DNA from: Armatimonadota bacterium
Lineage (GTDB): Bacteria; Sysuimicrobiota; Sysuimicrobiia; Sysuimicrobiales; Sysuimicrobiaceae
Length of the DNA stretch: 64,000 nt
Assembly (NCBI GenBank): GCA_031432545.1
Contig: JAVKGX010000008.1
Span: 1-64,000 of the forward strand
Direction of reading: 5' to 3'
The notes beneath the pieces are model-generated. The model had not been told where the DNA came from. It worked only from the letters and a program-made list of their open reading frames with translations, and made no database searches. How positions within the stretch are numbered: position 1 is the first letter of the stretch; the number at the start of each line of letters is the position of its first letter. Positions 1 to 64,000 of this stretch are shown here, in pieces. Made by a program: the position numbers and the translations under genes.

Positions 1-128
1 CGGGGGACAACATCCAGATGGAGGTGGAGCTGATCAGCCCGATCGCGCTGGAGGAGGGGCTGCGGTTCGCGATCCGAGAGGGTGGCCGGACGGTGGGCGC
101 GGGGGTCGTGACGAAGGTGGTCGACTAG
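1..128 (+). CDS. tuf: Elongation factor Tu, 3' end only (first tuf copy)
   Basis: Only the C-terminal 41 residues of EF-Tu are present, ending in [10 protein letters not shown] and a TAG stop; the rest lies off the left edge. EF-Tu carries aminoacyl-tRNA to the ribosome. Bases 1-127 are identical to 22672-22798 in the complete tuf gene; only the third base of the stop differs (TAG here, TAA there). It precedes rpmG, tRNA-Trp and secE-nusG, the usual neighbours of a second tuf copy. Frame starts at base 2. Confidence 0.95.
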
Positions 129-186
129 CCATCGGCGCAAGGTCCGGCATGCCTCGACAGGCGACTGAGCCAGACGGAGGTTGACG

Positions 187-339
187 TTGCCACGCGACAT
201 CATCACGCTGGCGTGCACGGTGTGCAAGCGGCGGAACTACGTGACGAACAAGAACAAGAAGAACGATCCGGACCGGATCGAGCTCTCCAAGTACTGCAAG
301 TGGTGCCGCAAACACACGCCGCACCGCGAGACACGCTAG
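187..339 (+). CDS. rpmG: 50S ribosomal protein L33, zinc-ribbon type
   Basis: A 50-residue large-subunit protein. Four cysteines at residues 10, 13, 37 and 40 form two CxxC pairs, so this is the zinc-binding (C+) form of L33. The start is TTG at 187, chosen because the protein then begins [12 protein letters not shown] and a GACGGAGG ribosome binding site ends six bases upstream. It lies between the tuf tail and a small basic gene, in the same direction. Confidence 0.93.
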
Positions 340-348
340 GAGGGCGCG

Positions 349-519
349 ATGCGGGAACGCGATCGAGAGATCCGGCGCCGCCGCCACCGCCGGGAGAAGC
401 TGGCAAAGCTGATTTCACGCCTGGAGCGGGCCCAGACGCGCAGCGAAAAGGAGCGTCTGGTGCGCACGGCCTCCAAGCTTGCCCCGTGGAACTACCAGCA
501 GTTTCAGCGCTACCTGTAG
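349..519 (+). CDS. Small basic protein of unknown function (56 aa)
   Basis: The gene starts nine bases after rpmG with an AGGAGGG ribosome binding site that overlaps the rpmG stop region, so translation is credible. The product is Arg/Lys/Glu-rich in its first 45 residues (begins MRERDREIRRRRHRR), predicted helical and soluble, and ends WNYQQFQRYL. The opening resembles the small DUF6800-type proteins known from other phyla, but this is a weak resemblance by eye. Its place among translation genes suggests nucleic-acid or ribosome contact; no function is assigned. Confidence 0.7.
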   Translation: MRERDREIRRRRHRREKLAKLISRLERAQTRSEKERLVRTASKLAPWNYQQFQRYL

Positions 520-558
520 TACAATTCGCTTTGGCCGCTCCGTCGGGGGATGCGCCGC

Positions 559-635
559 AGGGGCGTAGCTCGAACGGCTAGAGCGCTGGTCTCCAAAACC
601 AGAGGTTGTGGGTTCGAATCCCGCCGCCCCTGCCA
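559..635 (+). tRNA. trnW: tRNA-Trp (anticodon CCA)
   Basis: A full cloverleaf: acceptor arm 559-565 pairs with 625-631, discriminator G at 632 and encoded CCA at 633-635. The anticodon loop CTCCAAA between stems CTGGT and ACCAG gives anticodon CCA. The T arm contains GTTCGAAT. A TACAAT hexamer at 520-525, inside the end of the preceding gene, could be a -10 box, but no good -35 is seen. tRNA-Trp before secE-nusG is a common bacterial arrangement. Confidence 0.97.
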
Positions 636-719
636 GGAAGGGATCCCTCGACGCCGACCGGAAGCTGACGGTCTGGCCCAATGCTCAACGTTTCCCGCGC
701 GCAGACTTACAATGAAGCC

Positions 720-1310
720 ATGCGGGCCGGCGTAGGTGTCTTCCTCGTCAGGACGGTTGGTCTCTTCCTGGCGGCGGTGCTCGCGGCCGCTCCGGCTCCG
801 GTCTTTGCCCAGCCCACGCCGCGCGTGGTCGCGGTGGCCGACTTCTGGGACGCCAGCACCGGCGGGTTTCACATCGGAGCGGAGCGCCTGAGCGAACGTT
901 TGGCCCGGGAACTGGCCAGCCGTTCGCCGGCCATCCAAGTCGTCCCGAGTTCTGAAGTGCGCACCGCCATGCGCGCCCGTGGGTATCGCCCCGCCGACCT
1001 GTACTCGCCGGCGCGGGCGAGCGAGTTGGCGCAGACCGTGGGTGCGCACTGGATCGTGACCGGGCGCTGGACGCACCTGGACATTCAGGAGATCGAGGTG
1101 CGCGCGTCTGAGTCTGCGATCCCCCCACCCCCGCGGCGCGTGATCGGACAGGCGGTGCTGGAGATCCGTGTGCTCGATGCGTCGTCGCGTCGCGTGCTCC
1201 TGGAGGAGACGTTCTGGGCGGCGTCGGATGGGTGGCACGGGCTGGACGCCCTCTGGGATGCCGCTGAGCGGGTCCTGGCGCTTGCGGCCGACCGCATCGC
1301 GCGCATGTAG
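720..1310 (+). CDS. Secreted protein of unknown function, possible CsgG/TolB-N-like fold (196 aa)
   Basis: The protein opens with a signal peptide of about 31 residues (charged start, LFLAAVLAAAPAPVFAQ). The mature part has alternating beta/alpha segments such as PRVVAVADFWD, VVPSSEVRTAMRARGY, GAHWIVTGRW and QAVLEIRVLDASSRRVL, a pattern seen in periplasmic CsgG/LpoB/TolB-N-type domains; this is inference. ATG at 720 is preferred over an in-frame ATG at 681 because it gives a clean signal peptide. There is no ribosome binding site; a TACAAT at 708-713 would put the transcript start at the ATG (leaderless). It interrupts the usual trnW-secE junction. Confidence 0.75.
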   Translation: MRAGVGVFLVRTVGLFLAAVLAAAPAPVFAQPTPRVVAVADFWDASTGGFHIGAERLSERLARELASRSPAIQVVPSSEVRTAMRARGYRPADLYSPARASELAQTVGAHWIVTGRWTHLDIQEIEVRASESAIPPPPRRVIGQAVLEIRVLDASSRRVLLEETFWAASDGWHGLDALWDAAERVLALAADRIARM

Positions 1311-1345
1311 CCTGACACCCACCAAGTCGGGTCGAAGGCGATCGT

Positions 1346-1375
1346 TTGACAGCCCCCGCGGGCGGTTCCTATAAT
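1346..1375 (+). promoter_or_regulatory. Consensus sigma70-type promoter for secE-nusG-rplKA
   Basis: TTGACA at 1346-1351 and TATAAT at 1370-1375 both match consensus exactly, with an 18-base spacer. Transcription would start near 1382, immediately at a small hairpin (1384-1388 pairing with 1393-1397, loop TCCG). Confidence 0.85.
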
Positions 1376-1434
1376 CAGCGAAGCGCCCTCCGGGGCGTTC
1401 TTCTGCGTTGGGACGTTTTCGGGGGAGCTGCGCG

Positions 1435-1698
1435 ATGGCCCGGGTCAGCGACTTGCTCAGACGGCAGGACAGACCGGCAGCGAGGGTTGCCCCTCGCCGC
1501 GGGCCTTCGGTGGCCGAACGGATCGGCCGGTATTTCCGGGAGATCCGTGCCGAACTGAACCGGGTGACCTGGCCGACCCGCCAGGAGCTGATCGCGTCCA
1601 CGTTGGTCGTGATCGTCGTGGTCACGATCATGGCGCTGTACCTCGGCGCGTGGGACGCTGTCTTCACCTGGCTGTTCCAGAGAGTGCTCGTCCGCTAG
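1435..1698 (+). CDS. secE: Preprotein translocase subunit SecE
   Basis: An 87-residue single-span SecE that clamps SecY in the Sec channel. The motif YFREIRAELNRVTWPTRQE near residues 36-54 is the amphipathic helix diagnostic of SecE, followed by one transmembrane segment (about residues 57-78). ATG 1435 is chosen because GGGGGAG lies at 1421-1427; upstream in-frame starts lack a site. nusG follows after nine bases. Confidence 0.95.
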   Translation: MARVSDLLRRQDRPAARVAPRRGPSVAERIGRYFREIRAELNRVTWPTRQELIASTLVVIVVVTIMALYLGAWDAVFTWLFQRVLVR

Positions 1699-1707
1699 GA
1701 GAGATCC

Positions 1708-2316
1708 GTGCACGAGGAACCGCGTACCGAACCGACCGGTGACGCCGAGACCGCAGCCGAGGCGGCCGTCGCCACGGCGGAGCCGAAGGACCCGCGCCGG
1801 CGCTGGTACGTCATCCACACGTACTCGGGCTACGAGAACAAGGTCAAGACCAACCTGGAGCGCCGCGTGGCATCGATGAACATGCAGAGCAAGATCTTCG
1901 AGGTCCTCATCCCCACCGAGGACGAGATCGAGGTCAAGGAAGGCAAGCGCCGGATTGCCAAGAGGAAGATCTACCCTGGCTACGTTCTGGTTGAGATGAT
2001 CATGGACGACGACTCCTGGTACGTCGTTCGGAACACGCCGGGCGTCACCGGGTTCGTGGGGTCGGGGGCCCGTCCGGTTCCGCTGGACGAGAACGAGGTC
2101 AAGGTGATCCTGGGCCAGGTGACGGACGAGGTGCCCAAGCTGCGGATCAACTACCACAAGGGGGACACGGTCCGGATCACCTCCGGGCCGTTCCAGGAAT
2201 TCACCGGCGTCGTGGATGAGATCCAGCCCGAAAAGGAGAAGGTGAGGGTCCTGGTCTCGATCTTCGGTCGCGAGACGCCGGTCGAGTTGGACTTCGCGCA
2301 GGTGGAGAGAACCTAG
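1708..2316 (+). CDS. nusG: Transcription termination/antitermination protein NusG
   Basis: A 202-residue NusG that binds RNA polymerase and modulates pausing, termination and coupling with translation. After an acidic 30-residue lead, the NGN domain begins at RRWYVIHTYSGYENKV and includes KIYPGYVLVEM; the C-terminal KOW domain contains KGDTVRITSGPFQEFTG. Start is GTG at 1708 with AGGAGA just before it. It is co-transcribed with secE. Confidence 0.97.
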   Translation: MHEEPRTEPTGDAETAAEAAVATAEPKDPRRRWYVIHTYSGYENKVKTNLERRVASMNMQSKIFEVLIPTEDEIEVKEGKRRIAKRKIYPGYVLVEMIMDDDSWYVVRNTPGVTGFVGSGARPVPLDENEVKVILGQVTDEVPKLRINYHKGDTVRITSGPFQEFTGVVDEIQPEKEKVRVLVSIFGRETPVELDFAQVERT

Positions 2317-2364
2317 TCGACAGAGGCAGCGGGCATTTGGTCTGCTGCCCTCCGGGGTCTGGTC

Positions 2365-2790
2365 ATGGCCAAGAAGGTCGTCGCGCGCGTCAAACTGCAG
2401 ATCCAGGCCGGTAAGGCCACGCCGGCGCCGCCCGTGGGGACGGCGCTGGGCCCGCACGGCATCAACATCATGGAGTTCTGCAAGGCCTACAACGAGCGAA
2501 CCGCCTCCCAGGCCGGCATGGTCGTACCTGCGGAGATCACGATCTACGCGGACCGCTCGTTCACCTTCGTGACGAAGACACCGCCGGCGTCCGTGCTGCT
2601 GAAGAAAGCGGCCGGCATCGAGACGGCGTCCGCGGAACCCAACAAGAAGAAGGTCGGGAAGGTAACCCGCAAGCAGGTGGAGGAGATCGCGAAGCTGAAG
2701 ATGCCCGACCTCAACACGTCCTCGATCGAGTCGGCGATGCGGATGATCGAGGGAACGGCACGCAGCATGGGCATCGAGGTCGTGGGCTAG
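2365..2790 (+). CDS. rplK: 50S ribosomal protein L11
   Basis: A 141-residue protein of the GTPase-associated centre. It begins [24 protein letters not shown], with the proline-rich hinge [13 protein letters not shown] and the C-terminal 23S-binding domain ending [14 protein letters not shown]. Length matches the family. A short inverted repeat (GGCAGC...GCTGCC) lies in the 48-base gap after nusG. rplA follows. Confidence 0.97.
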
Positions 2791-2840
2791 GATCTCGGAT
2801 TGGCCCGGCGGTCCCCGGGCGCAGCAGCGGGAGGACGATC

Positions 2841-3557
2841 ATGGCCAAGGCAGGTAAGCGGTACCTCGAAGCCGCCAAGCGCATCGACCGAACGAGACTG
2901 TACGATCCGGAAGAAGCCATCCGGCTCGTGAAGGACGGTGCCCGCGCGAAGTTCGACGAGACGATCGAGGCGGCGTTCCGTCTGGGCGTGGATCCCAAGC
3001 ACGCCGACCAGCTCGTGCGGGGCACGGTCGTTCTGCCCCACGGCAGCGGCAGGCCCGTGCGGGTTCTCGTGTTCGCGAAGGGGGAGAAGGCGAAGGAGGC
3101 GGAGGGTGCTGGGGCGGACTTCGTGGGCGCCGAAGACCTCATCGAGAAGATTCAGGGGGGATGGATCGACTTCGATGTGGCGGTGGCGACGCCGGACATG
3201 ATGGGGCAGGTGGGCCGGCTGGGGCGCATCCTGGGCCCGCGAGGCCTGATGCCCAACCCGAAGGCCGGCACGGTCACCCCAGACATCGCCAGGGCTGTGA
3301 GGGAGATCAAAGCCGGGAAGATCGAGTTCCGGGTGGACAAGTTCGGGATCGTCCACGCGCCCATCGGAAAGGCATCGTTCGACGAGCAGGCTCTGCGGGA
3401 CAACTTCGCCGCCCTGACCGACGCGATCCTCAAGGCCAAACCGGCCGCGGCCAAGGGGACGTACCTGAAGAGCATCGCGCTGTCGTCGACCATGGGTCCG
3501 GCGGCTCGGGTGGACGCGGCGCAGGCGCAGGCGCTGGCCGCCGGCCGCGCGGCGTAG
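2841..3557 (+). CDS. rplA: 50S ribosomal protein L1
   Basis: A 238-residue L1-stalk protein. The signature [27 protein letters not shown] spans about residues 114-140, followed by GTVTPD. ATG 2841 has GGGAGGA upstream. L1 can repress its own operon in other bacteria; no L1-site mimic was identified here. Confidence 0.97.
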
Positions 3558-3612
3558 ACCGTCGCCTGCTAGCAGCCGGGATCGACCACCGCCGGCGGGC
3601 GGGTGTGCGGGC

Positions 3613-3642
3613 TTGACGTGCCCGGTGCGGATTGGTTAGGAT
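3613..3642 (+). promoter_or_regulatory. Promoter for rplJ-rplL
   Basis: TTGACG at 3613-3618 and TAGGAT at 3637-3642, spacer 18 bases. It lies just upstream of the L10 leader, the expected place for a promoter separating rplKA from rplJL. Confidence 0.6.
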
Positions 3643-3658
3643 CAGCCGCGAATCGAAT

Positions 3659-3732
3659 AGGTCCGCAGACCGCAGGACGCTGCCCCGGACGGGGGCAGGG
3701 GTAAAGCGCGAGCGCCTGCCGAGGACCGTCGG
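3659..3732 (+). ncRNA. Ribosomal protein L10 leader (autoregulatory RNA)
   Basis: The RNA contains the recognisable elements GTCCGCAGACCGCAGG, an internal GCCCC/GGGGC hairpin, GGGTAAAGCGCG and CCTGCCGAGGACC; the outer arms GGTCC and GGACC pair. In other bacteria this structure binds L10-(L12)4 and represses rplJL. The assignment is by pattern and position; a covariance search was not run. Confidence 0.65.
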
Positions 3733-3792
3733 AACACCCAGGGCGTGGGTCGCCGCTCGTCAATCGAGAGGAGGCGGTCCGCGCGGGATCCG

Positions 3793-3840
3793 TCGGTGCC
3801 CGTCTGCGGGGCGCCGATTTCGTTTGGCGGCGTCGGTGCC
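3793..3840 (+). promoter_or_regulatory. Mutually exclusive hairpins before rplJ
   Basis: CGTCGGTGCC occurs twice (3791-3800 and 3831-3840). The segment GGCGCCGA at 3810-3817 lies between and can pair with either TCGGTGCC (3793-3800 or 3833-3840, one G-U pair). The two structures exclude one another, and the second ends 12 bases before the GCGGAGGG ribosome binding site of rplJ. Confidence 0.5.
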
Positions 3841-3864
3841 GCCCCGATCGTGCGGAGGGTCGAG

Positions 3865-4392
3865 ATGCCCAGACCCGAGAAGGTCGAGGCAGTCCAGAGG
3901 ATCAAGGAGAAGATCCGCCGGGCCCAGGGCCTGGTGCTGACCGATTTCCGGGGCCTCAACGTGCCCGAGCTGGAGGCGTTGCGGGACGGGCTGCGCAAGA
4001 CGAGCGCGGAGTACCGCGTCGTCAAGAACACCCTGTTGGCGATCGCCGCGGACGAGCTCGGGCTGGAGGGGCTGGAACGTTACCTGGTCGGACCGACTGC
4101 GATTGCGATCGGATACGACGATCCCGTCACGCCGGCGAGGGTCGTCCACGAGTTCATCCGCCAGTACCGCAAGCTCGAAGTCAAAGGGGGCGTCGTTGAG
4201 GGGAAGGTGGTCGATGCGGACACCATCAAGGCCCTGGCCGACCTTCCCGCCCGTCCGGAACTGATCGCGAGGGTCGTGGGCGGCGCGCGGGCGCCCCTGT
4301 ATGGACTCGTGGGCGTGCTCACCGGGCTGCAGCGCAGCCTCGTGGGGGCCCTGGATCAGATTCGGCAGAAGCGGGCGGCAGGTGGTGCGTAG
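3865..4392 (+). CDS. rplJ: 50S ribosomal protein L10
   Basis: A 175-residue base of the L7/L12 stalk. It starts MPRPEKVEAVQRIKEKIRR and contains the typical LVLTDFRGLNVPELEALR and YRVVKNTLLAIA segments; the C-terminal helix that binds L12 dimers follows residue 135. ATG 3865 is chosen for GCGGAGGG six bases upstream; the reading frame is open further 5' but that part overlaps the leader RNA. Confidence 0.96.
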   Translation: MPRPEKVEAVQRIKEKIRRAQGLVLTDFRGLNVPELEALRDGLRKTSAEYRVVKNTLLAIAADELGLEGLERYLVGPTAIAIGYDDPVTPARVVHEFIRQYRKLEVKGGVVEGKVVDADTIKALADLPARPELIARVVGGARAPLYGLVGVLTGLQRSLVGALDQIRQKRAAGGA

Positions 4393-4446
4393 CAGATGGA
4401 GCAGGCATTCTAAGGGAGAACGGCGGACGGCCACAGGAGGGTAGCC

Positions 4447-4827
4447 ATGGCAAAGATGAGCACGGCGGAGATCGTGGACGTGATCGGCAACCTGACGGTG
4501 TTGGAGCTGGCGGACCTGGTCAAGGCGCTGGAGGAGAAGTTCGGCGTGACCGCCGCAGCGCCGGTCGCCGTCGCAGCCGCTCCGGCGGCGGCCCCGGGCG
4601 CGGCGGTAGAAGAGCAGACCGAGTTCGACGTCATCCTCAAGGGCGCGGGGTCCAACAAGATCCAGGTCATCAAGGTGGTCCGCGAGTTGACGGGCCTGGG
4701 ACTGAAGGAGGCCAAGGACCTGGTGGACGGCGCGCCCAAGCCGGTCAAAGAGAAGGTCACAAAGGAGGAGGCCGAGGCGATCCGGGCGAAACTCACCGAG
4801 GTAGGCGCAGAGGTCGAAGTCAAGTGA
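4447..4827 (+). CDS. rplL: 50S ribosomal protein L7/L12
   Basis: A 126-residue stalk protein that recruits translational GTPases. An N-terminal dimerisation domain is joined by an Ala/Pro hinge (about residues 38-56) to the C-terminal domain containing [29 protein letters not shown] ends six bases before the ATG. It follows rplJ by 54 bases. Confidence 0.97.
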
Positions 4828-5280
4828 GCGGGCCCGGTACCGCCGGGTACGCTGTCCGTCCCGAACCGGTGGGAAGGGTGAGTCTTGCCGGTTGACGGGA
4901 AAATCCCCCGTGTGCTATTTTTCGAAGGTGCGTTTCGGCTAGGGGCCGGACGTACGGTTATCTTTTCCCGCGTTGCCGTCGCCGGTGGATCCGTCGGAGG
5001 AGGAACGGGCCGAGGAGTTGTGGATTCACAGGAGGAGCGAGGCTGTCCGGTTCAAGCCCCGCTTCTCGTTGTTTCCGGACTGGCCGATTTCCGACGGGTC
5101 GACGGCGGCTTCGCCCCCGGGGGGAGTTTGACACAGACGCCAGATTGGGTTCTCTGGTGCTGACCCGGCACGATCGTCCGTCTGGCCGCGACTGCGGCCG
5201 GGTGGCGTCGTGCGTGGGTTTCGTGTGTCTGTGACCGTTCCGCGACCGTCTCCACATCCCGGCGCTCGCCGGATCCACGG
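4828..5280 (+). other. Long non-coding leader of rpoB
   Basis: These 453 bases hold a good promoter (4892-4921), a TTGACA at 5128-5133 without a convincing -10, and an AGGAGGAG sequence near 5030 followed by no plausible gene. A 92-codon open frame at 4885-5163 has no ribosome binding site and no family resemblance. The transcript leader would be about 350 bases. Confidence 0.6.
4892..4921 (+). promoter_or_regulatory. Promoter for rpoB-rpoC
   Basis: TTGACG at 4892-4897, an 18-base spacer, and TATTTT at 4916-4921 preceded by TGC (extended -10). It stands in the most AT-rich stretch of this gap. Confidence 0.65.
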
Positions 5281-8200
5281 ATGGAGGTGACCGCCACGAA
5301 AGCGTCCATGGAAGTGCGCAAGCAGCCCAACGGCCGGTTCGCGTTCGACCGTGTCCCGCGTCTGGGGACGGGCCGCATCGTCAGGCGCGGCCGCCGCGAA
5401 CGGATCTCCTTCGGAAAGCTACCGGACGTGCTGGACCTCCCGGATCTGGTGGAGGTCCAGCGTCGATCGTTCCGCTGGTTCATCGAGGAAGGCATCCGCG
5501 AGGTCTTCGCCGAGGTCTCGCCGATCCAGGACTTCACCGGCAACCTCGAGCTGCACTTTGCGGTGCCGGACGAGAAGCGGCGGCGCAGGTCGGCTGACAA
5601 CCCCGACATCTTCCGGTTCACGGAGGGCACGCTCGACTACGGCGGCTACTACTTCGAAGCGCCCAAGTACAGCGCCGACGAGTGCCGCGAGCGCGACGCC
5701 AACTACAGTGCCGCGCTGAAGGTCCGAGTCCGCCTGGTGATCAAGGAGACGGGGGAGATCAAGGAACAGGACGTCTTCATGGGCGACTTCCCGCTCATGA
5801 CCCGCGACGGCACCTTCGTGATCAACGGCGCGGAGCGGGTCGTGGTCAGCCAGCTCGTGCGGTCGGCGGGTGTCTACTACAGCTACATCACAGACAGCAA
5901 CGGGCGTCGGCTGCCCGCCGCGACGGTGATCCCCAGCCGCGGTGCGTGGCTGGAGTTCGAGATGGATGCCAGCGGCGGCGTGTTCGTTCGGATCGACCGC
6001 ACGCGCAAGCTGCCGGCGACGGTTCTGCTGCGTGCGGTGGGATATGAGACCGATGAGATGCTGCGCCGGCTGTACGGCGACGACAAGGCCATCGTGGCCA
6101 CGATGGAGAAGGACCCCACCCGGGATCGCAACTCCGCGATCATCGAGATCTACAAGCGGCTGCGGCCGGGGGATCCGCCCACGATCGAATCGGCCAGCAA
6201 CCTCCTGCACACGCTGTTCTTCGAACCGCGGCGCTACGACCTCGGGCGGGTGGGGCGCTACAAGCTGAACAAGAAGCTCAACCTGGACGTCCCAGCGGAC
6301 CAGCGGGTCCTGGCCCCGGAAGACATCGCGCAGATCGTCCGCTACCTCATCGCGCTGAACAACGGCGAGGGGGAGGTCGACGACATCGATCACCTGGGCA
6401 ACCGCCGCGTGCGGTCGGTGGGTGAGCTGCTGCAGAACCAGTTTCGCATCGGTATGCTCCGCATGGAGCGCGTGATCCGGGAGCGCATGACGATCCAGGA
6501 GATCGGCCAGATCACCCCCCAGGTGCTGATCAACATCCGGCCGGTGACCGCGGCGATTAAGGAGTTCTTCGGGTCCAGCCAGCTTTCCCAGTTCATGGAC
6601 CAGACCAACCCGCTGTCTGAGCTGCGGCACAAGCGGCGGCTGAGCGCGCTCGGACCGGGCGGGCTGAGCCGCGAACGTGCCGGATTCGAGGTGCGCGACG
6701 TCCACACCTCCCACTACGGCCGCATGTGCCCGATTGAGACGCCGGAAGGACCGAACATCGGGCTGATCTCCTCGCTGGCGACCTATGCCCGCGTCAGCGA
6801 GCTGGGGTTCATCGAGACGCCGTACCGACGGGTTCGGGGCGGGAAGGTCACCCGCGAGATCGTCTACCTGACCGCGGACGACGAGGAGCGGTACACCATC
6901 GCCCAGGCCAACGCTGAGGTGGACGAGCACGGGATGCTTGCGCCGCGCGTCGTCGCGCGGCAGGCGCACGGCCACCCCGTTCAGGTGGCCCGCGAGGAAG
7001 TGGACTTCATGGACGTCTCGCCCAAGCAGATCGTGTCGGTGACGACCGCACTGATCCCGTTCCTCGAGCACGACGACGGCACGCGGGCTCTGATGGGGTC
7101 CAACATGCAGACCCAGGCCGTACCGCTGATTCGGCCAGAGGCACCCCTCGTGGGCACCGGGGTCGAGCACCGCGTGGCCACCGATTCCGGCGCGGTCGTC
7201 GTCGCCGAGGAAGACGGGGTCGTCGAGTCGGTGTCGGCCGATGAGATCGTGGTCCGGGGCAGCCGGCGCATCGCGTACCGGCTGACAAAGTTCCGGCGCA
7301 GCAACCAGGGGACGTGCATCAACCAGCGCCCAATCGTGCGCTCCGGGCAGGAAGTCCACGCGGGCGAGATCCTCGCCGACGGGCCGTCGACCGACGGGGG
7401 CGAGCTGGCGCTGGGCCACAACGTCCTGGTCGCGTTCATGCCGTGGGAAGGATACAACTACGAGGACGCGATCCTAATCAGCGAGCGGCTGGTGAAGAAA
7501 GACCTGTTCACCAGCATCCACATCGAGGAGTACGAGGTCGAGGCCCGCGACACGAAGCTGGGGCCCGAGGAGATCACCCGGGACATCCCCAACATCGCCG
7601 AGGACGCTTTGCGCGACCTGGACGAGCGGGGGATCGTGCGCATCGGCGCCGAGGTACGTGCCGGCGACATCCTCGTCGGGAAGGTGACTCCCAAGGGCGA
7701 GACGGAGCTGACCGCCGAGGAGCGGCTGCTGCGCGCGATCTTCGGAGAAAAGGCGCGCGAGGTGCGCGACACCTCCCTGAAGGTGCCGCACGGGGAGAAG
7801 GGGAAGGTCGTCGGCGTCAAGGTGTTCAGCCGTGAGAACGGAGACGAGCTGTCGCCCGGCGTCAATCAGCTGGTCCGCGTCTACGTCGCCCAGAAGCGCA
7901 AGATCACGGTCGGCGACAAGATGGCCGGCCGCCACGGCAACAAGGGCGTCATCTCCCGCATCGTCCCTGAGGAGGACATGCCGTATCTGCCCGACGGGAC
8001 GCCGGTGGACATCGTCCTGAACCCGCTGGGTGTGCCGAGCCGGATGAACGTCGGCCAGGTCCTTGAGACGCACCTGGGCTGGGTATGCGAGCAGATCGGC
8101 TTCTACGCGGAGGTGCCGGTGTTCGACGGCGCCCGCGAGTCGGAGATCGAGAACCTCCTGGAGCGCGCGGATCTTCCGCGCTCCGGGAAGATCCACCTGC

Positions 8201-8700
8201 GCGACGGCCGCACCGGGCTGCTGTTCGACCAGCCGTGCACGGTCGGACAGATCTACATGATGAAGCTGCTGCACCTGGTCGAGGACAAGATCCACGCGCG
8301 GTCCACCGGACCCTACAGCCTCATCACCCAGCAGCCGCTGGGGGGCAAGGCGCAGTTCGGCGGTCAGCGGTTCGGGGAGATGGAGGTCTGGGCGCTGGAG
8401 GCCTACGGCGCGGCGAGCACGCTGCAGGAGCTGCTGACCGTCAAGAGCGACGACGTTGTCGGCCGGGTGAAGACCTACGAGGCGATCGTCAAGGGGGAGA
8501 ACATCCAGGAGCCCGGCGTGCCAGAGTCGTTCAAGGTCCTCATCAAAGAGCTGCAGGCCCTGTGTCTGGATGTCAAGGTCCTCAGCGAGGACCAGCGGGA
8601 GATCGAACTCAAGGAGATCGAAGAGGACGTCGTCGAGACGCAGCGCTCGCTGGGGATCAACCTCGAAGGCGAGGAAGCGCTGCTGGAGGAGCCGATCTAG
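5281..8700 (+). CDS. rpoB: DNA-directed RNA polymerase subunit beta
   Basis: A 1139-residue beta subunit forming half of the catalytic cleft. The rifampicin pocket (about residues 430-470: [16 protein letters not shown], then [12 protein letters not shown]) keeps the Asp, His and Ser equivalent to E. coli D516, H526 and S531, so the polymerase looks rifampicin-sensitive. [38 protein letters not shown] and the C-terminal [20 protein letters not shown] are intact. The start is uncertain: ATG 5281 has no upstream ribosome binding site, while a perfect GGAGGTGA lies at 5283-5290, inside the reading frame. rpoC follows after 24 bases. Confidence 0.96.
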
Positions 8701-8724
8701 TCAGAACCGTCCTGGAGGAGTCCA

Positions 8725-12159
<3,435 letters not shown>

Positions 12160-12180
12160 GCCCGTCGGACAACGCACACG

Positions 12181-12244
12181 AGGGGGCCCGGATCCGCAGA
12201 GGACCCGTGGCCCCCTGCTCTCGGGTGCACCCCGTTGCCCCGAG
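12181..12244 (+). terminator. Tandem hairpins after rpoC
   Basis: Two hairpins follow rpoC: AGGGGGCC (12181-12188) with GGCCCCCT (12209-12216), and CTCGGG (12220-12225) with CCCGAG (12239-12244). Neither is followed by a T run, so if they terminate transcription they do so imperfectly or with Rho; the second ends 12 bases before ctaG. Confidence 0.5.
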
Positions 12245-12256
12245 GGCGGTGAACTG

Positions 12257-13057
12257 ATGCGGTCGGTCTTCGCTCACGTCCCCGCCGAAGGCATCGCCAC
12301 GCTGGGGTGGCACGACTGGAACCCAGACCCCCTGGTCGTCCTCGGGTTGGCTGCCATCACCCTCCTGTACCACCTGCATCCGAGGATCCAGCCGCGCCAC
12401 GGTCACGTCGTGGCGTTCTGGGCGGCCCAGGCCGCTTTGGTCGTCGCGCTGCTCTCGCCGCTGGAGGTGGGGGCGGCCTACCTGTTCTGGCTGCACATGC
12501 TGCAGCACTTGATCCTGACCCTTGTTGCGGCACCGCTGTTCGTCCTCGCCACGCCGGTGGGGTTCTTGGGGTGGCTGTCGCGACGTCCGCTCGTCGGTGC
12601 GGTGCTGGACTTCCTGTGGGCACCCTGGCCGGCGCTGGTCGGGTACAATGCGGTCTTCCTGTTCTGGCACCTCCCGCCCGCGTACAACCTCACGCTGCAC
12701 AGCAACGCGGTGCACGTCGTACAGCATCTGACGTTCTTGGCATCGGCGGTCGTCTTCTGGGGCGTCGTGCTGGGGTCGGCGCCCCGTCGGATCCCCTACG
12801 GGGTTCGGATCGCCGTCGTGGTTGCCACAGCGGTGGTGCAGTTCATCCCCGCCTTCGTGATCGCACTGTCGGACCGCGTGCTCTATGCATACGCGGACGC
12901 CCCGCGCCTGTGGGGTTGGTCGGCCTTGGACGACCAGCGGTTCGGCGGGGCACTGATGTGGGTGCTGATGAACCTCGCGTACGTGACCGCGGCGCTTGCC
13001 CTGCTCGTCCCCGCCCTGCGCCAGGAGGGCACACGCCGCGGCGCCCACCACGCATGA
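12257..13057 (+). CDS. ctaG: Cytochrome c oxidase assembly protein, caa3-type CtaG family
   Basis: A 266-residue polytopic membrane protein (about seven spans) of the CtaG family (PF09678), which helps copper loading or assembly of haem-copper oxidases. Family features include LYHLHPR, the FWLHMLQHLILTLVAAPL helix with paired histidines, HLPPAYN and VQHLTFLASAVVFW. It is on the plus strand, downstream of rpoC, and faces the minus-strand oxidase genes tail to tail. It could be read through from rpoBC, since no strong promoter is visible in the 97-base gap. Confidence 0.88.
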   Translation: MRSVFAHVPAEGIATLGWHDWNPDPLVVLGLAAITLLYHLHPRIQPRHGHVVAFWAAQAALVVALLSPLEVGAAYLFWLHMLQHLILTLVAAPLFVLATPVGFLGWLSRRPLVGAVLDFLWAPWPALVGYNAVFLFWHLPPAYNLTLHSNAVHVVQHLTFLASAVVFWGVVLGSAPRRIPYGVRIAVVVATAVVQFIPAFVIALSDRVLYAYADAPRLWGWSALDDQRFGGALMWVLMNLAYVTAALALLVPALRQEGTRRGAHHA

Positions 13058-13103
13058 AGGGAAGGTGCCCCGACGGAGGTGACCGGTGCCTGGATGAGTC
13101 GAG

Positions 13104-13412
13104 TCAGAACAACAGCAGCGCGTCCGGCCAGAGGGCGAAGTACAGGACGACGATCAGGATCATCGGCAGACCGATCATGTACGTGAGCGTCCGGCGCTCG
13201 AACTTCAGGTGCATGAAGTAGGCCATGATGAGCACCGCCTTCGCGATCGCCATGCCCACCAACCCGAGCACCATGAGCACCCGCGGGATGTGGAGGAAGG
13301 TGATCCCGACCTCGGCAATCGTGATGATCAGCAGCCAGAACCACGTCGTGCCGTAGACGCGATAGCCGTGATCCTCGGCGTGCGGCCCGCTCGGATGTGC
13401 CTGCGGTTCCAT
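13104..13412 (-). CDS. ctaF: Cytochrome c oxidase subunit IV (CtaF/CoxD-type)
   Basis: A 102-residue small membrane protein with three predicted helices: FWLLIITIAEVGITFL, VLMVLGLVGMAIAKAVLIMAYFMHLKFE and LPMILIVVLYFAL. The motif AKAVLIMAYFMHLKFE is typical of the bacterial subunit IV. ATG 13412 is chosen because GGAGGAGCGGAGGGG precedes it. Last gene of the oxidase operon, 29 bases after subunit III. Confidence 0.88.
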   Translation of the reverse strand: MEPQAHPSGPHAEDHGYRVYGTTWFWLLIITIAEVGITFLHIPRVLMVLGLVGMAIAKAVLIMAYFMHLKFERRTLTYMIGLPMILIVVLYFALWPDALLLF

Positions 13413-13441
13413 CGACCCCTCCGCTCCTCCGTCTTCCGCCG

Positions 13442-14305
13442 CTAGATCAGGTACATCAACGTGAACACGAACACCCACACCAGATCGACGAAGTGCCAGT
13501 ACAGCCCTGCGTTCTCGACGCGGTCGGCGCGCGTCTGCAGGTCCACGGGGATCGGCTGTGGGGAGCCCTCTTCGACGACCTCCACCGCTTCGGCGGGCAG
13601 CATCGCGGCGTTGTTGGTGGTCTTGCCGGGAACGAGGACGACGAGTTTGCCCCACGATGGGTGCACGCGTTCGACCGTCGTCTCCGCCCGATCCGGCTGC
13701 GTGAGCAGGCGGACCTTCGCGCCGGGGTCGATGCGGCGGCCGGCGTGGTCGCGCAGGGGGTGGCGCCACGCCTCGAGTTCATGCCGTTCGCGCCGCGCCC
13801 GCAAAAAGACGTACATGAGGTAGATGACGCCGCTGGTGACGTGGCTGCCGTGGAACCCCGTGATGATGAAGAACGTGGCACTGAACGCCGGAACGCCCCA
13901 GGGATTGGATCCCAGCCGCGCTCCCTCGTGGATGAAGTGCGTCCACTCGTAGGCCTGCATGCCCAAGAAGGTTAGGCCGCCCAGGATCGTCAGCAACAGG
14001 AACCGCTCCACGAGGAGGTGGTCGCCGCGCTTGGCGGCGTGCACCGCGACGGCCATCGTCGCGCTGCTAGTGATCAGGATGAACGTCATCGTGCCAACCA
14101 GCTCCAGTCCGAACACCTCGGCCTGGTGCGGCCAGGTCCCGGCGACCGCCCGCGCGGCGCCGTAGGCGGCCAGCAGGCCGCCGAACGTGAAGGCGTCGGA
14201 GAGGATGAAGACCCACATCATGAGCTTTCCCCACCCGATGCCGAAGGGGGAGACGCCGCCGCCCCACTGTCCTGCGGGCCGGCGTTGTGCGACCGCCTGT
14301 GCCAT
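13442..14305 (-). CDS. ctaE: Cytochrome c oxidase subunit III with a large hydrophilic insertion
   Basis: A 287-residue subunit III. Core motifs are present: [54 protein letters not shown] and the final [22 protein letters not shown]. Between VFLRARRE (about residue 175) and [10 protein letters not shown] (about 264) lies a charged segment of about 85 residues that the usual 190-210-residue subunit III lacks. ATG 14305 has AGGAGGT upstream. A second subunit III gene lies directly upstream. Confidence 0.92.
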
Positions 14306-14367
14306 CTAGAACCTCCTGAACCCGCACCCGGCCCGCCGACGGCGGTCGGGTAGGCGGTGGATCGGCA

Positions 14368-14991
14368 TCAGATCCAGAAGAGTACGGTGAACAGGTAGAT
14401 CCACAGGCCGGCGAGGAAGTGCCAGTAGATGGCAAGCCCGTCCGCGGCCGCCCGCAGCGTCCTGTCGTGCCGAGCAGCCCGCCCGGCGACCAGAGCCATC
14501 CCCGCGAACCCCCCGAGCAGGTGCACAACGTGCGCACCCGTCAGGAGGTAGAAGTACGAGCTGTGCGGGTTGGTTGCGAGGTAGACGCCCGCAGCCGCCA
14601 GGGTCTGCCAGGTGGCGAACTGGCCGACCACGAACGCCACTCCGAACCCCACCGCCCAGCGAAGCCGGCGGCCGAGGGCCGCGGTGTCGCCAAATCGCAG
14701 CGCCGCGCGGGCCCGTTCGACCGCCAGGCTGCTGGCGGCGATCGCCACGGTCGTCAGCCACAGCATCGGCGGAGCCGAAATCGCGGCCCACTCTCCGGAG
14801 GCCCTGCGGACCAGCAGCGCGCTGGTGAGCGCGACAAAGAACATCGCTATCGCGCCGACCAGCAGCCACGTCGCCATCGGCACGGCGCGCGGCGGCGTCC
14901 AGGCCAACCCGTGCCCCGAACCGTCGCCATCGCCGGGAGGTCGACGGCGCGGCGGTGCCGGCGGCTTGATCTCACGGACGGTGATCGTCAC
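14368..14991 (-). CDS. Second cytochrome c oxidase subunit III-like protein
   Basis: A 207-residue haem-copper oxidase subunit III-family protein with five predicted spans after a Pro/Arg-rich tail. It has the family segments MATWLLVGAIAMFFVALTSA, VGQFATWQTL, SYFYLLTGAHVVHLLGG and AIYWHFLAGLWIYLFTVLFW. It differs from the neighbouring subunit III in lacking the large insertion. Start is GTG 14991 with a weak site. It may be a diverged duplicate or a true extra subunit of this oxidase. Confidence 0.85.
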   Translation of the reverse strand: MTITVREIKPPAPPRRRPPGDGDGSGHGLAWTPPRAVPMATWLLVGAIAMFFVALTSALLVRRASGEWAAISAPPMLWLTTVAIAASSLAVERARAALRFGDTAALGRRLRWAVGFGVAFVVGQFATWQTLAAAGVYLATNPHSSYFYLLTGAHVVHLLGGFAGMALVAGRAARHDRTLRAAADGLAIYWHFLAGLWIYLFTVLFWI

Positions 14992-15044
14992 GTCGGTTGC
15001 TCACCAGCGGATGGTTCCCACCCATCGGTCCTACCCTTCCGATG

Positions 15045-16793
15045 CTAGTGGTGCCTCGCCTCCTCCACCCCGGCTTCCTCCGGCGTGAGCCACTGCGGCA
15101 CGAAGTCCTCCTTGGCGCCCGGCACGCTGTACTCATACGGTCCGCGGTAGACGGAGGGGATCTCGCCGTGCCAGTTGCCGTGCGGGGGCGGGCTGTCGGC
15201 GTGCCACTCGAGCGTCGTGCCCCGCCACGGGTTCCGGCCGGCGCGGGGGCCGCTCGCCAGGCCCCACAGGATGTTGTACGCGAGCACCAACCCGCCGATG
15301 AAGATCAAAAACGCGCTGAGGGTGATGAACACGTTCAACGGCTGCAGCTTGGCGAGATACGGGAAGGCCTCCGTGGAGAAGATCCGGCGGTGCATCCCCG
15401 CGGTGCCCAAGTAGTACATGGGGAAGAACGTTCCGTAGATCCCGATCATGGTCAACCAGAAGTGCAGTCGGCCCAACCGCTCGTCGAGCATGCGGCCGAA
15501 CATCTTCGGAAACCAGAAGTAAATGCCGGCGAAGATCCCGAACAGCGACGCCGCGCCCATCACGAGGTGGAAGTGGCCGACGACGAAGAACGTGTCGTGC
15601 AGCGGGATGTCCAGCGGCGCATTGCCCAAGAAGATGCCGGTCAGTCCGCCGGCGACGAACAGCGAAATGAACCCGATGGCGAACAGCATCGCTGACGAGA
15701 AGTAGATCTTCCCCCGCCACAGCGTCGCCAGCCAGTTGAACGTCTTCACCGCGGATGGCACAGCGATCAGCAGCGTCGTGACGGCGAACGCGGTACCCAG
15801 CAGCGGATGCATCCCGCTCACGAACATGTGGTGCGCCCACACGAGGAAGCTCAGCAGCGTGATCGCCATCATGGAGGCGACCATCGCCGTGTATCCGAAG
15901 ATCGGCTTTCGCGAGAAGTTGGCGAGCACGTCGGAGACGATCCCCATGGGAGGCAGGATCACGATGTAGACCTCGGGGTGGCCGAAGAACCAGAAGAGGT
16001 GCTGCCACAGGAGGGGATTGCCGCCCGTGTGGTCGATCACCTGTCCGCCAACCACCAGGCCGGCGGGCACGAAGAAGCTGGTCCCGGCGACCCGGTCGAA
16101 CAACAACAAGATGCCCGCGGCCAGCAGCACCGGAAACGACAAGAGGGCCAGAATCGAGGTCAAAAACAGGCCCCACACCGTCAGCGGCATGCGGCTCAGG
16201 GTCATCCCCGGGGTCCGCATTTGGAGGATCGTCGTGATGTAGTTCAGCGATCCGAACAGCGAAGAGACGATGAAGATGGCGATCGCCACGATCCACAGCG
16301 TCTGGCCCATGCCCGAGCCGGGAGCGGCCTGCGGCAGGGCGCTCAGCGGCGGATATGCGGTCCAGCCGGCGCTGATCGGGCCCCCGGGCACGAAGAAGCT
16401 GGCCAGCAGCGGCACGATCGACAGCGCGTACGTCCAGTACGAGAGCATGTTGATGAACGGGAAGGCCATGTCGCGCGCCCCGATCTTTAGCGGGATCAGG
16501 AAGTTCCCGAAGCCCCCCACGAGCGCGGGAGTCAACACGAAGAAGATCATGATCGTCCCGTGCATCCCGACCACTGCGATGTACTGGTCGGCCTGCAGGA
16601 CGCCGGCGTCCGGCCAGGCGAGCTGGGTCCGGATCAGCATCGCGAGGGCGCCTCCGACCAGCAGCATGAACAGGGAGGTCAGCAGGTACTGGATGCCGAT
16701 GACCTTGTGGTCCTGACTGAAGACGTACTTTCGCCAGAAGCTCTGTTCGACGTGTACTTCCGGATGGGCCGCGTGGGTTTGGGCGGTCGCCAT
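15045..16793 (-). CDS. ctaD: Cytochrome c oxidase subunit I
   Basis: A 582-residue catalytic subunit that reduces oxygen at haem a3-CuB. Visible ligands and channel residues: HGTIMIFF (low-spin haem), FGHPEVYIVILP (CuB His, cross-linked Tyr and D-channel Glu, so A1 type), HHMFVSGM and HDTFFVVGHFHLVMG. It starts at ATG 16793, five bases after the ctaC stop, with GGAGGTGA overlapping that stop; this indicates coupled translation. Confidence 0.97.
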   Translation of the reverse strand: MATAQTHAAHPEVHVEQSFWRKYVFSQDHKVIGIQYLLTSLFMLLVGGALAMLIRTQLAWPDAGVLQADQYIAVVGMHGTIMIFFVLTPALVGGFGNFLIPLKIGARDMAFPFINMLSYWTYALSIVPLLASFFVPGGPISAGWTAYPPLSALPQAAPGSGMGQTLWIVAIAIFIVSSLFGSLNYITTILQMRTPGMTLSRMPLTVWGLFLTSILALLSFPVLLAAGILLLFDRVAGTSFFVPAGLVVGGQVIDHTGGNPLLWQHLFWFFGHPEVYIVILPPMGIVSDVLANFSRKPIFGYTAMVASMMAITLLSFLVWAHHMFVSGMHPLLGTAFAVTTLLIAVPSAVKTFNWLATLWRGKIYFSSAMLFAIGFISLFVAGGLTGIFLGNAPLDIPLHDTFFVVGHFHLVMGAASLFGIFAGIYFWFPKMFGRMLDERLGRLHFWLTMIGIYGTFFPMYYLGTAGMHRRIFSTEAFPYLAKLQPLNVFITLSAFLIFIGGLVLAYNILWGLASGPRAGRNPWRGTTLEWHADSPPPHGNWHGEIPSVYRGPYEYSVPGAKEDFVPQWLTPEEAGVEEARHH

Positions 16794-16798
16794 CGGTG

Positions 16799-17623
16799 TC
16801 ACCTCCGCGCCTGCTCGGCCATCCAGCGGTCGAACTCCTCCTGTGTCACGACGCGCACCTGGCCCCGCATCGTGTAGTGCCCGACGCCGCACAGCTCGGC
16901 GCAGGCCAGGTCGAAGGTCCCGGTCTGCGTCGGAGTGAACACGATCTCGGTGGTCGCGCCAGGCACCAGGTCCTTCTTCATGCGGAACGCCGGCACGAAG
17001 AAGCTGTGTTGCACATCCCGGGTCCGCAGCAACACGCGGGCCGGGCGATCGACGACCAACAGGATCTCCGGGCTGACGATGTCGTCGGCGGCTGCCGGGT
17101 CCGTTGGGTCAACGTTGAACGGTTCGCGCACGCGCAGATCCGTTCGACCGAGCTGGCCGTCGGGCCCCGGGTAGCGGGCCGTCCAGGCGAACTGTTCGCC
17201 GCGGACTTCCACGACGTGCGCGTCGGCGGGGGAGGCGAGTGTGATCCGCAACCACAGCACGAGCCCGGCCACGCTGAGCGCGACCATGGCGATTGCCGGG
17301 ATGATCGTGTAGGTCAGCTCCAATTTGAGGTGGAACGGAAAGTAGTGGGCGCGGGCGCCCGGACGCGCGCGGTAGCGGATGACGAAGTAGCCAAGCAGGA
17401 CGTGGATGAGGATGAAGACCAGTCCGGTCGTCCACAGGGTCACGTCGAACAACCAGTCCAGATCGGCCCCCTCGCGCGACGCCAGCGGCGGGAACCACCA
17501 CGCGCGCCGGGCGTACAGCGTACCGACCAGACCTGCGAGCATGAACAACCAGAACAGCAGACCCAGACCGAGGCCGGACCGCTGCGTGCGCTCGAGCGCA
17601 GCGTGCTCAGAGCGATCTTCCAC
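16799..17623 (-). CDS. ctaC: Cytochrome c oxidase subunit II
   Basis: A 274-residue CuA subunit. Three hydrophobic segments lead (about residues 18-40, 60-85, 100-125), then the cupredoxin domain with VRGEQFAWTARYPG, RDVQHSFFVPAFRMKKD and the CuA ligands CAELCGVGHYTM near residues 240-251. There is no CxxCH, so this is an aa3 rather than a caa3 subunit II. GTG 17623 is chosen for the TGGAGGG site upstream; the longer open frame overlaps the leader hairpin. First gene of the oxidase operon. Confidence 0.95.
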   Translation of the reverse strand: MEDRSEHAALERTQRSGLGLGLLFWLFMLAGLVGTLYARRAWWFPPLASREGADLDWLFDVTLWTTGLVFILIHVLLGYFVIRYRARPGARAHYFPFHLKLELTYTIIPAIAMVALSVAGLVLWLRITLASPADAHVVEVRGEQFAWTARYPGPDGQLGRTDLRVREPFNVDPTDPAAADDIVSPEILLVVDRPARVLLRTRDVQHSFFVPAFRMKKDLVPGATTEIVFTPTQTGTFDLACAELCGVGHYTMRGQVRVVTQEEFDRWMAEQARR

Positions 17624-17720
17624 GGGGAGTTGACCCTCCAGACGTTCTGACCCAGGAGCGGAATGTCGCGCCCCTAGACAGCGTTCTGGGATCGGTGCGC
17701 AAACCCCTGCCCGGTGTCGC

Positions 17721-17768
17721 AAAAACGGGAACCGCCCCGACGCCGCCCCGGCGTCGCCGGCCGTTCCC
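17721..17768 (-). terminator. Leader terminator/attenuator upstream of ctaC
   Basis: Read on the minus strand, GGGAAC (17768-17763) and GTTCCC (17732-17727) enclose an inner stem CGACGCC/GGCGTCG (17756-17750 with 17744-17738), followed by G and then TTTTT (17725-17721). This is a rho-independent terminator shape about 100 bases before the ctaC start, with no upstream minus-strand gene to terminate, so it may attenuate the oxidase operon. Confidence 0.6.
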
Positions 17769-17840
17769 TCCGTCTAATACTATAGGATTGCGGGCAAGCC
17801 GTGCGATCACAGCGACGCTGGGAGCTGCGTGGCGCACGCA

Positions 17841-17869
17841 TTGACAACGTGCAGCCGAGCGTCTATGCT
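17841..17869 (+). promoter_or_regulatory. Promoter for L7Ae-like gene and probably rpsL operon
   Basis: TTGACA at 17841-17846, a 17-base spacer and TATGCT at 17864-17869. Transcription would start near 17876, about 45 bases before the GTG at 17922. Confidence 0.75.
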
Positions 17870-17921
17870 CGGAAAGGTTGTCTGGCGGCGGGCCGGACTC
17901 GGGTAGGGAAGACTGGGAACC

Positions 17922-18173
17922 GTGACGCTGGACGCCCTGAAGGAAGCGCCTAAGCGGGTTGTCGGAGCGCATCAGACGGCCAAGGCCATCGCGCGAGGCC
18001 GCGCGGTGGTCGTGTTCGTATCCCGGGATGCGGCCCGCAGGATCACAGAGCCGGTCGTGCGTGCCGCCGAAGAACGGGGCCTGCCGGTGGTCGAGGTCGA
18101 AACCGGCAGGGAGCTCGGTCGGGCCTGCGGGATTGCGGTCGGTGCAGCGGCGGCCGCCATCCTGCGGTCGTAA
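17922..18173 (+). CDS. L7Ae/eL8-family ribosomal protein (YbxF-like, K-turn binding)
   Basis: An 83-residue protein of the L7Ae/L30e/Gadd45 family that binds kink-turns in RNA. It contains [28 protein letters not shown] and the [18 protein letters not shown] segment typical of bacterial YbxF/RplGB. In Firmicutes this gene sits between rpoC and rpsL, as it would here if the oxidase block were absent. Start GTG 17922. A long hairpin follows its stop (18179-18230). Confidence 0.9.
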
Positions 18174-18592
18174 GGGTTGTACACGCCCCCGGCGACGCGG
18201 CCGGTGGGAGTGCCGCGAACCGGGGTGTACTGCTCTCTCGGGGCCACAAGGTCCCAAGCGTGCACGCGGTGGCCGGGTCTGCACGGCCGGCGGGCCGTCC
18301 GCATCGACCCGGCCGCGTGGCGGCTGAACGCGCCGCAGGAATCCGATCGCCACGAGCTTCGGGCCCACCGGGGCTCCTCTGGCAGGACGATCGGGGACCG
18401 TATGGCGCGGGCGCAAAACCGAGTCGCGACAAACTCGTAGCGACGACCGGCCGCGGTTGCGTCCACCCCGCAGCTGGGTCTTCGCACGCGAAGGCTGGCG
18501 GCAGCGCGGCGCGCGAAGGGGTGCGGCCGGCTGGCAGCGGAATGCGCGTCGGTTCGTCAGGGTTACAAGCAGGGTCTTGCCGGGAGGGGCGG
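18174..18592 (+). other. Leader region upstream of rpsL
   Basis: These 419 bases hold no credible gene. They begin with a long imperfect hairpin (18179-18189 with 18221-18230: GTACAC..CCCC with GGGG..GTGTAC), then smaller ones such as CTTCG/CGAAG at 18480-18493. No good promoter was found; the rpsL ribosome binding site GGGAGGGG is at the right end. Structured leader or attenuator is possible. Confidence 0.5.
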
Positions 18593-18964
18593 ATGCCGAC
18601 GATCAACCAGTTGCTTCGCAAGGGCCGGGAGCCGCTGGGGCACAAGAGCAAGTCCCCAGCGCTCCAGCGCAACCCGTTCAAGCGGGGCGTGTGCATCCAG
18701 GTCAAGACGATGACGCCCAAGAAGCCGAACTCGGCGCTGCGGAAGATCGCCCGTGTGCGGTTGACCAACGGCATCGAGGTGACGGCGTACATCCCCGGGA
18801 TCGGCCACAACCTTCAGGAGCACTCGGTGGTTTTGGTTCGCGGCGGTCGTGTTCCGGATCTTCCGGGCATCCGCTACCACATCATCCGCGGCGCGCTCGA
18901 CGCCGCGGGTGTGGCGAACCGTCGCCGCGGCCGCAGCAAGTACGGAGCGAAGCGACCCAAGTGA
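18593..18964 (+). CDS. rpsL: 30S ribosomal protein S12
   Basis: A 123-residue decoding-centre protein. It starts [13 protein letters not shown] and keeps [11 protein letters not shown] (the Lys42/43 loop). In the second conserved loop the sequence reads [13 protein letters not shown]: the lysine usual before DLPG (E. coli Lys87/88, a streptomycin-resistance site) is a proline here. ATG 18593 has GGGAGGGGC upstream. First ribosomal gene of the str operon. Confidence 0.97.
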
Positions 18965-18979
18965 TGGCGGAGGCGGGCA

Positions 18980-19450
18980 ATGCCGAGGAAGGGACCGGTT
19001 CCTCGCCGTAAGATCGCGCCAGACGTGACGTACCGAAGCGTGAGCGTGGCGCGGGTCATCAACAAGGTGATGCAGCGGGGCAAGAAGAGCCTGGCGGAAC
19101 GCATCGTGTACGGTGCGCTGAAGCGCGTCGAGGAGAAGACAGGGCAAGATCCCGTGCGCGTGCTCGACAAGGCGCTGAGCAACATCATGCCCGTGCTCGA
19201 AGTCAAGGCCAGGCGCGTGGGCGGCGCCAACTACCAGGTCCCGGTCGAGGTGCGACCCGACCGGCGAACGTCGCTGGGCATCCGGTGGTTGGTGCAGTAC
19301 GCACGGCAGCGCCCGGGCCGGGGGATGATGGACAAGCTGGCGCAGGAGATCCTCGATGCCTCCCAGGGCCAAGGCGGCGCCGTGAAGCGGCGTGAGGAAG
19401 TGCACAAGATGGCAGAGGCGAACAAGGCCTTCGCGCATTACCGGTGGTGA
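18980..19450 (+). CDS. rpsG: 30S ribosomal protein S7
   Basis: A 156-residue primary 16S-binding protein of the small-subunit head, starting [16 protein letters not shown]. It has the family segments [27 protein letters not shown] and [24 protein letters not shown] lies seven bases before the ATG. It is 15 bases after rpsL. Confidence 0.97.
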
Positions 19451-19475
19451 GCGCACCGCCGGTCGAGGTGGCGTA

Positions 19476-21563
<2,088 letters not shown>

Positions 21564-21581
21564 CCGACACGGAGGGATGGG

Positions 21582-22799
<1,218 letters not shown>

Positions 22800-22812
22800 C
22801 CGGAGGTGACCG

Positions 22813-23118
22813 GTGGCGCAGAAGATCCGGATCAAGCTGAAGGCGTTCGATCACCGCGTACTCGACCAGTCGGCGGCGACCATCGTCGACAGCGTGCGCC
22901 GCAGCGGCGCGCGCATCTCGGGACCGATCCCCCTGCCGACCGACCGGCGGATCTACACGGTGATCCGATCACCGCACACGGATAAGGAGTCCATGGAGCA
23001 CTTCCAGGTACTGACACACAAGCGTCTGATCGACATCCTGGAACCGACGCAGAAGACGGTGGATTCCCTGATGACGCTGGATCTACCCGCGGGCGTGGAC
23101 ATCGAGATCAAACTGTAG
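22813..23118 (+). CDS. rpsJ: 30S ribosomal protein S10
   Basis: A 101-residue S10/NusE with [18 protein letters not shown] at the start and [21 protein letters not shown] in the middle. S10 also pairs with NusB/NusG in antitermination. GTG 22813 has a perfect GGAGGTGA. Only 13 bases separate it from tuf, so the str and S10 operons are probably one unit. Confidence 0.96.
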
Positions 23119-23144
23119 CCGCCGTTCCCCGGGAGGGATGGCCG

Positions 23145-23765
23145 ATGACAGCGATCCTTGGGCGCAAGATCGGAATGACGCAGGTCTTCGACGCCGCCGG
23201 AAATCTGGTTCCCGTGACGGTGGTCCAGGCCGAGCCGAATGTGGTGGTCGACGTGCGGACGCCCGAGCGCGACGGGTACCGGGCGATCCGGGTTGGATTC
23301 GAGGAAATCCCGGAGCGGCGGGTCAACAAGCCGATGCGCGGTGTGTTCGCGCGGGCCGGCGTGCGGCCGCGTCGAGTGGTGCGCGAGGTGCGGCTGCGCA
23401 ACGGCGAGGAGTTCCAGATCGGGCAGGAGATCTCCGTGAGGATCTTCCAGGACGGCGACCGGGTGGACGTAACGAGCACGAGCAAGGGCAAGGGGTTCGC
23501 CGGCGCAATGAAGCGCCATGGGTTCGGCGGTCAGCGCGATTCACACGGCGTGTCGCTGATGCACCGCGCAGTGGGATCGCTGGGAACATCCGGCGTGGGT
23601 CGGGTGTGGCCGGGTAAACGGATGCCCGGTCGCATGGGCGCAGAGCGGGTGACGATCCGCGGGCTGTCGGTCGTCCGCGTGGATCCGGAGCGCAACCTGC
23701 TGCTGATCCGAGGCGGTCTGCCGGGGCGCCGCGGGGCGCTCGTGATGGTGAGGAAGGCGCGATGA
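23145..23765 (+). CDS. rplC: 50S ribosomal protein L3
   Basis: A 206-residue 23S assembly protein. It has ILGRKIGMTQVFD at the N terminus, the loop FAGAMKRHGFGGQRDSHGVSLMHR reaching the peptidyl-transferase centre, and WPGKRMPGRMG. GGGAGGGATG precedes ATG 23145. The last four bases overlap rplD (ATGA). Confidence 0.97.
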   Translation: MTAILGRKIGMTQVFDAAGNLVPVTVVQAEPNVVVDVRTPERDGYRAIRVGFEEIPERRVNKPMRGVFARAGVRPRRVVREVRLRNGEEFQIGQEISVRIFQDGDRVDVTSTSKGKGFAGAMKRHGFGGQRDSHGVSLMHRAVGSLGTSGVGRVWPGKRMPGRMGAERVTIRGLSVVRVDPERNLLLIRGGLPGRRGALVMVRKAR

Positions 23766-24430
23766 AGGGCGGGGATCGCTCGAGGACGGCACAGACGGCC
23801 GGGACGGTGCCGAGAGCACCCGTCTACAGCGCCTTGGGGGAGCGCATCGACGAGGTAGAGTTGACCCAGGCGGTGTTCGGGATCCGTCCCCACAAGGCCG
23901 TCGTCCACCAGGCCCTCGTGGCGGAACTGGCGGGCGAGCGCGCCAGGGGGGCTTCGACCAAGACGCGCGGCGAGGTGGCGGGGAGCACGCGGAAGATCTG
24001 GAGACAGAAGGGCACGGGACGCGCGCGGCACGGCAGCCGCAAGGCCCCGATCTTTGTGGGGGGCGGGATCGTGTTCGGCCCCAGACCGCGTGACCACACC
24101 CAACGCCTGCCGAAGGCAATGCGCCGCCTGGCAGTCCGGTCCGTGCTTTCGGATGCGGTCCGCGATGGCCGTCTGATCGTCGTCGAAGGCTTCGGGATAA
24201 CAGAGGGGAGGACACGGGAGCTGGTGGACCTCCTCGATGGCCTGGAGGTCGAAGGCCGAACGGCGCTCATCGCCGCGTCTGAGGACCGCCTGGTGCGGAG
24301 GGCGGCCCGGAATCTGCCGGATGTGACGGTCCTCAGCCCCGACGACCTGAGCCTGGCACCGCTGCTGGCCGCACAACGGGTCGTGATCGACCGGGCCGCG
24401 CTGGCGGCGATGGAGAGGGTTCTGTCATGA
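23762..24430 (+). CDS. rplD: 50S ribosomal protein L4
   Basis: A 222-residue protein lining the exit tunnel. The extended loop [28 protein letters not shown] is conserved; the C-terminal Rossmann-like half follows. In enterobacteria L4 represses the S10 operon; nothing comparable is visible here. Overlaps rplC and rplW by four bases each. Confidence 0.96.
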
Positions 24431-24714
24431 GGGACCCCCGTGACATCCTGCGCCGCCCGCACATCACCGAGAAGTCGATGCGCGGTGTGGAGGCGGGCAA
24501 GTACACGTTCGAGGTGGCGCGCGACGCCACGAAACCCGCGATCCGGGAGGCCGTCGAGCGGATCTTCGACGTCCAGGTCGCGAAGGTGAACGTGATCAAC
24601 ATCCCCGGGCGGGTCAAGAAGCGCGGGCGCCACACGTACCGGACGCCGGACCGCAAGAAGGCGGTGGTGACGCTGCGTCCGGGCGAGAAGATCGATCTCG
24701 AGAAGATGATGTAG
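24427..24714 (+). CDS. rplW: 50S ribosomal protein L23
   Basis: A 95-residue protein at the tunnel exit where trigger factor and SRP dock. Family features: [36 protein letters not shown] and [23 protein letters not shown]. Start ATG 24427 overlaps the rplD stop. Confidence 0.96.
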
Positions 24715-24748
24715 GGCGGTTTGACGTCTGGCCGCCCGGAGGCAACCG

Positions 24749-25576
24749 ATGGGCATCAAGCGCTTCAAACCGACGACCCCAGGCCGGCGGTTCGCCACGG
24801 CCTACACCTTCGACGAGATCACGAAGGACAGGCCCGAGAAGTCCCTGCTCCGCCCGTTGCGGAGGCACGCGGGCCGGAACAACCAGGGGCGGGTTACGAC
24901 GCGCCACCGCGGGGGCGGTCACAAGCGGCGATACCGGGTGGTCGACTTCCGGCGCGACAAAGACGGCGTGCCGGCTAGGGTCGCGGCCATCGAGTACGAT
25001 CCGAACCGCTCGGCGCGGATTGCGTTGCTGCACTACGCCGATGGTGAGAAGCGCTACGTCCTGGCGCCCGTCGGACTAGCGGTGGGCGACACCGTGGTAT
25101 CGGGCGAGGAGGCGGAGATCCGTCCCGGCAACACGTTGCCCCTGGGCAGCATCCCGGTGGGCACCATGGTCCACAACATCGAGTTGCAGCCGGGGCGGGG
25201 CGGGCAGATGGTCCGCGCGGCCGGAGGTGCCGCGCAGATCATGGCTAAGGAGGGCGAGTGGGCGACGCTGCGTCTGCCCTCCGGCGAGATGCGCAAGGTG
25301 TCCGTGCGCTGTCGGGCGACCGTGGGGCAGGTCGGCAACCTTGAGCACGAGGCAATCAAGCTGGGCAAGGCCGGGCGCAAGCGGTGGCTGGGCATCCGGC
25401 CGACGGTGCGTGGGGTCGCTCAGGACCCCCGCAGCCACCCCCACGGGGGCGGTGAGGGGAAGTCGCCGATCGGCATGCCCGGCCCGGTGTCGCCGTGGGG
25501 CAAACCCACCCTGGGCAAGAAGACGCGCAGACCGGCCAAGCCCAGCGACAAGTACATCGTGAAGCGGCGCAAGTGA
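24749..25576 (+). CDS. rplB: 50S ribosomal protein L2
   Basis: A 275-residue core protein needed for subunit association and peptidyl transfer. It carries [22 protein letters not shown] and the C-terminal [22 protein letters not shown] with the conserved histidine. Length is normal. It lies between rplW and rpsS. Confidence 0.97.
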
Positions 25577-25604
25577 GCATACGACCACGGACGCGGGGTT
25601 GCAC

Positions 25605-25889
25605 ATGGGACGTTCTCAGAAGAAAGGGCCGTTCGTCGACGAGCACCTGTTGAAGAAGATCCAGGCGCTCAACCAGAAGCGGGAGAAGCGCGTGATCCGG
25701 ACCTGGTCGCGGCGGTCGACGATCCTTCCGGACTTCGTCGGCCACACGATCGCCGTGCACGACGGCCGCAAGCACGTGCCGATCTACATCACCGAGCAGA
25801 TGGTCGGTCACAAGCTGGGCGAGTTCGCCCCCACCCGCACGTTCAAGGGTCACGGGGGATCGGAGCGGACGACGGGTGTGAAGGGCTGA
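25605..25889 (+). CDS. rpsS: 30S ribosomal protein S19
   Basis: A 94-residue protein of the subunit head: [49 protein letters not shown] and [15 protein letters not shown] 25605 is preferred over TTG 25599 since the family starts at this methionine; the ribosome binding site is weak. Confidence 0.96.
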
Positions 25890-25944
25890 TCGGTCTTCGG
25901 CGACGGGTCGGCCAGGACGCCGACGGCGAGTCGTGGGGGTTGCG

Positions 25945-26292
25945 ATGGAAGCGCGGGCGGTTGCCAAGTACATCCGGATGTCGCCGCTCAAGGTGCGGCG
26001 CGTGGCCGAAGCGGTGCGCGGGCGCGGTGTGGATGAGGCGCTGGCGATCCTGCGTGCGATGCCCCACCGGGCCGCCCGGGTCGTCGAGAAGTGCGTGAAG
26101 TCGGCGGCGGCCAACGCGGAGCACAACCTGGACTTGGACCGCGATACCCTGATCGTCGCCCGGATCGCCGTCGACCGGGGTCCTGGCGGCAGCATGTGGA
26201 AGCGTCTGATGCCGCGTGCGCGTGGCCGTGCCGATATCATCACCAAGCACACCAGCCACATCACGGTCGTCGTCGCCGAGCGGGAGTACTAG
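25945..26292 (+). CDS. rplV: 50S ribosomal protein L22
   Basis: A 115-residue tunnel protein with [22 protein letters not shown] at the N terminus and the beta-hairpin end [41 protein letters not shown] 25945 is chosen because GTGGGGG is correctly placed before it; a GTG at 25933 is possible. Confidence 0.95.
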
Positions 26293-26332
26293 GGGGTTCG
26301 TCAGGTTCCGTCCAGAGCGCGGAGGTGCAGGC

Positions 26333-26998
26333 GTGGGACAGAAGGTGCATCCGGTCGGGCTGCGGCTGGGGATCATCCGCGATTGGGAGTCCCGCTGGTA
26401 CAGCGAGAAGTCGTTCGCGGACAACCTGCACGAGGATCTGCGGCTGCGCAAGTACATCAAGCAGAAGCTCTACCGAGCCGGGATCTCGCGGATCGAGATC
26501 GAGCGGCAGTCCAAGGCGGTCAAGATCACGGTGCACGCCGCGCGGCCAGGGATCATCATCGGTCGCGGGGGCGCCGGCATCGACGCGCTGCGAAAGGAGC
26601 TCGCCGAGCTGACCGGCAAGGAGATCCATCTCAACGTTCAAGAGGTGCGTCGCCCGGAACTCGAAGCGCAGCTGGTCGCCGAGAACGTGGCCCAGCAGCT
26701 GGAACGGCGCATCGCGCATCGGCGGGCCATGAAGCAGGCCGTCCAGCGCACGCTGCGCGCGGGCGCGAAGGGCATCCGCATCTCGTGCTCCGGCCGTCTG
26801 GGGGGTGCGGAGATCGCGCGCTACGAGTGGTACCGTGAGGGCCGCGTGCCGCTGCACACGCTGCGCGCGGACATCGACTTCGGCGTCGCCGAAGCCCTGA
26901 CGACGTACGGGCGCATCGGCGTCAAGGTGTGGATCTACCGCGGGGAGGTGTTCCCCGAGCACCGCCGCGAGACGCGCGCGATCCGGGCGGCGCGCTAG
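26333..26998 (+). CDS. rpsC: 30S ribosomal protein S3
   Basis: A 221-residue protein at the mRNA entry pore. The KH domain contains [18 protein letters not shown]; the C-terminal domain contains [35 protein letters not shown] 26333 has CGGAGGTG six bases upstream. Confidence 0.96.
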
Positions 26999-27018
26999 CG
27001 GATGGGGGAGCGATCGCG

Positions 27019-27447
27019 ATGCTGATGCCAAAGCGCGTCAAGTACCGCAAGCAGCACCGAGGCCGTCGCAAGGGGCTGGCGCTGAGGGGATCGACCGTCG
27101 CGTTCGGGGAATACGGGCTGCGCGCGATGAGCCCGGCGTGGATGACGAGCGCGCAGATCGAGGCGGCCCGCCGTACGATCACCCGCTACATCAAGCGAGG
27201 GGGCAAGTTGTGGATCCGTGTGTTCCCCGACAAGCCGGTGACGAAGAAACCGGCCGAGACGCGTATGGGCAGCGGGAAGGGGAACCCGGAGTTCTGGGTC
27301 GCCGTCGTCAAGCCCGGTCGGGTGTTGTTCGAACTGGCGGGCGTGAGCGAGAACGTGGCGCGCGAGGCGATGCTGCTGGCGGCCCACAAGCTGCCGGTCA
27401 AGGTCCAGTTCGTGAAGCGAGACGAGGTAGGGGGTGAAGCGCGTTGA
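27019..27447 (+). CDS. rplP: 50S ribosomal protein L16
   Basis: A 142-residue protein near the A-site tRNA elbow: [59 protein letters not shown] and [21 protein letters not shown]. Its stop overlaps the rpmC start. Confidence 0.96.
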
Positions 27448-27638
27448 AGGCGGCCGAGCTGCGGGAGATGTCGCTGGACGAACTGCGCCGGCGTTTGGAT
27501 GAGGCGCTGCAGGAGCAGTTCAACCTTCGGGTGCAGATCTCCGCCGGCAAGGCCCAAAGCCCGTCACGCCTGCGCGAGGTGCGCCGTGACATCGCCCGCC
27601 TGAAGGTCGTTTTGGCCGAGCGGGGAGAGCGCCTCTGA
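27444..27638 (+). CDS. rpmC: 50S ribosomal protein L29
   Basis: A 64-residue two-helix protein at the tunnel exit: [18 protein letters not shown] and [28 protein letters not shown]. The start is TTG at 27444, whose last bases are shared with the rplP stop (TTGA), a sign of translational coupling. Confidence 0.95.
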
Positions 27639-27650
27639 GGAGGACGACGC

Positions 27651-27905
27651 ATGGAGCGCAGAATCCGCAAGACACTGGTCGGGGACGTCGTCAGCGACAA
27701 GATGGACAAGACCGTCGTCGTGCGCGTGGAGTCGGTGGCCCGTCACCCCGTGTACAAGAAGGCGGTGCGCCGGCACAGGCGCTTCAAGGCGCACGACGAG
27801 CGCAACGAGTGCCGGGTGGGCGATCGTGTTCGGATCATGGAGACACGGCCGCTGTCACGCGAGAAGCGGTGGCGCGTGGTGGAGATCCTGGAGCGTGCCA
27901 AGTAG
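27651..27905 (+). CDS. rpsQ: 30S ribosomal protein S17
   Basis: An 84-residue OB-fold protein: [41 protein letters not shown] and [26 protein letters not shown] precedes the ATG. Length is normal. Confidence 0.96.
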
Positions 27906-27923
27906 GACGGGAGGTTGCAGGGG

Positions 27924-28292
27924 ATGGTGCAGCAGGAGTCCCGACTCAGGGTAGCCGACAACACGGGAGCGCGCGAGATCCTGGTGATCCGTGTGCTCGG
28001 GGGCAGCCGTCGGCGGTACGCACGGGTCGGCGACATCGTGGTGGGCACGGTGAAGCAGGCGATCCCCAACAGCGCGGTCAAAAAGGGGGAGATCGTCAAG
28101 GCCGTGGTCGTGCGGACGAAGAAGGAACTGCGGCGGCCTGACGGTTCTTACATCAGGTTCGACGATAACGCCGCCGTGCTGATCAATGAACAGATGAACC
28201 CGCGGGGCACGCGGATCTTCGGGCCGGTCGCGCGCGAACTGCGGGAGCGGCAGTTCATGAAAATCGTATCGCTGGCGCCGGAAGTGCTGTGA
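27924..28292 (+). CDS. rplN: 50S ribosomal protein L14
   Basis: A 122-residue protein, exactly the family length when started at ATG 27924: [27 protein letters not shown], then [34 protein letters not shown] at 27915 lies in its GGGAGG ribosome binding site region and is not used. Confidence 0.97.
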
Positions 28293-28308
28293 CCGGGGAG
28301 GGCGGAGC

Positions 28309-28656
28309 ATGCCGACAACGGGGGCACAACGCGTTCGGATGCACGTCCGCAAGGGCGATCTCGTGATCGTGATCTCGGGAAAGTACCGGGGCAAGCGCGG
28401 GAAGATCCTACGTGTGTTTCCGAAGACGCGTCGGGTCATCGTGGAGGGCGTGAACACCGTGAAGCGGCACACCAAACCGTCGCAGAAGAACCCCCAGGGC
28501 GGCATCGTGCGGAAAGAGTTGCCGATCCCGGCAGCCAAGGTCATGCTGGTGGATCCGGATACCAAGATGCGTACGCGGGTCGGGATCCGGGAGGCGGCCG
28601 ATGGCCGGCGGGTACGCTACGCGAAGCGGTCCGGCGAGCTGGTGGATAAGAGCTGA
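28309..28656 (+). CDS. rplX: 50S ribosomal protein L24
   Basis: A 115-residue KOW-domain assembly initiator: [58 protein letters not shown] precedes the ATG. Confidence 0.96.
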
Positions 28657-28663
28657 GGACGAG

Positions 28664-29221
28664 ATGGCGACACGGTTGAAGGAGCGCTACGAGAAGGAAG
28701 CCGTGCCGGCCCTCCGGGAGCGGTTCGGTTACCGCAACCCAATGCAGGTGCCGAGGCTGGAAAAGGTGGTCGTCAACATGCGGGTCGGCGAGGGTGCCCA
28801 AGACCCCCGACAGGTCGATCGGGCCGTTGAGGAGCTGATGACGATCACCGGCCAGCGGCCCGTGATCGCCCGGGCCCGCAAGTCCATCGCGGCCTTCAAG
28901 CTGCGCCAGGGCGCCCCGATCGGCACGGCTGTGACGTTGCGGGGGCGACGGATGTACGAGTTCCTGGACAAGCTGATCAGCGTGGCCCTGCCGCGGATCA
29001 AGGACTTCCGGGGAATCCCGGAGCGTTCGTTCGACGGCCGCGGGAACTTGAACATCGGAGTGCGCGAGCAGCTGATCTTTCCCGAGATCGACTACGACAA
29101 GGTGGACAAGGTGCGCGGGATGGACATCGCGATCGTGACGACAGCGCGCACCGACGAGGAGGCCAGGGAGTTGCTGCGGCTGCTGGGCGTCCCGTTCCGC
29201 GAGAGCAGCGGGGTGAGCTGA
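28664..29221 (+). CDS. rplE: 50S ribosomal protein L5
   Basis: A 185-residue 5S-RNA-binding protein of the central protuberance: [58 protein letters not shown] and [21 protein letters not shown]. Start ATG 28664, seven bases after rplX. Confidence 0.96.
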
Positions 29222-29261
29222 CATCCGAGCCGTACCGATCCGCACCCCGCCGGAGGTTGGC

Positions 29262-29447
29262 ATGGCCAAGAAGAGCATGATCGAAAAGTGGAAGCGACCG
29301 CCGAAGTTCAAGGTGCGGGCCTACACGCGCTGCGAGCGCTGCGGACGCCCGCGCGCGGTGTTCCGCCGTTTCCGGCTGTGTCGCATCTGCCTGCGGGAAC
29401 TCGCCTACCGCGGGGAGATCCCCGGCATGACAAAGGCGAGCTGGTGA
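29262..29447 (+). CDS. rpsN: 30S ribosomal protein S14, zinc-binding type
   Basis: A 61-residue short S14 (type Z). Two CxxC pairs, CERCGRP and CRICLRE, bind zinc. Start [23 protein letters not shown] upstream. The zinc form is usual in Gram-positive and thermophilic lineages. Confidence 0.97.
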
Positions 29448-29461
29448 GGCGGGAGGCCCCG

Positions 29462-29863
29462 ATGGGTACGATCACCGATCCGATCGCAGACATGCTGACG
29501 CGGATCCGCAATGCGAACGCCGCAGGGCACGATCAGGTCAGCATTCCGGCATCGAAGATGAAGCTCGAGATCGCCCGCATCCTCAAGCAAGAGGGGTTCA
29601 TCCAGGACTACCGGGTCGTCCAGGACGGCCCGCAGGGGGTTATCCGAGTGACGCTGCGGTACGGCCCGCGCAAGGAGCGCGTGCTGCTGGGCATCCGCCG
29701 CGTGAGCCGGCCGGGTTTGCGCGTGTACGCGCGCCGGCGGGAAGTGCCCAGGGTGCGCGGCGGTCTGGGGCTGGCGATCCTGTCGACGTCGAAGGGAATC
29801 ATGACCGACCGCGAGGCCCGACGCGCCGGTGTGGGCGGCGAGGTGCTGTGCTACGTCTGGTAG
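29462..29863 (+). CDS. rpsH: 30S ribosomal protein S8
   Basis: A 133-residue 16S-binding protein: [31 protein letters not shown], and the C-terminal [34 protein letters not shown]. In E. coli S8 represses the spc operon; no site was identified. Start ATG 29462 with GGGAGG upstream. Confidence 0.97.
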
Positions 29864-29892
29864 CTCGGGTTGCCGGAGAGCGGAGAGGAACG

Positions 29893-30444
29893 ATGAGTCG
29901 GATCGGACGACTGCCGGTCGCCATCCCCCCGCAGGTGGAGATCCGGGTGGAAGGACAGCGGGTGCACGTCAAGGGACCGAAGGGCGAGGTGGCGCGTACC
30001 TTCCACCCCGATGTGCAGATCGCGGTCGAGGACGGTAGGGCGATCGTGCGCCGGCCCACGGACGCCCGGCGCCACCGGGCACTGCACGGCCTGTCCCGCG
30101 CACTGCTGGCCAACATGGTTCGGGGCGTTACCGACGGATTCTCGGTGGAACTGGAGATCATCGGCACCGGATACCGCGCCGCCAAGCAGGGCGACGGCAT
30201 CGTGTTTCAGGTCGGCTACTCGCACCCGGTGACCTTCACGCCGCCCGCGGGGGTGACAGTCGACGTCCCGCAGCCGAACCGGATCGTGGTGCGCGGGGTC
30301 GACCGGGAGGCTGTGGGACAGGTGGCGGCCAAGGTCCGTGCCATCCGGCCCCCGGATCCCTACAAGGGAAAGGGGATCCGGTACGCGGGCGAGCGGGTGA
30401 AGCTGAAGCCAGGCAAGGCGGGGCGCGCGGTGGGCAAGAAGTAG
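29893..30444 (+). CDS. rplF: 50S ribosomal protein L6
   Basis: A 183-residue two-domain protein near the sarcin-ricin loop: MSRIGRLPVAIP, VKGPKGEVARTF, and the signature PDPYKGKGIRYAGERVKLKPGK at the C terminus. Start ATG 29893 with GGAGAGG upstream. Confidence 0.97.
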   Translation: MSRIGRLPVAIPPQVEIRVEGQRVHVKGPKGEVARTFHPDVQIAVEDGRAIVRRPTDARRHRALHGLSRALLANMVRGVTDGFSVELEIIGTGYRAAKQGDGIVFQVGYSHPVTFTPPAGVTVDVPQPNRIVVRGVDREAVGQVAAKVRAIRPPDPYKGKGIRYAGERVKLKPGKAGRAVGKK

Positions 30445-30468
30445 AGGCGCTGCGGTGCGGAGGGCGAG

Positions 30469-30837
30469 ATGAAGATCAGGGTCGATCGAAACGCGTTGCG
30501 AAAGGTACGGCACATCCGGCTCCGCCGCAAGCTGGCCGGTACGCCGGACCGCCCGCGCCTGAGCGTCTACCGGAGTCTGAAGCACATCTACGCACAGGTG
30601 ATCGACGACACGCGCGGACGCACCCTGGTGGCGGCCAGCACGCTCGATCCGGAGATCGTCCCGCAGCTGCCGGGGCTCCGGCCGACCGAGCGCAGCCGGG
30701 TCGTGGGGGCGGTTCTGGCGCGACGTGCCATCGAGCGCGGGATCTCTTGCGTGGTCTTCGACCGTGGAGGGTACCTGTACCACGGCCGGGTCAAGGCCCT
30801 CGCGGAGGGCGCCCGGGAGGGGGGACTGGAGTTCTAG
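30469..30837 (+). CDS. rplR: 50S ribosomal protein L18
   Basis: A 122-residue 5S-binding protein: [31 protein letters not shown], then [28 protein letters not shown]. Length is normal. Confidence 0.96.
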
Positions 30838-30876
30838 TCCCGGAGAGCGGATTCAGAACGCAGCGGGGGAGTTGAG

Positions 30877-31407
30877 ATGGCGACGAGAGTGGACCCCAAC
30901 GAGGTCAACCTCACGTTCGAGAAGACGATCTTCATCAACCGCGTGGCGAAGGTGACCAAGGGCGCCAAGCGCTTCAACTTCAGCGCCCTCGTGGTAGTGG
31001 GCGACGAGGCCGGAACCGTGGGCGTGGGGCTGGGCAAAGCCGCAGAGGTTCCCGATGCGATCCGCAAGGCGGTCGAGGACGCGAAGAAGAACCTGATCCG
31101 CGTCCCGCGGCGGGGGACGACCATCCCGCACGACGTCGTGGCCCGGTTCGGCGCGGCCGAGGTGTTGCTGAAGCCGGCGAGCGAGGGCACCGGCGTCATC
31201 GCGGGCGGGCCGGTTCGCGCCGTGCTCGACGCCGCCGGCATCAAGGACGTCCTGACGAAGTCGCTGGGCAGCAGCAACCCCATCAACATGGCGCGCGCCA
31301 CGCTGGTCGGCTTGCAAAGCCTGCGCACGCCCGAGGAGGTCGCGCGCTCGCGTGGCAAGAGCGTGGTGGACTTGGTCGGCCGGCGGTGGGCGGCGGACGC
31401 GCAGTAG
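30877..31407 (+). CDS. rpsE: 30S ribosomal protein S5
   Basis: A 176-residue accuracy and helicase-site protein: [52 protein letters not shown] and [37 protein letters not shown] precedes the ATG. Confidence 0.97.
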
Positions 31408-31420
31408 GGGCAGGTGGGCG

Positions 31421-31774
31421 ATGCAGCAGCTGCGGATCACGCTGAGGCGTTCCCTGATCGGCTCGACGGCCCTCCAGCGCGCCTGCGTGGCGACGTTGGG
31501 TCTGCGTAGGGTCGGCCAGTGGGTGGTGCGGCCGGACAATGCCCGTACCGCGGGACTGCTGCGCAAGGTGCGCCACCTGGTCGAGGCCGTGCCGATCGTC
31601 CCCGAGGGTGCGCACGCTGCGGCGGCCTCGGCAGGCACGTCGGAGGGGACCGGGGTCGCGCCGGAGGTGCCGGCCGCCCCGGTACGGGCGGACGGGCGAA
31701 AGTCGGCGCGCGGCCTCCGGGCGCGACCTAACGCCACCGCCTCGAAGACGAGGACGCGCAAGGCGAGAGGGTAA
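31421..31774 (+). CDS. rpmD: 50S ribosomal protein L30 with long C-terminal extension
   Basis: The first 60 residues are a normal L30: QLRITLRRSLIGSTALQRACVATLGLRRVGQWVVRPDN ending near VRHLVEAVPI. The frame continues for about 57 more residues of Ala/Gly/Pro then Arg/Lys-rich low complexity, doubling the family length. There is no frameshift sign; the extension may contact rRNA. rplO follows after 37 bases. Confidence 0.93.
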   Translation: MQQLRITLRRSLIGSTALQRACVATLGLRRVGQWVVRPDNARTAGLLRKVRHLVEAVPIVPEGAHAAAASAGTSEGTGVAPEVPAAPVRADGRKSARGLRARPNATASKTRTRKARG

Positions 31775-31811
31775 CGCCGCGGCGTTCGCGTGCAACGTCA
31801 GGAGGAGTTCG

Positions 31812-32285
31812 ATGCCACTGCGAATCGACGGTCTTGCGCCGCCTGCGGGCTCCAAACGTCGCCGCCGGCGCGTGGGGCGCGGGCACGGCTCCGGCCGCGG
31901 CACGTACGCCGGTCGGGGCGTCAAGGGGCAGAAGGCGCGTAGCGGAAAGGGTCCCCGTGCGGGCTTCGAAGGCGGGCAGACGCCACTGGGCAAGCGGTTG
32001 CCGTTCGCCCGGGGCGTGCGCGCCTACGGGAGCGTGCATACGGGCGGCAGGCCGCGACCGGGCTACGTCGAGGTGAACCTGCGCGATCTCGCGCGCTTCG
32101 AGCCCGGTTCGGAGGTCACACCCGAGCGCCTGCGGTCGTCCGGCGTCGTGTCGCGCCGGGGGCGCATCAAGATCCTCGCCAAGGGGACGCTGGACCGCGC
32201 GCTGGTGGTGAAGGCGCACGCGTTCAGCGCTGCGGCGCGCGCGGCCATCGAGGCCAAGGGCGGTACGGTCGAGGTGATCGGATGA
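31812..32285 (+). CDS. rplO: 50S ribosomal protein L15
   Basis: A 157-residue assembly protein with the basic Gly-rich N terminus (GSKRRRRRVGRGHGSGRGTYAGRGVKGQKAR) and FEGGQTPLGKRLPFARG. GGAGGAG precedes ATG 31812. Overlaps secY by four bases. Confidence 0.96.
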   Translation: MPLRIDGLAPPAGSKRRRRRVGRGHGSGRGTYAGRGVKGQKARSGKGPRAGFEGGQTPLGKRLPFARGVRAYGSVHTGGRPRPGYVEVNLRDLARFEPGSEVTPERLRSSGVVSRRGRIKILAKGTLDRALVVKAHAFSAAARAAIEAKGGTVEVIG

Positions 32286-33565
32286 TCGGCGCCATCGCCA
32301 ACCCCTTCCGGATTCCCGATCTGCGGCGCCGGCTGCTGTTCACAGCGCTGATGCTGGGGCTGTTCCGGCTGGGCGCGCACCTGCCGGTCCCGGGCGTCAA
32401 CGTCGAAGCCGTCCGGACGCAGTTTCAGCAGGCCGCTCAGGGGACGGCGTTCGGCTTCCTCAACCTGCTGGTGGGCGGCGCGCTGGAGAACTTCTCGATC
32501 TTCGCCCTCGGCGTGATCCCCTACATCACGGCGTCGATCATCATGAGCCTGATGCAGGTGGCGTTTCCGAACCTCAAAAAGATGGTCCAGGAAGAGGGGG
32601 AAGCCGGCCGCCGCCGGATCGGGTGGTACACACTGTACCTCACCGTCCCGCTCGCCGCGCTCCAGGCGTGGGGACAGACCGGACTCATCCAGACCTTCTC
32701 GCAGGGCCGCGCCATCACGGACTTCAGCCCGATCAACATGGCGCTGATCATCGTGACCCTGGTCGCCGGCACGATGATGCTCACCTGGATGGGCGAGATC
32801 ATGACCGAGCACGGCGTGGGCAACGGGATGTCGCTGATCATCTTCGGGGGCATCGTCGCTAGGATCCCGCAGCAGCTGGCCGCGACGGTGGCAACCATCC
32901 GGGTGGGGTCGGCGTCGTTCTTCTGGTTCCTCACCGATATCGTGGTCGTGCTGCTCAGCATCGTGGCAGTCGTCATGATCACACAGGCCGTCCGTCGGAT
33001 CCCCGTGCAGTACGCCAAACGCGTGGTCGGACGCCGCGTCATGGGGGGTCAGACGACGCACATCCCGATGAAGATCGTGCAGGCCGGTGTGATCCCGATC
33101 ATCTTCGCGATCTCGGTGCTGCAATTCCCGGCCACGGTCGCCTCGTTCGTGCGGTGGGAGCCACTGGTCGAGTGGGGCAACCGTCTGCAGCCCGGTCAGC
33201 ACTGGGTGGGCACGGCGCTGTACGCGTTGCTGATCATCCTCTTCACCTATTTCTACACGTCGGTGCAGTTCGATCCCAACGACATCAGCGACAACATCAA
33301 GAAGTACGGCGGGTTCATCCCGGGGATCCGGCCGGGCCGGCCGACGACGGAGTTCCTGATGAAGGTGACAGAGCGGCTGACGTTTGTGGGGGCGCTGTTC
33401 TTGGCGGTGATCGCCGTCTTTCCGTTGCTCTTCTTCCAGACCGCCGGTCTGACGCTGTATCTGGCGGGGACGTCGCTGCTCATCGTCGTCGGCGTCGCTC
33501 TGGAGACGATGCGCCAGCTGGAAGCGTACGTCCTCATGCGACACTACGAAGGGTTCATGCGTTGA
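32282..33565 (+). CDS. secY: Preprotein translocase subunit SecY
   Basis: A 427-residue ten-span channel protein. Landmarks: LFRLGAHLPVPGVN near the start (helix 1), the plug region FLNLLVGGALENFSIFALGVIPYITASII, GIGNGMSLIIF-like NGMSLIIFGGIVARIP, and the C-terminal loop region PGRPTTEFLMKVTERLTFVG. It partners SecE (1435-1698). Confidence 0.97.
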   Translation: MIGAIANPFRIPDLRRRLLFTALMLGLFRLGAHLPVPGVNVEAVRTQFQQAAQGTAFGFLNLLVGGALENFSIFALGVIPYITASIIMSLMQVAFPNLKKMVQEEGEAGRRRIGWYTLYLTVPLAALQAWGQTGLIQTFSQGRAITDFSPINMALIIVTLVAGTMMLTWMGEIMTEHGVGNGMSLIIFGGIVARIPQQLAATVATIRVGSASFFWFLTDIVVVLLSIVAVVMITQAVRRIPVQYAKRVVGRRVMGGQTTHIPMKIVQAGVIPIIFAISVLQFPATVASFVRWEPLVEWGNRLQPGQHWVGTALYALLIILFTYFYTSVQFDPNDISDNIKKYGGFIPGIRPGRPTTEFLMKVTERLTFVGALFLAVIAVFPLLFFQTAGLTLYLAGTSLLIVVGVALETMRQLEAYVLMRHYEGFMR

Positions 33566-33647
33566 AGACGGCGACCGGCGATCGGGGGCTTGCGTCCGCC
33601 TGCGGGAGTCGCGTCGGAGGGGCGCCGTCGCGGTGGGCGGGCGGCGC

Positions 33648-34307
33648 ATGAACCTGATCTTCTTCGGGCGGCCCGGCGCGGGGAAGGGGACCCAGGCCCG
33701 GCGGGTGCAAGAACACTACGGCATCCCCCAGATCTCGACCGGAGACATCCTGCGGGAGGCCATGGCCGCGGGGACGCCGGTGGGCAGGCAGGCGAGGACC
33801 TACTACGAGCGCGGCGATCTCGTGCCCGACGAGGTGATGCTGCACGTCATCGAGGAGCGGTTGACAGCCCCCGACGCGCAGGAAGGGTTCGTCCTAGACG
33901 GCTTCCCACGGACGGTGCCACAGGCTGAAGCCCTGGAGGCGCTGTTGCGGCGTCTGGGTCGGCGCATCGATGCGGTGCTGTACTTCGACGTGCCCCACGA
34001 CGTGCTGATCCGGCGCCTGAGCGGCCGCTGGATCTGCCGCGCGGCCGGGCACATCTACCACGAGGTGTCCAACCCGCCCCGCGTAAGGGGGCGGTGCGAC
34101 GTGGACGGCAGCGAGCTGTACCAGCGGCCAGACGACCAGTCGGAGACCGTGGCACGCCGCCTCCGTGTCTACGACGAGCAGACCGCCCCGGTCCTGGAAT
34201 ACTACCGGAGCCTAGGGCTGTTGCACCGGATTGATGGGGCGCTGGGGGCTGGGGAGGTGTTCCGGCAGATCCAGGCGGTCCTCGAGCCCCTGCGGGAGAA
34301 ACGGTAA
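33648..34307 (+). CDS. adk: Adenylate kinase
   Basis: A 219-residue AMP kinase (ATP + AMP to 2 ADP). P-loop GRPGAGKGTQ at residues 7-16, ISTGDILRE (AMP site), GFVLDGFPRTVPQAEAL and a long LID. The LID normally holds a four-Cys zinc site; here it reads CRAAGHIYHE and CDVDGSELYQR, so only the first Cys of each pair remains. ATG 33648 is chosen; GTG 33633 in frame is possible. Follows secY as in many bacteria. Confidence 0.95.
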   Translation: MNLIFFGRPGAGKGTQARRVQEHYGIPQISTGDILREAMAAGTPVGRQARTYYERGDLVPDEVMLHVIEERLTAPDAQEGFVLDGFPRTVPQAEALEALLRRLGRRIDAVLYFDVPHDVLIRRLSGRWICRAAGHIYHEVSNPPRVRGRCDVDGSELYQRPDDQSETVARRLRVYDEQTAPVLEYYRSLGLLHRIDGALGAGEVFRQIQAVLEPLREKR

Positions 34308-34309
34308 CC

Positions 34310-35092
34310 GTGGCAACCGTGGGAGCCGGCATCTACATCAAGACACCCGCTGAACTCGAGCGGATGCGTCGGGCGGGCCAGGTGGCGGCGCGAGCGCTCG
34401 CCGCGGTGGGCCAGGCGGTTCGTCCGGGGATCACGACCGGTGAGCTCGACGCGGTGGCGGAGGAAGCGATCCGCGCCGAGGGCGGTGTTCCCTCGTTCCT
34501 CGGCTATCGGGGGTTCCCGGCGAGCGCGTGCGTATCGGTGAACGACGAGATCGTCCACGGTATCCCTGGGCGCCGGGTCTTGCGCGAGGGCGACGTCGTC
34601 AAGGTCGACCTGGGGGTCTACCTGGACGGGTTCCACGGCGACCTGGCGGCTACGTTTCCCGTGGGCCGGATCGACCCCGGCCTGCGGAGGTTGCTCGGGG
34701 TCACCGAGGAGGCCCTGTACCGTGCGATCGACGTCGTGCGGCCGGGGGCGCGCTTGGGTGACATCGGATGGACGATCCAGTCGTTCGTCGAGTCGCACGG
34801 CTACTCGGTCGTCCGGGAGTTCGCCGGTCACGGCGTGGGGCGCTTCCTCCACGAAGACCCCCAGGTGCCGAACTTCGGGACCCGTGGCCGGGGCCTGGTT
34901 CTCCGCCCGGGGATCGTGCTGGCGATCGAGCCGATGGTGAACGCCGGGACGTGGCGGGCTAGGGTGGACGGCGACGGGTGGACCGTGCGCACCGCCGACG
35001 GACGGCCGTCGGCACACTTCGAACACACCGTCGCCGTCACCGAGGGCGGGTGCGAGGTGCTGACCCGTTTGGACGAAGAAGTCGGTTCCTGA
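34310..35092 (+). CDS. map: Methionine aminopeptidase type I
   Basis: A 260-residue dinuclear metalloenzyme that removes initiator methionine. Metal ligands are seen in VKVDLGVYLDGFHGDLAATF (two Asp), FAGHGVGRFLHEDPQV (His), LAIEPMVN (Glu) and SAHFEHTVAVTE (Glu). Start GTG 34310, three bases after adk; a second GTG at 34319 is possible. Confidence 0.96.
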   Translation: MATVGAGIYIKTPAELERMRRAGQVAARALAAVGQAVRPGITTGELDAVAEEAIRAEGGVPSFLGYRGFPASACVSVNDEIVHGIPGRRVLREGDVVKVDLGVYLDGFHGDLAATFPVGRIDPGLRRLLGVTEEALYRAIDVVRPGARLGDIGWTIQSFVESHGYSVVREFAGHGVGRFLHEDPQVPNFGTRGRGLVLRPGIVLAIEPMVNAGTWRARVDGDGWTVRTADGRPSAHFEHTVAVTEGGCEVLTRLDEEVGS

Positions 35093-35098
35093 TAACAT
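35069..35098 (+). promoter_or_regulatory. Possible internal promoter for infA-rpmJ-rpsM
   Basis: TTGGAC at 35069-35074, 18-base spacer, TAACAT at 35093-35098, in an unusually AT-rich spot (AACATATTGGTTTG) between map and infA. The -35 match is poor. Confidence 0.35.
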
Positions 35099-35137
35099 AT
35101 TGGTTTGTGCGGTCGCTAGACGACACGGCGGGGGCGG

Positions 35138-35359
35138 ATGTCGGCCAAGGAAGACGTCATCGAGGTCGAAGGGACGGTGGTGGAGGTCCTGCCGAACGCG
35201 ATGTTTCGCGTCGAGCTGCACAGCGGCCACCGGGTCCTCGCCCACATCTCGGGCAAGATGCGGATCCACTTCATCCGGATCTCGCCCGGAGACCGCGTCA
35301 AGGTGGAGCTGTCGCCCTACGACCCGACGCGCGGCCGCATCACGTATCGGTATCGGTAG
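35138..35359 (+). CDS. infA: Translation initiation factor IF-1
   Basis: A 73-residue OB-fold factor that blocks the A site during initiation: [40 protein letters not shown] and [24 protein letters not shown]. Length is the family norm. Confidence 0.97.
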
Positions 35360-35418
35360 CGAAGGTGAGCGGGCGGGGTCGCCTCTGCTCGGTCGCGAGG
35401 TGTGGATGAGGTGCGGTC

Positions 35419-35532
35419 ATGAAGGTGCGCGCGTCCGTCAGGAAGATGTGTGAGAAATGCAAGATCATCCGTCGGCATGGACGGGTACGGGTGATCTGCG
35501 AGAACCCCAAGCACCGGCAGAAGCAGGGCTAG
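35419..35532 (+). CDS. rpmJ: 50S ribosomal protein L36
   Basis: A 37-residue zinc protein: [19 protein letters not shown], then [15 protein letters not shown]. Ligands C11, C14, C27 and H32 make this the zinc (C+) form. It lies between infA and rpsM, its standard place. Confidence 0.97.
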
Positions 35533-35556
35533 CGGGGATCGACGACGGAGGTTCGG

Positions 35557-35940
35557 ATGGCGAGGATCGCGGGAGTGGACCTTCCGCGCGACAAGCGGGT
35601 AGAGGTCGCGCTGACCTACATCTACGGGATCGGACGTTCGCGCGCCTACGACGTCATCATGCGGGCGGGCGTCAGCCCCGACACGCGCGTGCGGAACCTG
35701 ACGGAGGAGGAGGTCTCGCGCCTGCGCGACACGATCGAGCGCCACTACAAAGTGGAGGGGGATCTGCGCCGGGACGTCGCGATGAGCATCCGGCGGCTGG
35801 TCGAGATCGGCAGCTACCGTGGGCTGCGGCACAAGCGGGGGCTGCCGGTGCGCGGCCAGCGCACCCGGACGAACGCGCGCACGCGCAAGGGGCCCAAAAA
35901 GACGGTCGGCATCAAGAAGAGGGTCGCGGCCAAGAAGTAA
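35557..35940 (+). CDS. rpsM: 30S ribosomal protein S13
   Basis: A 127-residue head protein contacting P-site t[29 protein letters not shown], then [33 protein letters not shown] precedes the ATG. Confidence 0.97.
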
Positions 35941-35957
35941 GCGACCGGGAGGTCTGG

Positions 35958-36347
35958 ATGGCGAAAAGAGGGACGCGGGGACGGCGCCGCGAGCGCAAGA
36001 ACGTGCCGATGGGGCGGGCCCACATCCAGTCGACGTTCAACAACACCGTCGTCACGATCACCGACCCCAAGGGCAACGTGCTGTCGTGGGCAAGCGCTGG
36101 AACCCAGGGGTTCAAGGGGTCGCGCAAGGGCACCCCGTTTGCCGCGGGGCTGGCGGCGGAGGCCGCCGCCCGCAAGGCCATGGAGCACGGCGTGCGCCAC
36201 GTCGAGGTGTACGTGAAGGGCCCGGGCTCAGGCCGCGAAGCCGCGATCCGTTCGCTGCAGGCGGCGGGGCTGGACATCAGCCTGATCAAGGACGTGACGC
36301 CGGTGCCGCACAACGGCTGTCGGCCGCCCAAGCGCCGCAGGGTCTAG
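35958..36347 (+). CDS. rpsK: 30S ribosomal protein S11
   Basis: A 129-residue platform protein: [41 protein letters not shown] and the C-terminal [18 protein letters not shown]. Start ATG 35958 with GGGAGG upstream. Confidence 0.97.
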
Positions 36348-36472
36348 TGCCCCGACGAACAGCAACACCCCGCAATCAGGCTGAGAGGCGGGGTCGCGGA
36401 CAGAGAGGAGACCGGCGGAAGACCGCCGGGCGGATCCGTCCGCGGACGTAGCCTGAAACGGAGGCAGTCTCG
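36348..36472 (+). promoter_or_regulatory. Structured leader before rpsD
   Basis: Two hairpins: ACCCCGC (36367-36373) with GCGGGGT (36388-36394), and CGGCGG-aaga-CCGCCG near 36413-36428, followed by CGGATCCG/TCCGCGG. The gap is the only sizeable one within the alpha operon and could be an S4-responsive leader; no known class was matched. Confidence 0.4.
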
Positions 36473-37096
36473 ATGGGCAGGTACCACGACGCGGTGTGCC
36501 GGCTGTGCCGCCGCGAGGGGCTGAAGCTGTACCTGAAAGGGGACAAGTGTTTCACGGACAAGTGCCCGGTGGCCAAGCGACCGACGCAGCCGGGCGTGCA
36601 CCCGCCATCGCGGCGCAAGGCGTCGGAGTTCGCCGTACGGCTGCGCGAGAAGCAGAAGCTGCGCCGCATTTACGGCGTGTACGAGGAGCAGTTCAAGCGC
36701 TACTTCCAGCAGGCGGCGAAGGCCAAGGGGGTCACCGGCACCCGCCTGCTCCAGCTGCTGGAGACGCGCCTCGACAACGTCGTCTACCGCTTGGGCTTGG
36801 CATCGTCGCGCAAGGAGGCACGGCAGGCCGTGACGCACGGGCACGTCAGCGTCGATGGCCGCAGGGTGACGGTTCCCTCCTACCAGGTTAGGCCCGGACA
36901 GGTCGTCGCGCTGACGCCGAGGGGCACGCGGAACACGCGCATCCGCACGCTGGTGGAAGGCGGTACCCGCCAACCCCCGTCCTGGCTGGAGTTCGACCCG
37001 GAGCGGCTCCAGGGTCGCGTGCTGGCGCTGCCTGCACGTGAGGAGATCGATGTGCCCGTACAAGAGCAGTTGATCGTCGAGTACTACTCGAGATAA
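36473..37096 (+). CDS. rpsD: 30S ribosomal protein S4
   Basis: A 207-residue primary assembly protein. The N-terminal zinc site is present ([16 protein letters not shown]), and the S4 RNA-binding domain has [38 protein letters not shown]4 often represses the alpha operon. Confidence 0.97.
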
Positions 37097-37153
37097 CGGC
37101 GCGTCGCGGGTGGGACGACGCCTGCCTCGACCGCCCACCGGAGGTTTCTTGCG

Positions 37154-38104
37154 ATGAGCATCTTCCAATTGTGGGAACTCAGCAAGCCGAGAGTCGAGTA
37201 CGCGGAGTTGTCCGACACGTACGGGAAGCTCGTGGTCGAACCCCTGGACCGGGGCTTCGGGACCACCATCGGCAACGCGCTGCGGCGCGTGCTGCTGTCG
37301 TCGGTGCCCGGTGCGGCCGTCACTTCGGTGAAGATCGAGGGCGTGCTGCACGAGTTCAGCACCGTGCCCGGCGTGGTCGAAGACGTCACGCAGATCATCC
37401 TGAACCTGAAGGAGCTCACCCTCCGCCTGCACACCGACAAGCCGAAACTGCTCCGTCTGGAAGCCAAGGGCAAGCGTGAGGTCACCGCCGGCGACATCCA
37501 GCCCGATGCCGAGGTGGAGATCCTGAACCCAGATCTCCCCATCGCTACGATCGACAAGCGTGACGCCAAACTGTCGATGGAGATCGTCGTGGAGCGCGGA
37601 AAGGGATATGTGCCCGCCGAGAAGCATCGGAAGAGCGAGCACGTCATCGGCGTGATCCCGGTCGACTCGATCTTCTCGCCGGTTCAGAAGGTGAACTACG
37701 TCGTCGAGGACACACACGTCGGGATCGGGGGCGAGCTCGAACGGCTGGTGCTCGAAGTGTGGACGAACGGGGCGGTGCGCCCCGATGACGCAATCGCGCA
37801 GTCGTCCAAGCTCCTCATCGACCATTTCCGGCTCATCAGCGGCATCGGCGAAGAGGATGGCAGTCTGGAGGCGGCAAGCGGCGATCCCGAGCAGGCGCGG
37901 CTTTTGGCGTCGCCGATCGAGGATCTCGAGCTGTCGGTGCGTCCGTACAACTGCCTGAAGCGGGCGAACATCCATACGATCGGCGATCTCGTCCAGCGCA
38001 CCGAAGAAGAGATTGCCAACGTCAAGAACTTCGGCCGCAAGTCGCTGGAAGAGGTGGTCGAGAAGCTGGCGGCCGTGGGGCTGTCGCTGAAAAAGAGGGG
38101 GTAG
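37154..38104 (+). CDS. rpoA: DNA-directed RNA polymerase subunit alpha
   Basis: A 316-residue alpha. The N-terminal dimer domain contains FGTTIGNALRRVLLSSVPGAAV; the C-terminal domain (about residues 250-316) contains LELSVRPYNCLKRANIHTIGDLV with the Arg equivalent to E. coli R265. GGAGGT is ten bases before the ATG. Confidence 0.97.
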   Translation: MSIFQLWELSKPRVEYAELSDTYGKLVVEPLDRGFGTTIGNALRRVLLSSVPGAAVTSVKIEGVLHEFSTVPGVVEDVTQIILNLKELTLRLHTDKPKLLRLEAKGKREVTAGDIQPDAEVEILNPDLPIATIDKRDAKLSMEIVVERGKGYVPAEKHRKSEHVIGVIPVDSIFSPVQKVNYVVEDTHVGIGGELERLVLEVWTNGAVRPDDAIAQSSKLLIDHFRLISGIGEEDGSLEAASGDPEQARLLASPIEDLELSVRPYNCLKRANIHTIGDLVQRTEEEIANVKNFGRKSLEEVVEKLAAVGLSLKKRG

Positions 38105-38114
38105 CGCGGATCAC

Positions 38115-38471
38115 ATGGGGACGGGTGCCAAGGCGCGCAAGCTGAACCGCGACACCGGGGAACGCCGGGCGCTGTTCCGCGACCTCGTGACGGCTCTGAT
38201 CCGGCACGAGCGGATTCGGACGACCGAGCCGAAGGCCAAGGAGGCGAAGAAGATCGCCGACAAGCTGATTGCCCGCGCGCGGGCGAACACCCTCCACGCC
38301 CGGCGCCAAGTTGCCCGGCTGATCCAGGACGAGGAGGCACTGCGAAAGCTGTTCGACACCGTGGCTCCGCGCTACGAGCCTAACCGTGGCGGGTATACGC
38401 GCGTGGTGAAGGATCGCCCCCGGCGTGGAGACTCGGCGCCGATGGCCTATCTGGAGCTGGTCGAGAAGTAG
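38115..38471 (+). CDS. rplQ: 50S ribosomal protein L17
   Basis: A 118-residue tunnel-exit protein: KLNRDTGERRALFRDLVTALIRHERIRTTEPKAKE and the C-terminal RGDSAPMAYLELVEK. Ends the alpha operon; the ECF transporter genes start six bases later. Confidence 0.97.
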   Translation: MGTGAKARKLNRDTGERRALFRDLVTALIRHERIRTTEPKAKEAKKIADKLIARARANTLHARRQVARLIQDEEALRKLFDTVAPRYEPNRGGYTRVVKDRPRRGDSAPMAYLELVEK

Positions 38472-38477
38472 GCTTCC

Positions 38478-39371
38478 GTGGATGCGCGCGTTCTGCGGCC
38501 GGACGCACAGCGGGTGGCGGACGGCGCAACGCCTCCTCTGATCGAGGTCCGCAACCTCACCCATGTCTACCACAAGGGCACCCCGCAGGAAGTCCGTGCG
38601 CTGCACGACGTGTCGTTGCGCATCGACAGGGGCGAGTTCGTGGCGATCGTCGGAGGCAACGGTTCCGGCAAGTCCACACTGGCCAAGCACCTCAACGCTC
38701 TCCTCCTCCCCACCGAAGGCATCGTCCTCGTAGAGGGTCTGGACACGCGCGATCCGCAGTCGGTGTGGGAGATCCGGCGGCGCGTCGGAATGGTGTTCCA
38801 GAACCCCGACAACCAGATCGTCGCGACGGTCGTCGAGGAGGACGTGGCCTTCGGCCCCGAGAACCTAGGGCTGCCCCCCGAGGAGATCGGCCGTCGCGTG
38901 GAGGAGGCGCTGCGCACGGTGGGCCTAGCGGATCTCCGGCGACGGGAACCGCACCTGCTGTCCGGCGGCCAGAAGCAGCGCGTCGCGATCGCTGGGATCC
39001 TGGCGATGCGGCCGGCGTGCATCGTCTTTGACGAGGCCACGACGATGCTGGATCCGGAGGGGCGCCGGGAGGTCTTGGAGACCGCCCACCGGCTGCGCAG
39101 CACCGAAGGCATCACGATCCTGCACATCACGCACAACATGGAAGAGGCGGCCACCGCCGACCGCGTCGTCGTGCTCGCCGCAGGACAGGTCGTCTTGGAC
39201 GGGCCGCCGGCCGAGGTGTTCGCCGACGCCGACCGCCTTCGCCGGTTGCGGTTGCGCGCCCCGGAGATGGCCGAGCTGGCGGGCTGTCTGGCGGCGCGGG
39301 GCGTCGCGCTGCGCTCTCGCCCGCTCGACGTGGACGGCCTGGCCCGCGAGATCCTCGGGGCGTGGAAATGA
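38478..39371 (+). CDS. ecfA1: ECF transporter ATPase EcfA1
   Basis: A 297-residue ABC ATPase of an energy-coupling factor module for vitamin or metal uptake. Walker A GGNGSGKST (about residues 57-65), Q-loop FQNPDNQIVA, signature LSGGQKQRVAIAG, Walker B CIVFDEATTMLDP, and H-loop ITHNM. DEATTMLDP is characteristic of EcfA1. GTG 38478; overlaps ecfA2 by four bases. Confidence 0.94.
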   Translation: MDARVLRPDAQRVADGATPPLIEVRNLTHVYHKGTPQEVRALHDVSLRIDRGEFVAIVGGNGSGKSTLAKHLNALLLPTEGIVLVEGLDTRDPQSVWEIRRRVGMVFQNPDNQIVATVVEEDVAFGPENLGLPPEEIGRRVEEALRTVGLADLRRREPHLLSGGQKQRVAIAGILAMRPACIVFDEATTMLDPEGRREVLETAHRLRSTEGITILHITHNMEEAATADRVVVLAAGQVVLDGPPAEVFADADRLRRLRLRAPEMAELAGCLAARGVALRSRPLDVDGLAREILGAWK

Positions 39372-40363
39372 TTTCCTCGTTCGCCCGCAGGAAATCGGGG
39401 AGGGTCGGTGCGCTGGCGACGGAGACCTCGCCGGTTACGACACTCGCGGAGCCGCATGCACGCCCCCTGCTCGCGTGCGAGAACCTGAGTCATGTTTACT
39501 TCAGGGGGACGCCCCTGGAGTCCGTGGCCCTGCGGGACGTCACACTGGCGGTGCGGCGGGGCGAATTCGTCGGCCTCGTGGGGCCGACCGGATCGGGCAA
39601 GTCGACACTGGTCCAGCACTTCAACGGGTTGCTGCGGCCCACCGCCGGCCGGGTGCTCGTCGACGGAGCCGACATCCACGGGCCCGGCGTCAGCCTGCGG
39701 CAGGTCCGACGCAAGATCGGGTTGCTGTTCCAGTACCCGGAGCACCAGCTCTTCGAGGAGACGGTGGCCGACGACGTGGCCTTCGGTCCCCGCAACCTCG
39801 GCCTCGACCCGGAGGAAGTGGAACGGCGTGTCCGCGACTCCTTGCACCTGGTCGGCCTGGACCCGGACGCGTTCGGGAAGCGCTCGCCCTTCTCCCTCTC
39901 CGGAGGGGAGATGCGGCGCGTCGCGATCGCGGGGGTGCTGGCGATGCGGCCGGAGGTGCTGATCCTCGACGAGCCGACTGCGGGACTGGATCCCGTGGGC
40001 CGTGACGAGATCCTGGAGCGGATCGCGGCCTTCCGCGCGCGAGAGGCGACCACGGTGATTTTCGTCTCGCACAGCATGGACGACGTGGCAAGGTTGTGCG
40101 ACCGCGTGGTCGTGCTGCACGGGGGTCGGGTGTTCCTGGACGCCCCGACCCGCACGGCGTTCTCCCAGGCGGAGCGCCTGCGGGAGATCGGCCTGGATGT
40201 ACCGAGGGCCGCCGCCCTGTTGCTGCGGCTGCGCTCGGCCGGTCTGCCGGTCCGTGCCGACCGGCTCACGCTGGAGGAGGCGTGCGAAGAGATCGCCTCG
40301 GCGCTGCGGCGCGCTCCGGGCTCCGGCCGCCGACGGTCGACTGACGATGGAACTCCTGCGTAA
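39368..40363 (+). CDS. ecfA2: ECF transporter ATPase EcfA2
   Basis: A 331-residue partner ATPase. Walker A GPTGSGKST, Q-loop FQYPEHQLFEETV (typical of EcfA2), signature LSGGEMRRVAIAG, Walker B VLILDEPTAGLDP, H-loop VSHSM. The first 30 residues are an extension. ATG 39368 overlaps the ecfA1 stop (ATGA). Confidence 0.94.
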   Translation: MISSFARRKSGRVGALATETSPVTTLAEPHARPLLACENLSHVYFRGTPLESVALRDVTLAVRRGEFVGLVGPTGSGKSTLVQHFNGLLRPTAGRVLVDGADIHGPGVSLRQVRRKIGLLFQYPEHQLFEETVADDVAFGPRNLGLDPEEVERRVRDSLHLVGLDPDAFGKRSPFSLSGGEMRRVAIAGVLAMRPEVLILDEPTAGLDPVGRDEILERIAAFRAREATTVIFVSHSMDDVARLCDRVVVLHGGRVFLDAPTRTAFSQAERLREIGLDVPRAAALLLRLRSAGLPVRADRLTLEEACEEIASALRRAPGSGRRRSTDDGTPA

Positions 40364-41159
40364 CCTCACGATCGGTCAGTACGTCCCGCGCCCGTCGGCG
40401 GTACACCGACTTGACCCGCGCACCAAGATCCTCGCCACCACCGCCGTCATGGTCGTCGTGTTCGCCGTCCGGGACTTCGCCGGCTTCGGGGTCTTCGCCG
40501 TGCTGCTGGTGGCGTTGATCGCTGTCTCTCGGATCCCACCGGCGTTCGTCGTGCGCGGACTGCGTCCGATCTGGTTCCTGTTGCTACTGACGCTGGTCCT
40601 GCAGATCTTCTTCGGTGGGCAGTCGGGCGGCACGGTGCTGGCGCGGTGGGGACCGTTTGTCGCCACCCACGAGGGGTTGATGCAGGGGCTGTTCGTGACC
40701 GCACGGCTGGTGCTGCTCGTCGTCGCGACGTCGATGCTGACCTTCACGACCTCGCCGGTCGAACTGGCCGACGGTATGGAGCGGCTGCTCAACCCGTTTC
40801 GGCGGATCGGGGTGCCGGCGCACGAGCTGGCGATGATGACGACGATCGCCCTGCGGTTCATCCCCACGCTCGTGGAGGAGACCGAGAAGATCATGAAGGC
40901 GCAGATGGCGCGCGGCGCCGAACTCGACACCGGCGGTCCGTTCAGGCGCGCGCGGGCTCTGATTCCGATCCTGGTGCCCCTCTTCGTCAGTGCCTTTCGG
41001 CGTGCGGACGAGCTCGCACTGGCGATGGAGGCCCGATGCTACCGTGGGGGCGAGGGCCGGACGCGGATGAAACAACTACGCTATCGACCGGCGGATCTGG
41101 CTGCCGGATTCGTCGTGCTGCTGGCGAGCGTCGCCGTGCTCCTGCCCGGCCGCGTGTAG
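40347..41159 (+). CDS. ecfT: ECF transporter transmembrane subunit EcfT
   Basis: A 270-residue membrane scaffold with about six spans. The cytoplasmic coupling helices carry the two Ala-Arg-Gly-type motifs AQMARGA and AMEARCY. It starts 17 bases inside ecfA2. No substrate-binding S subunit is nearby, so this is a shared (group II) module used by S components encoded elsewhere. Confidence 0.93.
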   Translation: MELLRNLTIGQYVPRPSAVHRLDPRTKILATTAVMVVVFAVRDFAGFGVFAVLLVALIAVSRIPPAFVVRGLRPIWFLLLLTLVLQIFFGGQSGGTVLARWGPFVATHEGLMQGLFVTARLVLLVVATSMLTFTTSPVELADGMERLLNPFRRIGVPAHELAMMTTIALRFIPTLVEETEKIMKAQMARGAELDTGGPFRRARALIPILVPLFVSAFRRADELALAMEARCYRGGEGRTRMKQLRYRPADLAAGFVVLLASVAVLLPGRV

Positions 41160-41244
41160 GGGAGATCAGGGGGCTGAGGTTGGGAACGACCGGTGGGCGT
41201 GACCTCCCGGGTTGCCGGGACGGGGGCGCTGCGGCCTGTGTCCG

Positions 41245-42006
41245 ATGCGAACGATCCGGCTCACCGTAGCCTACGACGGCACAGACTACGCGGGCTGGCA
41301 GCTGCAGCCGCGCCGCCCGTCGATCCAAGGCGAACTGGAGAGGGCGGTCCGGGCGGTTACCGGATCCCATGCCCGGGTGATCGGGGCCGGCCGCACGGAC
41401 GCGGGGGTGCACGCGATCGGCCAGGTGGCCCACTTCCTCACTTCCTCCGACCTGCCGGGTGCCAGCTTCGTGGCGGCCTTGAATCACTTCCTGCCGCCGC
41501 AGATCGCTGTCCGTGCGGCCGCAGACGCCGCAGATGGATTCCACGCGCGCCGGGATGCCGTCGCACGCTGCTACCGATACCTGGTCTGGAACCGGCCGGG
41601 CCGCAATCCGCTCTTGCGCGACCGTGCATTGTTCTGGGATGGGGATCTGGACTTCGACCGCATGCGCGCGGCCGCCCGGCACATGATGGGGCAACACGAC
41701 TTCGCGGCGCTGCATGCGACTGGCAGCCGGCCGCACTCGACGGTATGTGAGGTGCGCCGCATCGAGCTGCGGCGGCAGGGCTCTCTGGTCATAGTCGACG
41801 TCGAGGCGGACCGCTTCCTGCGGCACATGGTCCGCATCATGGTGGGGACATTGCTGGAAGTCGGCAGCGGGAAGCGGCCACCCGACAGCATCCCCGACCT
41901 GCTGGGATCGGGCGACAGCCAGCGCGCGGGACCGGTCGTCGCCGCCTGTGGGTTGTACCTGATGCGGGTCGCCTATCCAGAGGACCGGCGTCCGCCCCAC
42001 GGGTGA
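41245..42006 (+). CDS. truA: tRNA pseudouridine38-40 synthase
   Basis: A 253-residue TruA that modifies the anticodon arm. The catalytic Asp is in GAGRTDAGVHA (residues 49-59); other motifs are VAYDGTDYAGWQ, FHARRDAVARCYRYLVWN and FLRHMVRIMVGTLLEVG. ATG 41245 is chosen to match the family start; an upstream ATG at 41212 exists. Follows the ecf genes as in Firmicutes, but rplM-rpsI do not follow. Confidence 0.95.
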   Translation: MRTIRLTVAYDGTDYAGWQLQPRRPSIQGELERAVRAVTGSHARVIGAGRTDAGVHAIGQVAHFLTSSDLPGASFVAALNHFLPPQIAVRAAADAADGFHARRDAVARCYRYLVWNRPGRNPLLRDRALFWDGDLDFDRMRAAARHMMGQHDFAALHATGSRPHSTVCEVRRIELRRQGSLVIVDVEADRFLRHMVRIMVGTLLEVGSGKRPPDSIPDLLGSGDSQRAGPVVAACGLYLMRVAYPEDRRPPHG

Positions 42007-42039
42007 GGTCTGCTGGTGGGTGGACGTCCTCGCGGCAGA

Positions 42040-42068
42040 CTGTCCGTTGTCCCCGTGGGGCTTATAAT
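42040..42068 (+). promoter_or_regulatory. Promoter for CAU tRNA
   Basis: A perfect TATAAT at 42063-42068 lies nine bases before the tRNA; the best -35 is CTGTCC at 42040-42045 with a 17-base spacer. Confidence 0.6.
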
Positions 42069-42076
42069 GGCCGTTG

Positions 42077-42151
42077 GGGCCCGTAGCTCAAGGGTAGAGC
42101 GCCCGGCTCATAACCGGTGGGTTCCTGGTTCGAGCCCAGGCGGGCCCACCA
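42077..42151 (+). tRNA. tRNA with CAU anticodon (Met or Ile2)
   Basis: Acceptor GGGCCCG (42077-42083) pairs with CGGGCCC (42141-42147); A discriminator and encoded CCA at 42149-42151. Anticodon loop CTCATAA gives CAU. The G1-C72 pair excludes initiator tRNA; elongator Met and lysidine-type Ile2 cannot be separated by eye. One mismatch closes the outer anticodon stem. Confidence 0.93.
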
Positions 42152-42178
42152 ACGTCTCGTGCCGACACTCGTTGTTGC

Positions 42179-42402
42179 TCACACGCGGCCGACCGAGGCG
42201 GCACGGCGGCTGGCCTCGGGGTGTGGCCCGTCGTAGATGCAGTACGTCTTTCGCTTGTCCTCAGTGACGTATAGGAGTGCACCCACGTGACCCCGAGATC
42301 CGCGTTGCTGCCCACAACCGTCAGGCAGGTCGCAGCCCCTTCGTCGGTTGCCGGGGTGTGCAACCTGTCGCGGAATGTGCTCTCCACCGGGTATCTCGGC
42401 AT
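42179..42402 (-). pseudogene. DUF4242 (SCO4226-type) protein gene, frameshifted and shortened
   Basis: From ATG 42402 (with GAGGAGGGA upstream) one frame gives MPRYPVESTFRDRLHTP...GVTWVHSY; the frame then shifts by about two extra bases near 42273-42278, and the adjacent frame continues VTEDKRKTYCIYDGPHPEASRRAA before a stop at 42179. Joined, this is the start and middle of a DUF4242 protein, a small family whose member SCO4226 binds nickel. About 15-20 C-terminal residues are missing. A base-call error could explain the shift but not the shortened end. Confidence 0.75.
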
Positions 42403-42441
42403 CCGTCTCCCTCCTCGTTGTCGTCGACCGGTCGCGCAAGC

Positions 42442-42459
42442 GATGAAGCCGGCTTCATC
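42442..42459. promoter_or_regulatory. Perfect 18-bp palindrome
   Basis: GATGAAGCCGGCTTCATC is its own reverse complement. It sits 40 bases upstream of the DUF4242 start, between it and the LuxR-type remnant, where an operator would be expected. It lacks a T run, so a terminator is less likely. Confidence 0.5.
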
Positions 42460-42556
42460 GGGTCTCTTTTCGGGGACAATCCCCAAGTTGCGAGCCGCGC
42501 ACACCCCTGGTTTGCCGGCGAACTCGCCTACTGGCGCTGGGCTGGCGGCGAGCGCT

Positions 42557-42670
42557 TACGCGGAGATCGCGCGCCGGCTGCACCTGTCGCTCAAGACCGT
42601 CGAACACCACGTGTCGTCGGTGCTGTCGAAACTGGGCGTCCGCAGCCGTGCCGAAGCGGTCCGCGAGGGC
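42557..42670 (+). pseudogene. LuxR-type helix-turn-helix remnant
   Basis: Thirty-eight codons encode YAEIARRLHLSLKTVEHHV followed by SSVLSKLGVRSRAEAVREG, a nearly complete LuxR/GerE HTH. The sequence before it matches nothing and there is no sensible start, so this is the 3' relic of a regulator gene. The frame stays open to 42790 with no family resemblance. Confidence 0.7.
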
Positions 42671-42787
42671 GACCCGCCGCGGGCTGGTGGGCGGATGATC
42701 CGTGGGATCGCTCCCGGGCGGTCGGATGCGCGCCGCGGACCGGTGCGCCCTGTTCTCGGTGGGCACCCATCCCCGACCCTGACCCTG

Positions 42788-42793
42788 TAGACT
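42788..42793 (+). promoter_or_regulatory. Possible -10 box giving a leaderless menG transcript
   Basis: TAGACT ends eight bases before the GTG at 42801 and no ribosome binding site exists, so transcription may begin at the start codon. No convincing -35 was found. Confidence 0.4.
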
Positions 42794-42800
42794 AGTCTGC

Positions 42801-43610
42801 GTGGCCCTCGACGCCGGCAAGGGTGCCCTGCCTCCGGAGCGGAAGCGGGCGTACGTGCGCGAGATGTTCAGCGAGATCGCGCGGCACTACGACCTGCTCA
42901 ACAACCTCCTGAGCTTCGGTCTGCACAGGCGGTGGAAGCGCCACGCGGCGCGCCTCGCGCGGTTGGTGCCCGGCGGGCGGGCGCTGGACGTCTGCTGCGG
43001 CACCGGCGACCTGGCAGTCCTGCTCCACGAGCGGATCGGTGCGGAGGGGAGGGCGGTGGGCATCGACTTCGCCGCACCGATGGTCCAGATCGCGCGGCAA
43101 CGGTCGGGCGGCCGGGGCCGGATCTGGTTCGTACAGGGCGACGCGGAGTCGCTGCCGCTTCCCGACGCCGCCTTCGATGCGGTCACCGTCGGCTTCGGCG
43201 TCCGCAACGTCGCCCGGCTCGACGTGGCGCTGCGCGAACTGCACCGGGTGCTGCGGCCGGGGGGCCGCGCGGTGATCCTGGAGTTCAGCCGCCCTCGGAA
43301 TGCGCTCTTCCGGGCACTGTACGATTTCTACTCGTACACCGCGATCCCGTGGGTCGGGCGCCGGCTGTCCCACCACCCCGACGCCTACCTCTACCTGCCG
43401 ACGTCCATCCGGCACTGGCCCAACCAGGAGGCGTTCGCGCGCATCCTCGCGGCCGTGGGATTCACCCACGTGCGGTATGAGAACCTCCTGTGGGGGGCTG
43501 TGGCCGTACACGTCGGCGAGAAGGGCACCGTCCCCGGGGAAGTCCAGGAAACGAAAGCGCACCCCGAGAACAAAACCCAAGGCCGCTTGGCGGATCGAGG
43601 TGTACCGTGA
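42801..43610 (+). CDS. menG: Demethylmenaquinone methyltransferase (MenG/UbiE)
   Basis: A 269-residue SAM-dependent C-methyltransferase for the last menaquinone step. Motifs: [36 protein letters not shown] (SAM site), [13 protein letters not shown] and [16 protein letters not shown]. The final 30 residues are an unconserved polar tail. Presence implies menaquinone as a respiratory quinone, matching the oxidase and complex I genes. The stop overlaps the next start. Confidence 0.93.
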
Positions 43611-43879
43611 ATGAGTCGGAGAAAACCGGCGTCTACAAGCTCGGCGAAGAACAGCCCGGGGTCTTCGAGATCCTGCTGGAAGTCTACCGAGCACTCCAGG
43701 AGCGGGGCTACAGCCCCAAGGATCAGATCGTCGGCTACCTGATCTCCGGAGACCCGACCTACATCACCAGCCACCGCGGCGCGCGGTCGCTGATCCGCAA
43801 GGTGGAACGCGACCGCATCCTCGAAGAACTCGTGCGATACTACCTCGACAGCCGGCTGCGGCCGGCGGTGGAGCCCTGA
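43607..43879 (+). CDS. IreB-family protein (UPF0297/DUF965)
   Basis: A 90-residue small helical protein. The core [52 protein letters not shown] is strongly like IreB/YrzL, which in Enterococcus is phosphorylated by the IreK kinase and affects cephalosporin resistance. GTG 43607 shares bases with the menG stop (GTGA). It is followed by murA, so a link to wall synthesis is plausible. Confidence 0.9.
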
Positions 43880-43881
43880 CC

Positions 43882-45165
43882 GTGGACCGGCTGGTGGTGC
43901 GCGGAAGCCGCCCCCTCCACGGAGCGGTGAAGGTCGCGGGCGCGGTCAACACGGTGCTGCCGATCATGGCGGCCGCAGCCCTCGCGCCGGATCTGTCGGT
44001 GATCGAGAACGTACCGCGCTGTCTGGACGTGGAGGTGATGTCCGACATCCTGCGGGCGCTGGGCTGCCGCATCGAGCTGACGCCGGGCGGGCGTCTGGCC
44101 GTAGACGCGCGGAACCTGCAGGGGGTCACCGCTCCTGCCGAACTCTGCGGCCGGATCCGCGGATCCTACTACGCCGCGGGGATCCTGCTCGCCCGTGCCC
44201 GCCGGTTCGAGGTCGGACTCCCGGGCGGCGACTCCATCGGGGGACGTCCGGTCGACTTCCACATCAAGGGCTTCCAGTCCCTGGGGGCCGCGGTCCAGAC
44301 CGAGCACGGATACATGCTCGGCCACGCCCCCCAGCTGCAGGGTACCGAGTTCTTCGTCCCGCGCAAGAGCGTGGGCACCACGATCAACATGATGTTGGCG
44401 GCGTCGTTGGCCCACGGCACCACGGTGCTGCAGAACGCTGCACTCGAACCCGAAGTCACCGACACGGCGGTGTTCTTGAACCTGATGGGAGCCCGCGTGC
44501 GGGGAGCCGGCACGCCGACGATCACGGTCGAGGGCGTGCGGGGGTTGCGCGGCGCCCGATACACGGTCATCCCCGACCGGATCGAGGCCGGGACCTATCT
44601 GATCGCCGGAGCCGCGACCGGGGGGGACGTCGAGGTGGACGGGTTGATCCCCGAGCACGTCACGGCACTGTTGAGCAAACTGAGCGAAGCCGGCTGCGAG
44701 GTCGAAGCCAACACCGACAGCGTCCGGGTCCGGGCTCCCCGGCGACTGCGGGCGGTCGATATCGACACGGCTCCGTTTCCCGGGTTCGCCACCGACCTCC
44801 ACCCGCCGTTCGTTGCGATGCTGACGACCGCCGAGGGTGAGGCCGTCATCCGGGAGACGATCTACGACGGCCGGATGGGTTACGCCTACGAACTCCAGAA
44901 GATGGGGGCCGACATCCGGGTCGAGGGGAACACCGCCTACCTGCGCGGCGTCGACAGGCTCTCCGGGGCGCCCTTGCAGGCACTGGACATCCGGGCGGGG
45001 GCGGCGGTAGTGATCGCGGGGCTGGTCGCCGAGGGCACGACCGAGATCACTGGGCTCGAGCACATCGACCGGAAGTACGAGGGGCTGGAGGACAAACTGC
45101 GGGCCCTCGGCGCGGACGTCCGCCGGGTGTCTCCTTCCGAGGCTGAGCCCGTGGCCGTCGGCTGA
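43882..45165 (+). CDS. murA: UDP-N-acetylglucosamine 1-carboxyvinyltransferase family (MurA-like, atypical active site)
   Basis: A 427-residue inside-out alpha/beta protein of the MurA family (enolpyruvyl transfer to UDP-GlcNAc, first committed step of peptidoglycan). Numbering matches E. coli closely: Asn23 and Asp305 are kept (VNTVLP, FATDLH), DRIEAGTYL is intact, but the usually essential Lys22 is Val and the Cys115 position (LPGGDSIGGRPVDFH) is Asp. The Asp form is known in naturally fosfomycin-resistant species. GTG 43882. Confidence 0.88.
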   Translation: MDRLVVRGSRPLHGAVKVAGAVNTVLPIMAAAALAPDLSVIENVPRCLDVEVMSDILRALGCRIELTPGGRLAVDARNLQGVTAPAELCGRIRGSYYAAGILLARARRFEVGLPGGDSIGGRPVDFHIKGFQSLGAAVQTEHGYMLGHAPQLQGTEFFVPRKSVGTTINMMLAASLAHGTTVLQNAALEPEVTDTAVFLNLMGARVRGAGTPTITVEGVRGLRGARYTVIPDRIEAGTYLIAGAATGGDVEVDGLIPEHVTALLSKLSEAGCEVEANTDSVRVRAPRRLRAVDIDTAPFPGFATDLHPPFVAMLTTAEGEAVIRETIYDGRMGYAYELQKMGADIRVEGNTAYLRGVDRLSGAPLQALDIRAGAAVVIAGLVAEGTTEITGLEHIDRKYEGLEDKLRALGADVRRVSPSEAEPVAVG

Positions 45166-45168
45166 CCC

Positions 45169-45245
45169 CCGGTGCCAGGCACGCGGGCGGGGGAAGGATG
45201 GGGGCGGCGGCGGGCCGGTCCGGCGGCCGTCCCGGTGCCAGGCAC
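45169..45245. repeat. Two copies of a 14-bp element with palindromic core
   Basis: CCGGTGCCAGGCAC occurs at 45169-45182 and 45232-45245, 63 bases apart, in the murA-nuoB gap. Its core GTGCCAGGCAC is an inverted repeat around a central A. Similar short GTGCCAGGCAC elements are scattered in some Firmicutes genomes. Confidence 0.7.
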
Positions 45246-45256
45246 TCGGCGTCGAC

Positions 45257-45286
45257 TTGAGCCGGTTTGAGCGTCTGTGAGAGAAT
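45257..45286 (+). promoter_or_regulatory. Possible promoter for the nuoBDIC cluster
   Basis: TTGAGC at 45257-45262 and GAGAAT at 45281-45286, spacer 18 bases. Both boxes are imperfect. Confidence 0.35.
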
Positions 45287-45357
45287 CACCGTGGCAGGAT
45301 CCCGCGTGAAGCGGGCGGTCCGGCGACTTCCCGGAACCTTCAATCCAGGAGCGTGGC

Positions 45358-45942
45358 GTGTCTTCGGGCGGTCCTGAAGTCACACAGGTAGCGCACGTCC
45401 CGGTGGAGGGCACCAAGATCGCTCCCATCGAACAGGTGGCGGACGTCATCCAGAAGTTCCCCGGCGGTGAGATCCTGCTGACCACGATCGAGAACGTTCT
45501 GAACTGGGCGCGTGCGGCGTCGCTTTGGCCACTGACGTTCGGGCTGGCATGCTGCGCGATGGAGATGATGCAGGCGATGGGCACCCGGTTCGACCTGGAC
45601 CGGATGGGGGTCATCCCGCGGGCGACGCCGCGTCAGGCGGATCTCATCATCGTCGCCGGGCGCTGCACAATCAAGATGGCGCCGGTCGTGCGTCGGCTGT
45701 GGGAGCAGATGCCTGAGCCCAAGTACGTGATCAGCATGGGCAGCTGCGCGACCTGCGGAGGGCCTTTCTATTACGACAACTACTCCATCGTGAAGGGCAT
45801 CGACACGGTGATCCCAGTAGACGTCTACGTGCCCGGGTGTCCACCTCGGCCCGAGGCGCTCATCGAGGGCGTGCTGAAACTGCAAGAAAAGATCCGCAAG
45901 GAACGCCGCCTCCTCCGCCGCACGGTGGCGTCCGGCGCATAG
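45358..45942 (+). CDS. nuoB: NADH-quinone oxidoreductase subunit B
   Basis: A 194-residue subunit carrying the terminal 4Fe-4S cluster N2. Ligands: LACCAMEMM (adjacent cysteines), GSCATCGG and VPGCPPRPE, with GRCTIKMAP between. GTG 45358 with CAGGAG upstream. First gene of a B-D-I-C set. Confidence 0.95.
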
Positions 45943-45947
45943 GCGCG

Positions 45948-47060
45948 ATGGCGAAGACCCTACGTACGGAGGAACTGATCCTCAATATGGGTCCCCAGCA
46001 CCCGAGCACGCACGGCGTGCTGCGGCTCATTGTGACCCTCGACGGCGAGAACATTGTCGAGGCGGTACCCGACATCGGCTACCTGCACTCGTCCGTCGAG
46101 AAGATGATGGAGCACCGCAACTACACACAGAACATCGCGCTGGCTGACCGTGGCATGGACTACCTGGCCGCCTTGGTGAACGAGATGGCCATCCTACGGG
46201 CGGTGGAGACGCTTGCGGACGTCCCGGTGCCGGACCGGGCGCGCTACATCCGCACGATCTTCATGGAGCTGCAGCGTCTGGCCAGCCACCTGCTGTGGCT
46301 AGGGACTTACGGGATCGACCTGGGCGCGTTCACCGCGTTCTTGTGGTGCATGCGTGAGCGGGAGATCGTCATGGATCTCTTCGAGTCGGTGACCGGGGGA
46401 AGGTTGCACCACGTCTATTTCCGGCCGGGTGGGGTGAACGAGGACCTGCCCACGGGGTGGACGGACCGGTGCCGGGAGTTCTGTCAGTACTTCCTCAACC
46501 GCCTCGACGAGTACCACAAACTGCTGACCGGCAACCCGATCTGGCAGATGCGGACCCAGGGGATCGGTGTGCTGACCCGCGAGCAGGCCATCGCGTTCGG
46601 TGCGTGTGGCCCGGTGGCCCGCGCCTCCGGGCTGCAGTGGGACGTTCGCAAGAGTCACCCCTATGAGATGTACGATCGGGTCGAGTTCCAGGTGCCCGTG
46701 TACACCGAGGGCGACTGCTACGCGCGCTATCTGGTTCGCATGGACGAGATGCGGGAGGCGACGAAGATCATCCTACAGTGTCTCGACCAACTCCCCGACG
46801 GGGACTTTCGGGCTCCCCGCGTGTCGTTGAATCTTAAGGCGCCGCCGGGCGAAGTCTACACGCGCGTGGAGTCACCGCGCGGCGACCTGGGCATCTACCT
46901 GGTCAGCACCGGGGGCGAGTTCCCGTGGCGGGTGAAGATCCGCGCTCCGTCGTTCGTGAACCTGCACGCGCTCACCGAGATGATGCGCGGATGGAAGGTG
47001 GCCGACATCATCTCGATTCTTGGCAGCATCGACATCGTGCTTGCGGACGTGGATCGCTGA
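45948..47060 (+). CDS. nuoD: NADH-quinone oxidoreductase subunit D
   Basis: A 370-residue 49-kDa-type subunit forming the quinone site with NuoB. Motifs: LNMGPQHPSTHGVLRL, DIGYLHSSVEKMMEHRNYTQNI, ADRGMDYLAALVNEM and SILGSIDIVLADVDR at the C terminus. It is separate from NuoC, which comes later. Confidence 0.96.
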   Translation: MAKTLRTEELILNMGPQHPSTHGVLRLIVTLDGENIVEAVPDIGYLHSSVEKMMEHRNYTQNIALADRGMDYLAALVNEMAILRAVETLADVPVPDRARYIRTIFMELQRLASHLLWLGTYGIDLGAFTAFLWCMREREIVMDLFESVTGGRLHHVYFRPGGVNEDLPTGWTDRCREFCQYFLNRLDEYHKLLTGNPIWQMRTQGIGVLTREQAIAFGACGPVARASGLQWDVRKSHPYEMYDRVEFQVPVYTEGDCYARYLVRMDEMREATKIILQCLDQLPDGDFRAPRVSLNLKAPPGEVYTRVESPRGDLGIYLVSTGGEFPWRVKIRAPSFVNLHALTEMMRGWKVADIISILGSIDIVLADVDR

Positions 47061-47100
47061 GGCATCCGCTCACGACGTCGACGGTTTCTCGGAGGTCTCG

Positions 47101-47565
47101 ATGGCGCAACTGGTGAGGAAAGCGGCCGCGGCCGTTACCGGTCTGGTGACCGGATTGGGGGTCACGCTGCAGAACATCGTGCGCCCCAAGGTCACGGTGA
47201 TGTACCCGATCGAGAAGTCGAACGTGTCGCCGCGGTGGCACGGGCTGCTGGCTCTGCCGATCGACACCGAGACGGGCAACGACAAGTGCATCATCTGCTT
47301 CCAGTGTGAGCGTATCTGCCCCAGTCGCTGCATCCACATCGAGGCGCAGGGCAAGGGCAGGGACCGGGTACTGACACGGTTCGACATCGAGATGGACAAG
47401 TGCCAGTACTGCGGGTTGTGCGTGGAGGTCTGTCCGACCGAGGCCATCGTTTTCATCCCGCACTACGAGGGGAGCACCTACAACCGGGCGAACTTGCTCT
47501 ACGACCTCGAAGACCTGCACCGCGCCGCGCCCAAGGAACCGGTCGCGAGGGGAATCGTGGGATGA
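47101..47565 (+). CDS. nuoI: NADH-quinone oxidoreductase subunit I
   Basis: A 154-residue ferredoxin-type subunit with two 4Fe-4S sites: CIICFQCERICP and CQYCGLCVEVCP. An N-terminal helix (TGLGVTLQNIVRPKVTV) contacts the membrane. GGAGGTCTCG precedes the ATG. The stop overlaps the nuoC start (ATGA). Confidence 0.95.
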   Translation: MAQLVRKAAAAVTGLVTGLGVTLQNIVRPKVTVMYPIEKSNVSPRWHGLLALPIDTETGNDKCIICFQCERICPSRCIHIEAQGKGRDRVLTRFDIEMDKCQYCGLCVEVCPTEAIVFIPHYEGSTYNRANLLYDLEDLHRAAPKEPVARGIVG

Positions 47566-48254
47566 TCGGGACGAGCAGGAACCCCGCAGGCGGTCACTTC
47601 CCCGACGAACTCGTCAACAGGCTGCGGGAACGGTTCCCACAGGTCCGCGACGCCGCCCAGGCGGCTAGGGAAGCGCTGGAAGCGTTCGAGCGTGAGCAAG
47701 CGGAAAAGCAGCGGCAGTACCAGGAGGAGGTCGAGCGGGCCAAGGCGGAGGGGAAACCCGCTCCCCGCCCGCCGCGCAGGGAGGAGCCGCAGGTCCCGCG
47801 TTACAAGACACCGACGCTCGAAGTCCCACGTGAGATCTTCAAGGAGATCATGCGTTTCTTGCGGGACGACCCCGCGTCCCGCATGGACTACCTTTCCTTC
47901 GCAAGCGCCATCGACTGGAAGGACCGGATGGAGTGCACCTACCACCTGTGGTCCACGGAGCACAACCACGAGGTGCTGATCAAGGTTCCGGTGGATCGGG
48001 ACGAACCGCGTATCCCCACGGTCAGCGACCTGTGGATCACTGCGGAGTGGCACGAGCGGGAGACCTACGACCTGTTTGGCGTCGTCTACGAAGGCCATCC
48101 GGATCTGCGCCGCATCATGATGACGGACGACTGGAAGGGTCACCCGCTGCGCAAGGATTACGTCTACGAAGAGCCGGAGTGGCTGGTCCAGATCGCCAAG
48201 ATCCGGCAGGGCGAGGTCGCCGGCATCGAGACGCCTATCGGCGAGCGCGCCTGA
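47562..48254 (+). CDS. nuoC: NADH-quinone oxidoreductase subunit C, with N-terminal coiled coil
   Basis: A 230-residue 30-kDa-type subunit. The C-terminal two thirds is the family domain, ending WHERETYDLFGVVYEGHPDLRRIMMTDDWKGHPLRKDY, the signature. Residues about 28-75 are a Glu/Gln/Lys-rich helix (AREALEAFEREQAEKQRQYQ) plus a proline-rich linker, not usual in NuoC. Its position after nuoI instead of between B and D is unusual. Confidence 0.94.
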   Translation: MIGTSRNPAGGHFPDELVNRLRERFPQVRDAAQAAREALEAFEREQAEKQRQYQEEVERAKAEGKPAPRPPRREEPQVPRYKTPTLEVPREIFKEIMRFLRDDPASRMDYLSFASAIDWKDRMECTYHLWSTEHNHEVLIKVPVDRDEPRIPTVSDLWITAEWHERETYDLFGVVYEGHPDLRRIMMTDDWKGHPLRKDYVYEEPEWLVQIAKIRQGEVAGIETPIGERA

Positions 48255-48519
48255 CGCACGGCCTCGGCGCCGCATCGCCCAGCCCCTCCGACAAGATTGA
48301 GACGTTCACCTCCTGGGCATCGGTTCGTTTTCGGTCCCCTCTGGGTTGCTCGACGGACGACGAACCCTGCGTTCCGCAGTCCTCGGCGCACGCTCGCTGC
48401 GCACCCCACCCCGGACGCGTGCGGCGACGTAACCCCGAAGTCCTCGGCTGAGAAGTCGAAGCCGGATCTTTACACAGTTGCCGCACGGTAGGAGTAAGCT
48501 TGCGGTAGGAGGCCGTCGC

Positions 48520-50187
48520 ATGCGCCCGTCCGGGGTGAGGTTCGTTTACGGCGTGGTCCTGGGCCTGACAGGTTTCGGCGGATTCACGATCGGATCCGCA
48601 CCGTGGGGAGTCCCCTTGTGGCTGCGCGACGCGCTGGGGGTTCGCATCCCGGTGGAATTGCTGGGCGAGCGGATGTTTCGCATGCTGCCCCCCGTGTGGT
48701 TCTCGATCCTCGTGAATGCGTTCGAGGATTTCGGCCGCCGCCACTTCGGCATCGAGCACTTCGGCAAGCTCTTCGCGCTGATGTCGGCGAACCTGGTCAT
48801 CGCGGGGATCGCAGGAGCCGGCGCGCTTGCGGCGCACGGCGTGCTCGCGGCGCGGGGCTTGCGGGGTCTGCGGGCCGGTGCGCTCGTCGCGGCAGCCGCA
48901 TGGCTCGCGTGGGGCGTCGTCCTGGTACCGCTGTTCGGAGGCGGTTGGATGGGCACGGGTGCAGGACCCGTACCGTCGGTGTGGGCGATGCTGCTGGCCG
49001 GGAGCGCGCTGTACGGTATCGGCATCGGCTATCTGGTGGCGGGAAAGCCCTCACCTCGGCGCGCCCCTCCGACGGAGCCAACGCCGCCGGGTCGTGGCCT
49101 CCAACAGGGAAGGGCCGGTGGACAGGGGGGACAGCCACCGTTCCGCGCAGCAACCGCGGACGGCGACGAGCGCGTGAGCCGGCGTGAAATCCTGACCCGA
49201 TGCCTTGCTATCGTCGGTGGGCTGGCCGCCGGGTCGGCGCTCGCGACGTGGTTGTCCCATCTCGTCTCGCACACGGCGGCGTGGGCGCAGTCGGTGATCT
49301 CACGGATCCAGGGGATCCCACCCGAGATCACACCGAACGACCGCTTCTACACGGTGAGCAAGAACTTCTTCGACCCCGACGTCAACATCCGGAACTGGAC
49401 ACTGGAGGTCTCCGGGCTGGTAGAAAACCCGCTGCGCCTGACGATCGACGACCTCAAGAGCCTTCCGACGTTTTCTCGCCCCCATACGTTTGCGTGCATC
49501 AGCAACCCCGTTGGCGGCGACCTGATCGGCAACACGATCTGGAAGGGCGTTCGGGTTCGCGATCTCCTCTCTCGCGCGAGGCCCAAGCGGGAGGCGCACA
49601 AGGTGGTCTTTCGATCCGCAGACGGCTACCACACGGCCGTGCCGCTCGCGGACCTGATGGAACCCGACGCGTTCTTGGCGTACGAGATGAACGGCGGGAT
49701 CTTGCCCCGCAAGCACGGGTTTCCGCTACGCGCGGTGATTCCGGGACTGTTCGGGATGAAGAATCCCAAGTGGATCACGAAACTGGAACTGACCGACAAG
49801 GACCATGTCGGGTATTGGGAGGCGCAGGGCTGGTCGGACGAAGCCGTCGTGAAGACCATGTCCAAGTTCACGACCCCGACCCACGGGGCATCCCTCCCGG
49901 CGGGTCCGATCGGTGTCGGCGGGGTCGCGTACGCGGGCGACCGCGGAATCTCGATGGTGGAGGTAAGCTTCGACGACGGCAGGACGTGGCGGCGCGCCGA
50001 GGTGAAGCCGGCCATGGGCAAGCACTCCTGGGTACTGTGGGGAGTGTTCTGGGACGCGAAGCCGGGCCGCTACACGTTGAAGGTTCGCGCACGCGACGGC
50101 GTCGGCACCCTCCAGGAAGCGAAGGTCTCTCCGCCGTTGCCCGACGGGGCCACGGGCTACCACACGATCCGCGTGACGGTTCGCTAG
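48520..50187 (+). CDS. Membrane-anchored molybdopterin oxidoreductase, sulfite-oxidase fold
   Basis: A 555-residue protein in two parts. Residues 1-170 hold about four membrane spans. A linker leads to SRREILTRCLAIVGG, a Tat-like twin-arginine anchor near residue 225. Then comes a sulfite-oxidase-type Moco domain (WTLEVSGLVENPLRL, TFACISNP with the probable Mo-ligand Cys326, GFPLRAVIPGLFGMKNPKWI) and the C-terminal dimerisation domain (ISMVEVSFDDGRTWRRAE). Substrate is unknown; sulfite is one option. ATG 48520 has TAGGAGG upstream. Confidence 0.88.
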   Translation: MRPSGVRFVYGVVLGLTGFGGFTIGSAPWGVPLWLRDALGVRIPVELLGERMFRMLPPVWFSILVNAFEDFGRRHFGIEHFGKLFALMSANLVIAGIAGAGALAAHGVLAARGLRGLRAGALVAAAAWLAWGVVLVPLFGGGWMGTGAGPVPSVWAMLLAGSALYGIGIGYLVAGKPSPRRAPPTEPTPPGRGLQQGRAGGQGGQPPFRAATADGDERVSRREILTRCLAIVGGLAAGSALATWLSHLVSHTAAWAQSVISRIQGIPPEITPNDRFYTVSKNFFDPDVNIRNWTLEVSGLVENPLRLTIDDLKSLPTFSRPHTFACISNPVGGDLIGNTIWKGVRVRDLLSRARPKREAHKVVFRSADGYHTAVPLADLMEPDAFLAYEMNGGILPRKHGFPLRAVIPGLFGMKNPKWITKLELTDKDHVGYWEAQGWSDEAVVKTMSKFTTPTHGASLPAGPIGVGGVAYAGDRGISMVEVSFDDGRTWRRAEVKPAMGKHSWVLWGVFWDAKPGRYTLKVRARDGVGTLQEAKVSPPLPDGATGYHTIRVTVR

Positions 50188-50282
50188 GGAGTACCGAGGG
50201 GAGGCGCCGGCCCGATATCGTGCTTCGGGTACGTGATACGCTAGATTGGCGCCCCTGGCTGGGTCGCTGCGGTGGACAGGCG

Positions 50283-51224
50283 ATGGCGGATCTGAGTCGG
50301 TTGCGGGGTTCGATCGTCCCCCTCGTGACGCCCTTCCGAGACGGGCGTGTAGACGAGGAGGCGTTGCGCGCTCTCATCGAGTGGCAGATCGCGTCCGGCA
50401 GCCACGGGATCTCAGTCACGGGCACGACCGGGGAGCCGACATCGCTGGTGGTCGAAGAACGCGAACGGGTGATCGAGATCGCGGTGCGGACGTCGGCAGG
50501 GCGGGTTCCCGTCGTGCCGGGAACGGGTTCGAACAACCACGAGGAGACGCTGCGATTGACCGCCCACGCCGAGCGCCTCGGAGCCGATGCCGTCCTCGTC
50601 ATCGTCCCCTACCACGTGCGCCCGACCCAACGTGGACTGTACGAGCATTTCCGGACCGTGGCCAGGTCCACCCGGCTGCCGGTGATCGTCTACAACATCC
50701 CGGGCCGTACGGCCGTCAACCTGGAGGTCGAGACGCTGGCGCGCCTGCGACGGGATTGCGACAACATCGTCGGGGTGAAGGAGTCGAACAAGGATTTCGA
50801 GCACGTCAACCGCGTCCTGCTGCGCTGCGGGCGTGACTTCCTCCTTTTCAGCGGCATCGAGCTGCTCTGCTATCCGATGCTGACGATCGGCGGCTCCGGG
50901 TTCATCAGCGCGACGGCGAATCTGGTGCCGGATCGCGTCGCCCGGATGTACGAGCTGTGGCAGGAAGGTGACTGGCGGGCCGCTTTGGATCTGCACTACG
51001 AATTGATGCCGCTCAATGACGTGCTGTTCGTCGAGACCAACCCCGGTCCCGTGAAGTACGCTCTGAGCCTGCTCGGCCGCATCGCGCCCGAGATCCGGCT
51101 CCCGCTGGTCATGCCCTCAGAGGAGAACCGCGGGAGGATTCGGGATGCGCTGCGCGCTTACGGGCTGCTGGGGGATCCTGTAGCCCCCCACTGGCCATCC
51201 GCCGCGCAACACCGATCGTCATGA
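50283..51224 (+). CDS. DapA/NAL-family class I aldolase, probably of the hpa pathway
   Basis: A 313-residue dihydrodipicolinate-synthase-family protein. Schiff-base Lys166 lies in GVKESNK, Tyr137 in VYNIPGRT, and the Thr pair in GTTGE. True DapA is possible, but the gene overlaps hpaG by four bases and leads the hydroxyphenylacetate operon, so cleavage of the 4-hydroxy-2-oxoheptanedioate intermediate, normally done by HpaI, is the likelier role (inference). A possible -10, TAGATT, is at 50242-50247. Confidence 0.85.
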   Translation: MADLSRLRGSIVPLVTPFRDGRVDEEALRALIEWQIASGSHGISVTGTTGEPTSLVVEERERVIEIAVRTSAGRVPVVPGTGSNNHEETLRLTAHAERLGADAVLVIVPYHVRPTQRGLYEHFRTVARSTRLPVIVYNIPGRTAVNLEVETLARLRRDCDNIVGVKESNKDFEHVNRVLLRCGRDFLLFSGIELLCYPMLTIGGSGFISATANLVPDRVARMYELWQEGDWRAALDLHYELMPLNDVLFVETNPGPVKYALSLLGRIAPEIRLPLVMPSEENRGRIRDALRAYGLLGDPVAPHWPSAAQHRSS

Positions 51225-51991
51225 AGCAGGTCCGCTTCGCGACCGAGGGCACGGTTCACGTCGGGGAGTTGCGCGACGGGTTGCTGTTCGACCGTGGAGG
51301 CCGCGCCTACGACCCGGACGCGGTGGTGTGGCTGCCGCCGGTGGTGCCGACGAAGGTGGTCGGGCTGGCACTGAACTACGCCGACCACGCGGTCGAACTC
51401 GGGATGACTCCGCCCGAAGAGCCGGCACTGTTCTTCAAGCCGCTCTCGGCGCTGATCGGGCATCGCGCGCCCGTCGTCTACCCGTCTGGGGTCGAGTACC
51501 TGCACTACGAGGTCGAGCTGGCAGTCGTGATCGGCCGCACGTGCCGGCGCGTCCGGGCCGCCGACGCGTACGAGGTCGTCCGCGGGTACACGATCTTCAA
51601 CGACGTGACCGCGAGGGATTTCGTCCGGAACTTCTACCGCCCCCCGGTGCGCGCGAAGGGATACGATACCTTCGGACCGGTCGGCCCGTGGGTCGTCGAG
51701 GGGGAGATCGGGGATCCGCACCGCTTGACGCTGCGGGCGTACGTGAACGGTGAGCTGCGCCAGGAGGGCACGACCGCCCAACTGATCCACCGCGTTCCCG
51801 ATCTGGTGGAGTTCATCTCCTCGATCATGACGCTCGAACCGGACGACCTCATCCTGACGGGTACACCGAAGGGGATCTCGCACGTCCGTCCAGGGGACGT
51901 GATGCGGATGGAGATCGAGGGGATCGGGGTCCTCGAGAACCGCGTGATCTCCGAGGAAGACGCGCAGGGCCCAGTGAGGAGGACCGCTTGA
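51221..51991 (+). CDS. hpaG: Fumarylacetoacetate hydrolase-family protein (HpaG-like)
   Basis: A 256-residue FAH-fold enzyme. Metal-site segments: YLHYEVELAVVIGR, YTIFNDVTARDFV, and the late GTPKGISHVRPGDVMRMEIEGIGVLEN. In the homoprotocatechuate pathway HpaG decarboxylates and isomerises the ring-cleavage product; here it is a single-domain form. ATG shares bases with the previous stop and its own stop overlaps the next start. Confidence 0.88.
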   Translation: MKQVRFATEGTVHVGELRDGLLFDRGGRAYDPDAVVWLPPVVPTKVVGLALNYADHAVELGMTPPEEPALFFKPLSALIGHRAPVVYPSGVEYLHYEVELAVVIGRTCRRVRAADAYEVVRGYTIFNDVTARDFVRNFYRPPVRAKGYDTFGPVGPWVVEGEIGDPHRLTLRAYVNGELRQEGTTAQLIHRVPDLVEFISSIMTLEPDDLILTGTPKGISHVRPGDVMRMEIEGIGVLENRVISEEDAQGPVRRTA

Positions 51992-53514
51992 CGGTGCGCA
52001 GGCAGCCATCGGCGTCGCTCGAACCTGCCAGACACTTTATCGCCGGAGAGTTCGTCGACGGCGTCGCGGGGCGGGTGTTCGAGACGCTGAACCCCGCGAC
52101 GAACGAACCGATCACGGAGGTGACCGAGGGGACGGCGGAGGACATCGATCGAGCGGTGCGCGCGGCGCGGACGGCGTTCGACGAGGGCCCCTGGCCACGG
52201 ATGCGGGCCGCTGAGCGGGCCAAGTACCTGCGGCGCATCGGCGACCTCATCAACGCCCACGTCGAGGAGATCGGGTGGCTGGAGACCTTGGACACCGGGT
52301 TGCCGATCTCCCAGTCCGGAGGTGCGCAGATCCCGCGCGCGGCGGAGAACTTCTACTTTTTCGCCGAGATGGCCACCCGCATCCAGGGCGAGTCCTATCC
52401 GAAAGACGGGGAGTTCTTGAACTACACCGTCCGGCACCCGGTGGGGGTGGCGGGGCTGATCACGCCGTGGAACACGCCGTTCATGCTCGAGACTTGGAAG
52501 GTCGCACCGTGCCTGGCCGCCGGCAACACCTGCGTTTTGAAGCCGGCCGAATGGTCGCCGCTTTCGGCGACGAAACTCGCCCGGATCATCCAGCAGGCAG
52601 ATCTTCCACCCGGTGTGTTCAACGTCGTCCATGGTTTCGGGGAGACGGCGGGTGCCGCTCTCGTGGCCCATCCCATGGTCCAGCTGATCTCGTTCACCGG
52701 CGAGACCCGGACCGGCATGGAGATCATGCGCAACGGTGCTGCGACGCTGAAGCGGTTTTCGATGGAACTGGGTGGGAAGAACCCCACGATTGTCTTCGCG
52801 GACGCCGATCTGGAGCGCGCGCTGGACGCGGCCATCTTCATGATCTTCTCTTTGAACGGGGAACGGTGCACGGCAGGGTCGAGGCTGCTGCTGGAGCGGC
52901 CGATCTACGACATCTTCCTGTCGCAGTTGCGAGAGCGCGTGGCAAGCCTCCGGGTGGGCGATCCGTTCGACCCCGAGACGGAGGTCGGCCCCCTGATCCA
53001 TCCCGACCACTGGGAGCGGGTGCGCGGCTACATAGACGTGGCACGAGAGGAGGGCGCGCGGATCCTCTTGGGCGGCGACCGCCCGCCGGGTCTGGAGCGG
53101 GGCAACTACTTCGAGCCGACCTTGATCACTGACGTGCGACCCGGCACCCGAATCGAACAGGAGGAAATCTTCGGCCCCGTACTCGCGGTGCTGCCGTTCG
53201 GGACGGAGGAGGAGGCCATCCGAATCGCCAACGGTGTGCGGTACGGTCTCGCAGCGTACCTTTGGACCCGGGACAACCGGCGTGCGCACACCGTAGCCCA
53301 GGCCATTGAAGCGGGGATGGTGTGGGTGAACTCACACAATGTGCGGGACCTCCGCACCCCCTTCGGGGGCATGAAGCACAGCGGGATCGGGCGCGAGGGT
53401 GGAGTGTTCTCGTTCGAGTTTTACACTGAGTATCAGACGGTTCACGTGGCGTTGGGGCGACACGGCATCCCGCGGATGGGCCTCGGCCGGCCGGCGGGTC
53501 CGCCGCGACCGTGA
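51988..53514 (+). CDS. hpaE: 5-carboxymethyl-2-hydroxymuconate semialdehyde dehydrogenase (HpaE-like)
   Basis: A 508-residue aldehyde dehydrogenase. Catalytic Cys294 in GERCTAGS, general-base Glu260 in ELGGKNP, NAD site FTGETRTG. Genome context with HpaB/C/D gives the specific call. Start is TTG 51988 with GAGGAGG upstream, overlapping the hpaG stop (TTGA). Confidence 0.9.
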   Translation: MTVRRQPSASLEPARHFIAGEFVDGVAGRVFETLNPATNEPITEVTEGTAEDIDRAVRAARTAFDEGPWPRMRAAERAKYLRRIGDLINAHVEEIGWLETLDTGLPISQSGGAQIPRAAENFYFFAEMATRIQGESYPKDGEFLNYTVRHPVGVAGLITPWNTPFMLETWKVAPCLAAGNTCVLKPAEWSPLSATKLARIIQQADLPPGVFNVVHGFGETAGAALVAHPMVQLISFTGETRTGMEIMRNGAATLKRFSMELGGKNPTIVFADADLERALDAAIFMIFSLNGERCTAGSRLLLERPIYDIFLSQLRERVASLRVGDPFDPETEVGPLIHPDHWERVRGYIDVAREEGARILLGGDRPPGLERGNYFEPTLITDVRPGTRIEQEEIFGPVLAVLPFGTEEEAIRIANGVRYGLAAYLWTRDNRRAHTVAQAIEAGMVWVNSHNVRDLRTPFGGMKHSGIGREGGVFSFEFYTEYQTVHVALGRHGIPRMGLGRPAGPPRP

Positions 53515-53537
53515 CGGACCACGGGAGGGAATCGAAC

Positions 53538-55028
53538 ATGGGCGCAAGGACGGGCGCGCAGTTCCTCGACGGCATCCGCAACCGGCCGCGCGAGCTGTGG
53601 ATCGAAGGGCAGCGGGTCTCCGATCCGGTCGAGCACCCAGCGTTCCGAAACATCGTCCGCAGCATCGCCGCTTTGTACGACATGCAGCACGACCCGAAGC
53701 TGCGCGACGAGATGACCTACACGTCGCCGTCCAGCGGCCATCCGGTGGGGCTGTCGTTCCTGATGCCGCAGACCCCGGACGACCTCGTCCGCGTGCGGCG
53801 GATGATGAAGCACTGGGCCGACTACTCCGGCGGGTTCATGGGACGGACACCCGACTACCTGAACCGCGCGCTGGTCGGCTACGCATCGGCGGCCGACTAC
53901 TGCGCCGAGAACGATCCGCGGTTCGGTGAGAACATCCTCAGGTACTACGAGTACGTCCGAGAGAACGATTTGTGTCTGACCCACACGCTGATCAACCCGC
54001 AGGCGAACCGGTCCGTCGGCCCCGCCCGCCAGGCGGACCCGTTCCTGGCAGCGCGGATCGTTGAGGAGAATGCCCGAGGGCTGGTGGTGCGCGGCGCTCG
54101 GATGCTGGCGACGCTGCCTGTGTCCGACGAGATCATGGTCTTCCCGTCTACGCTGCTGAAGGTCGGCGAGGAGGACGCGCCGTACGCGTTCGCGATCGCA
54201 ATTCCCAACGACACGCCGGGCCTGCGCTTCCTGTGTCGGGAGACGTTCGACTACGGCAAGTCGCCCTTCGATCACCCCCTCGGATCGCGTTTCGAGGAAA
54301 TGGACGCGGTCGTGATCTTCGACGACGTACAGGTGCCGTGGGAACGTGTGTTCCTGCTGCGCGACGTCGACAAGTGCAACCGCGCGTTCGCCATGACGGG
54401 GGCGGTCGCCCACATGGCGCACCAGGTGGTCACGAAGAACGTCGCCAAGACCGAGTTCCTGCTCGGCGTCGCCTCGCTGATCGTGGACACGATCGCAATC
54501 GAGCAGTACCAGCACGTGCAGGAGAAGATCGCGGAGATCATCATCAATTTGGAGGCGATGCGGGCGTTCCTGCGCACGAGCGAGGTCGAGGCGCAGGTCA
54601 ATCGCTGGGGCGTCGTGCAGCCGGCGTGGCCGCCGCTGGATGCCGCCCGCAACGTGTATACGCGCATGTACCCGCGGATGGTGGAGATCCTGCAGCAGTT
54701 GGGGGCGTCGGGATTCATGGCCATCCCGACCGAGAAGGACGTGAGGGGTCCGCAGGCAGAGACGATCCGCCGCTACTACCAGGCAGCGCGGGCGGATGCG
54801 ATCGACCGCATCAAGATCTTCCGCCTGGCGTGGGACATCGCGATCAGCGCGTTCGGTTCGCGGCAGGTGCTGTACGAGCGCTTCTTCTTCGGCGATCCGG
54901 TGCGGATGGCCGGTGCGATGTTCAACTCCTACGACCGCAAGCCCTACATGGAGCGCGTGCGGGCGTTCTTGGAGCGCGCAGAGCGCGAGACCCTGGAACC
55001 CCAGACAGCGGAGGTGGGAGGGGAGTGA
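53538..55028 (+). CDS. hpaB: 4-hydroxyphenylacetate 3-monooxygenase, oxygenase subunit
   Basis: A 496-residue FADH2-dependent hydroxylase that converts 4-hydroxyphenylacetate to homoprotocatechuate. Family segments: GAQFLDGIRNRPRELWIEG, MTYTSPSSGHPVGLSFL, NDLCLTHTLINPQANRS and FDDVQVPWERVFLL. ATG 53538 is chosen for GGGAGGG upstream; a GTG at 53511 overlaps hpaE but lacks a site. Confidence 0.94.
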   Translation: MGARTGAQFLDGIRNRPRELWIEGQRVSDPVEHPAFRNIVRSIAALYDMQHDPKLRDEMTYTSPSSGHPVGLSFLMPQTPDDLVRVRRMMKHWADYSGGFMGRTPDYLNRALVGYASAADYCAENDPRFGENILRYYEYVRENDLCLTHTLINPQANRSVGPARQADPFLAARIVEENARGLVVRGARMLATLPVSDEIMVFPSTLLKVGEEDAPYAFAIAIPNDTPGLRFLCRETFDYGKSPFDHPLGSRFEEMDAVVIFDDVQVPWERVFLLRDVDKCNRAFAMTGAVAHMAHQVVTKNVAKTEFLLGVASLIVDTIAIEQYQHVQEKIAEIIINLEAMRAFLRTSEVEAQVNRWGVVQPAWPPLDAARNVYTRMYPRMVEILQQLGASGFMAIPTEKDVRGPQAETIRRYYQAARADAIDRIKIFRLAWDIAISAFGSRQVLYERFFFGDPVRMAGAMFNSYDRKPYMERVRAFLERAERETLEPQTAEVGGE

Positions 55029-55120
55029 GCCGTCCTCCACAGCCCGCTGCCAGGGGAGAGAGCCCAGACAGAAGTGCGAAAGCACGACTCGGGGTCGTGG
55101 CGCTCTGAGGGAGAGGGCGT

Positions 55121-55708
55121 GTGACGGAGGACGACAACCTCGCACCAGACCGGCAGGCGCAAGGGGTCGACGCGGCAGAGTTCCGCCGGGTCATGGGGCT
55201 GTTTGCCACCGGCGTCACCGTGGTCACCGCGCACGGCGCCGACGGCGTGCACGGGATGACGGCCAACGCCGTGATGTCGGTTTCGTTGGACCCGCTGCTG
55301 GTCTGCGTGTCCATCGACCGGCGCGCCAGGATGAACGACTTCCTGCAGCGTGCGGGCGGGTTCGCGCTGAACATCCTGACGGACGAGCAGCAGGCCCTGT
55401 CGCAGTACTTCGCCGGAGCCTGGCCACACGAGCGTCCGCCCGAGTATCGTTTCGAGCCCTGGGTCGGGGGCCCGCGTCTGGTCGGCGTGCTGGCGGCCGT
55501 CGGGTGCGCGGTCCACGATGTCCTGCCGGGTGGGGACCACCGGCTGTTCTTGGGCCGCGTGCTCGCGCTGCACCGTTCCCCGGGCCGGCTGAGTCCGCTG
55601 CTGTTCTTTGGGGGCCGCTATCACCGCCTCCGCCAGGCGGAGACCGCGCCGCGTGACCCGGTGGAGGTCTGGAACCCGGAGGAGGTGCAGATCTTCTACG
55701 GGGACTAG
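55121..55708 (+). CDS. hpaC: Flavin reductase (HpaC-like)
   Basis: A 195-residue flavin reductase of the FMN-binding split-barrel family supplying FADH2 to HpaB. Motifs: FRRVMGLFATGVTVVTA, GMTANAVMSVSLDPLLVCVSI and GRVLALH. It follows hpaB by 92 bases. GTG 55121. Confidence 0.9.
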   Translation: MTEDDNLAPDRQAQGVDAAEFRRVMGLFATGVTVVTAHGADGVHGMTANAVMSVSLDPLLVCVSIDRRARMNDFLQRAGGFALNILTDEQQALSQYFAGAWPHERPPEYRFEPWVGGPRLVGVLAAVGCAVHDVLPGGDHRLFLGRVLALHRSPGRLSPLLFFGGRYHRLRQAETAPRDPVEVWNPEEVQIFYGD

Positions 55709-55729
55709 GGGGAGTCGGGAGGTGGCGCG

Positions 55730-56734
55730 GTGGACCTGACGCCGGGAAGGCCCCCGTTCGACATCCGTCGGGCCGGGCACATCGAGTTCCGCGTGACGGA
55801 CCTGGGGCGTGCGCGATCCTTCTACGTGGACTTGCTGGGCTTCGTGGAGCAGGATCGCGACCACGACCGCATCTATCTGCGCGGCTACGAGGAGCTCGAA
55901 CACCACAGCCTCACCCTGAGGCGCGCGGGTTCCGCCGGTGTCGGACACATCGCGTTTCGTGTCGCCTCCGGTGAGGACCTGGAACGCATCGAACTTCTGC
56001 ACCGGCGCAATGACCTTCCTGCGCGATGGGTCGAAGGAGAGGAGGCGGGGCAGGGCAGGGCGCTGCGCGTGCAAGATCCATCGGGGCTTCCGGTCGAGTT
56101 CTACAGCGAGATGGCCCGCGCCGACCGCCTGCTGCAACGGTTCGACCTCTACCGCGGTGCGTTTGTCATGAGGTTGGATCACTTCAACTGCCAGGTGCCC
56201 GACGTCTCAGCCGCCGCGCGCTGGTACCAGAAGGAGCTGGGTTTCGCGTGCTCCGAATACACGGAGAGCGCAGACGATCCACCGCAGCTGTGGGCGATCT
56301 GGTTGCACCGCAAGCAGAACGTGCACGACATCGCTCTGATGAACGGAACCGGCCCCCGCGTCCACCACGCCGGCTTCTGGGTGCAGGACCCGTGGAGCGT
56401 GATCCGGGCCTGCGACGTGCTCGCCGCTGCCGGCATGACGGACCGGATCGAGCGTGGCCCGGGGCGGCATGGGCTGTCGAACGCGTTGTTCTTGTACCTG
56501 CGAGATCCCGACGGGAACCGGATCGAGCTGTACACCGGGGACTACCTGATCGCCGACCCCGACTGGCCACCGATTCGCTGGTCGATCAACGACCCGCGCC
56601 GGGCCACGTTTTGGGGTCACACGCCGCCCACCTCGTGGTTCGAGGAGGCCTCCCCGGTCGAGTCGACGGCGGACGGCTCGCTTGTGCCGACGCGGCCTCC
56701 GTTGCTGCGGGATCGCCCTGACTTCGTGACGTAA
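55730..56734 (+). CDS. hpaD: 3,4-dihydroxyphenylacetate 2,3-dioxygenase (HpaD-like, type I extradiol)
   Basis: A 334-residue vicinal-oxygen-chelate enzyme that opens the homoprotocatechuate ring. Metal ligands: His151 (RLDHFN), His212/213 (VHHAGF) and Glu266 (GNRIELYTGD); the catalytic second-sphere His199 is in NVHDIAL. Numbering is within one or two of Brevibacterium HPCD. GTG 55730 with GGGAGGTGG upstream. Confidence 0.93.
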   Translation: MDLTPGRPPFDIRRAGHIEFRVTDLGRARSFYVDLLGFVEQDRDHDRIYLRGYEELEHHSLTLRRAGSAGVGHIAFRVASGEDLERIELLHRRNDLPARWVEGEEAGQGRALRVQDPSGLPVEFYSEMARADRLLQRFDLYRGAFVMRLDHFNCQVPDVSAAARWYQKELGFACSEYTESADDPPQLWAIWLHRKQNVHDIALMNGTGPRVHHAGFWVQDPWSVIRACDVLAAAGMTDRIERGPGRHGLSNALFLYLRDPDGNRIELYTGDYLIADPDWPPIRWSINDPRRATFWGHTPPTSWFEEASPVESTADGSLVPTRPPLLRDRPDFVT

Positions 56735-56786
56735 CACAACTATGGATGCGACGGCCCTTCTCGTGAGAGCGGGATGAGCGGCCGGG

Positions 56787-56805
56787 GGCCGGACACCTTC
56801 CGGCC
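56787..56805 (+). terminator. Hairpin after the hpa genes
   Basis: GGCCGG (56787-56792) pairs with CCGGCC (56800-56805) across a seven-base loop. No T run follows, and it lies only 12 bases before the next ATG, so it may be a weak terminator or affect translation. Confidence 0.35.
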
Positions 56806-56817
56806 GATCTGGATTCC

Positions 56818-57627
56818 ATGGAACGCCGACTCTTGGGCCGCACAGGACTGAGCGTCCCCGTGATCGGGATGGGGACGTGGAAGACGTTTGACGTCCGCGA
56901 CGCCGAGGCAGAAGCCATTTGCCACGAAATCGCACACGAGGCGGTCCGAGCCGGCGCGAACTTCTTCGACAGCTCCCCGATGTACGGTGAGGCGGAGCGT
57001 GTGCTCGCGGACGCCGTCCGACCCATGCGCGACACGGTGACCGTCGCGACGAAGGTCTGGGCCGAAACCGAAGCGGAAGGGCGGCGGCAGATCGAGCGCG
57101 CGCTGCGGTGGTTCGGCGGGCGGGTCGACGTCTACCAGGTCCACAACCTCGTGTCGACCGAACGCCACCTATCCTATCTGGAGGATCTGCACGTGCGCGG
57201 GCAGGTGCGCGCGATCGGTGTGACGCACTACACCCACGCCGCCTTGGCCGAGATCATCCGCTGGATGGAGAGCGGGCGGGTACATTGCGTACAGGTCCCG
57301 TACAACGCGGCGGACAGGGCCGTCGAGCGTGAGGTGCTGCCGCGGGCGCAACAGCTGGGGATCGGCGTCATCGTGATGCGGCCGCTGGGAGGGGGAGGGT
57401 TGGCCCGCCGCAGCCCGCCGGTCTCGGAGCTCCGACGGTTCGAACCGTTCGGCGTCCAGACGTGGGCGCAGGTGCTGCTCAAGTGGATCGCCAGCGACGC
57501 GCGGGTCCATGTGGTTATTCCGGCCACGTCCCGGCCGGGACGGATGACCGAGAGCGCCGTCGCCGGCGACCCTCCCTGGTTCGACGAGGAGACCCGTGAA
57601 CGGATCAGCGCACTGGCGAGTAGGTAG
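56818..57627 (+). CDS. Aldo/keto reductase
   Basis: A 269-residue NAD(P)H-dependent reductase. Catalytic tetrad Asp51, Tyr56 (MYGEAE), Lys79 (VATKVW) and His109 (QVHN); it opens RRLLGRTGLSVPVIGMGTW. It lies 83 bases after hpaD and may share the transcript, perhaps acting on an aldehyde such as succinate semialdehyde; the substrate cannot be read from sequence. No clear ribosome binding site. Confidence 0.85.
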   Translation: MERRLLGRTGLSVPVIGMGTWKTFDVRDAEAEAICHEIAHEAVRAGANFFDSSPMYGEAERVLADAVRPMRDTVTVATKVWAETEAEGRRQIERALRWFGGRVDVYQVHNLVSTERHLSYLEDLHVRGQVRAIGVTHYTHAALAEIIRWMESGRVHCVQVPYNAADRAVEREVLPRAQQLGIGVIVMRPLGGGGLARRSPPVSELRRFEPFGVQTWAQVLLKWIASDARVHVVIPATSRPGRMTESAVAGDPPWFDEETRERISALASR

Positions 57628-57645
57628 GCAAAGCACGCCGGGCGG

Positions 57646-59949
57646 TCACTCCGGGGCCTCCACGGTCAGCGGAGCGTTGAAGTCGAACAGGCGAGAGGTC
57701 ATGTAGTGCGAGGGCGCGGCCATGAGCAGCTTGTGCACACGGAAGGTCCGGTTCCCGATCCAAGCGGCCATGGCCGCCGTGCCGTCGGGAGTCTGCCACA
57801 GGACGACGCGACACATCTCCTGCTCGCACCGGTCCTCGCGCCCGAGGGTGGCGTGCTCCACGCCTTGCATGTAGACGGCCGGCCCGCGTGCGGAGAAGGG
57901 CTCGGGCAGCACGTCGCGCGTCCACGCGCCGCCAGGCCGTCGGAGGTAGCGCGTGGCGCCGATCAGGACGACGGTGGTGCCGTCGGCGGATTCCAGGCGC
58001 GCGCGATCCGGTCGCTGAAACGCGTAGCGCGTGACGACGAAGCCGGACGCGCCGTCGGTGAGCTGTTCGGTCTCCCGCCATGTCCTGAGGCCTTCGATCG
58101 TCAGCTGGGCGCGCCGCAGCAGACGGAACGCGTCGAGGTCTGACGCCCAGCGTATCTGTCCGGCCAGGTGCGGGAAGCTGGTCCCCGCATCGGCGCGTCC
58201 GGTACGCCGCAGCAGCACCTCGATCTCCCAGTAGCCAGGTAGGCCCACAGCGCCGCCGTCGACAGCGTAGACTCCGGGATCGGTACGCGCCAGCACCAAC
58301 GTCGCCGGCGCGACGTCCTCGTCGAGCTTGCGCAGCCGCAGCAGCACGCGGTCTACGTCCACGGGCTGACCGGACGGGTCACGCACGGTCACCACGAACC
58401 GGTTCCATCCGGGTGTGCCGGGTGCGACTTCCAGCCGCACGTGCACGTCGCCGGCTGCGCCCGCCAGGGCCAGCGGAGGACGTTCGGCCGGGCGTTGGAC
58501 GGTGCGGGCAGGGGGTGTGATCGTCAGCACGGCTACGGCGAGCAGCACCGCGGCACCGAGGGCGCCCTCGGCGCCGACCAAGGCGACAAACCGCTTCCGC
58601 GCGGCCGGCCCAGTGACCCCTCCACCCAGCCGCGGCAGGAGCCAGAAGCGGTTGAGCGCTCCCAGCGCGGTCAGACCCACCACGAGCACCACCTTCACCG
58701 CCAGCGAGCGGCCGTAGAGGCTGTTGCGCAGAGCCGCCAGGTCCGGAACGTGCAACCACGCTGCGTACGCGCCCGTCACGAGGAGTACTGCCAGGCTCCA
58801 GCCCGCCAGCCGAGAGAACCTCCGCGCGAGGGCAGGATGCACGGCGGCGTCTTCCGCTTCCGTCCGCAGAACCACCCACAGGCACGGTAGCCCCCCGATC
58901 CACACCGAAGCCGCGACGAGGTGGATCCAGTCGGCGGCCACCGCGACCGGTCCTGCACCCCAAGCGTGCGCGTTGACCGTCAGGCTGAACAGCAGGACAC
59001 CCGCCGCCAGCACCGGCGTCCAGTCCGCCGTGTCCTCTCGGGCGCGTTCAAGCGCCACCTGTGCTCCCACGATCGCGACGCCGATGGCCAGCAGCAGGTG
59101 CGGCAGGTGGGCCGCGGAGACCAGTCCGGACGGACCCCCGGACAGCCCGGCCACCAGCGACAGAAACGCAACGGCGAATACAGCAGCCAGCTGCGCGACG
59201 CGTCCCGGGCGCGTCGCCGGTGCGAGCAACAGCGCTGCCATGCTCAGGCGCACCAGAACGCTCAACCCGGCCTGCGTGGTGGCCAGCAGCGTCCACAGTA
59301 AGCGCTCGCGTAAGACAGTCCAGATCGGAGCCCCGACCAAGACCGAGGCGTTGACGCCGAACTCGGCTACCGTGCCGATGATGACCGCGGTCGCGGCGAA
59401 CCTGGCGAGCCGGACGAGCCGGTCCTCGACGTCCGTCGGAACGGCACCAGGCTGGAGGGCGAATCGCCGGAAGAAGACGACCCCGGCCAACAAGGTGACG
59501 GCGAGGTATCCGATCCATCGAAAGGCCACCTGCGCGGGCGGCGGGGGGGCCGGGCCCGTCACCACCGCACCGGCGGGGGCCTCCCCGACGCCGAAGACCA
59601 GCAGCCCGCTCGTGGTGTGTCCGTCCACCTGCGAGAGCACCCGCCAGCGCACCGTGTAGGAGCCTTGAGGGAGGGGCGGCAGTGACACGGTGATGGTTCG
59701 GCCATCCTCGGAGACCGAGTGGCCCGTCGAGCGGATGGCTCCCGAAGGGTCCAGGACTTCGGCCGAACTGAGGGTGAGGTGGACCGGCTCGCTGAAGGTC
59801 AGCACCACCCGCGACGGAGGCTCGGCGAGGGAGGCGCCATTGGGCGGGTTCGCGCTCTGCAGGATGCCGTGGGCCAAGACGGGCGTTCCGACCCATAGGG
59901 TGATGACGATGGCCAGCAGCGCAGGCGTGGCGCGGGAGGGAAGGCTCAT
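57646..59949 (-). CDS. CopC-CopD fusion protein with C-terminal soluble domain
   Basis: A 767-residue protein. A signal peptide (1-26) ends in AHG, giving the N-terminal copper-binding His of CopC; CopC domain to about 120 (LTFSEPVHLTLSSAEVLDPSG, TVRWRVLSQVDGHTTSG); then about nine spans of CopD (about 140-480) with WIHLVAASVWIGGL; then a 280-residue soluble tail (FixH/YtkA-like beta part, then an unassigned domain). Proposed role: copper import or supply across the membrane. ATG shares one base with the preceding stop. Confidence 0.88.
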   Translation of the reverse strand: MSLPSRATPALLAIVITLWVGTPVLAHGILQSANPPNGASLAEPPSRVVLTFSEPVHLTLSSAEVLDPSGAIRSTGHSVSEDGRTITVSLPPLPQGSYTVRWRVLSQVDGHTTSGLLVFGVGEAPAGAVVTGPAPPPPAQVAFRWIGYLAVTLLAGVVFFRRFALQPGAVPTDVEDRLVRLARFAATAVIIGTVAEFGVNASVLVGAPIWTVLRERLLWTLLATTQAGLSVLVRLSMAALLLAPATRPGRVAQLAAVFAVAFLSLVAGLSGGPSGLVSAAHLPHLLLAIGVAIVGAQVALERAREDTADWTPVLAAGVLLFSLTVNAHAWGAGPVAVAADWIHLVAASVWIGGLPCLWVVLRTEAEDAAVHPALARRFSRLAGWSLAVLLVTGAYAAWLHVPDLAALRNSLYGRSLAVKVVLVVGLTALGALNRFWLLPRLGGGVTGPAARKRFVALVGAEGALGAAVLLAVAVLTITPPARTVQRPAERPPLALAGAAGDVHVRLEVAPGTPGWNRFVVTVRDPSGQPVDVDRVLLRLRKLDEDVAPATLVLARTDPGVYAVDGGAVGLPGYWEIEVLLRRTGRADAGTSFPHLAGQIRWASDLDAFRLLRRAQLTIEGLRTWRETEQLTDGASGFVVTRYAFQRPDRARLESADGTTVVLIGATRYLRRPGGAWTRDVLPEPFSARGPAVYMQGVEHATLGREDRCEQEMCRVVLWQTPDGTAAMAAWIGNRTFRVHKLLMAAPSHYMTSRLFDFNAPLTVEAPE

Positions 59950-60326
59950 CAGGGCCTCACGGTGAACCGGAACTCTCCCCGGGCCACGTAACCGTCGTCG
60001 GCGGAGACAGCCTTCCACCGGACTGTGTACCGGCCGGCACCGACCGGACGCAGGCGTGCGGCCATCGTGTTGCGGTCCAGGTTGTCCAGCTCGACGCCGC
60101 CTTTACCGTCGTCCACGCGCCGACCGCGGCCGTCCCACACGGAGATCGCGCTCGTGGCCGGATCGAGTTCCTCGTTGAACCACGCGCGCACGACGCGAGG
60201 AGGCGAGCGCAGGGTCGCACCGTGGCGGGGCTCGGACTTCAGCAGCCTTGCATGGGCCAGCGCGGTGGCGCATGCGGCCCCCGTCAACAGGAGGATCAGG
60301 CAGGCGGCGATACGGTAGGTCCGCAT
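59949..60326 (-). CDS. Periplasmic CopC-type copper-binding protein
   Basis: A 125-residue CopC. Signal peptide MRTYRIAACLILLLTGAACATALA, then AHARLLKSEP with the mature N-terminal His. The sandwich ends YTVRWKAVSADDGYVARGEFRFTV with the Asp-rich DDG in place of the usual DGH, so the Cu(II) site may be altered. Next gene overlaps by one base. Confidence 0.88.
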   Translation of the reverse strand: MRTYRIAACLILLLTGAACATALAHARLLKSEPRHGATLRSPPRVVRAWFNEELDPATSAISVWDGRGRRVDDGKGGVELDNLDRNTMAARLRPVGAGRYTVRWKAVSADDGYVARGEFRFTVRP

Positions 60327-60415
60327 CCCTCTAGTCCTCGGCAGATCCCGGCGGTGCCGGTGTCGCGACTCCTACTCACACTACCACCATCCCGTTACAA
60401 GTTCCCCCACACCCT

Positions 60416-60949
60416 TCAACGGTCCACAGGCGCCAGGCTGCGGATGAAGTTGATGACGTGCCAGCGCTCCTCCTCGGTGAGCCGGCCGCGCCAGGCCGGC
60501 ATCGCCGTGCCGGGAATGCCGTTGCTGATCCACAAGAACAGTTGCCCGTCGGGGTGTCCCATCGCCATGTGCACCCGGAAGTCCACCGGCCGCGGACGCA
60601 GCGTCGCCGCCAGGGGGCCGTCGCCGGCACCCTCCGGGCCGTGACAGACCTCGCAGTTCTGTCGGTAGACGCGCTCTCCGATCGCCACCGACTCGAACGT
60701 GGCCGGAAACGGGTTGCGCAGGGCGAACGGGTCGACCGGCGGCGCGAGCGAGCCGCGGACCACGAGCACACCCAGTCCGAAGGTCACGATTCCCGCTGCG
60801 ATCGCCGACCGCCCTCGCACGGTTCGGTGCGCCCGAGTCGCCGCCGCGTGCACCGCGAGCCCGGCGCCGGCCAGGGCGACGAGGATGCCGACGACAACCG
60901 CCGCGTCGGACATCGCTCCCAGGCCGTTCACCAGGAACGACGTGTTCAT
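60416..60949 (-). CDS. Membrane-anchored cytochrome c
   Basis: A 177-residue class I cytochrome c. Two hydrophobic segments (about 16-36 and 49-66), then CEVCH at 99-103 (haem attachment), GPEGAGDGPLAATLRP, and axial Met150 in GTAMPAW; ends EERWHVINFIRSL. It overlaps the upstream CopD gene by four bases, tying an electron carrier to copper proteins. It could be the electron donor to the aa3 oxidase. Confidence 0.92.
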   Translation of the reverse strand: MNTSFLVNGLGAMSDAAVVVGILVALAGAGLAVHAAATRAHRTVRGRSAIAAGIVTFGLGVLVVRGSLAPPVDPFALRNPFPATFESVAIGERVYRQNCEVCHGPEGAGDGPLAATLRPRPVDFRVHMAMGHPDGQLFLWISNGIPGTAMPAWRGRLTEEERWHVINFIRSLAPVDR

Positions 60950-62115
60950 CGCACACCCTCCACGCGCAGTGCCAGAAGGTGAACCCGCGCCGTCCCATCC
61001 GGCAGGGCGATCTCCATCTGCCACGGGCCTCCCATCGGAAGCACCGCACGGCCGCGAAACGTCCCGGCCGTGACCTGCTGCACCGGGACGTGGACCGGCG
61101 GCATGCGGTGCCCGATCATCTCGGCGAGTACACGAACCCGCGACGGGTCGGGTACGTCCCCCGCGCGGGTCCGGGCCGTGAAGCGGATCTCGAAGCCTCC
61201 GCGTGCGGGGTCCAGCCGACCCCGCACGACCCAATCTCCAGCCTGTTGCTCGAACGAGATCGACTCCCGCACCTCGGCCCGCTCGGGCGGTGCCTGACTG
61301 GTGAGCGTGCCGGTGAGCGCGAACACCGCGACCAACAGCGCAGCCTCCGCACGTACGCCCAGCACGAAGGACGTCGGCGACCCGCCCCGGAGCACCGTCG
61401 GGAGCAGCCGCCACCGGTTCGCAGCGGCCACGGACCAGACAGCGACCACCAGCCCCAGTTTGTACAGCAGCGCCCTCCCGTACGTCGTCCCCGTGAGAGC
61501 CTCCACTCCCCACAGGTGCACGAACGCAGCGTACAGACCCGTTCCCACGAGCAGGACGACACCGGCTGCTCCGACGGCCGAGAGGCGTCGGGCTGCTCGG
61601 GCCAGCCGGTCGGGATGTCCGCGCGGGGGTAGGGCAGCAAAGTACACCAGTGCCCCTCCCCAACCGACCGCGCAGGCCAGGTGCACCACATCGGCGAGCA
61701 ACGGTCCCCAGCCGGCCGCACCCGCGTGCGACGTCCAGCTGATCGTACCGAACAGGCCCAGCGCGGCGACTGCGAAAGCGGCACCGCTGACGGCGTTCCC
61801 CGAGCTGCCCACAAGTCCGGACCCGAGCAGGAGCAGCACGAGCCCGATCCGCAGCAGCGTTGCAATCCCGTGCCGGCTCCCGCCCAGGTAGCCGGCGAAA
61901 AGATCCAGGTCTAACCGTGCCTGCAACCCGTAGACGGCGAGGACAACGTCGGCCAGGCTCGCGAAGACGATCAGCCCGCCCCCGACGTGCAGACCGTTGA
62001 CCAGACGGCGTGCGGTCGCATCGTCGACGGGCGGCGCGATCCAGCGCGCGAAGAAACCCCCGCCGGCGAGCAGGACCGCGCCCAGATAGAGTGCAGTCCT
62101 AACCCCCGCCTCCAC
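60946..62115 (-). CDS. CopD-family copper transport membrane protein
   Basis: A 389-residue protein. About eight spans resemble CopD (GISWTSHAGAAGW-like ISWTSHAGAAGWGPLLADVVHLACAVGWGGAL, GTTYGRALLYKLGLV), followed by a periplasmic beta domain of about 110 residues with FixH/YtkA-like MPPVHVPVQQVTAGTF. Start GTG 62115 lies inside the preceding copC gene (17-base overlap). Confidence 0.85.
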   Translation of the reverse strand: MEAGVRTALYLGAVLLAGGGFFARWIAPPVDDATARRLVNGLHVGGGLIVFASLADVVLAVYGLQARLDLDLFAGYLGGSRHGIATLLRIGLVLLLLGSGLVGSSGNAVSGAAFAVAALGLFGTISWTSHAGAAGWGPLLADVVHLACAVGWGGALVYFAALPPRGHPDRLARAARRLSAVGAAGVVLLVGTGLYAAFVHLWGVEALTGTTYGRALLYKLGLVVAVWSVAAANRWRLLPTVLRGGSPTSFVLGVRAEAALLVAVFALTGTLTSQAPPERAEVRESISFEQQAGDWVVRGRLDPARGGFEIRFTARTRAGDVPDPSRVRVLAEMIGHRMPPVHVPVQQVTAGTFRGRAVLPMGGPWQMEIALPDGTARVHLLALRVEGVR

Positions 62116-62584
62116 TCCTGCCTGCCGGCCGGTACGTGAACACGAAGAACCCCTGCGTCGTGTGCGTGTCGATCGACAGCACGCGCCACATGACGACGAA
62201 GTGCCCAGGCGTCAGGTTCTCCTTGAGCCGGATCACGATCTGTGCGCTTACGCGATCGGTCGTTGCCAGGCCGTCGTCGGCGCGCGCCGTCTCGTCGCCG
62301 CGCCGGCGCAGCACCTCGTTGACCAGCAACGCTGCGATCCTGTTCAGTTGCTGGCGGTTCGCGCCAGCGGGCGCGTTCAGCGGATACACCCTGAAGATGC
62401 TGAAGCGCACCTCGACGGGTTCGCTAAACACCAAGCGTACCTCGCGCGGCGGGGTGGTCACCACGGCCCCGTCAGCCGGCACTGACATCCTCAGGTACGA
62501 GTGGGCTGCAGCGGCATCGATGCCGAGGACAGCCGCGACGACCGCGACAGCAATCCCGGCAGCGAAGAGTGTTGGCCCTCGCAT
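62099..62584 (-). CDS. Periplasmic CopC-type protein
   Basis: A 161-residue CopC. Signal peptide to about residue 27 (GIDAAAA), then HSYLRMSVPADGAVVTTPPREVRLVFSEPVEVRFS; near the C terminus SIDTHTTQGFFVFTY supplies the second His. An insertion of about 45 residues (LNAPAGANRQQLNRIAALLV...) separates the halves. One-base overlap with the upstream gene. Confidence 0.87.
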   Translation of the reverse strand: MRGPTLFAAGIAVAVVAAVLGIDAAAAHSYLRMSVPADGAVVTTPPREVRLVFSEPVEVRFSIFRVYPLNAPAGANRQQLNRIAALLVNEVLRRRGDETARADDGLATTDRVSAQIVIRLKENLTPGHFVVMWRVLSIDTHTTQGFFVFTYRPAGRSGGGG

Positions 62585-63042
62585 CACGGGAACCGCAACG
62601 TGCTGAGCGGCCGCACTTCGTGCGTCTCGAACGTCTCGTCGAAGGAGACGTCGCCGATGTTCCCCCACACGGGGATCCGGTACACACCGGGCCGGGCCAG
62701 CAGGACGTCGTCCGTGTAGTAGCCGGGCCGGCCGCGCTGCGGTCGGATCTGGAAGCGGCGCCTCGTCGCGCCGTCCGGGGCGATGATCTCGGCGTTGACG
62801 CTCCTCTCCAGGCCCTCCCCCGGCTGGTTGTCGGCGGTGCGGACGATCAGGTCCAGGCCGTTCCGCTCGTTGGTGAAGGAGGGTTCACGAACCATGCCGA
62901 CGATCACCCTGTAACGACCCCCGCCCACCTCCTTCGTCTGGTGTGCCGAAGCTTGCTGCGGGGTCCAAGAAATCAGGGTTGCGATCATCGCCGCGCCGGT
63001 CAGCAGGGTTGCGGTGATGAACAACCACAGACGTCGTCTCAT
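62584..63042 (-). CDS. CopC-cluster-associated secreted beta-sandwich protein
   Basis: A 152-residue secreted or anchored protein. After a hydrophobic lead (7-29) and AHQTKEV, the core reads GRYRVIVGMVREPSFTNERNGLDLIVRTADN, later RPGVYRIPVWGNIGDVSFDETFETH. This pattern is shared by uncharacterised proteins next to CopC/CopD in other high-GC bacteria. AGGAGG precedes ATG 63042. Function unknown; copper relation is by context. Confidence 0.75.
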   Translation of the reverse strand: MRRRLWLFITATLLTGAAMIATLISWTPQQASAHQTKEVGGGRYRVIVGMVREPSFTNERNGLDLIVRTADNQPGEGLERSVNAEIIAPDGATRRRFQIRPQRGRPGYYTDDVLLARPGVYRIPVWGNIGDVSFDETFETHEVRPLSTLRFP

Positions 63043-63119
63043 GGCTTGCCTCCTGATCTCGCGTCACTGTGGGCGCCACCGGCTCCGTGCCACTGGGCGC
63101 TGCTCGGACTGGTTCGAGA

Positions 63120-63536
63120 TCAGGCGGGACGCGGAGGCGGTTCGGGAACGGGGAGGGTGGGGCCTGCCGGGAGGAGAAACGCAAACGACAGGACGTGTCC
63201 TCCGGGGCTGGGCGGCGACAGCTGCGGACTCGAGGGGATGGCTGCGACGAGCGAGGCCATGCCTACGACGAGTGGTCCCAGGACACCGAGGATGCCAATC
63301 GACAGTACGCGCACTCCGTCCTGCAGGTGCGATTCGGGGTGTGTCACCCGAGTCGGCGAGGTCGCTGAACGGTGGTGGTGCTCGATGAGGGCCTGCTGCC
63401 GGGATGCCGCGTCGCCGCCGATGACAATGTGGGTGTGATACGGATCTCGCTCTGCGGTCGGATCCAGCAGAGGGCCGGCCAGCACGGCACATAGCCACAC
63501 CGCGACGACGATCCCTCGGGTCGGGTTCTTCCGCAT
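63120..63536 (-). CDS. Histidine-rich membrane protein of unknown function
   Basis: A 138-residue protein with a hydrophobic N terminus (10-24), a loop of about 45 residues rich in His (YHTHIVIGGD, IEHHHRS, THPESH), a second span (about 74-98) and a proline-rich tail. It is the first gene of the copper operon, 77 bases upstream of the next. The His cluster suggests metal binding outside the membrane. No family recognised; ribosome binding site unclear. Confidence 0.6.
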   Translation of the reverse strand: MRKNPTRGIVVAVWLCAVLAGPLLDPTAERDPYHTHIVIGGDAASRQQALIEHHHRSATSPTRVTHPESHLQDGVRVLSIGILGVLGPLVVGMASLVAAIPSSPQLSPPSPGGHVLSFAFLLPAGPTLPVPEPPPRPA

Positions 63537-63638
63537 CGTGCGGTCCAGACCTCGCGCCCAGTCTATCACACCCAACGTGGTTTGCTCGGCGCGGCGGTTG
63601 GATTTGCCACCCGCACATTCAGAAGGTGAGGTGACGCC

Positions 63639-64000
63639 GTGACGAAGTGGTCCAGATGCGTAGCATCGTGTGCGTGGATCGCAGTCGTTTTGGTCGTGAT
63701 CATCGTCGCAGCGATCGCGACGGTGCCGCTGGGCGCGTCGCCCGGACCGGCCGGTGCACAGAGCGTGGATGCGTTCGATCCGGCGCGTGTCGTCGAGATC
63801 GTCGAAGAGGGCGAGCGCGACCTGGGCGGTTTCCGCCAGTCCTACCAAGTGGTCCGTGTGCAGATCACCGGAGGTCCGGACCGAGGCCAGGAGACGGAGG
63901 CCGAATTCGGGGAGGCGTTCAACGTTCCCCAGGCCCAGCGCCTACGCGAGGGGGAGCGGGTCGTCCTGGTCAGGACCGCTCCCGCCGGGGAGGCGTTCGT
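63639..64000 (+). CDS. YibE/F-like membrane protein, N-terminal part only
   Basis: The gene runs off the right edge; 120 codons are present. A signal anchor (about 10-35) is followed by ARVVEIVEEGERDLGGFRQ, VVRVQITGGPDRGQETEAEF and LREGERVVLVRTA, the beta domain that opens YibE/F family proteins. GTG 63639 is chosen for GAGGTGA just upstream. It is divergent from the copper operon across about 100 bases. Confidence 0.7.
   Translation, partial: MTKWSRCVASCAWIAVVLVVIIVAAIATVPLGASPGPAGAQSVDAFDPARVVEIVEEGERDLGGFRQSYQVVRVQITGGPDRGQETEAEFGEAFNVPQAQRLREGERVVLVRTAPAGEAF

Follow-up and report, generated by a model that had tools for sequence, protein, structure and literature searches.

A YcnJ-like copper operon with a cytochrome c partner in an Armatimonadota bacterium: a candidate for redox-coupled copper capture

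Why a c-type cytochrome should lie among copper-handling genes is the question raised by a minus-strand run of seven genes at 57646-63536 of the 64,000-nucleotide stretch of DNA analysed here (the window). A preliminary description had listed in this run two CopC proteins, a CopD, a CopC-CopD fusion with an unassigned tail, a cytochrome, a secreted beta protein and a His-rich membrane protein, and had proposed redox-coupled copper capture or delivery to the aa3 oxidase. The run was delimited by ORF calling and its genes, lettered A to G, were judged real:

A, 63120-63536, minus strand: small His-rich protein, an N-terminal membrane segment followed by a conserved DPxHxH motif (DPYHTH)
B, 62584-63042, minus strand: secreted beta-sandwich protein with a CrdA-like predicted fold
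C, 62099-62584, minus strand: CopC (Pfam CopC 1e-16)
D, 60946-62115, minus strand: CopD membrane protein with a weakly YtkA/FixH-like C-terminal domain (Pfam CopD 9e-13)
E, 60416-60949, minus strand: membrane-anchored monoheme cytochrome c (Pfam Cytochrome_CBB3/Cytochrom_C 5e-13)
F, 59949-60326, minus strand: second CopC (Pfam CopC 3e-18)
G, 57646-59949, minus strand: four-domain protein, CopC-CopD-YtkA/FixH-like-LolA/LppX-like (CopC 2e-21, CopD 4e-21, FixH 4e-5)
G C-terminal tail domain, 57649-58206, minus strand: predicted LolA/LppX/RseB superfamily fold

As had been claimed, most of the genes share bases at their ends: four of the six junctions overlap (B/C by 1, C/D by 17, D/E by 4 as ATGA, and F/G by 1), and gaps of 77 and 89 separate A from B and E from F. 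Across the operon region, searches for sigma-70 promoters, significant terminators and Rfam elements gave no hits. The Pfam matches bear out the two CopC proteins, the CopD, the CopC-CopD fusion and the cytochrome, but the tail of G can no longer be called unassigned. Pfam and PDB sequence-profile searches gave no significant match for this tail, so fold prediction was required, and the structure prediction that had been suggested for it returned an AlphaFold2 model (pLDDT 78.6) with a LolA-type Foldseek match (1.5e-7) and a TM of ~0.69 to LppX/LprG, by which the tail is a predicted LolA/LppX-like domain. A conserved HxM lies close to its end in a 19-member alignment. G can be described as a YcnJ-like core plus an extra tail.

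The two proteins at the upstream end have no significant Pfam match. For B, which also has no NCBIfam model, the AlphaFold2 model (mean pLDDT 87.6) is a beta-sandwich whose best PDB fold match is H. pylori CrdA (E 4.5e-5), in agreement with the earlier reading of a secreted beta protein, and B is thereby predicted to resemble this copper protein. Its H34, at the predicted mature N-terminus, is invariant across eight aligned relatives, and a B relative is present within the cluster at 28 of the 40 Chloroflexota loci inspected. A, with no NCBIfam match either, falls outside known families; homologues with the same motif lie upstream of Cop or SCO1 genes at loci L040, L041, L043, L049, L051, L055 and L056.

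The copper ligands of the CopC and CopD proteins are mostly intact. C carries the full Cu(II) ligand set (H28, D139, H141), its structure matches are copper-binding CopC structures including YcnJ (9c14), and the CopC domain of G is likewise complete (H27, D109, H111). Across 43 C-D-E sets or fusions the CopC ligands are 98% conserved, and H130 and H145 of D are 100% conserved. F retains the N-terminal His and lacks the second ligand His (DGY, not DGH), so that its ligands depart from the CopC His brace (H1, DxH); the DxH is missing from the F orthologues of the window, L040, L041 and L049 alike. The CopD domain scores above the Pfam cut-off in both D and G. The C-terminus of D is a weak match at 17.8 bits to FixH and 17.7 to YtkA, both below cut-off, whereas G reaches 24.3 bits for FixH (cut-off 23) and the fusion of genome G002 reaches 27.0 for YtkA (cut-off 25.9).

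E has one CXXCH and two hydrophobic segments, and its heme ligands (C99-C102-H103 and the axial M150) are 100% conserved in the 43 sets, as in a class I monoheme cytochrome. What sets it apart is a second pair of histidines, H127 and H132, found in 43/43 CopC-CopD-cytochrome sets versus 6/112 other cytochromes, and missing in the tandem cytochrome paralogue that adjoins SCO1/PCuAC; from sequence, the pair hints at a metal site on the cytochrome. The Cop-linked cytochromes form a clade (support 97/84), of which 21 of 25 rows lie within 6 kb of CopC/CopD, versus 3 of 115 rows outside it. When plasmid records were searched with E by tblastn, only partial cytochrome matches below 60% identity were returned, and a C. 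metallidurans copper-island cytochrome was set aside, its match being weak.

The gene order C-D-E is also the domain order of a fused CopC::CopD::(YtkA)::cytochrome c found in related genera and common in Chloroflexota, where an E-type cytochrome occurs in 59 of 301 sampled genomes (about one fifth). At 38 of the 40 Chloroflexota loci inspected CopC, CopD and the cytochrome are in one frame, and the other two have the same order unfused. In its own phylum, 5 of 22 genera (g1, g3, g5, g6, g18) have the cytochrome inside the Cop cluster, two of them with it fused to CopD, and the CopC-CopCD pair occurs in many genera without an E-type cytochrome. This survey answers the concern that relatives might lack the cytochrome from the cluster: with E-type cytochromes within or adjoining CopC-CopD in other genera and in another phylum, the CopC-CopD-cytochrome association is far beyond chance. 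Of the proposed redox-coupled capture, the physical unit is therefore well supported by clusters and fusions, and the direction of electron transfer is what we infer. The fusion is not represented in NCBIfam, and the full-text literature search found no description of it (the Lawton 2016 CopC survey lies outside that search).

The closest characterised protein is YcnJ of Bacillus subtilis, a CopC-CopD-YtkA importer (PMC13344008, PMC12362106) that shares the His-brace CopC and the CopD, to whose extracytoplasmic YtkA domain the YtkA/FixH-like C-termini of D and G may correspond, and whose three domains sustain aa3/caa3 oxidase function in copper-starved cells (PMC13344008). YcnJ differs in having neither a cytochrome nor a tail of the LolA kind. 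YcnI (DUF1775) and YcnK, its partners in the operon, are missing from this cluster, and the YcnJ parts are here divided among genes C-D-E and G. In Corynebacterium glutamicum, CtiP, a CopD-CtaG fusion described together with CopC and the PCuAC-type Cg1883 (PMC9145763), likewise ties CopC/CopD to PCuAC and oxidase assembly, but with CtaG as the fusion partner instead of a cytochrome c. Cytochrome c/FTR1 fusions in plasmid records also join an E-related cytochrome to a metal permease, one for iron and of a membrane protein family other than CopD. The Gram-negative resistance proteins PcoCD/CopCD share the CopC and CopD families but not the cytochrome part, and reading the ORF translations of 57646-63536 and the next 13 kb disclosed no CopA/CopB-type multicopper oxidase or outer membrane partner.

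The putative client of the operon lies ~41 kb away, beside an oxidase copper-assembly factor:

COX1, 15045-16892, minus strand: aa3-type oxidase subunit I, putative client (Pfam COX1 1.5e-154)
Caa3_CtaG, 12257-13057, plus strand: oxidase copper-assembly factor, adjoining the aa3 genes and outside the operon (Pfam 5e-45)

Together these are likely the client side, and copper supply to the oxidase by the operon is likely from the gene content of relatives. In the sister genus g3 the syntenic cluster reads A-SCO1-PCuAC-VKOR/Trx-CopC-cytc-cytc-CopC2-CopCD, SCO1/PCuAC are present at locus L056 and CtaG at L045, and genus g10 has lost COX1, CopD and SCO1 together, although as one single event. SCO1 and PCuAC are CuA-site chaperones. 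In the present genome SCO1-PCuAC-VKOR/Trx and a cytochrome paralogue are on another contig (C3), and neither SCO1 nor PCuAC is in the window cluster. The proposed delivery to the aa3 oxidase thus gains from this linkage and from the role of YcnJ (PMC13344008), but loses from the 40 Chloroflexota loci, none of which has SCO1, PCuAC, CtaG or COX1 within ~7 kb, and from the many genera without the cytochrome; a general link of the module to SCO1/PCuAC was rejected on these loci. Co-occurrence, which had been offered as a check, favours the oxidase as client: of nine genomes with the fusion, eight have COX1 and all nine SCO1, but the high frequency of COX1 across the phylum (38/43) makes this weak evidence. 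COX1 was not detected in a fusion-bearing Rokubacteria genome bin, the completeness of which is unassessed.

We give about even chances to the reading in which the operon captures and imports copper in the manner of YcnJ and brings a heme redox partner of its own, which would probably reduce Cu(II), with the oxidase as the probable recipient. It builds on what can be read from the sequences, namely the C-D-E unit, its fused form, the copper and heme ligands, the His pair and, in part of the lineage, the SCO1/PCuAC linkage; from these we infer the direction of electron flow, a copper site on the cytochrome, the direction of transport and the oxidase as client. The CopC histidine brace of C and of the G CopC domain, along with the secreted CrdA-like B, would capture extracytoplasmic Cu(II), which would then go to CopD in the membrane (D, G). 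E, anchored in the membrane, would alter the copper's redox state at H127/H132 or close by, most likely drawing on respiratory-chain electrons to turn Cu(II) into Cu(I), and the Cu(I) would be transported by CopD or handed via the YtkA-like domain to SCO1/PCuAC/CtaG. A redox step of this kind has precedents, in that Cu(II) reduction by CcoG is a recognised step in oxidase copper supply (PMC7558416) and a redox step in supplying heme-copper oxidases with copper is likewise proposed for the putative reductase CrpH (PMC13038864); CcoG, a membrane Fe-S protein, and CrpH, a PepSY_TM protein with membrane hemes, are both unrelated to E, the c-type heme of which is on the CopC side and, in the fused form, joined to the transporter.

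CopC holds Cu(II) with sub-femtomolar affinity. High potentials are usual for His/Met hemes, so Cu(II) held this tightly could be reduced only if the reaction were coupled to a strong acceptor of Cu(I). The same two properties suit an opposite flow, in which E, a natural acceptor, takes an electron from Cu(I) and passes it on to the aa3 oxidase, leaving less toxic, CopC-bound Cu(II); on this view the cluster would serve resistance, in place of a CueO-type multicopper oxidase. A related cytochrome c gene in the copper-resistance region of C. metallidurans pMOL30 (41% identical across roughly half of E) fits such a cuprous oxidase, which we nevertheless consider unlikely: YcnJ acts under copper starvation (PMC13344008), several relatives carry the module with SCO1/PCuAC/CtaG, no efflux ATPase or multicopper oxidase is seen in the window cluster, and the multicopper oxidase-type Cu-oxidase_3 matches of this genome are elsewhere, on contig C17. 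There is still less to recommend E as a thiol or oxidase maturation factor whose redox partner is SCO1/VKOR-thioredoxin or the nascent CuA site, instead of copper in uptake; VKOR/Trx and SCO1 do adjoin a cytochrome paralogue in this genome and in g3, but that paralogue is the one lacking the extra His pair, and the fused partner in dozens of genomes is CopC-CopD and neither SCO1 nor VKOR. If E simply carried electrons to the aa3 oxidase, and were expressed alongside the copper genes through shared conditions of need, this would fit the match of its profile to monoheme cytochromes of respiration (ACIII subunit E, cbb3 CcoP). Such a role is equally improbable, as single-polypeptide fusions with CopC-CopD in at least two phyla, and a His pair specific to the Cop-linked cytochromes, are unexpected for a free carrier.

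Returning to capture and import with a heme partner, we tentatively suggest from the fused sequences that CopC::CopD::YtkA::cytochrome c may represent a class of copper importer, driven by heme, that has not been described before, in which the cytochrome, through a copper site of its own (H127/H132), would reduce CopC-delivered Cu(II) and feed Cu(I) to the CopD channel. To our knowledge, few bacterial cupric reductases have been described. If true, bacteria would possess an extracytoplasmic cupric reductase that forms part of the transporter itself. The heme in the same polypeptide as the transporter, together with the Cop-specific His pair and the wide distribution, makes the question of how CopC-held extracellular Cu(II) becomes usable oxidase copper in bacteria addressable by direct spectroscopy.

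Seven minus-strand genes, named A to G, lie together as the preliminary description proposed, most of them sharing bases at their ends, and the Pfam matches (CopC in C, F and G, CopD in D and G, cytochrome c in E) bear out its reading of two CopC proteins, a CopD, a CopC-CopD fusion and a cytochrome. With corrected boundaries, four of the six junctions overlap, by 1, 17, 4 and 1 bases, and the remaining two are gaps of 77 (A/B) and 89 bases (E/F).

63120-63536, minus strand: A, His-rich membrane protein; no significant Pfam family, no NCBIfam family
62584-63042, minus strand: B, secreted beta-sandwich protein; no significant Pfam family, no NCBIfam family
62099-62584, minus strand: C, CopC
60946-62115, minus strand: D, CopD, followed by a weak FixH/YtkA-like domain
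60416-60949, minus strand: E, cytochrome c
59949-60326, minus strand: F, CopC
57646-59949, minus strand: G, CopC and CopD, then a FixH/YtkA-like domain
15045-16892: COX1 of the aa3 oxidase, same window, 41 kb or more from the cluster
12257-13057: Caa3_CtaG gene, same window, 41 kb or more from the cluster

A gene for a YibE/F-family membrane protein (Pfam, 2e-67; 63639-64000, plus strand) diverges from A and extends to roughly position 64790 on the contig (L004 6639-7790). In genome G002 (L059) a YibE/F gene likewise lies near the cluster, and in G019 (L044) one lies near the cytochrome. Downstream of G, a convergent aldo/keto reductase gene (56818-57627, plus strand) keeps its position in genus g3 of the same family (L049), supporting the orthology of the two loci.

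Close relatives of E, 44-57% identical, were found in 12 of the 43 genomes surveyed in the phylum, probably Sysuimicrobiota/CSP1-3, and they sit in a CopC/CopD cluster in G000, G002, G003, G026, G027 and G037-G040, so that the cytochrome recurs in the Cop clusters of relatives. In G002 it is fused to CopD (a 571-residue frame), and in G003 a single 801-residue frame holds CopC, CopD, a YtkA-like domain and the cytochrome. Many other genera of the phylum have CopC-CopCD pairs without the cytochrome; F-G is a second, phylum-wide unit independent of it. Because the window order A-B-C-D-E matches that of locus L055, where A and B precede a CopC::CopD::YtkA::cytochrome c fusion, the best reading of C, D and E is as a single machine divided over three genes. 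In family f5, a histidine kinase and response regulator pair lies between the cytochrome and CopC (L042 11806-13454, L045 15119-16739), possibly reflecting copper-responsive regulation.

The fused form extends beyond the phylum. When genome contigs were scanned with the E alignment, the 12 closest of 80 loci, plus L097 and L107, all adjoined or sat inside CopC-CopD, and no Cop genes were found at the remaining loci. L107 (Chloroflexota) encodes a 987-residue frame of CopC, CopD, a LolA-like tail and the cytochrome, thus uniting parts of G and E in one protein. With the L055 cytochrome domain as query (E<=1e-20), 59 of 301 Chloroflexota genomes gave matches; at 40 of these loci, inspected with flanks up to about 7 kb, CopD and the cytochrome share one frame in 38 (37 including CopC), the other two have separate genes in unchanged order, and a relative of B is present in 28. 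Locus L054 is labelled Proteobacteria, yet its genome falls in the same phylum as G044, a Chloroflexota genome, and the deposit label is probably wrong. Plasmid matches H12 and H20-H24 place heme-domain relatives inside cytochrome c/FTR1 iron permease fusions, an arrangement that might likewise couple metal import to a redox step.

In a cytochrome tree of 140 rows and few columns (105), a clade with 97/84 support comprises 21 cytochromes linked to Cop genes, a paralogue linked to SCO1 and three rows scored unlinked, compared with 3 Cop-linked rows of 115 outside it (Fisher p about 5e-18, the rows not being independent). The L097 and L107 cytochromes branch outside, as they might if the fusion had arisen a second time or if long branches distort the tree. 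Across the 43 sets compared, either fused or arranged as C-D-E, CopC His1 (C:H28), D139 and H141 are 98% conserved, and CopD H130 and H145 and the heme residues C99, C102, H103 and M150 are 100% conserved. Two further cytochrome histidines, H127 (98%) and H132 (100%), are distinct from the heme ligands; their pattern occurs in 43/43 sets vs 6/112 other cytochromes, is lost in the tandem paralogue adjoining SCO1/PCuAC, and may mark a putative copper site. We are highly confident that CopC, CopD and the cytochrome form one functional unit. The second CopC histidine is missing from F (59949-60326) and from its orthologues at L040, L041 and L049, all four of the proteins compared, a consistent loss of the second Cu(II) ligand histidine in this lineage.

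Of the partners without a family, A is a short protein with a DPxHxH motif. The AlphaFold2 model of B (pLDDT 87.6) has the H. pylori copper determinant CrdA as its top Foldseek match (E 4.5e-5, 17% identity), and the histidine adjoining its signal-peptide end is invariant. The tail of G, described as unassigned, still has no sequence family, but a model built from four sequences only (pLDDT 78.6) predicts a LolA/LppX/RseB fold (Foldseek E about 1e-7, TM up to 0.7). G-type CopC-CopD-YtkA proteins with such a C-terminal domain occur across most of the phylum (L135-L153), joining a copper transporter to a domain of lipoprotein-carrier type.

Conserved across this one physical module are CopC ligands of the Cu(II) type, the CopD histidines, a c heme with His/Met-type ligation and the extra histidine pair. 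In the proposed mechanism, the heme would exchange an electron with copper. We tentatively favor Cu(II) reduction by the heme, which agrees with the established requirement for Cu(I) and has a precedent in CcoG (PMC7558416); the reverse reaction, in which copper would be oxidized, is a conceivable alternative. CopC, CopD, YtkA and their part in oxidase copper supply are already known. The literature searched, which did not cover the 2016 survey of the CopC family, yielded no description of a cytochrome c as a regular and frequently fused Cop partner.

The proposed link to the aa3 oxidase has genomic support at some loci and not at others. In g3 the gene order is A-SCO1-PCuAC-VKOR/Trx-CopC'-cytc-cytc-CopC2-CopCD-tail, bordered, like the window cluster, by the aldo/keto reductase gene; SCO1 and PCuAC flank the fusion at L056, and CtaG lies at L045. 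Contig C3 of the window's own genome (L051 6972-10099) carries His-rich A'-SCO1-PCuAC-VKOR/Trx-cytc', the last being a paralogue of E without the extra histidine pair. Genomes with the fusion have COX1 in 8/9 cases and SCO1 in 9/9. In the four genomes of genus g10 (G008-G011), COX1, CopD and SCO1 are jointly absent and CopC matches are at most marginal; this is one event, in a lineage that apparently lost aerobic copper respiration. On the other side, SCO1, PCuAC, CtaG and COX1 were found at 0/40 Chloroflexota loci within flanks up to about 7 kb at the thresholds used. The CopC, CopD and YtkA domains of B. subtilis YcnJ support the aa3 (Qox) and caa3 oxidases under copper starvation, and its YtkA domain matters for the caa3 oxidase (PMC13344008). 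The role of the cluster is probably to provide copper for respiration, not to confer resistance.
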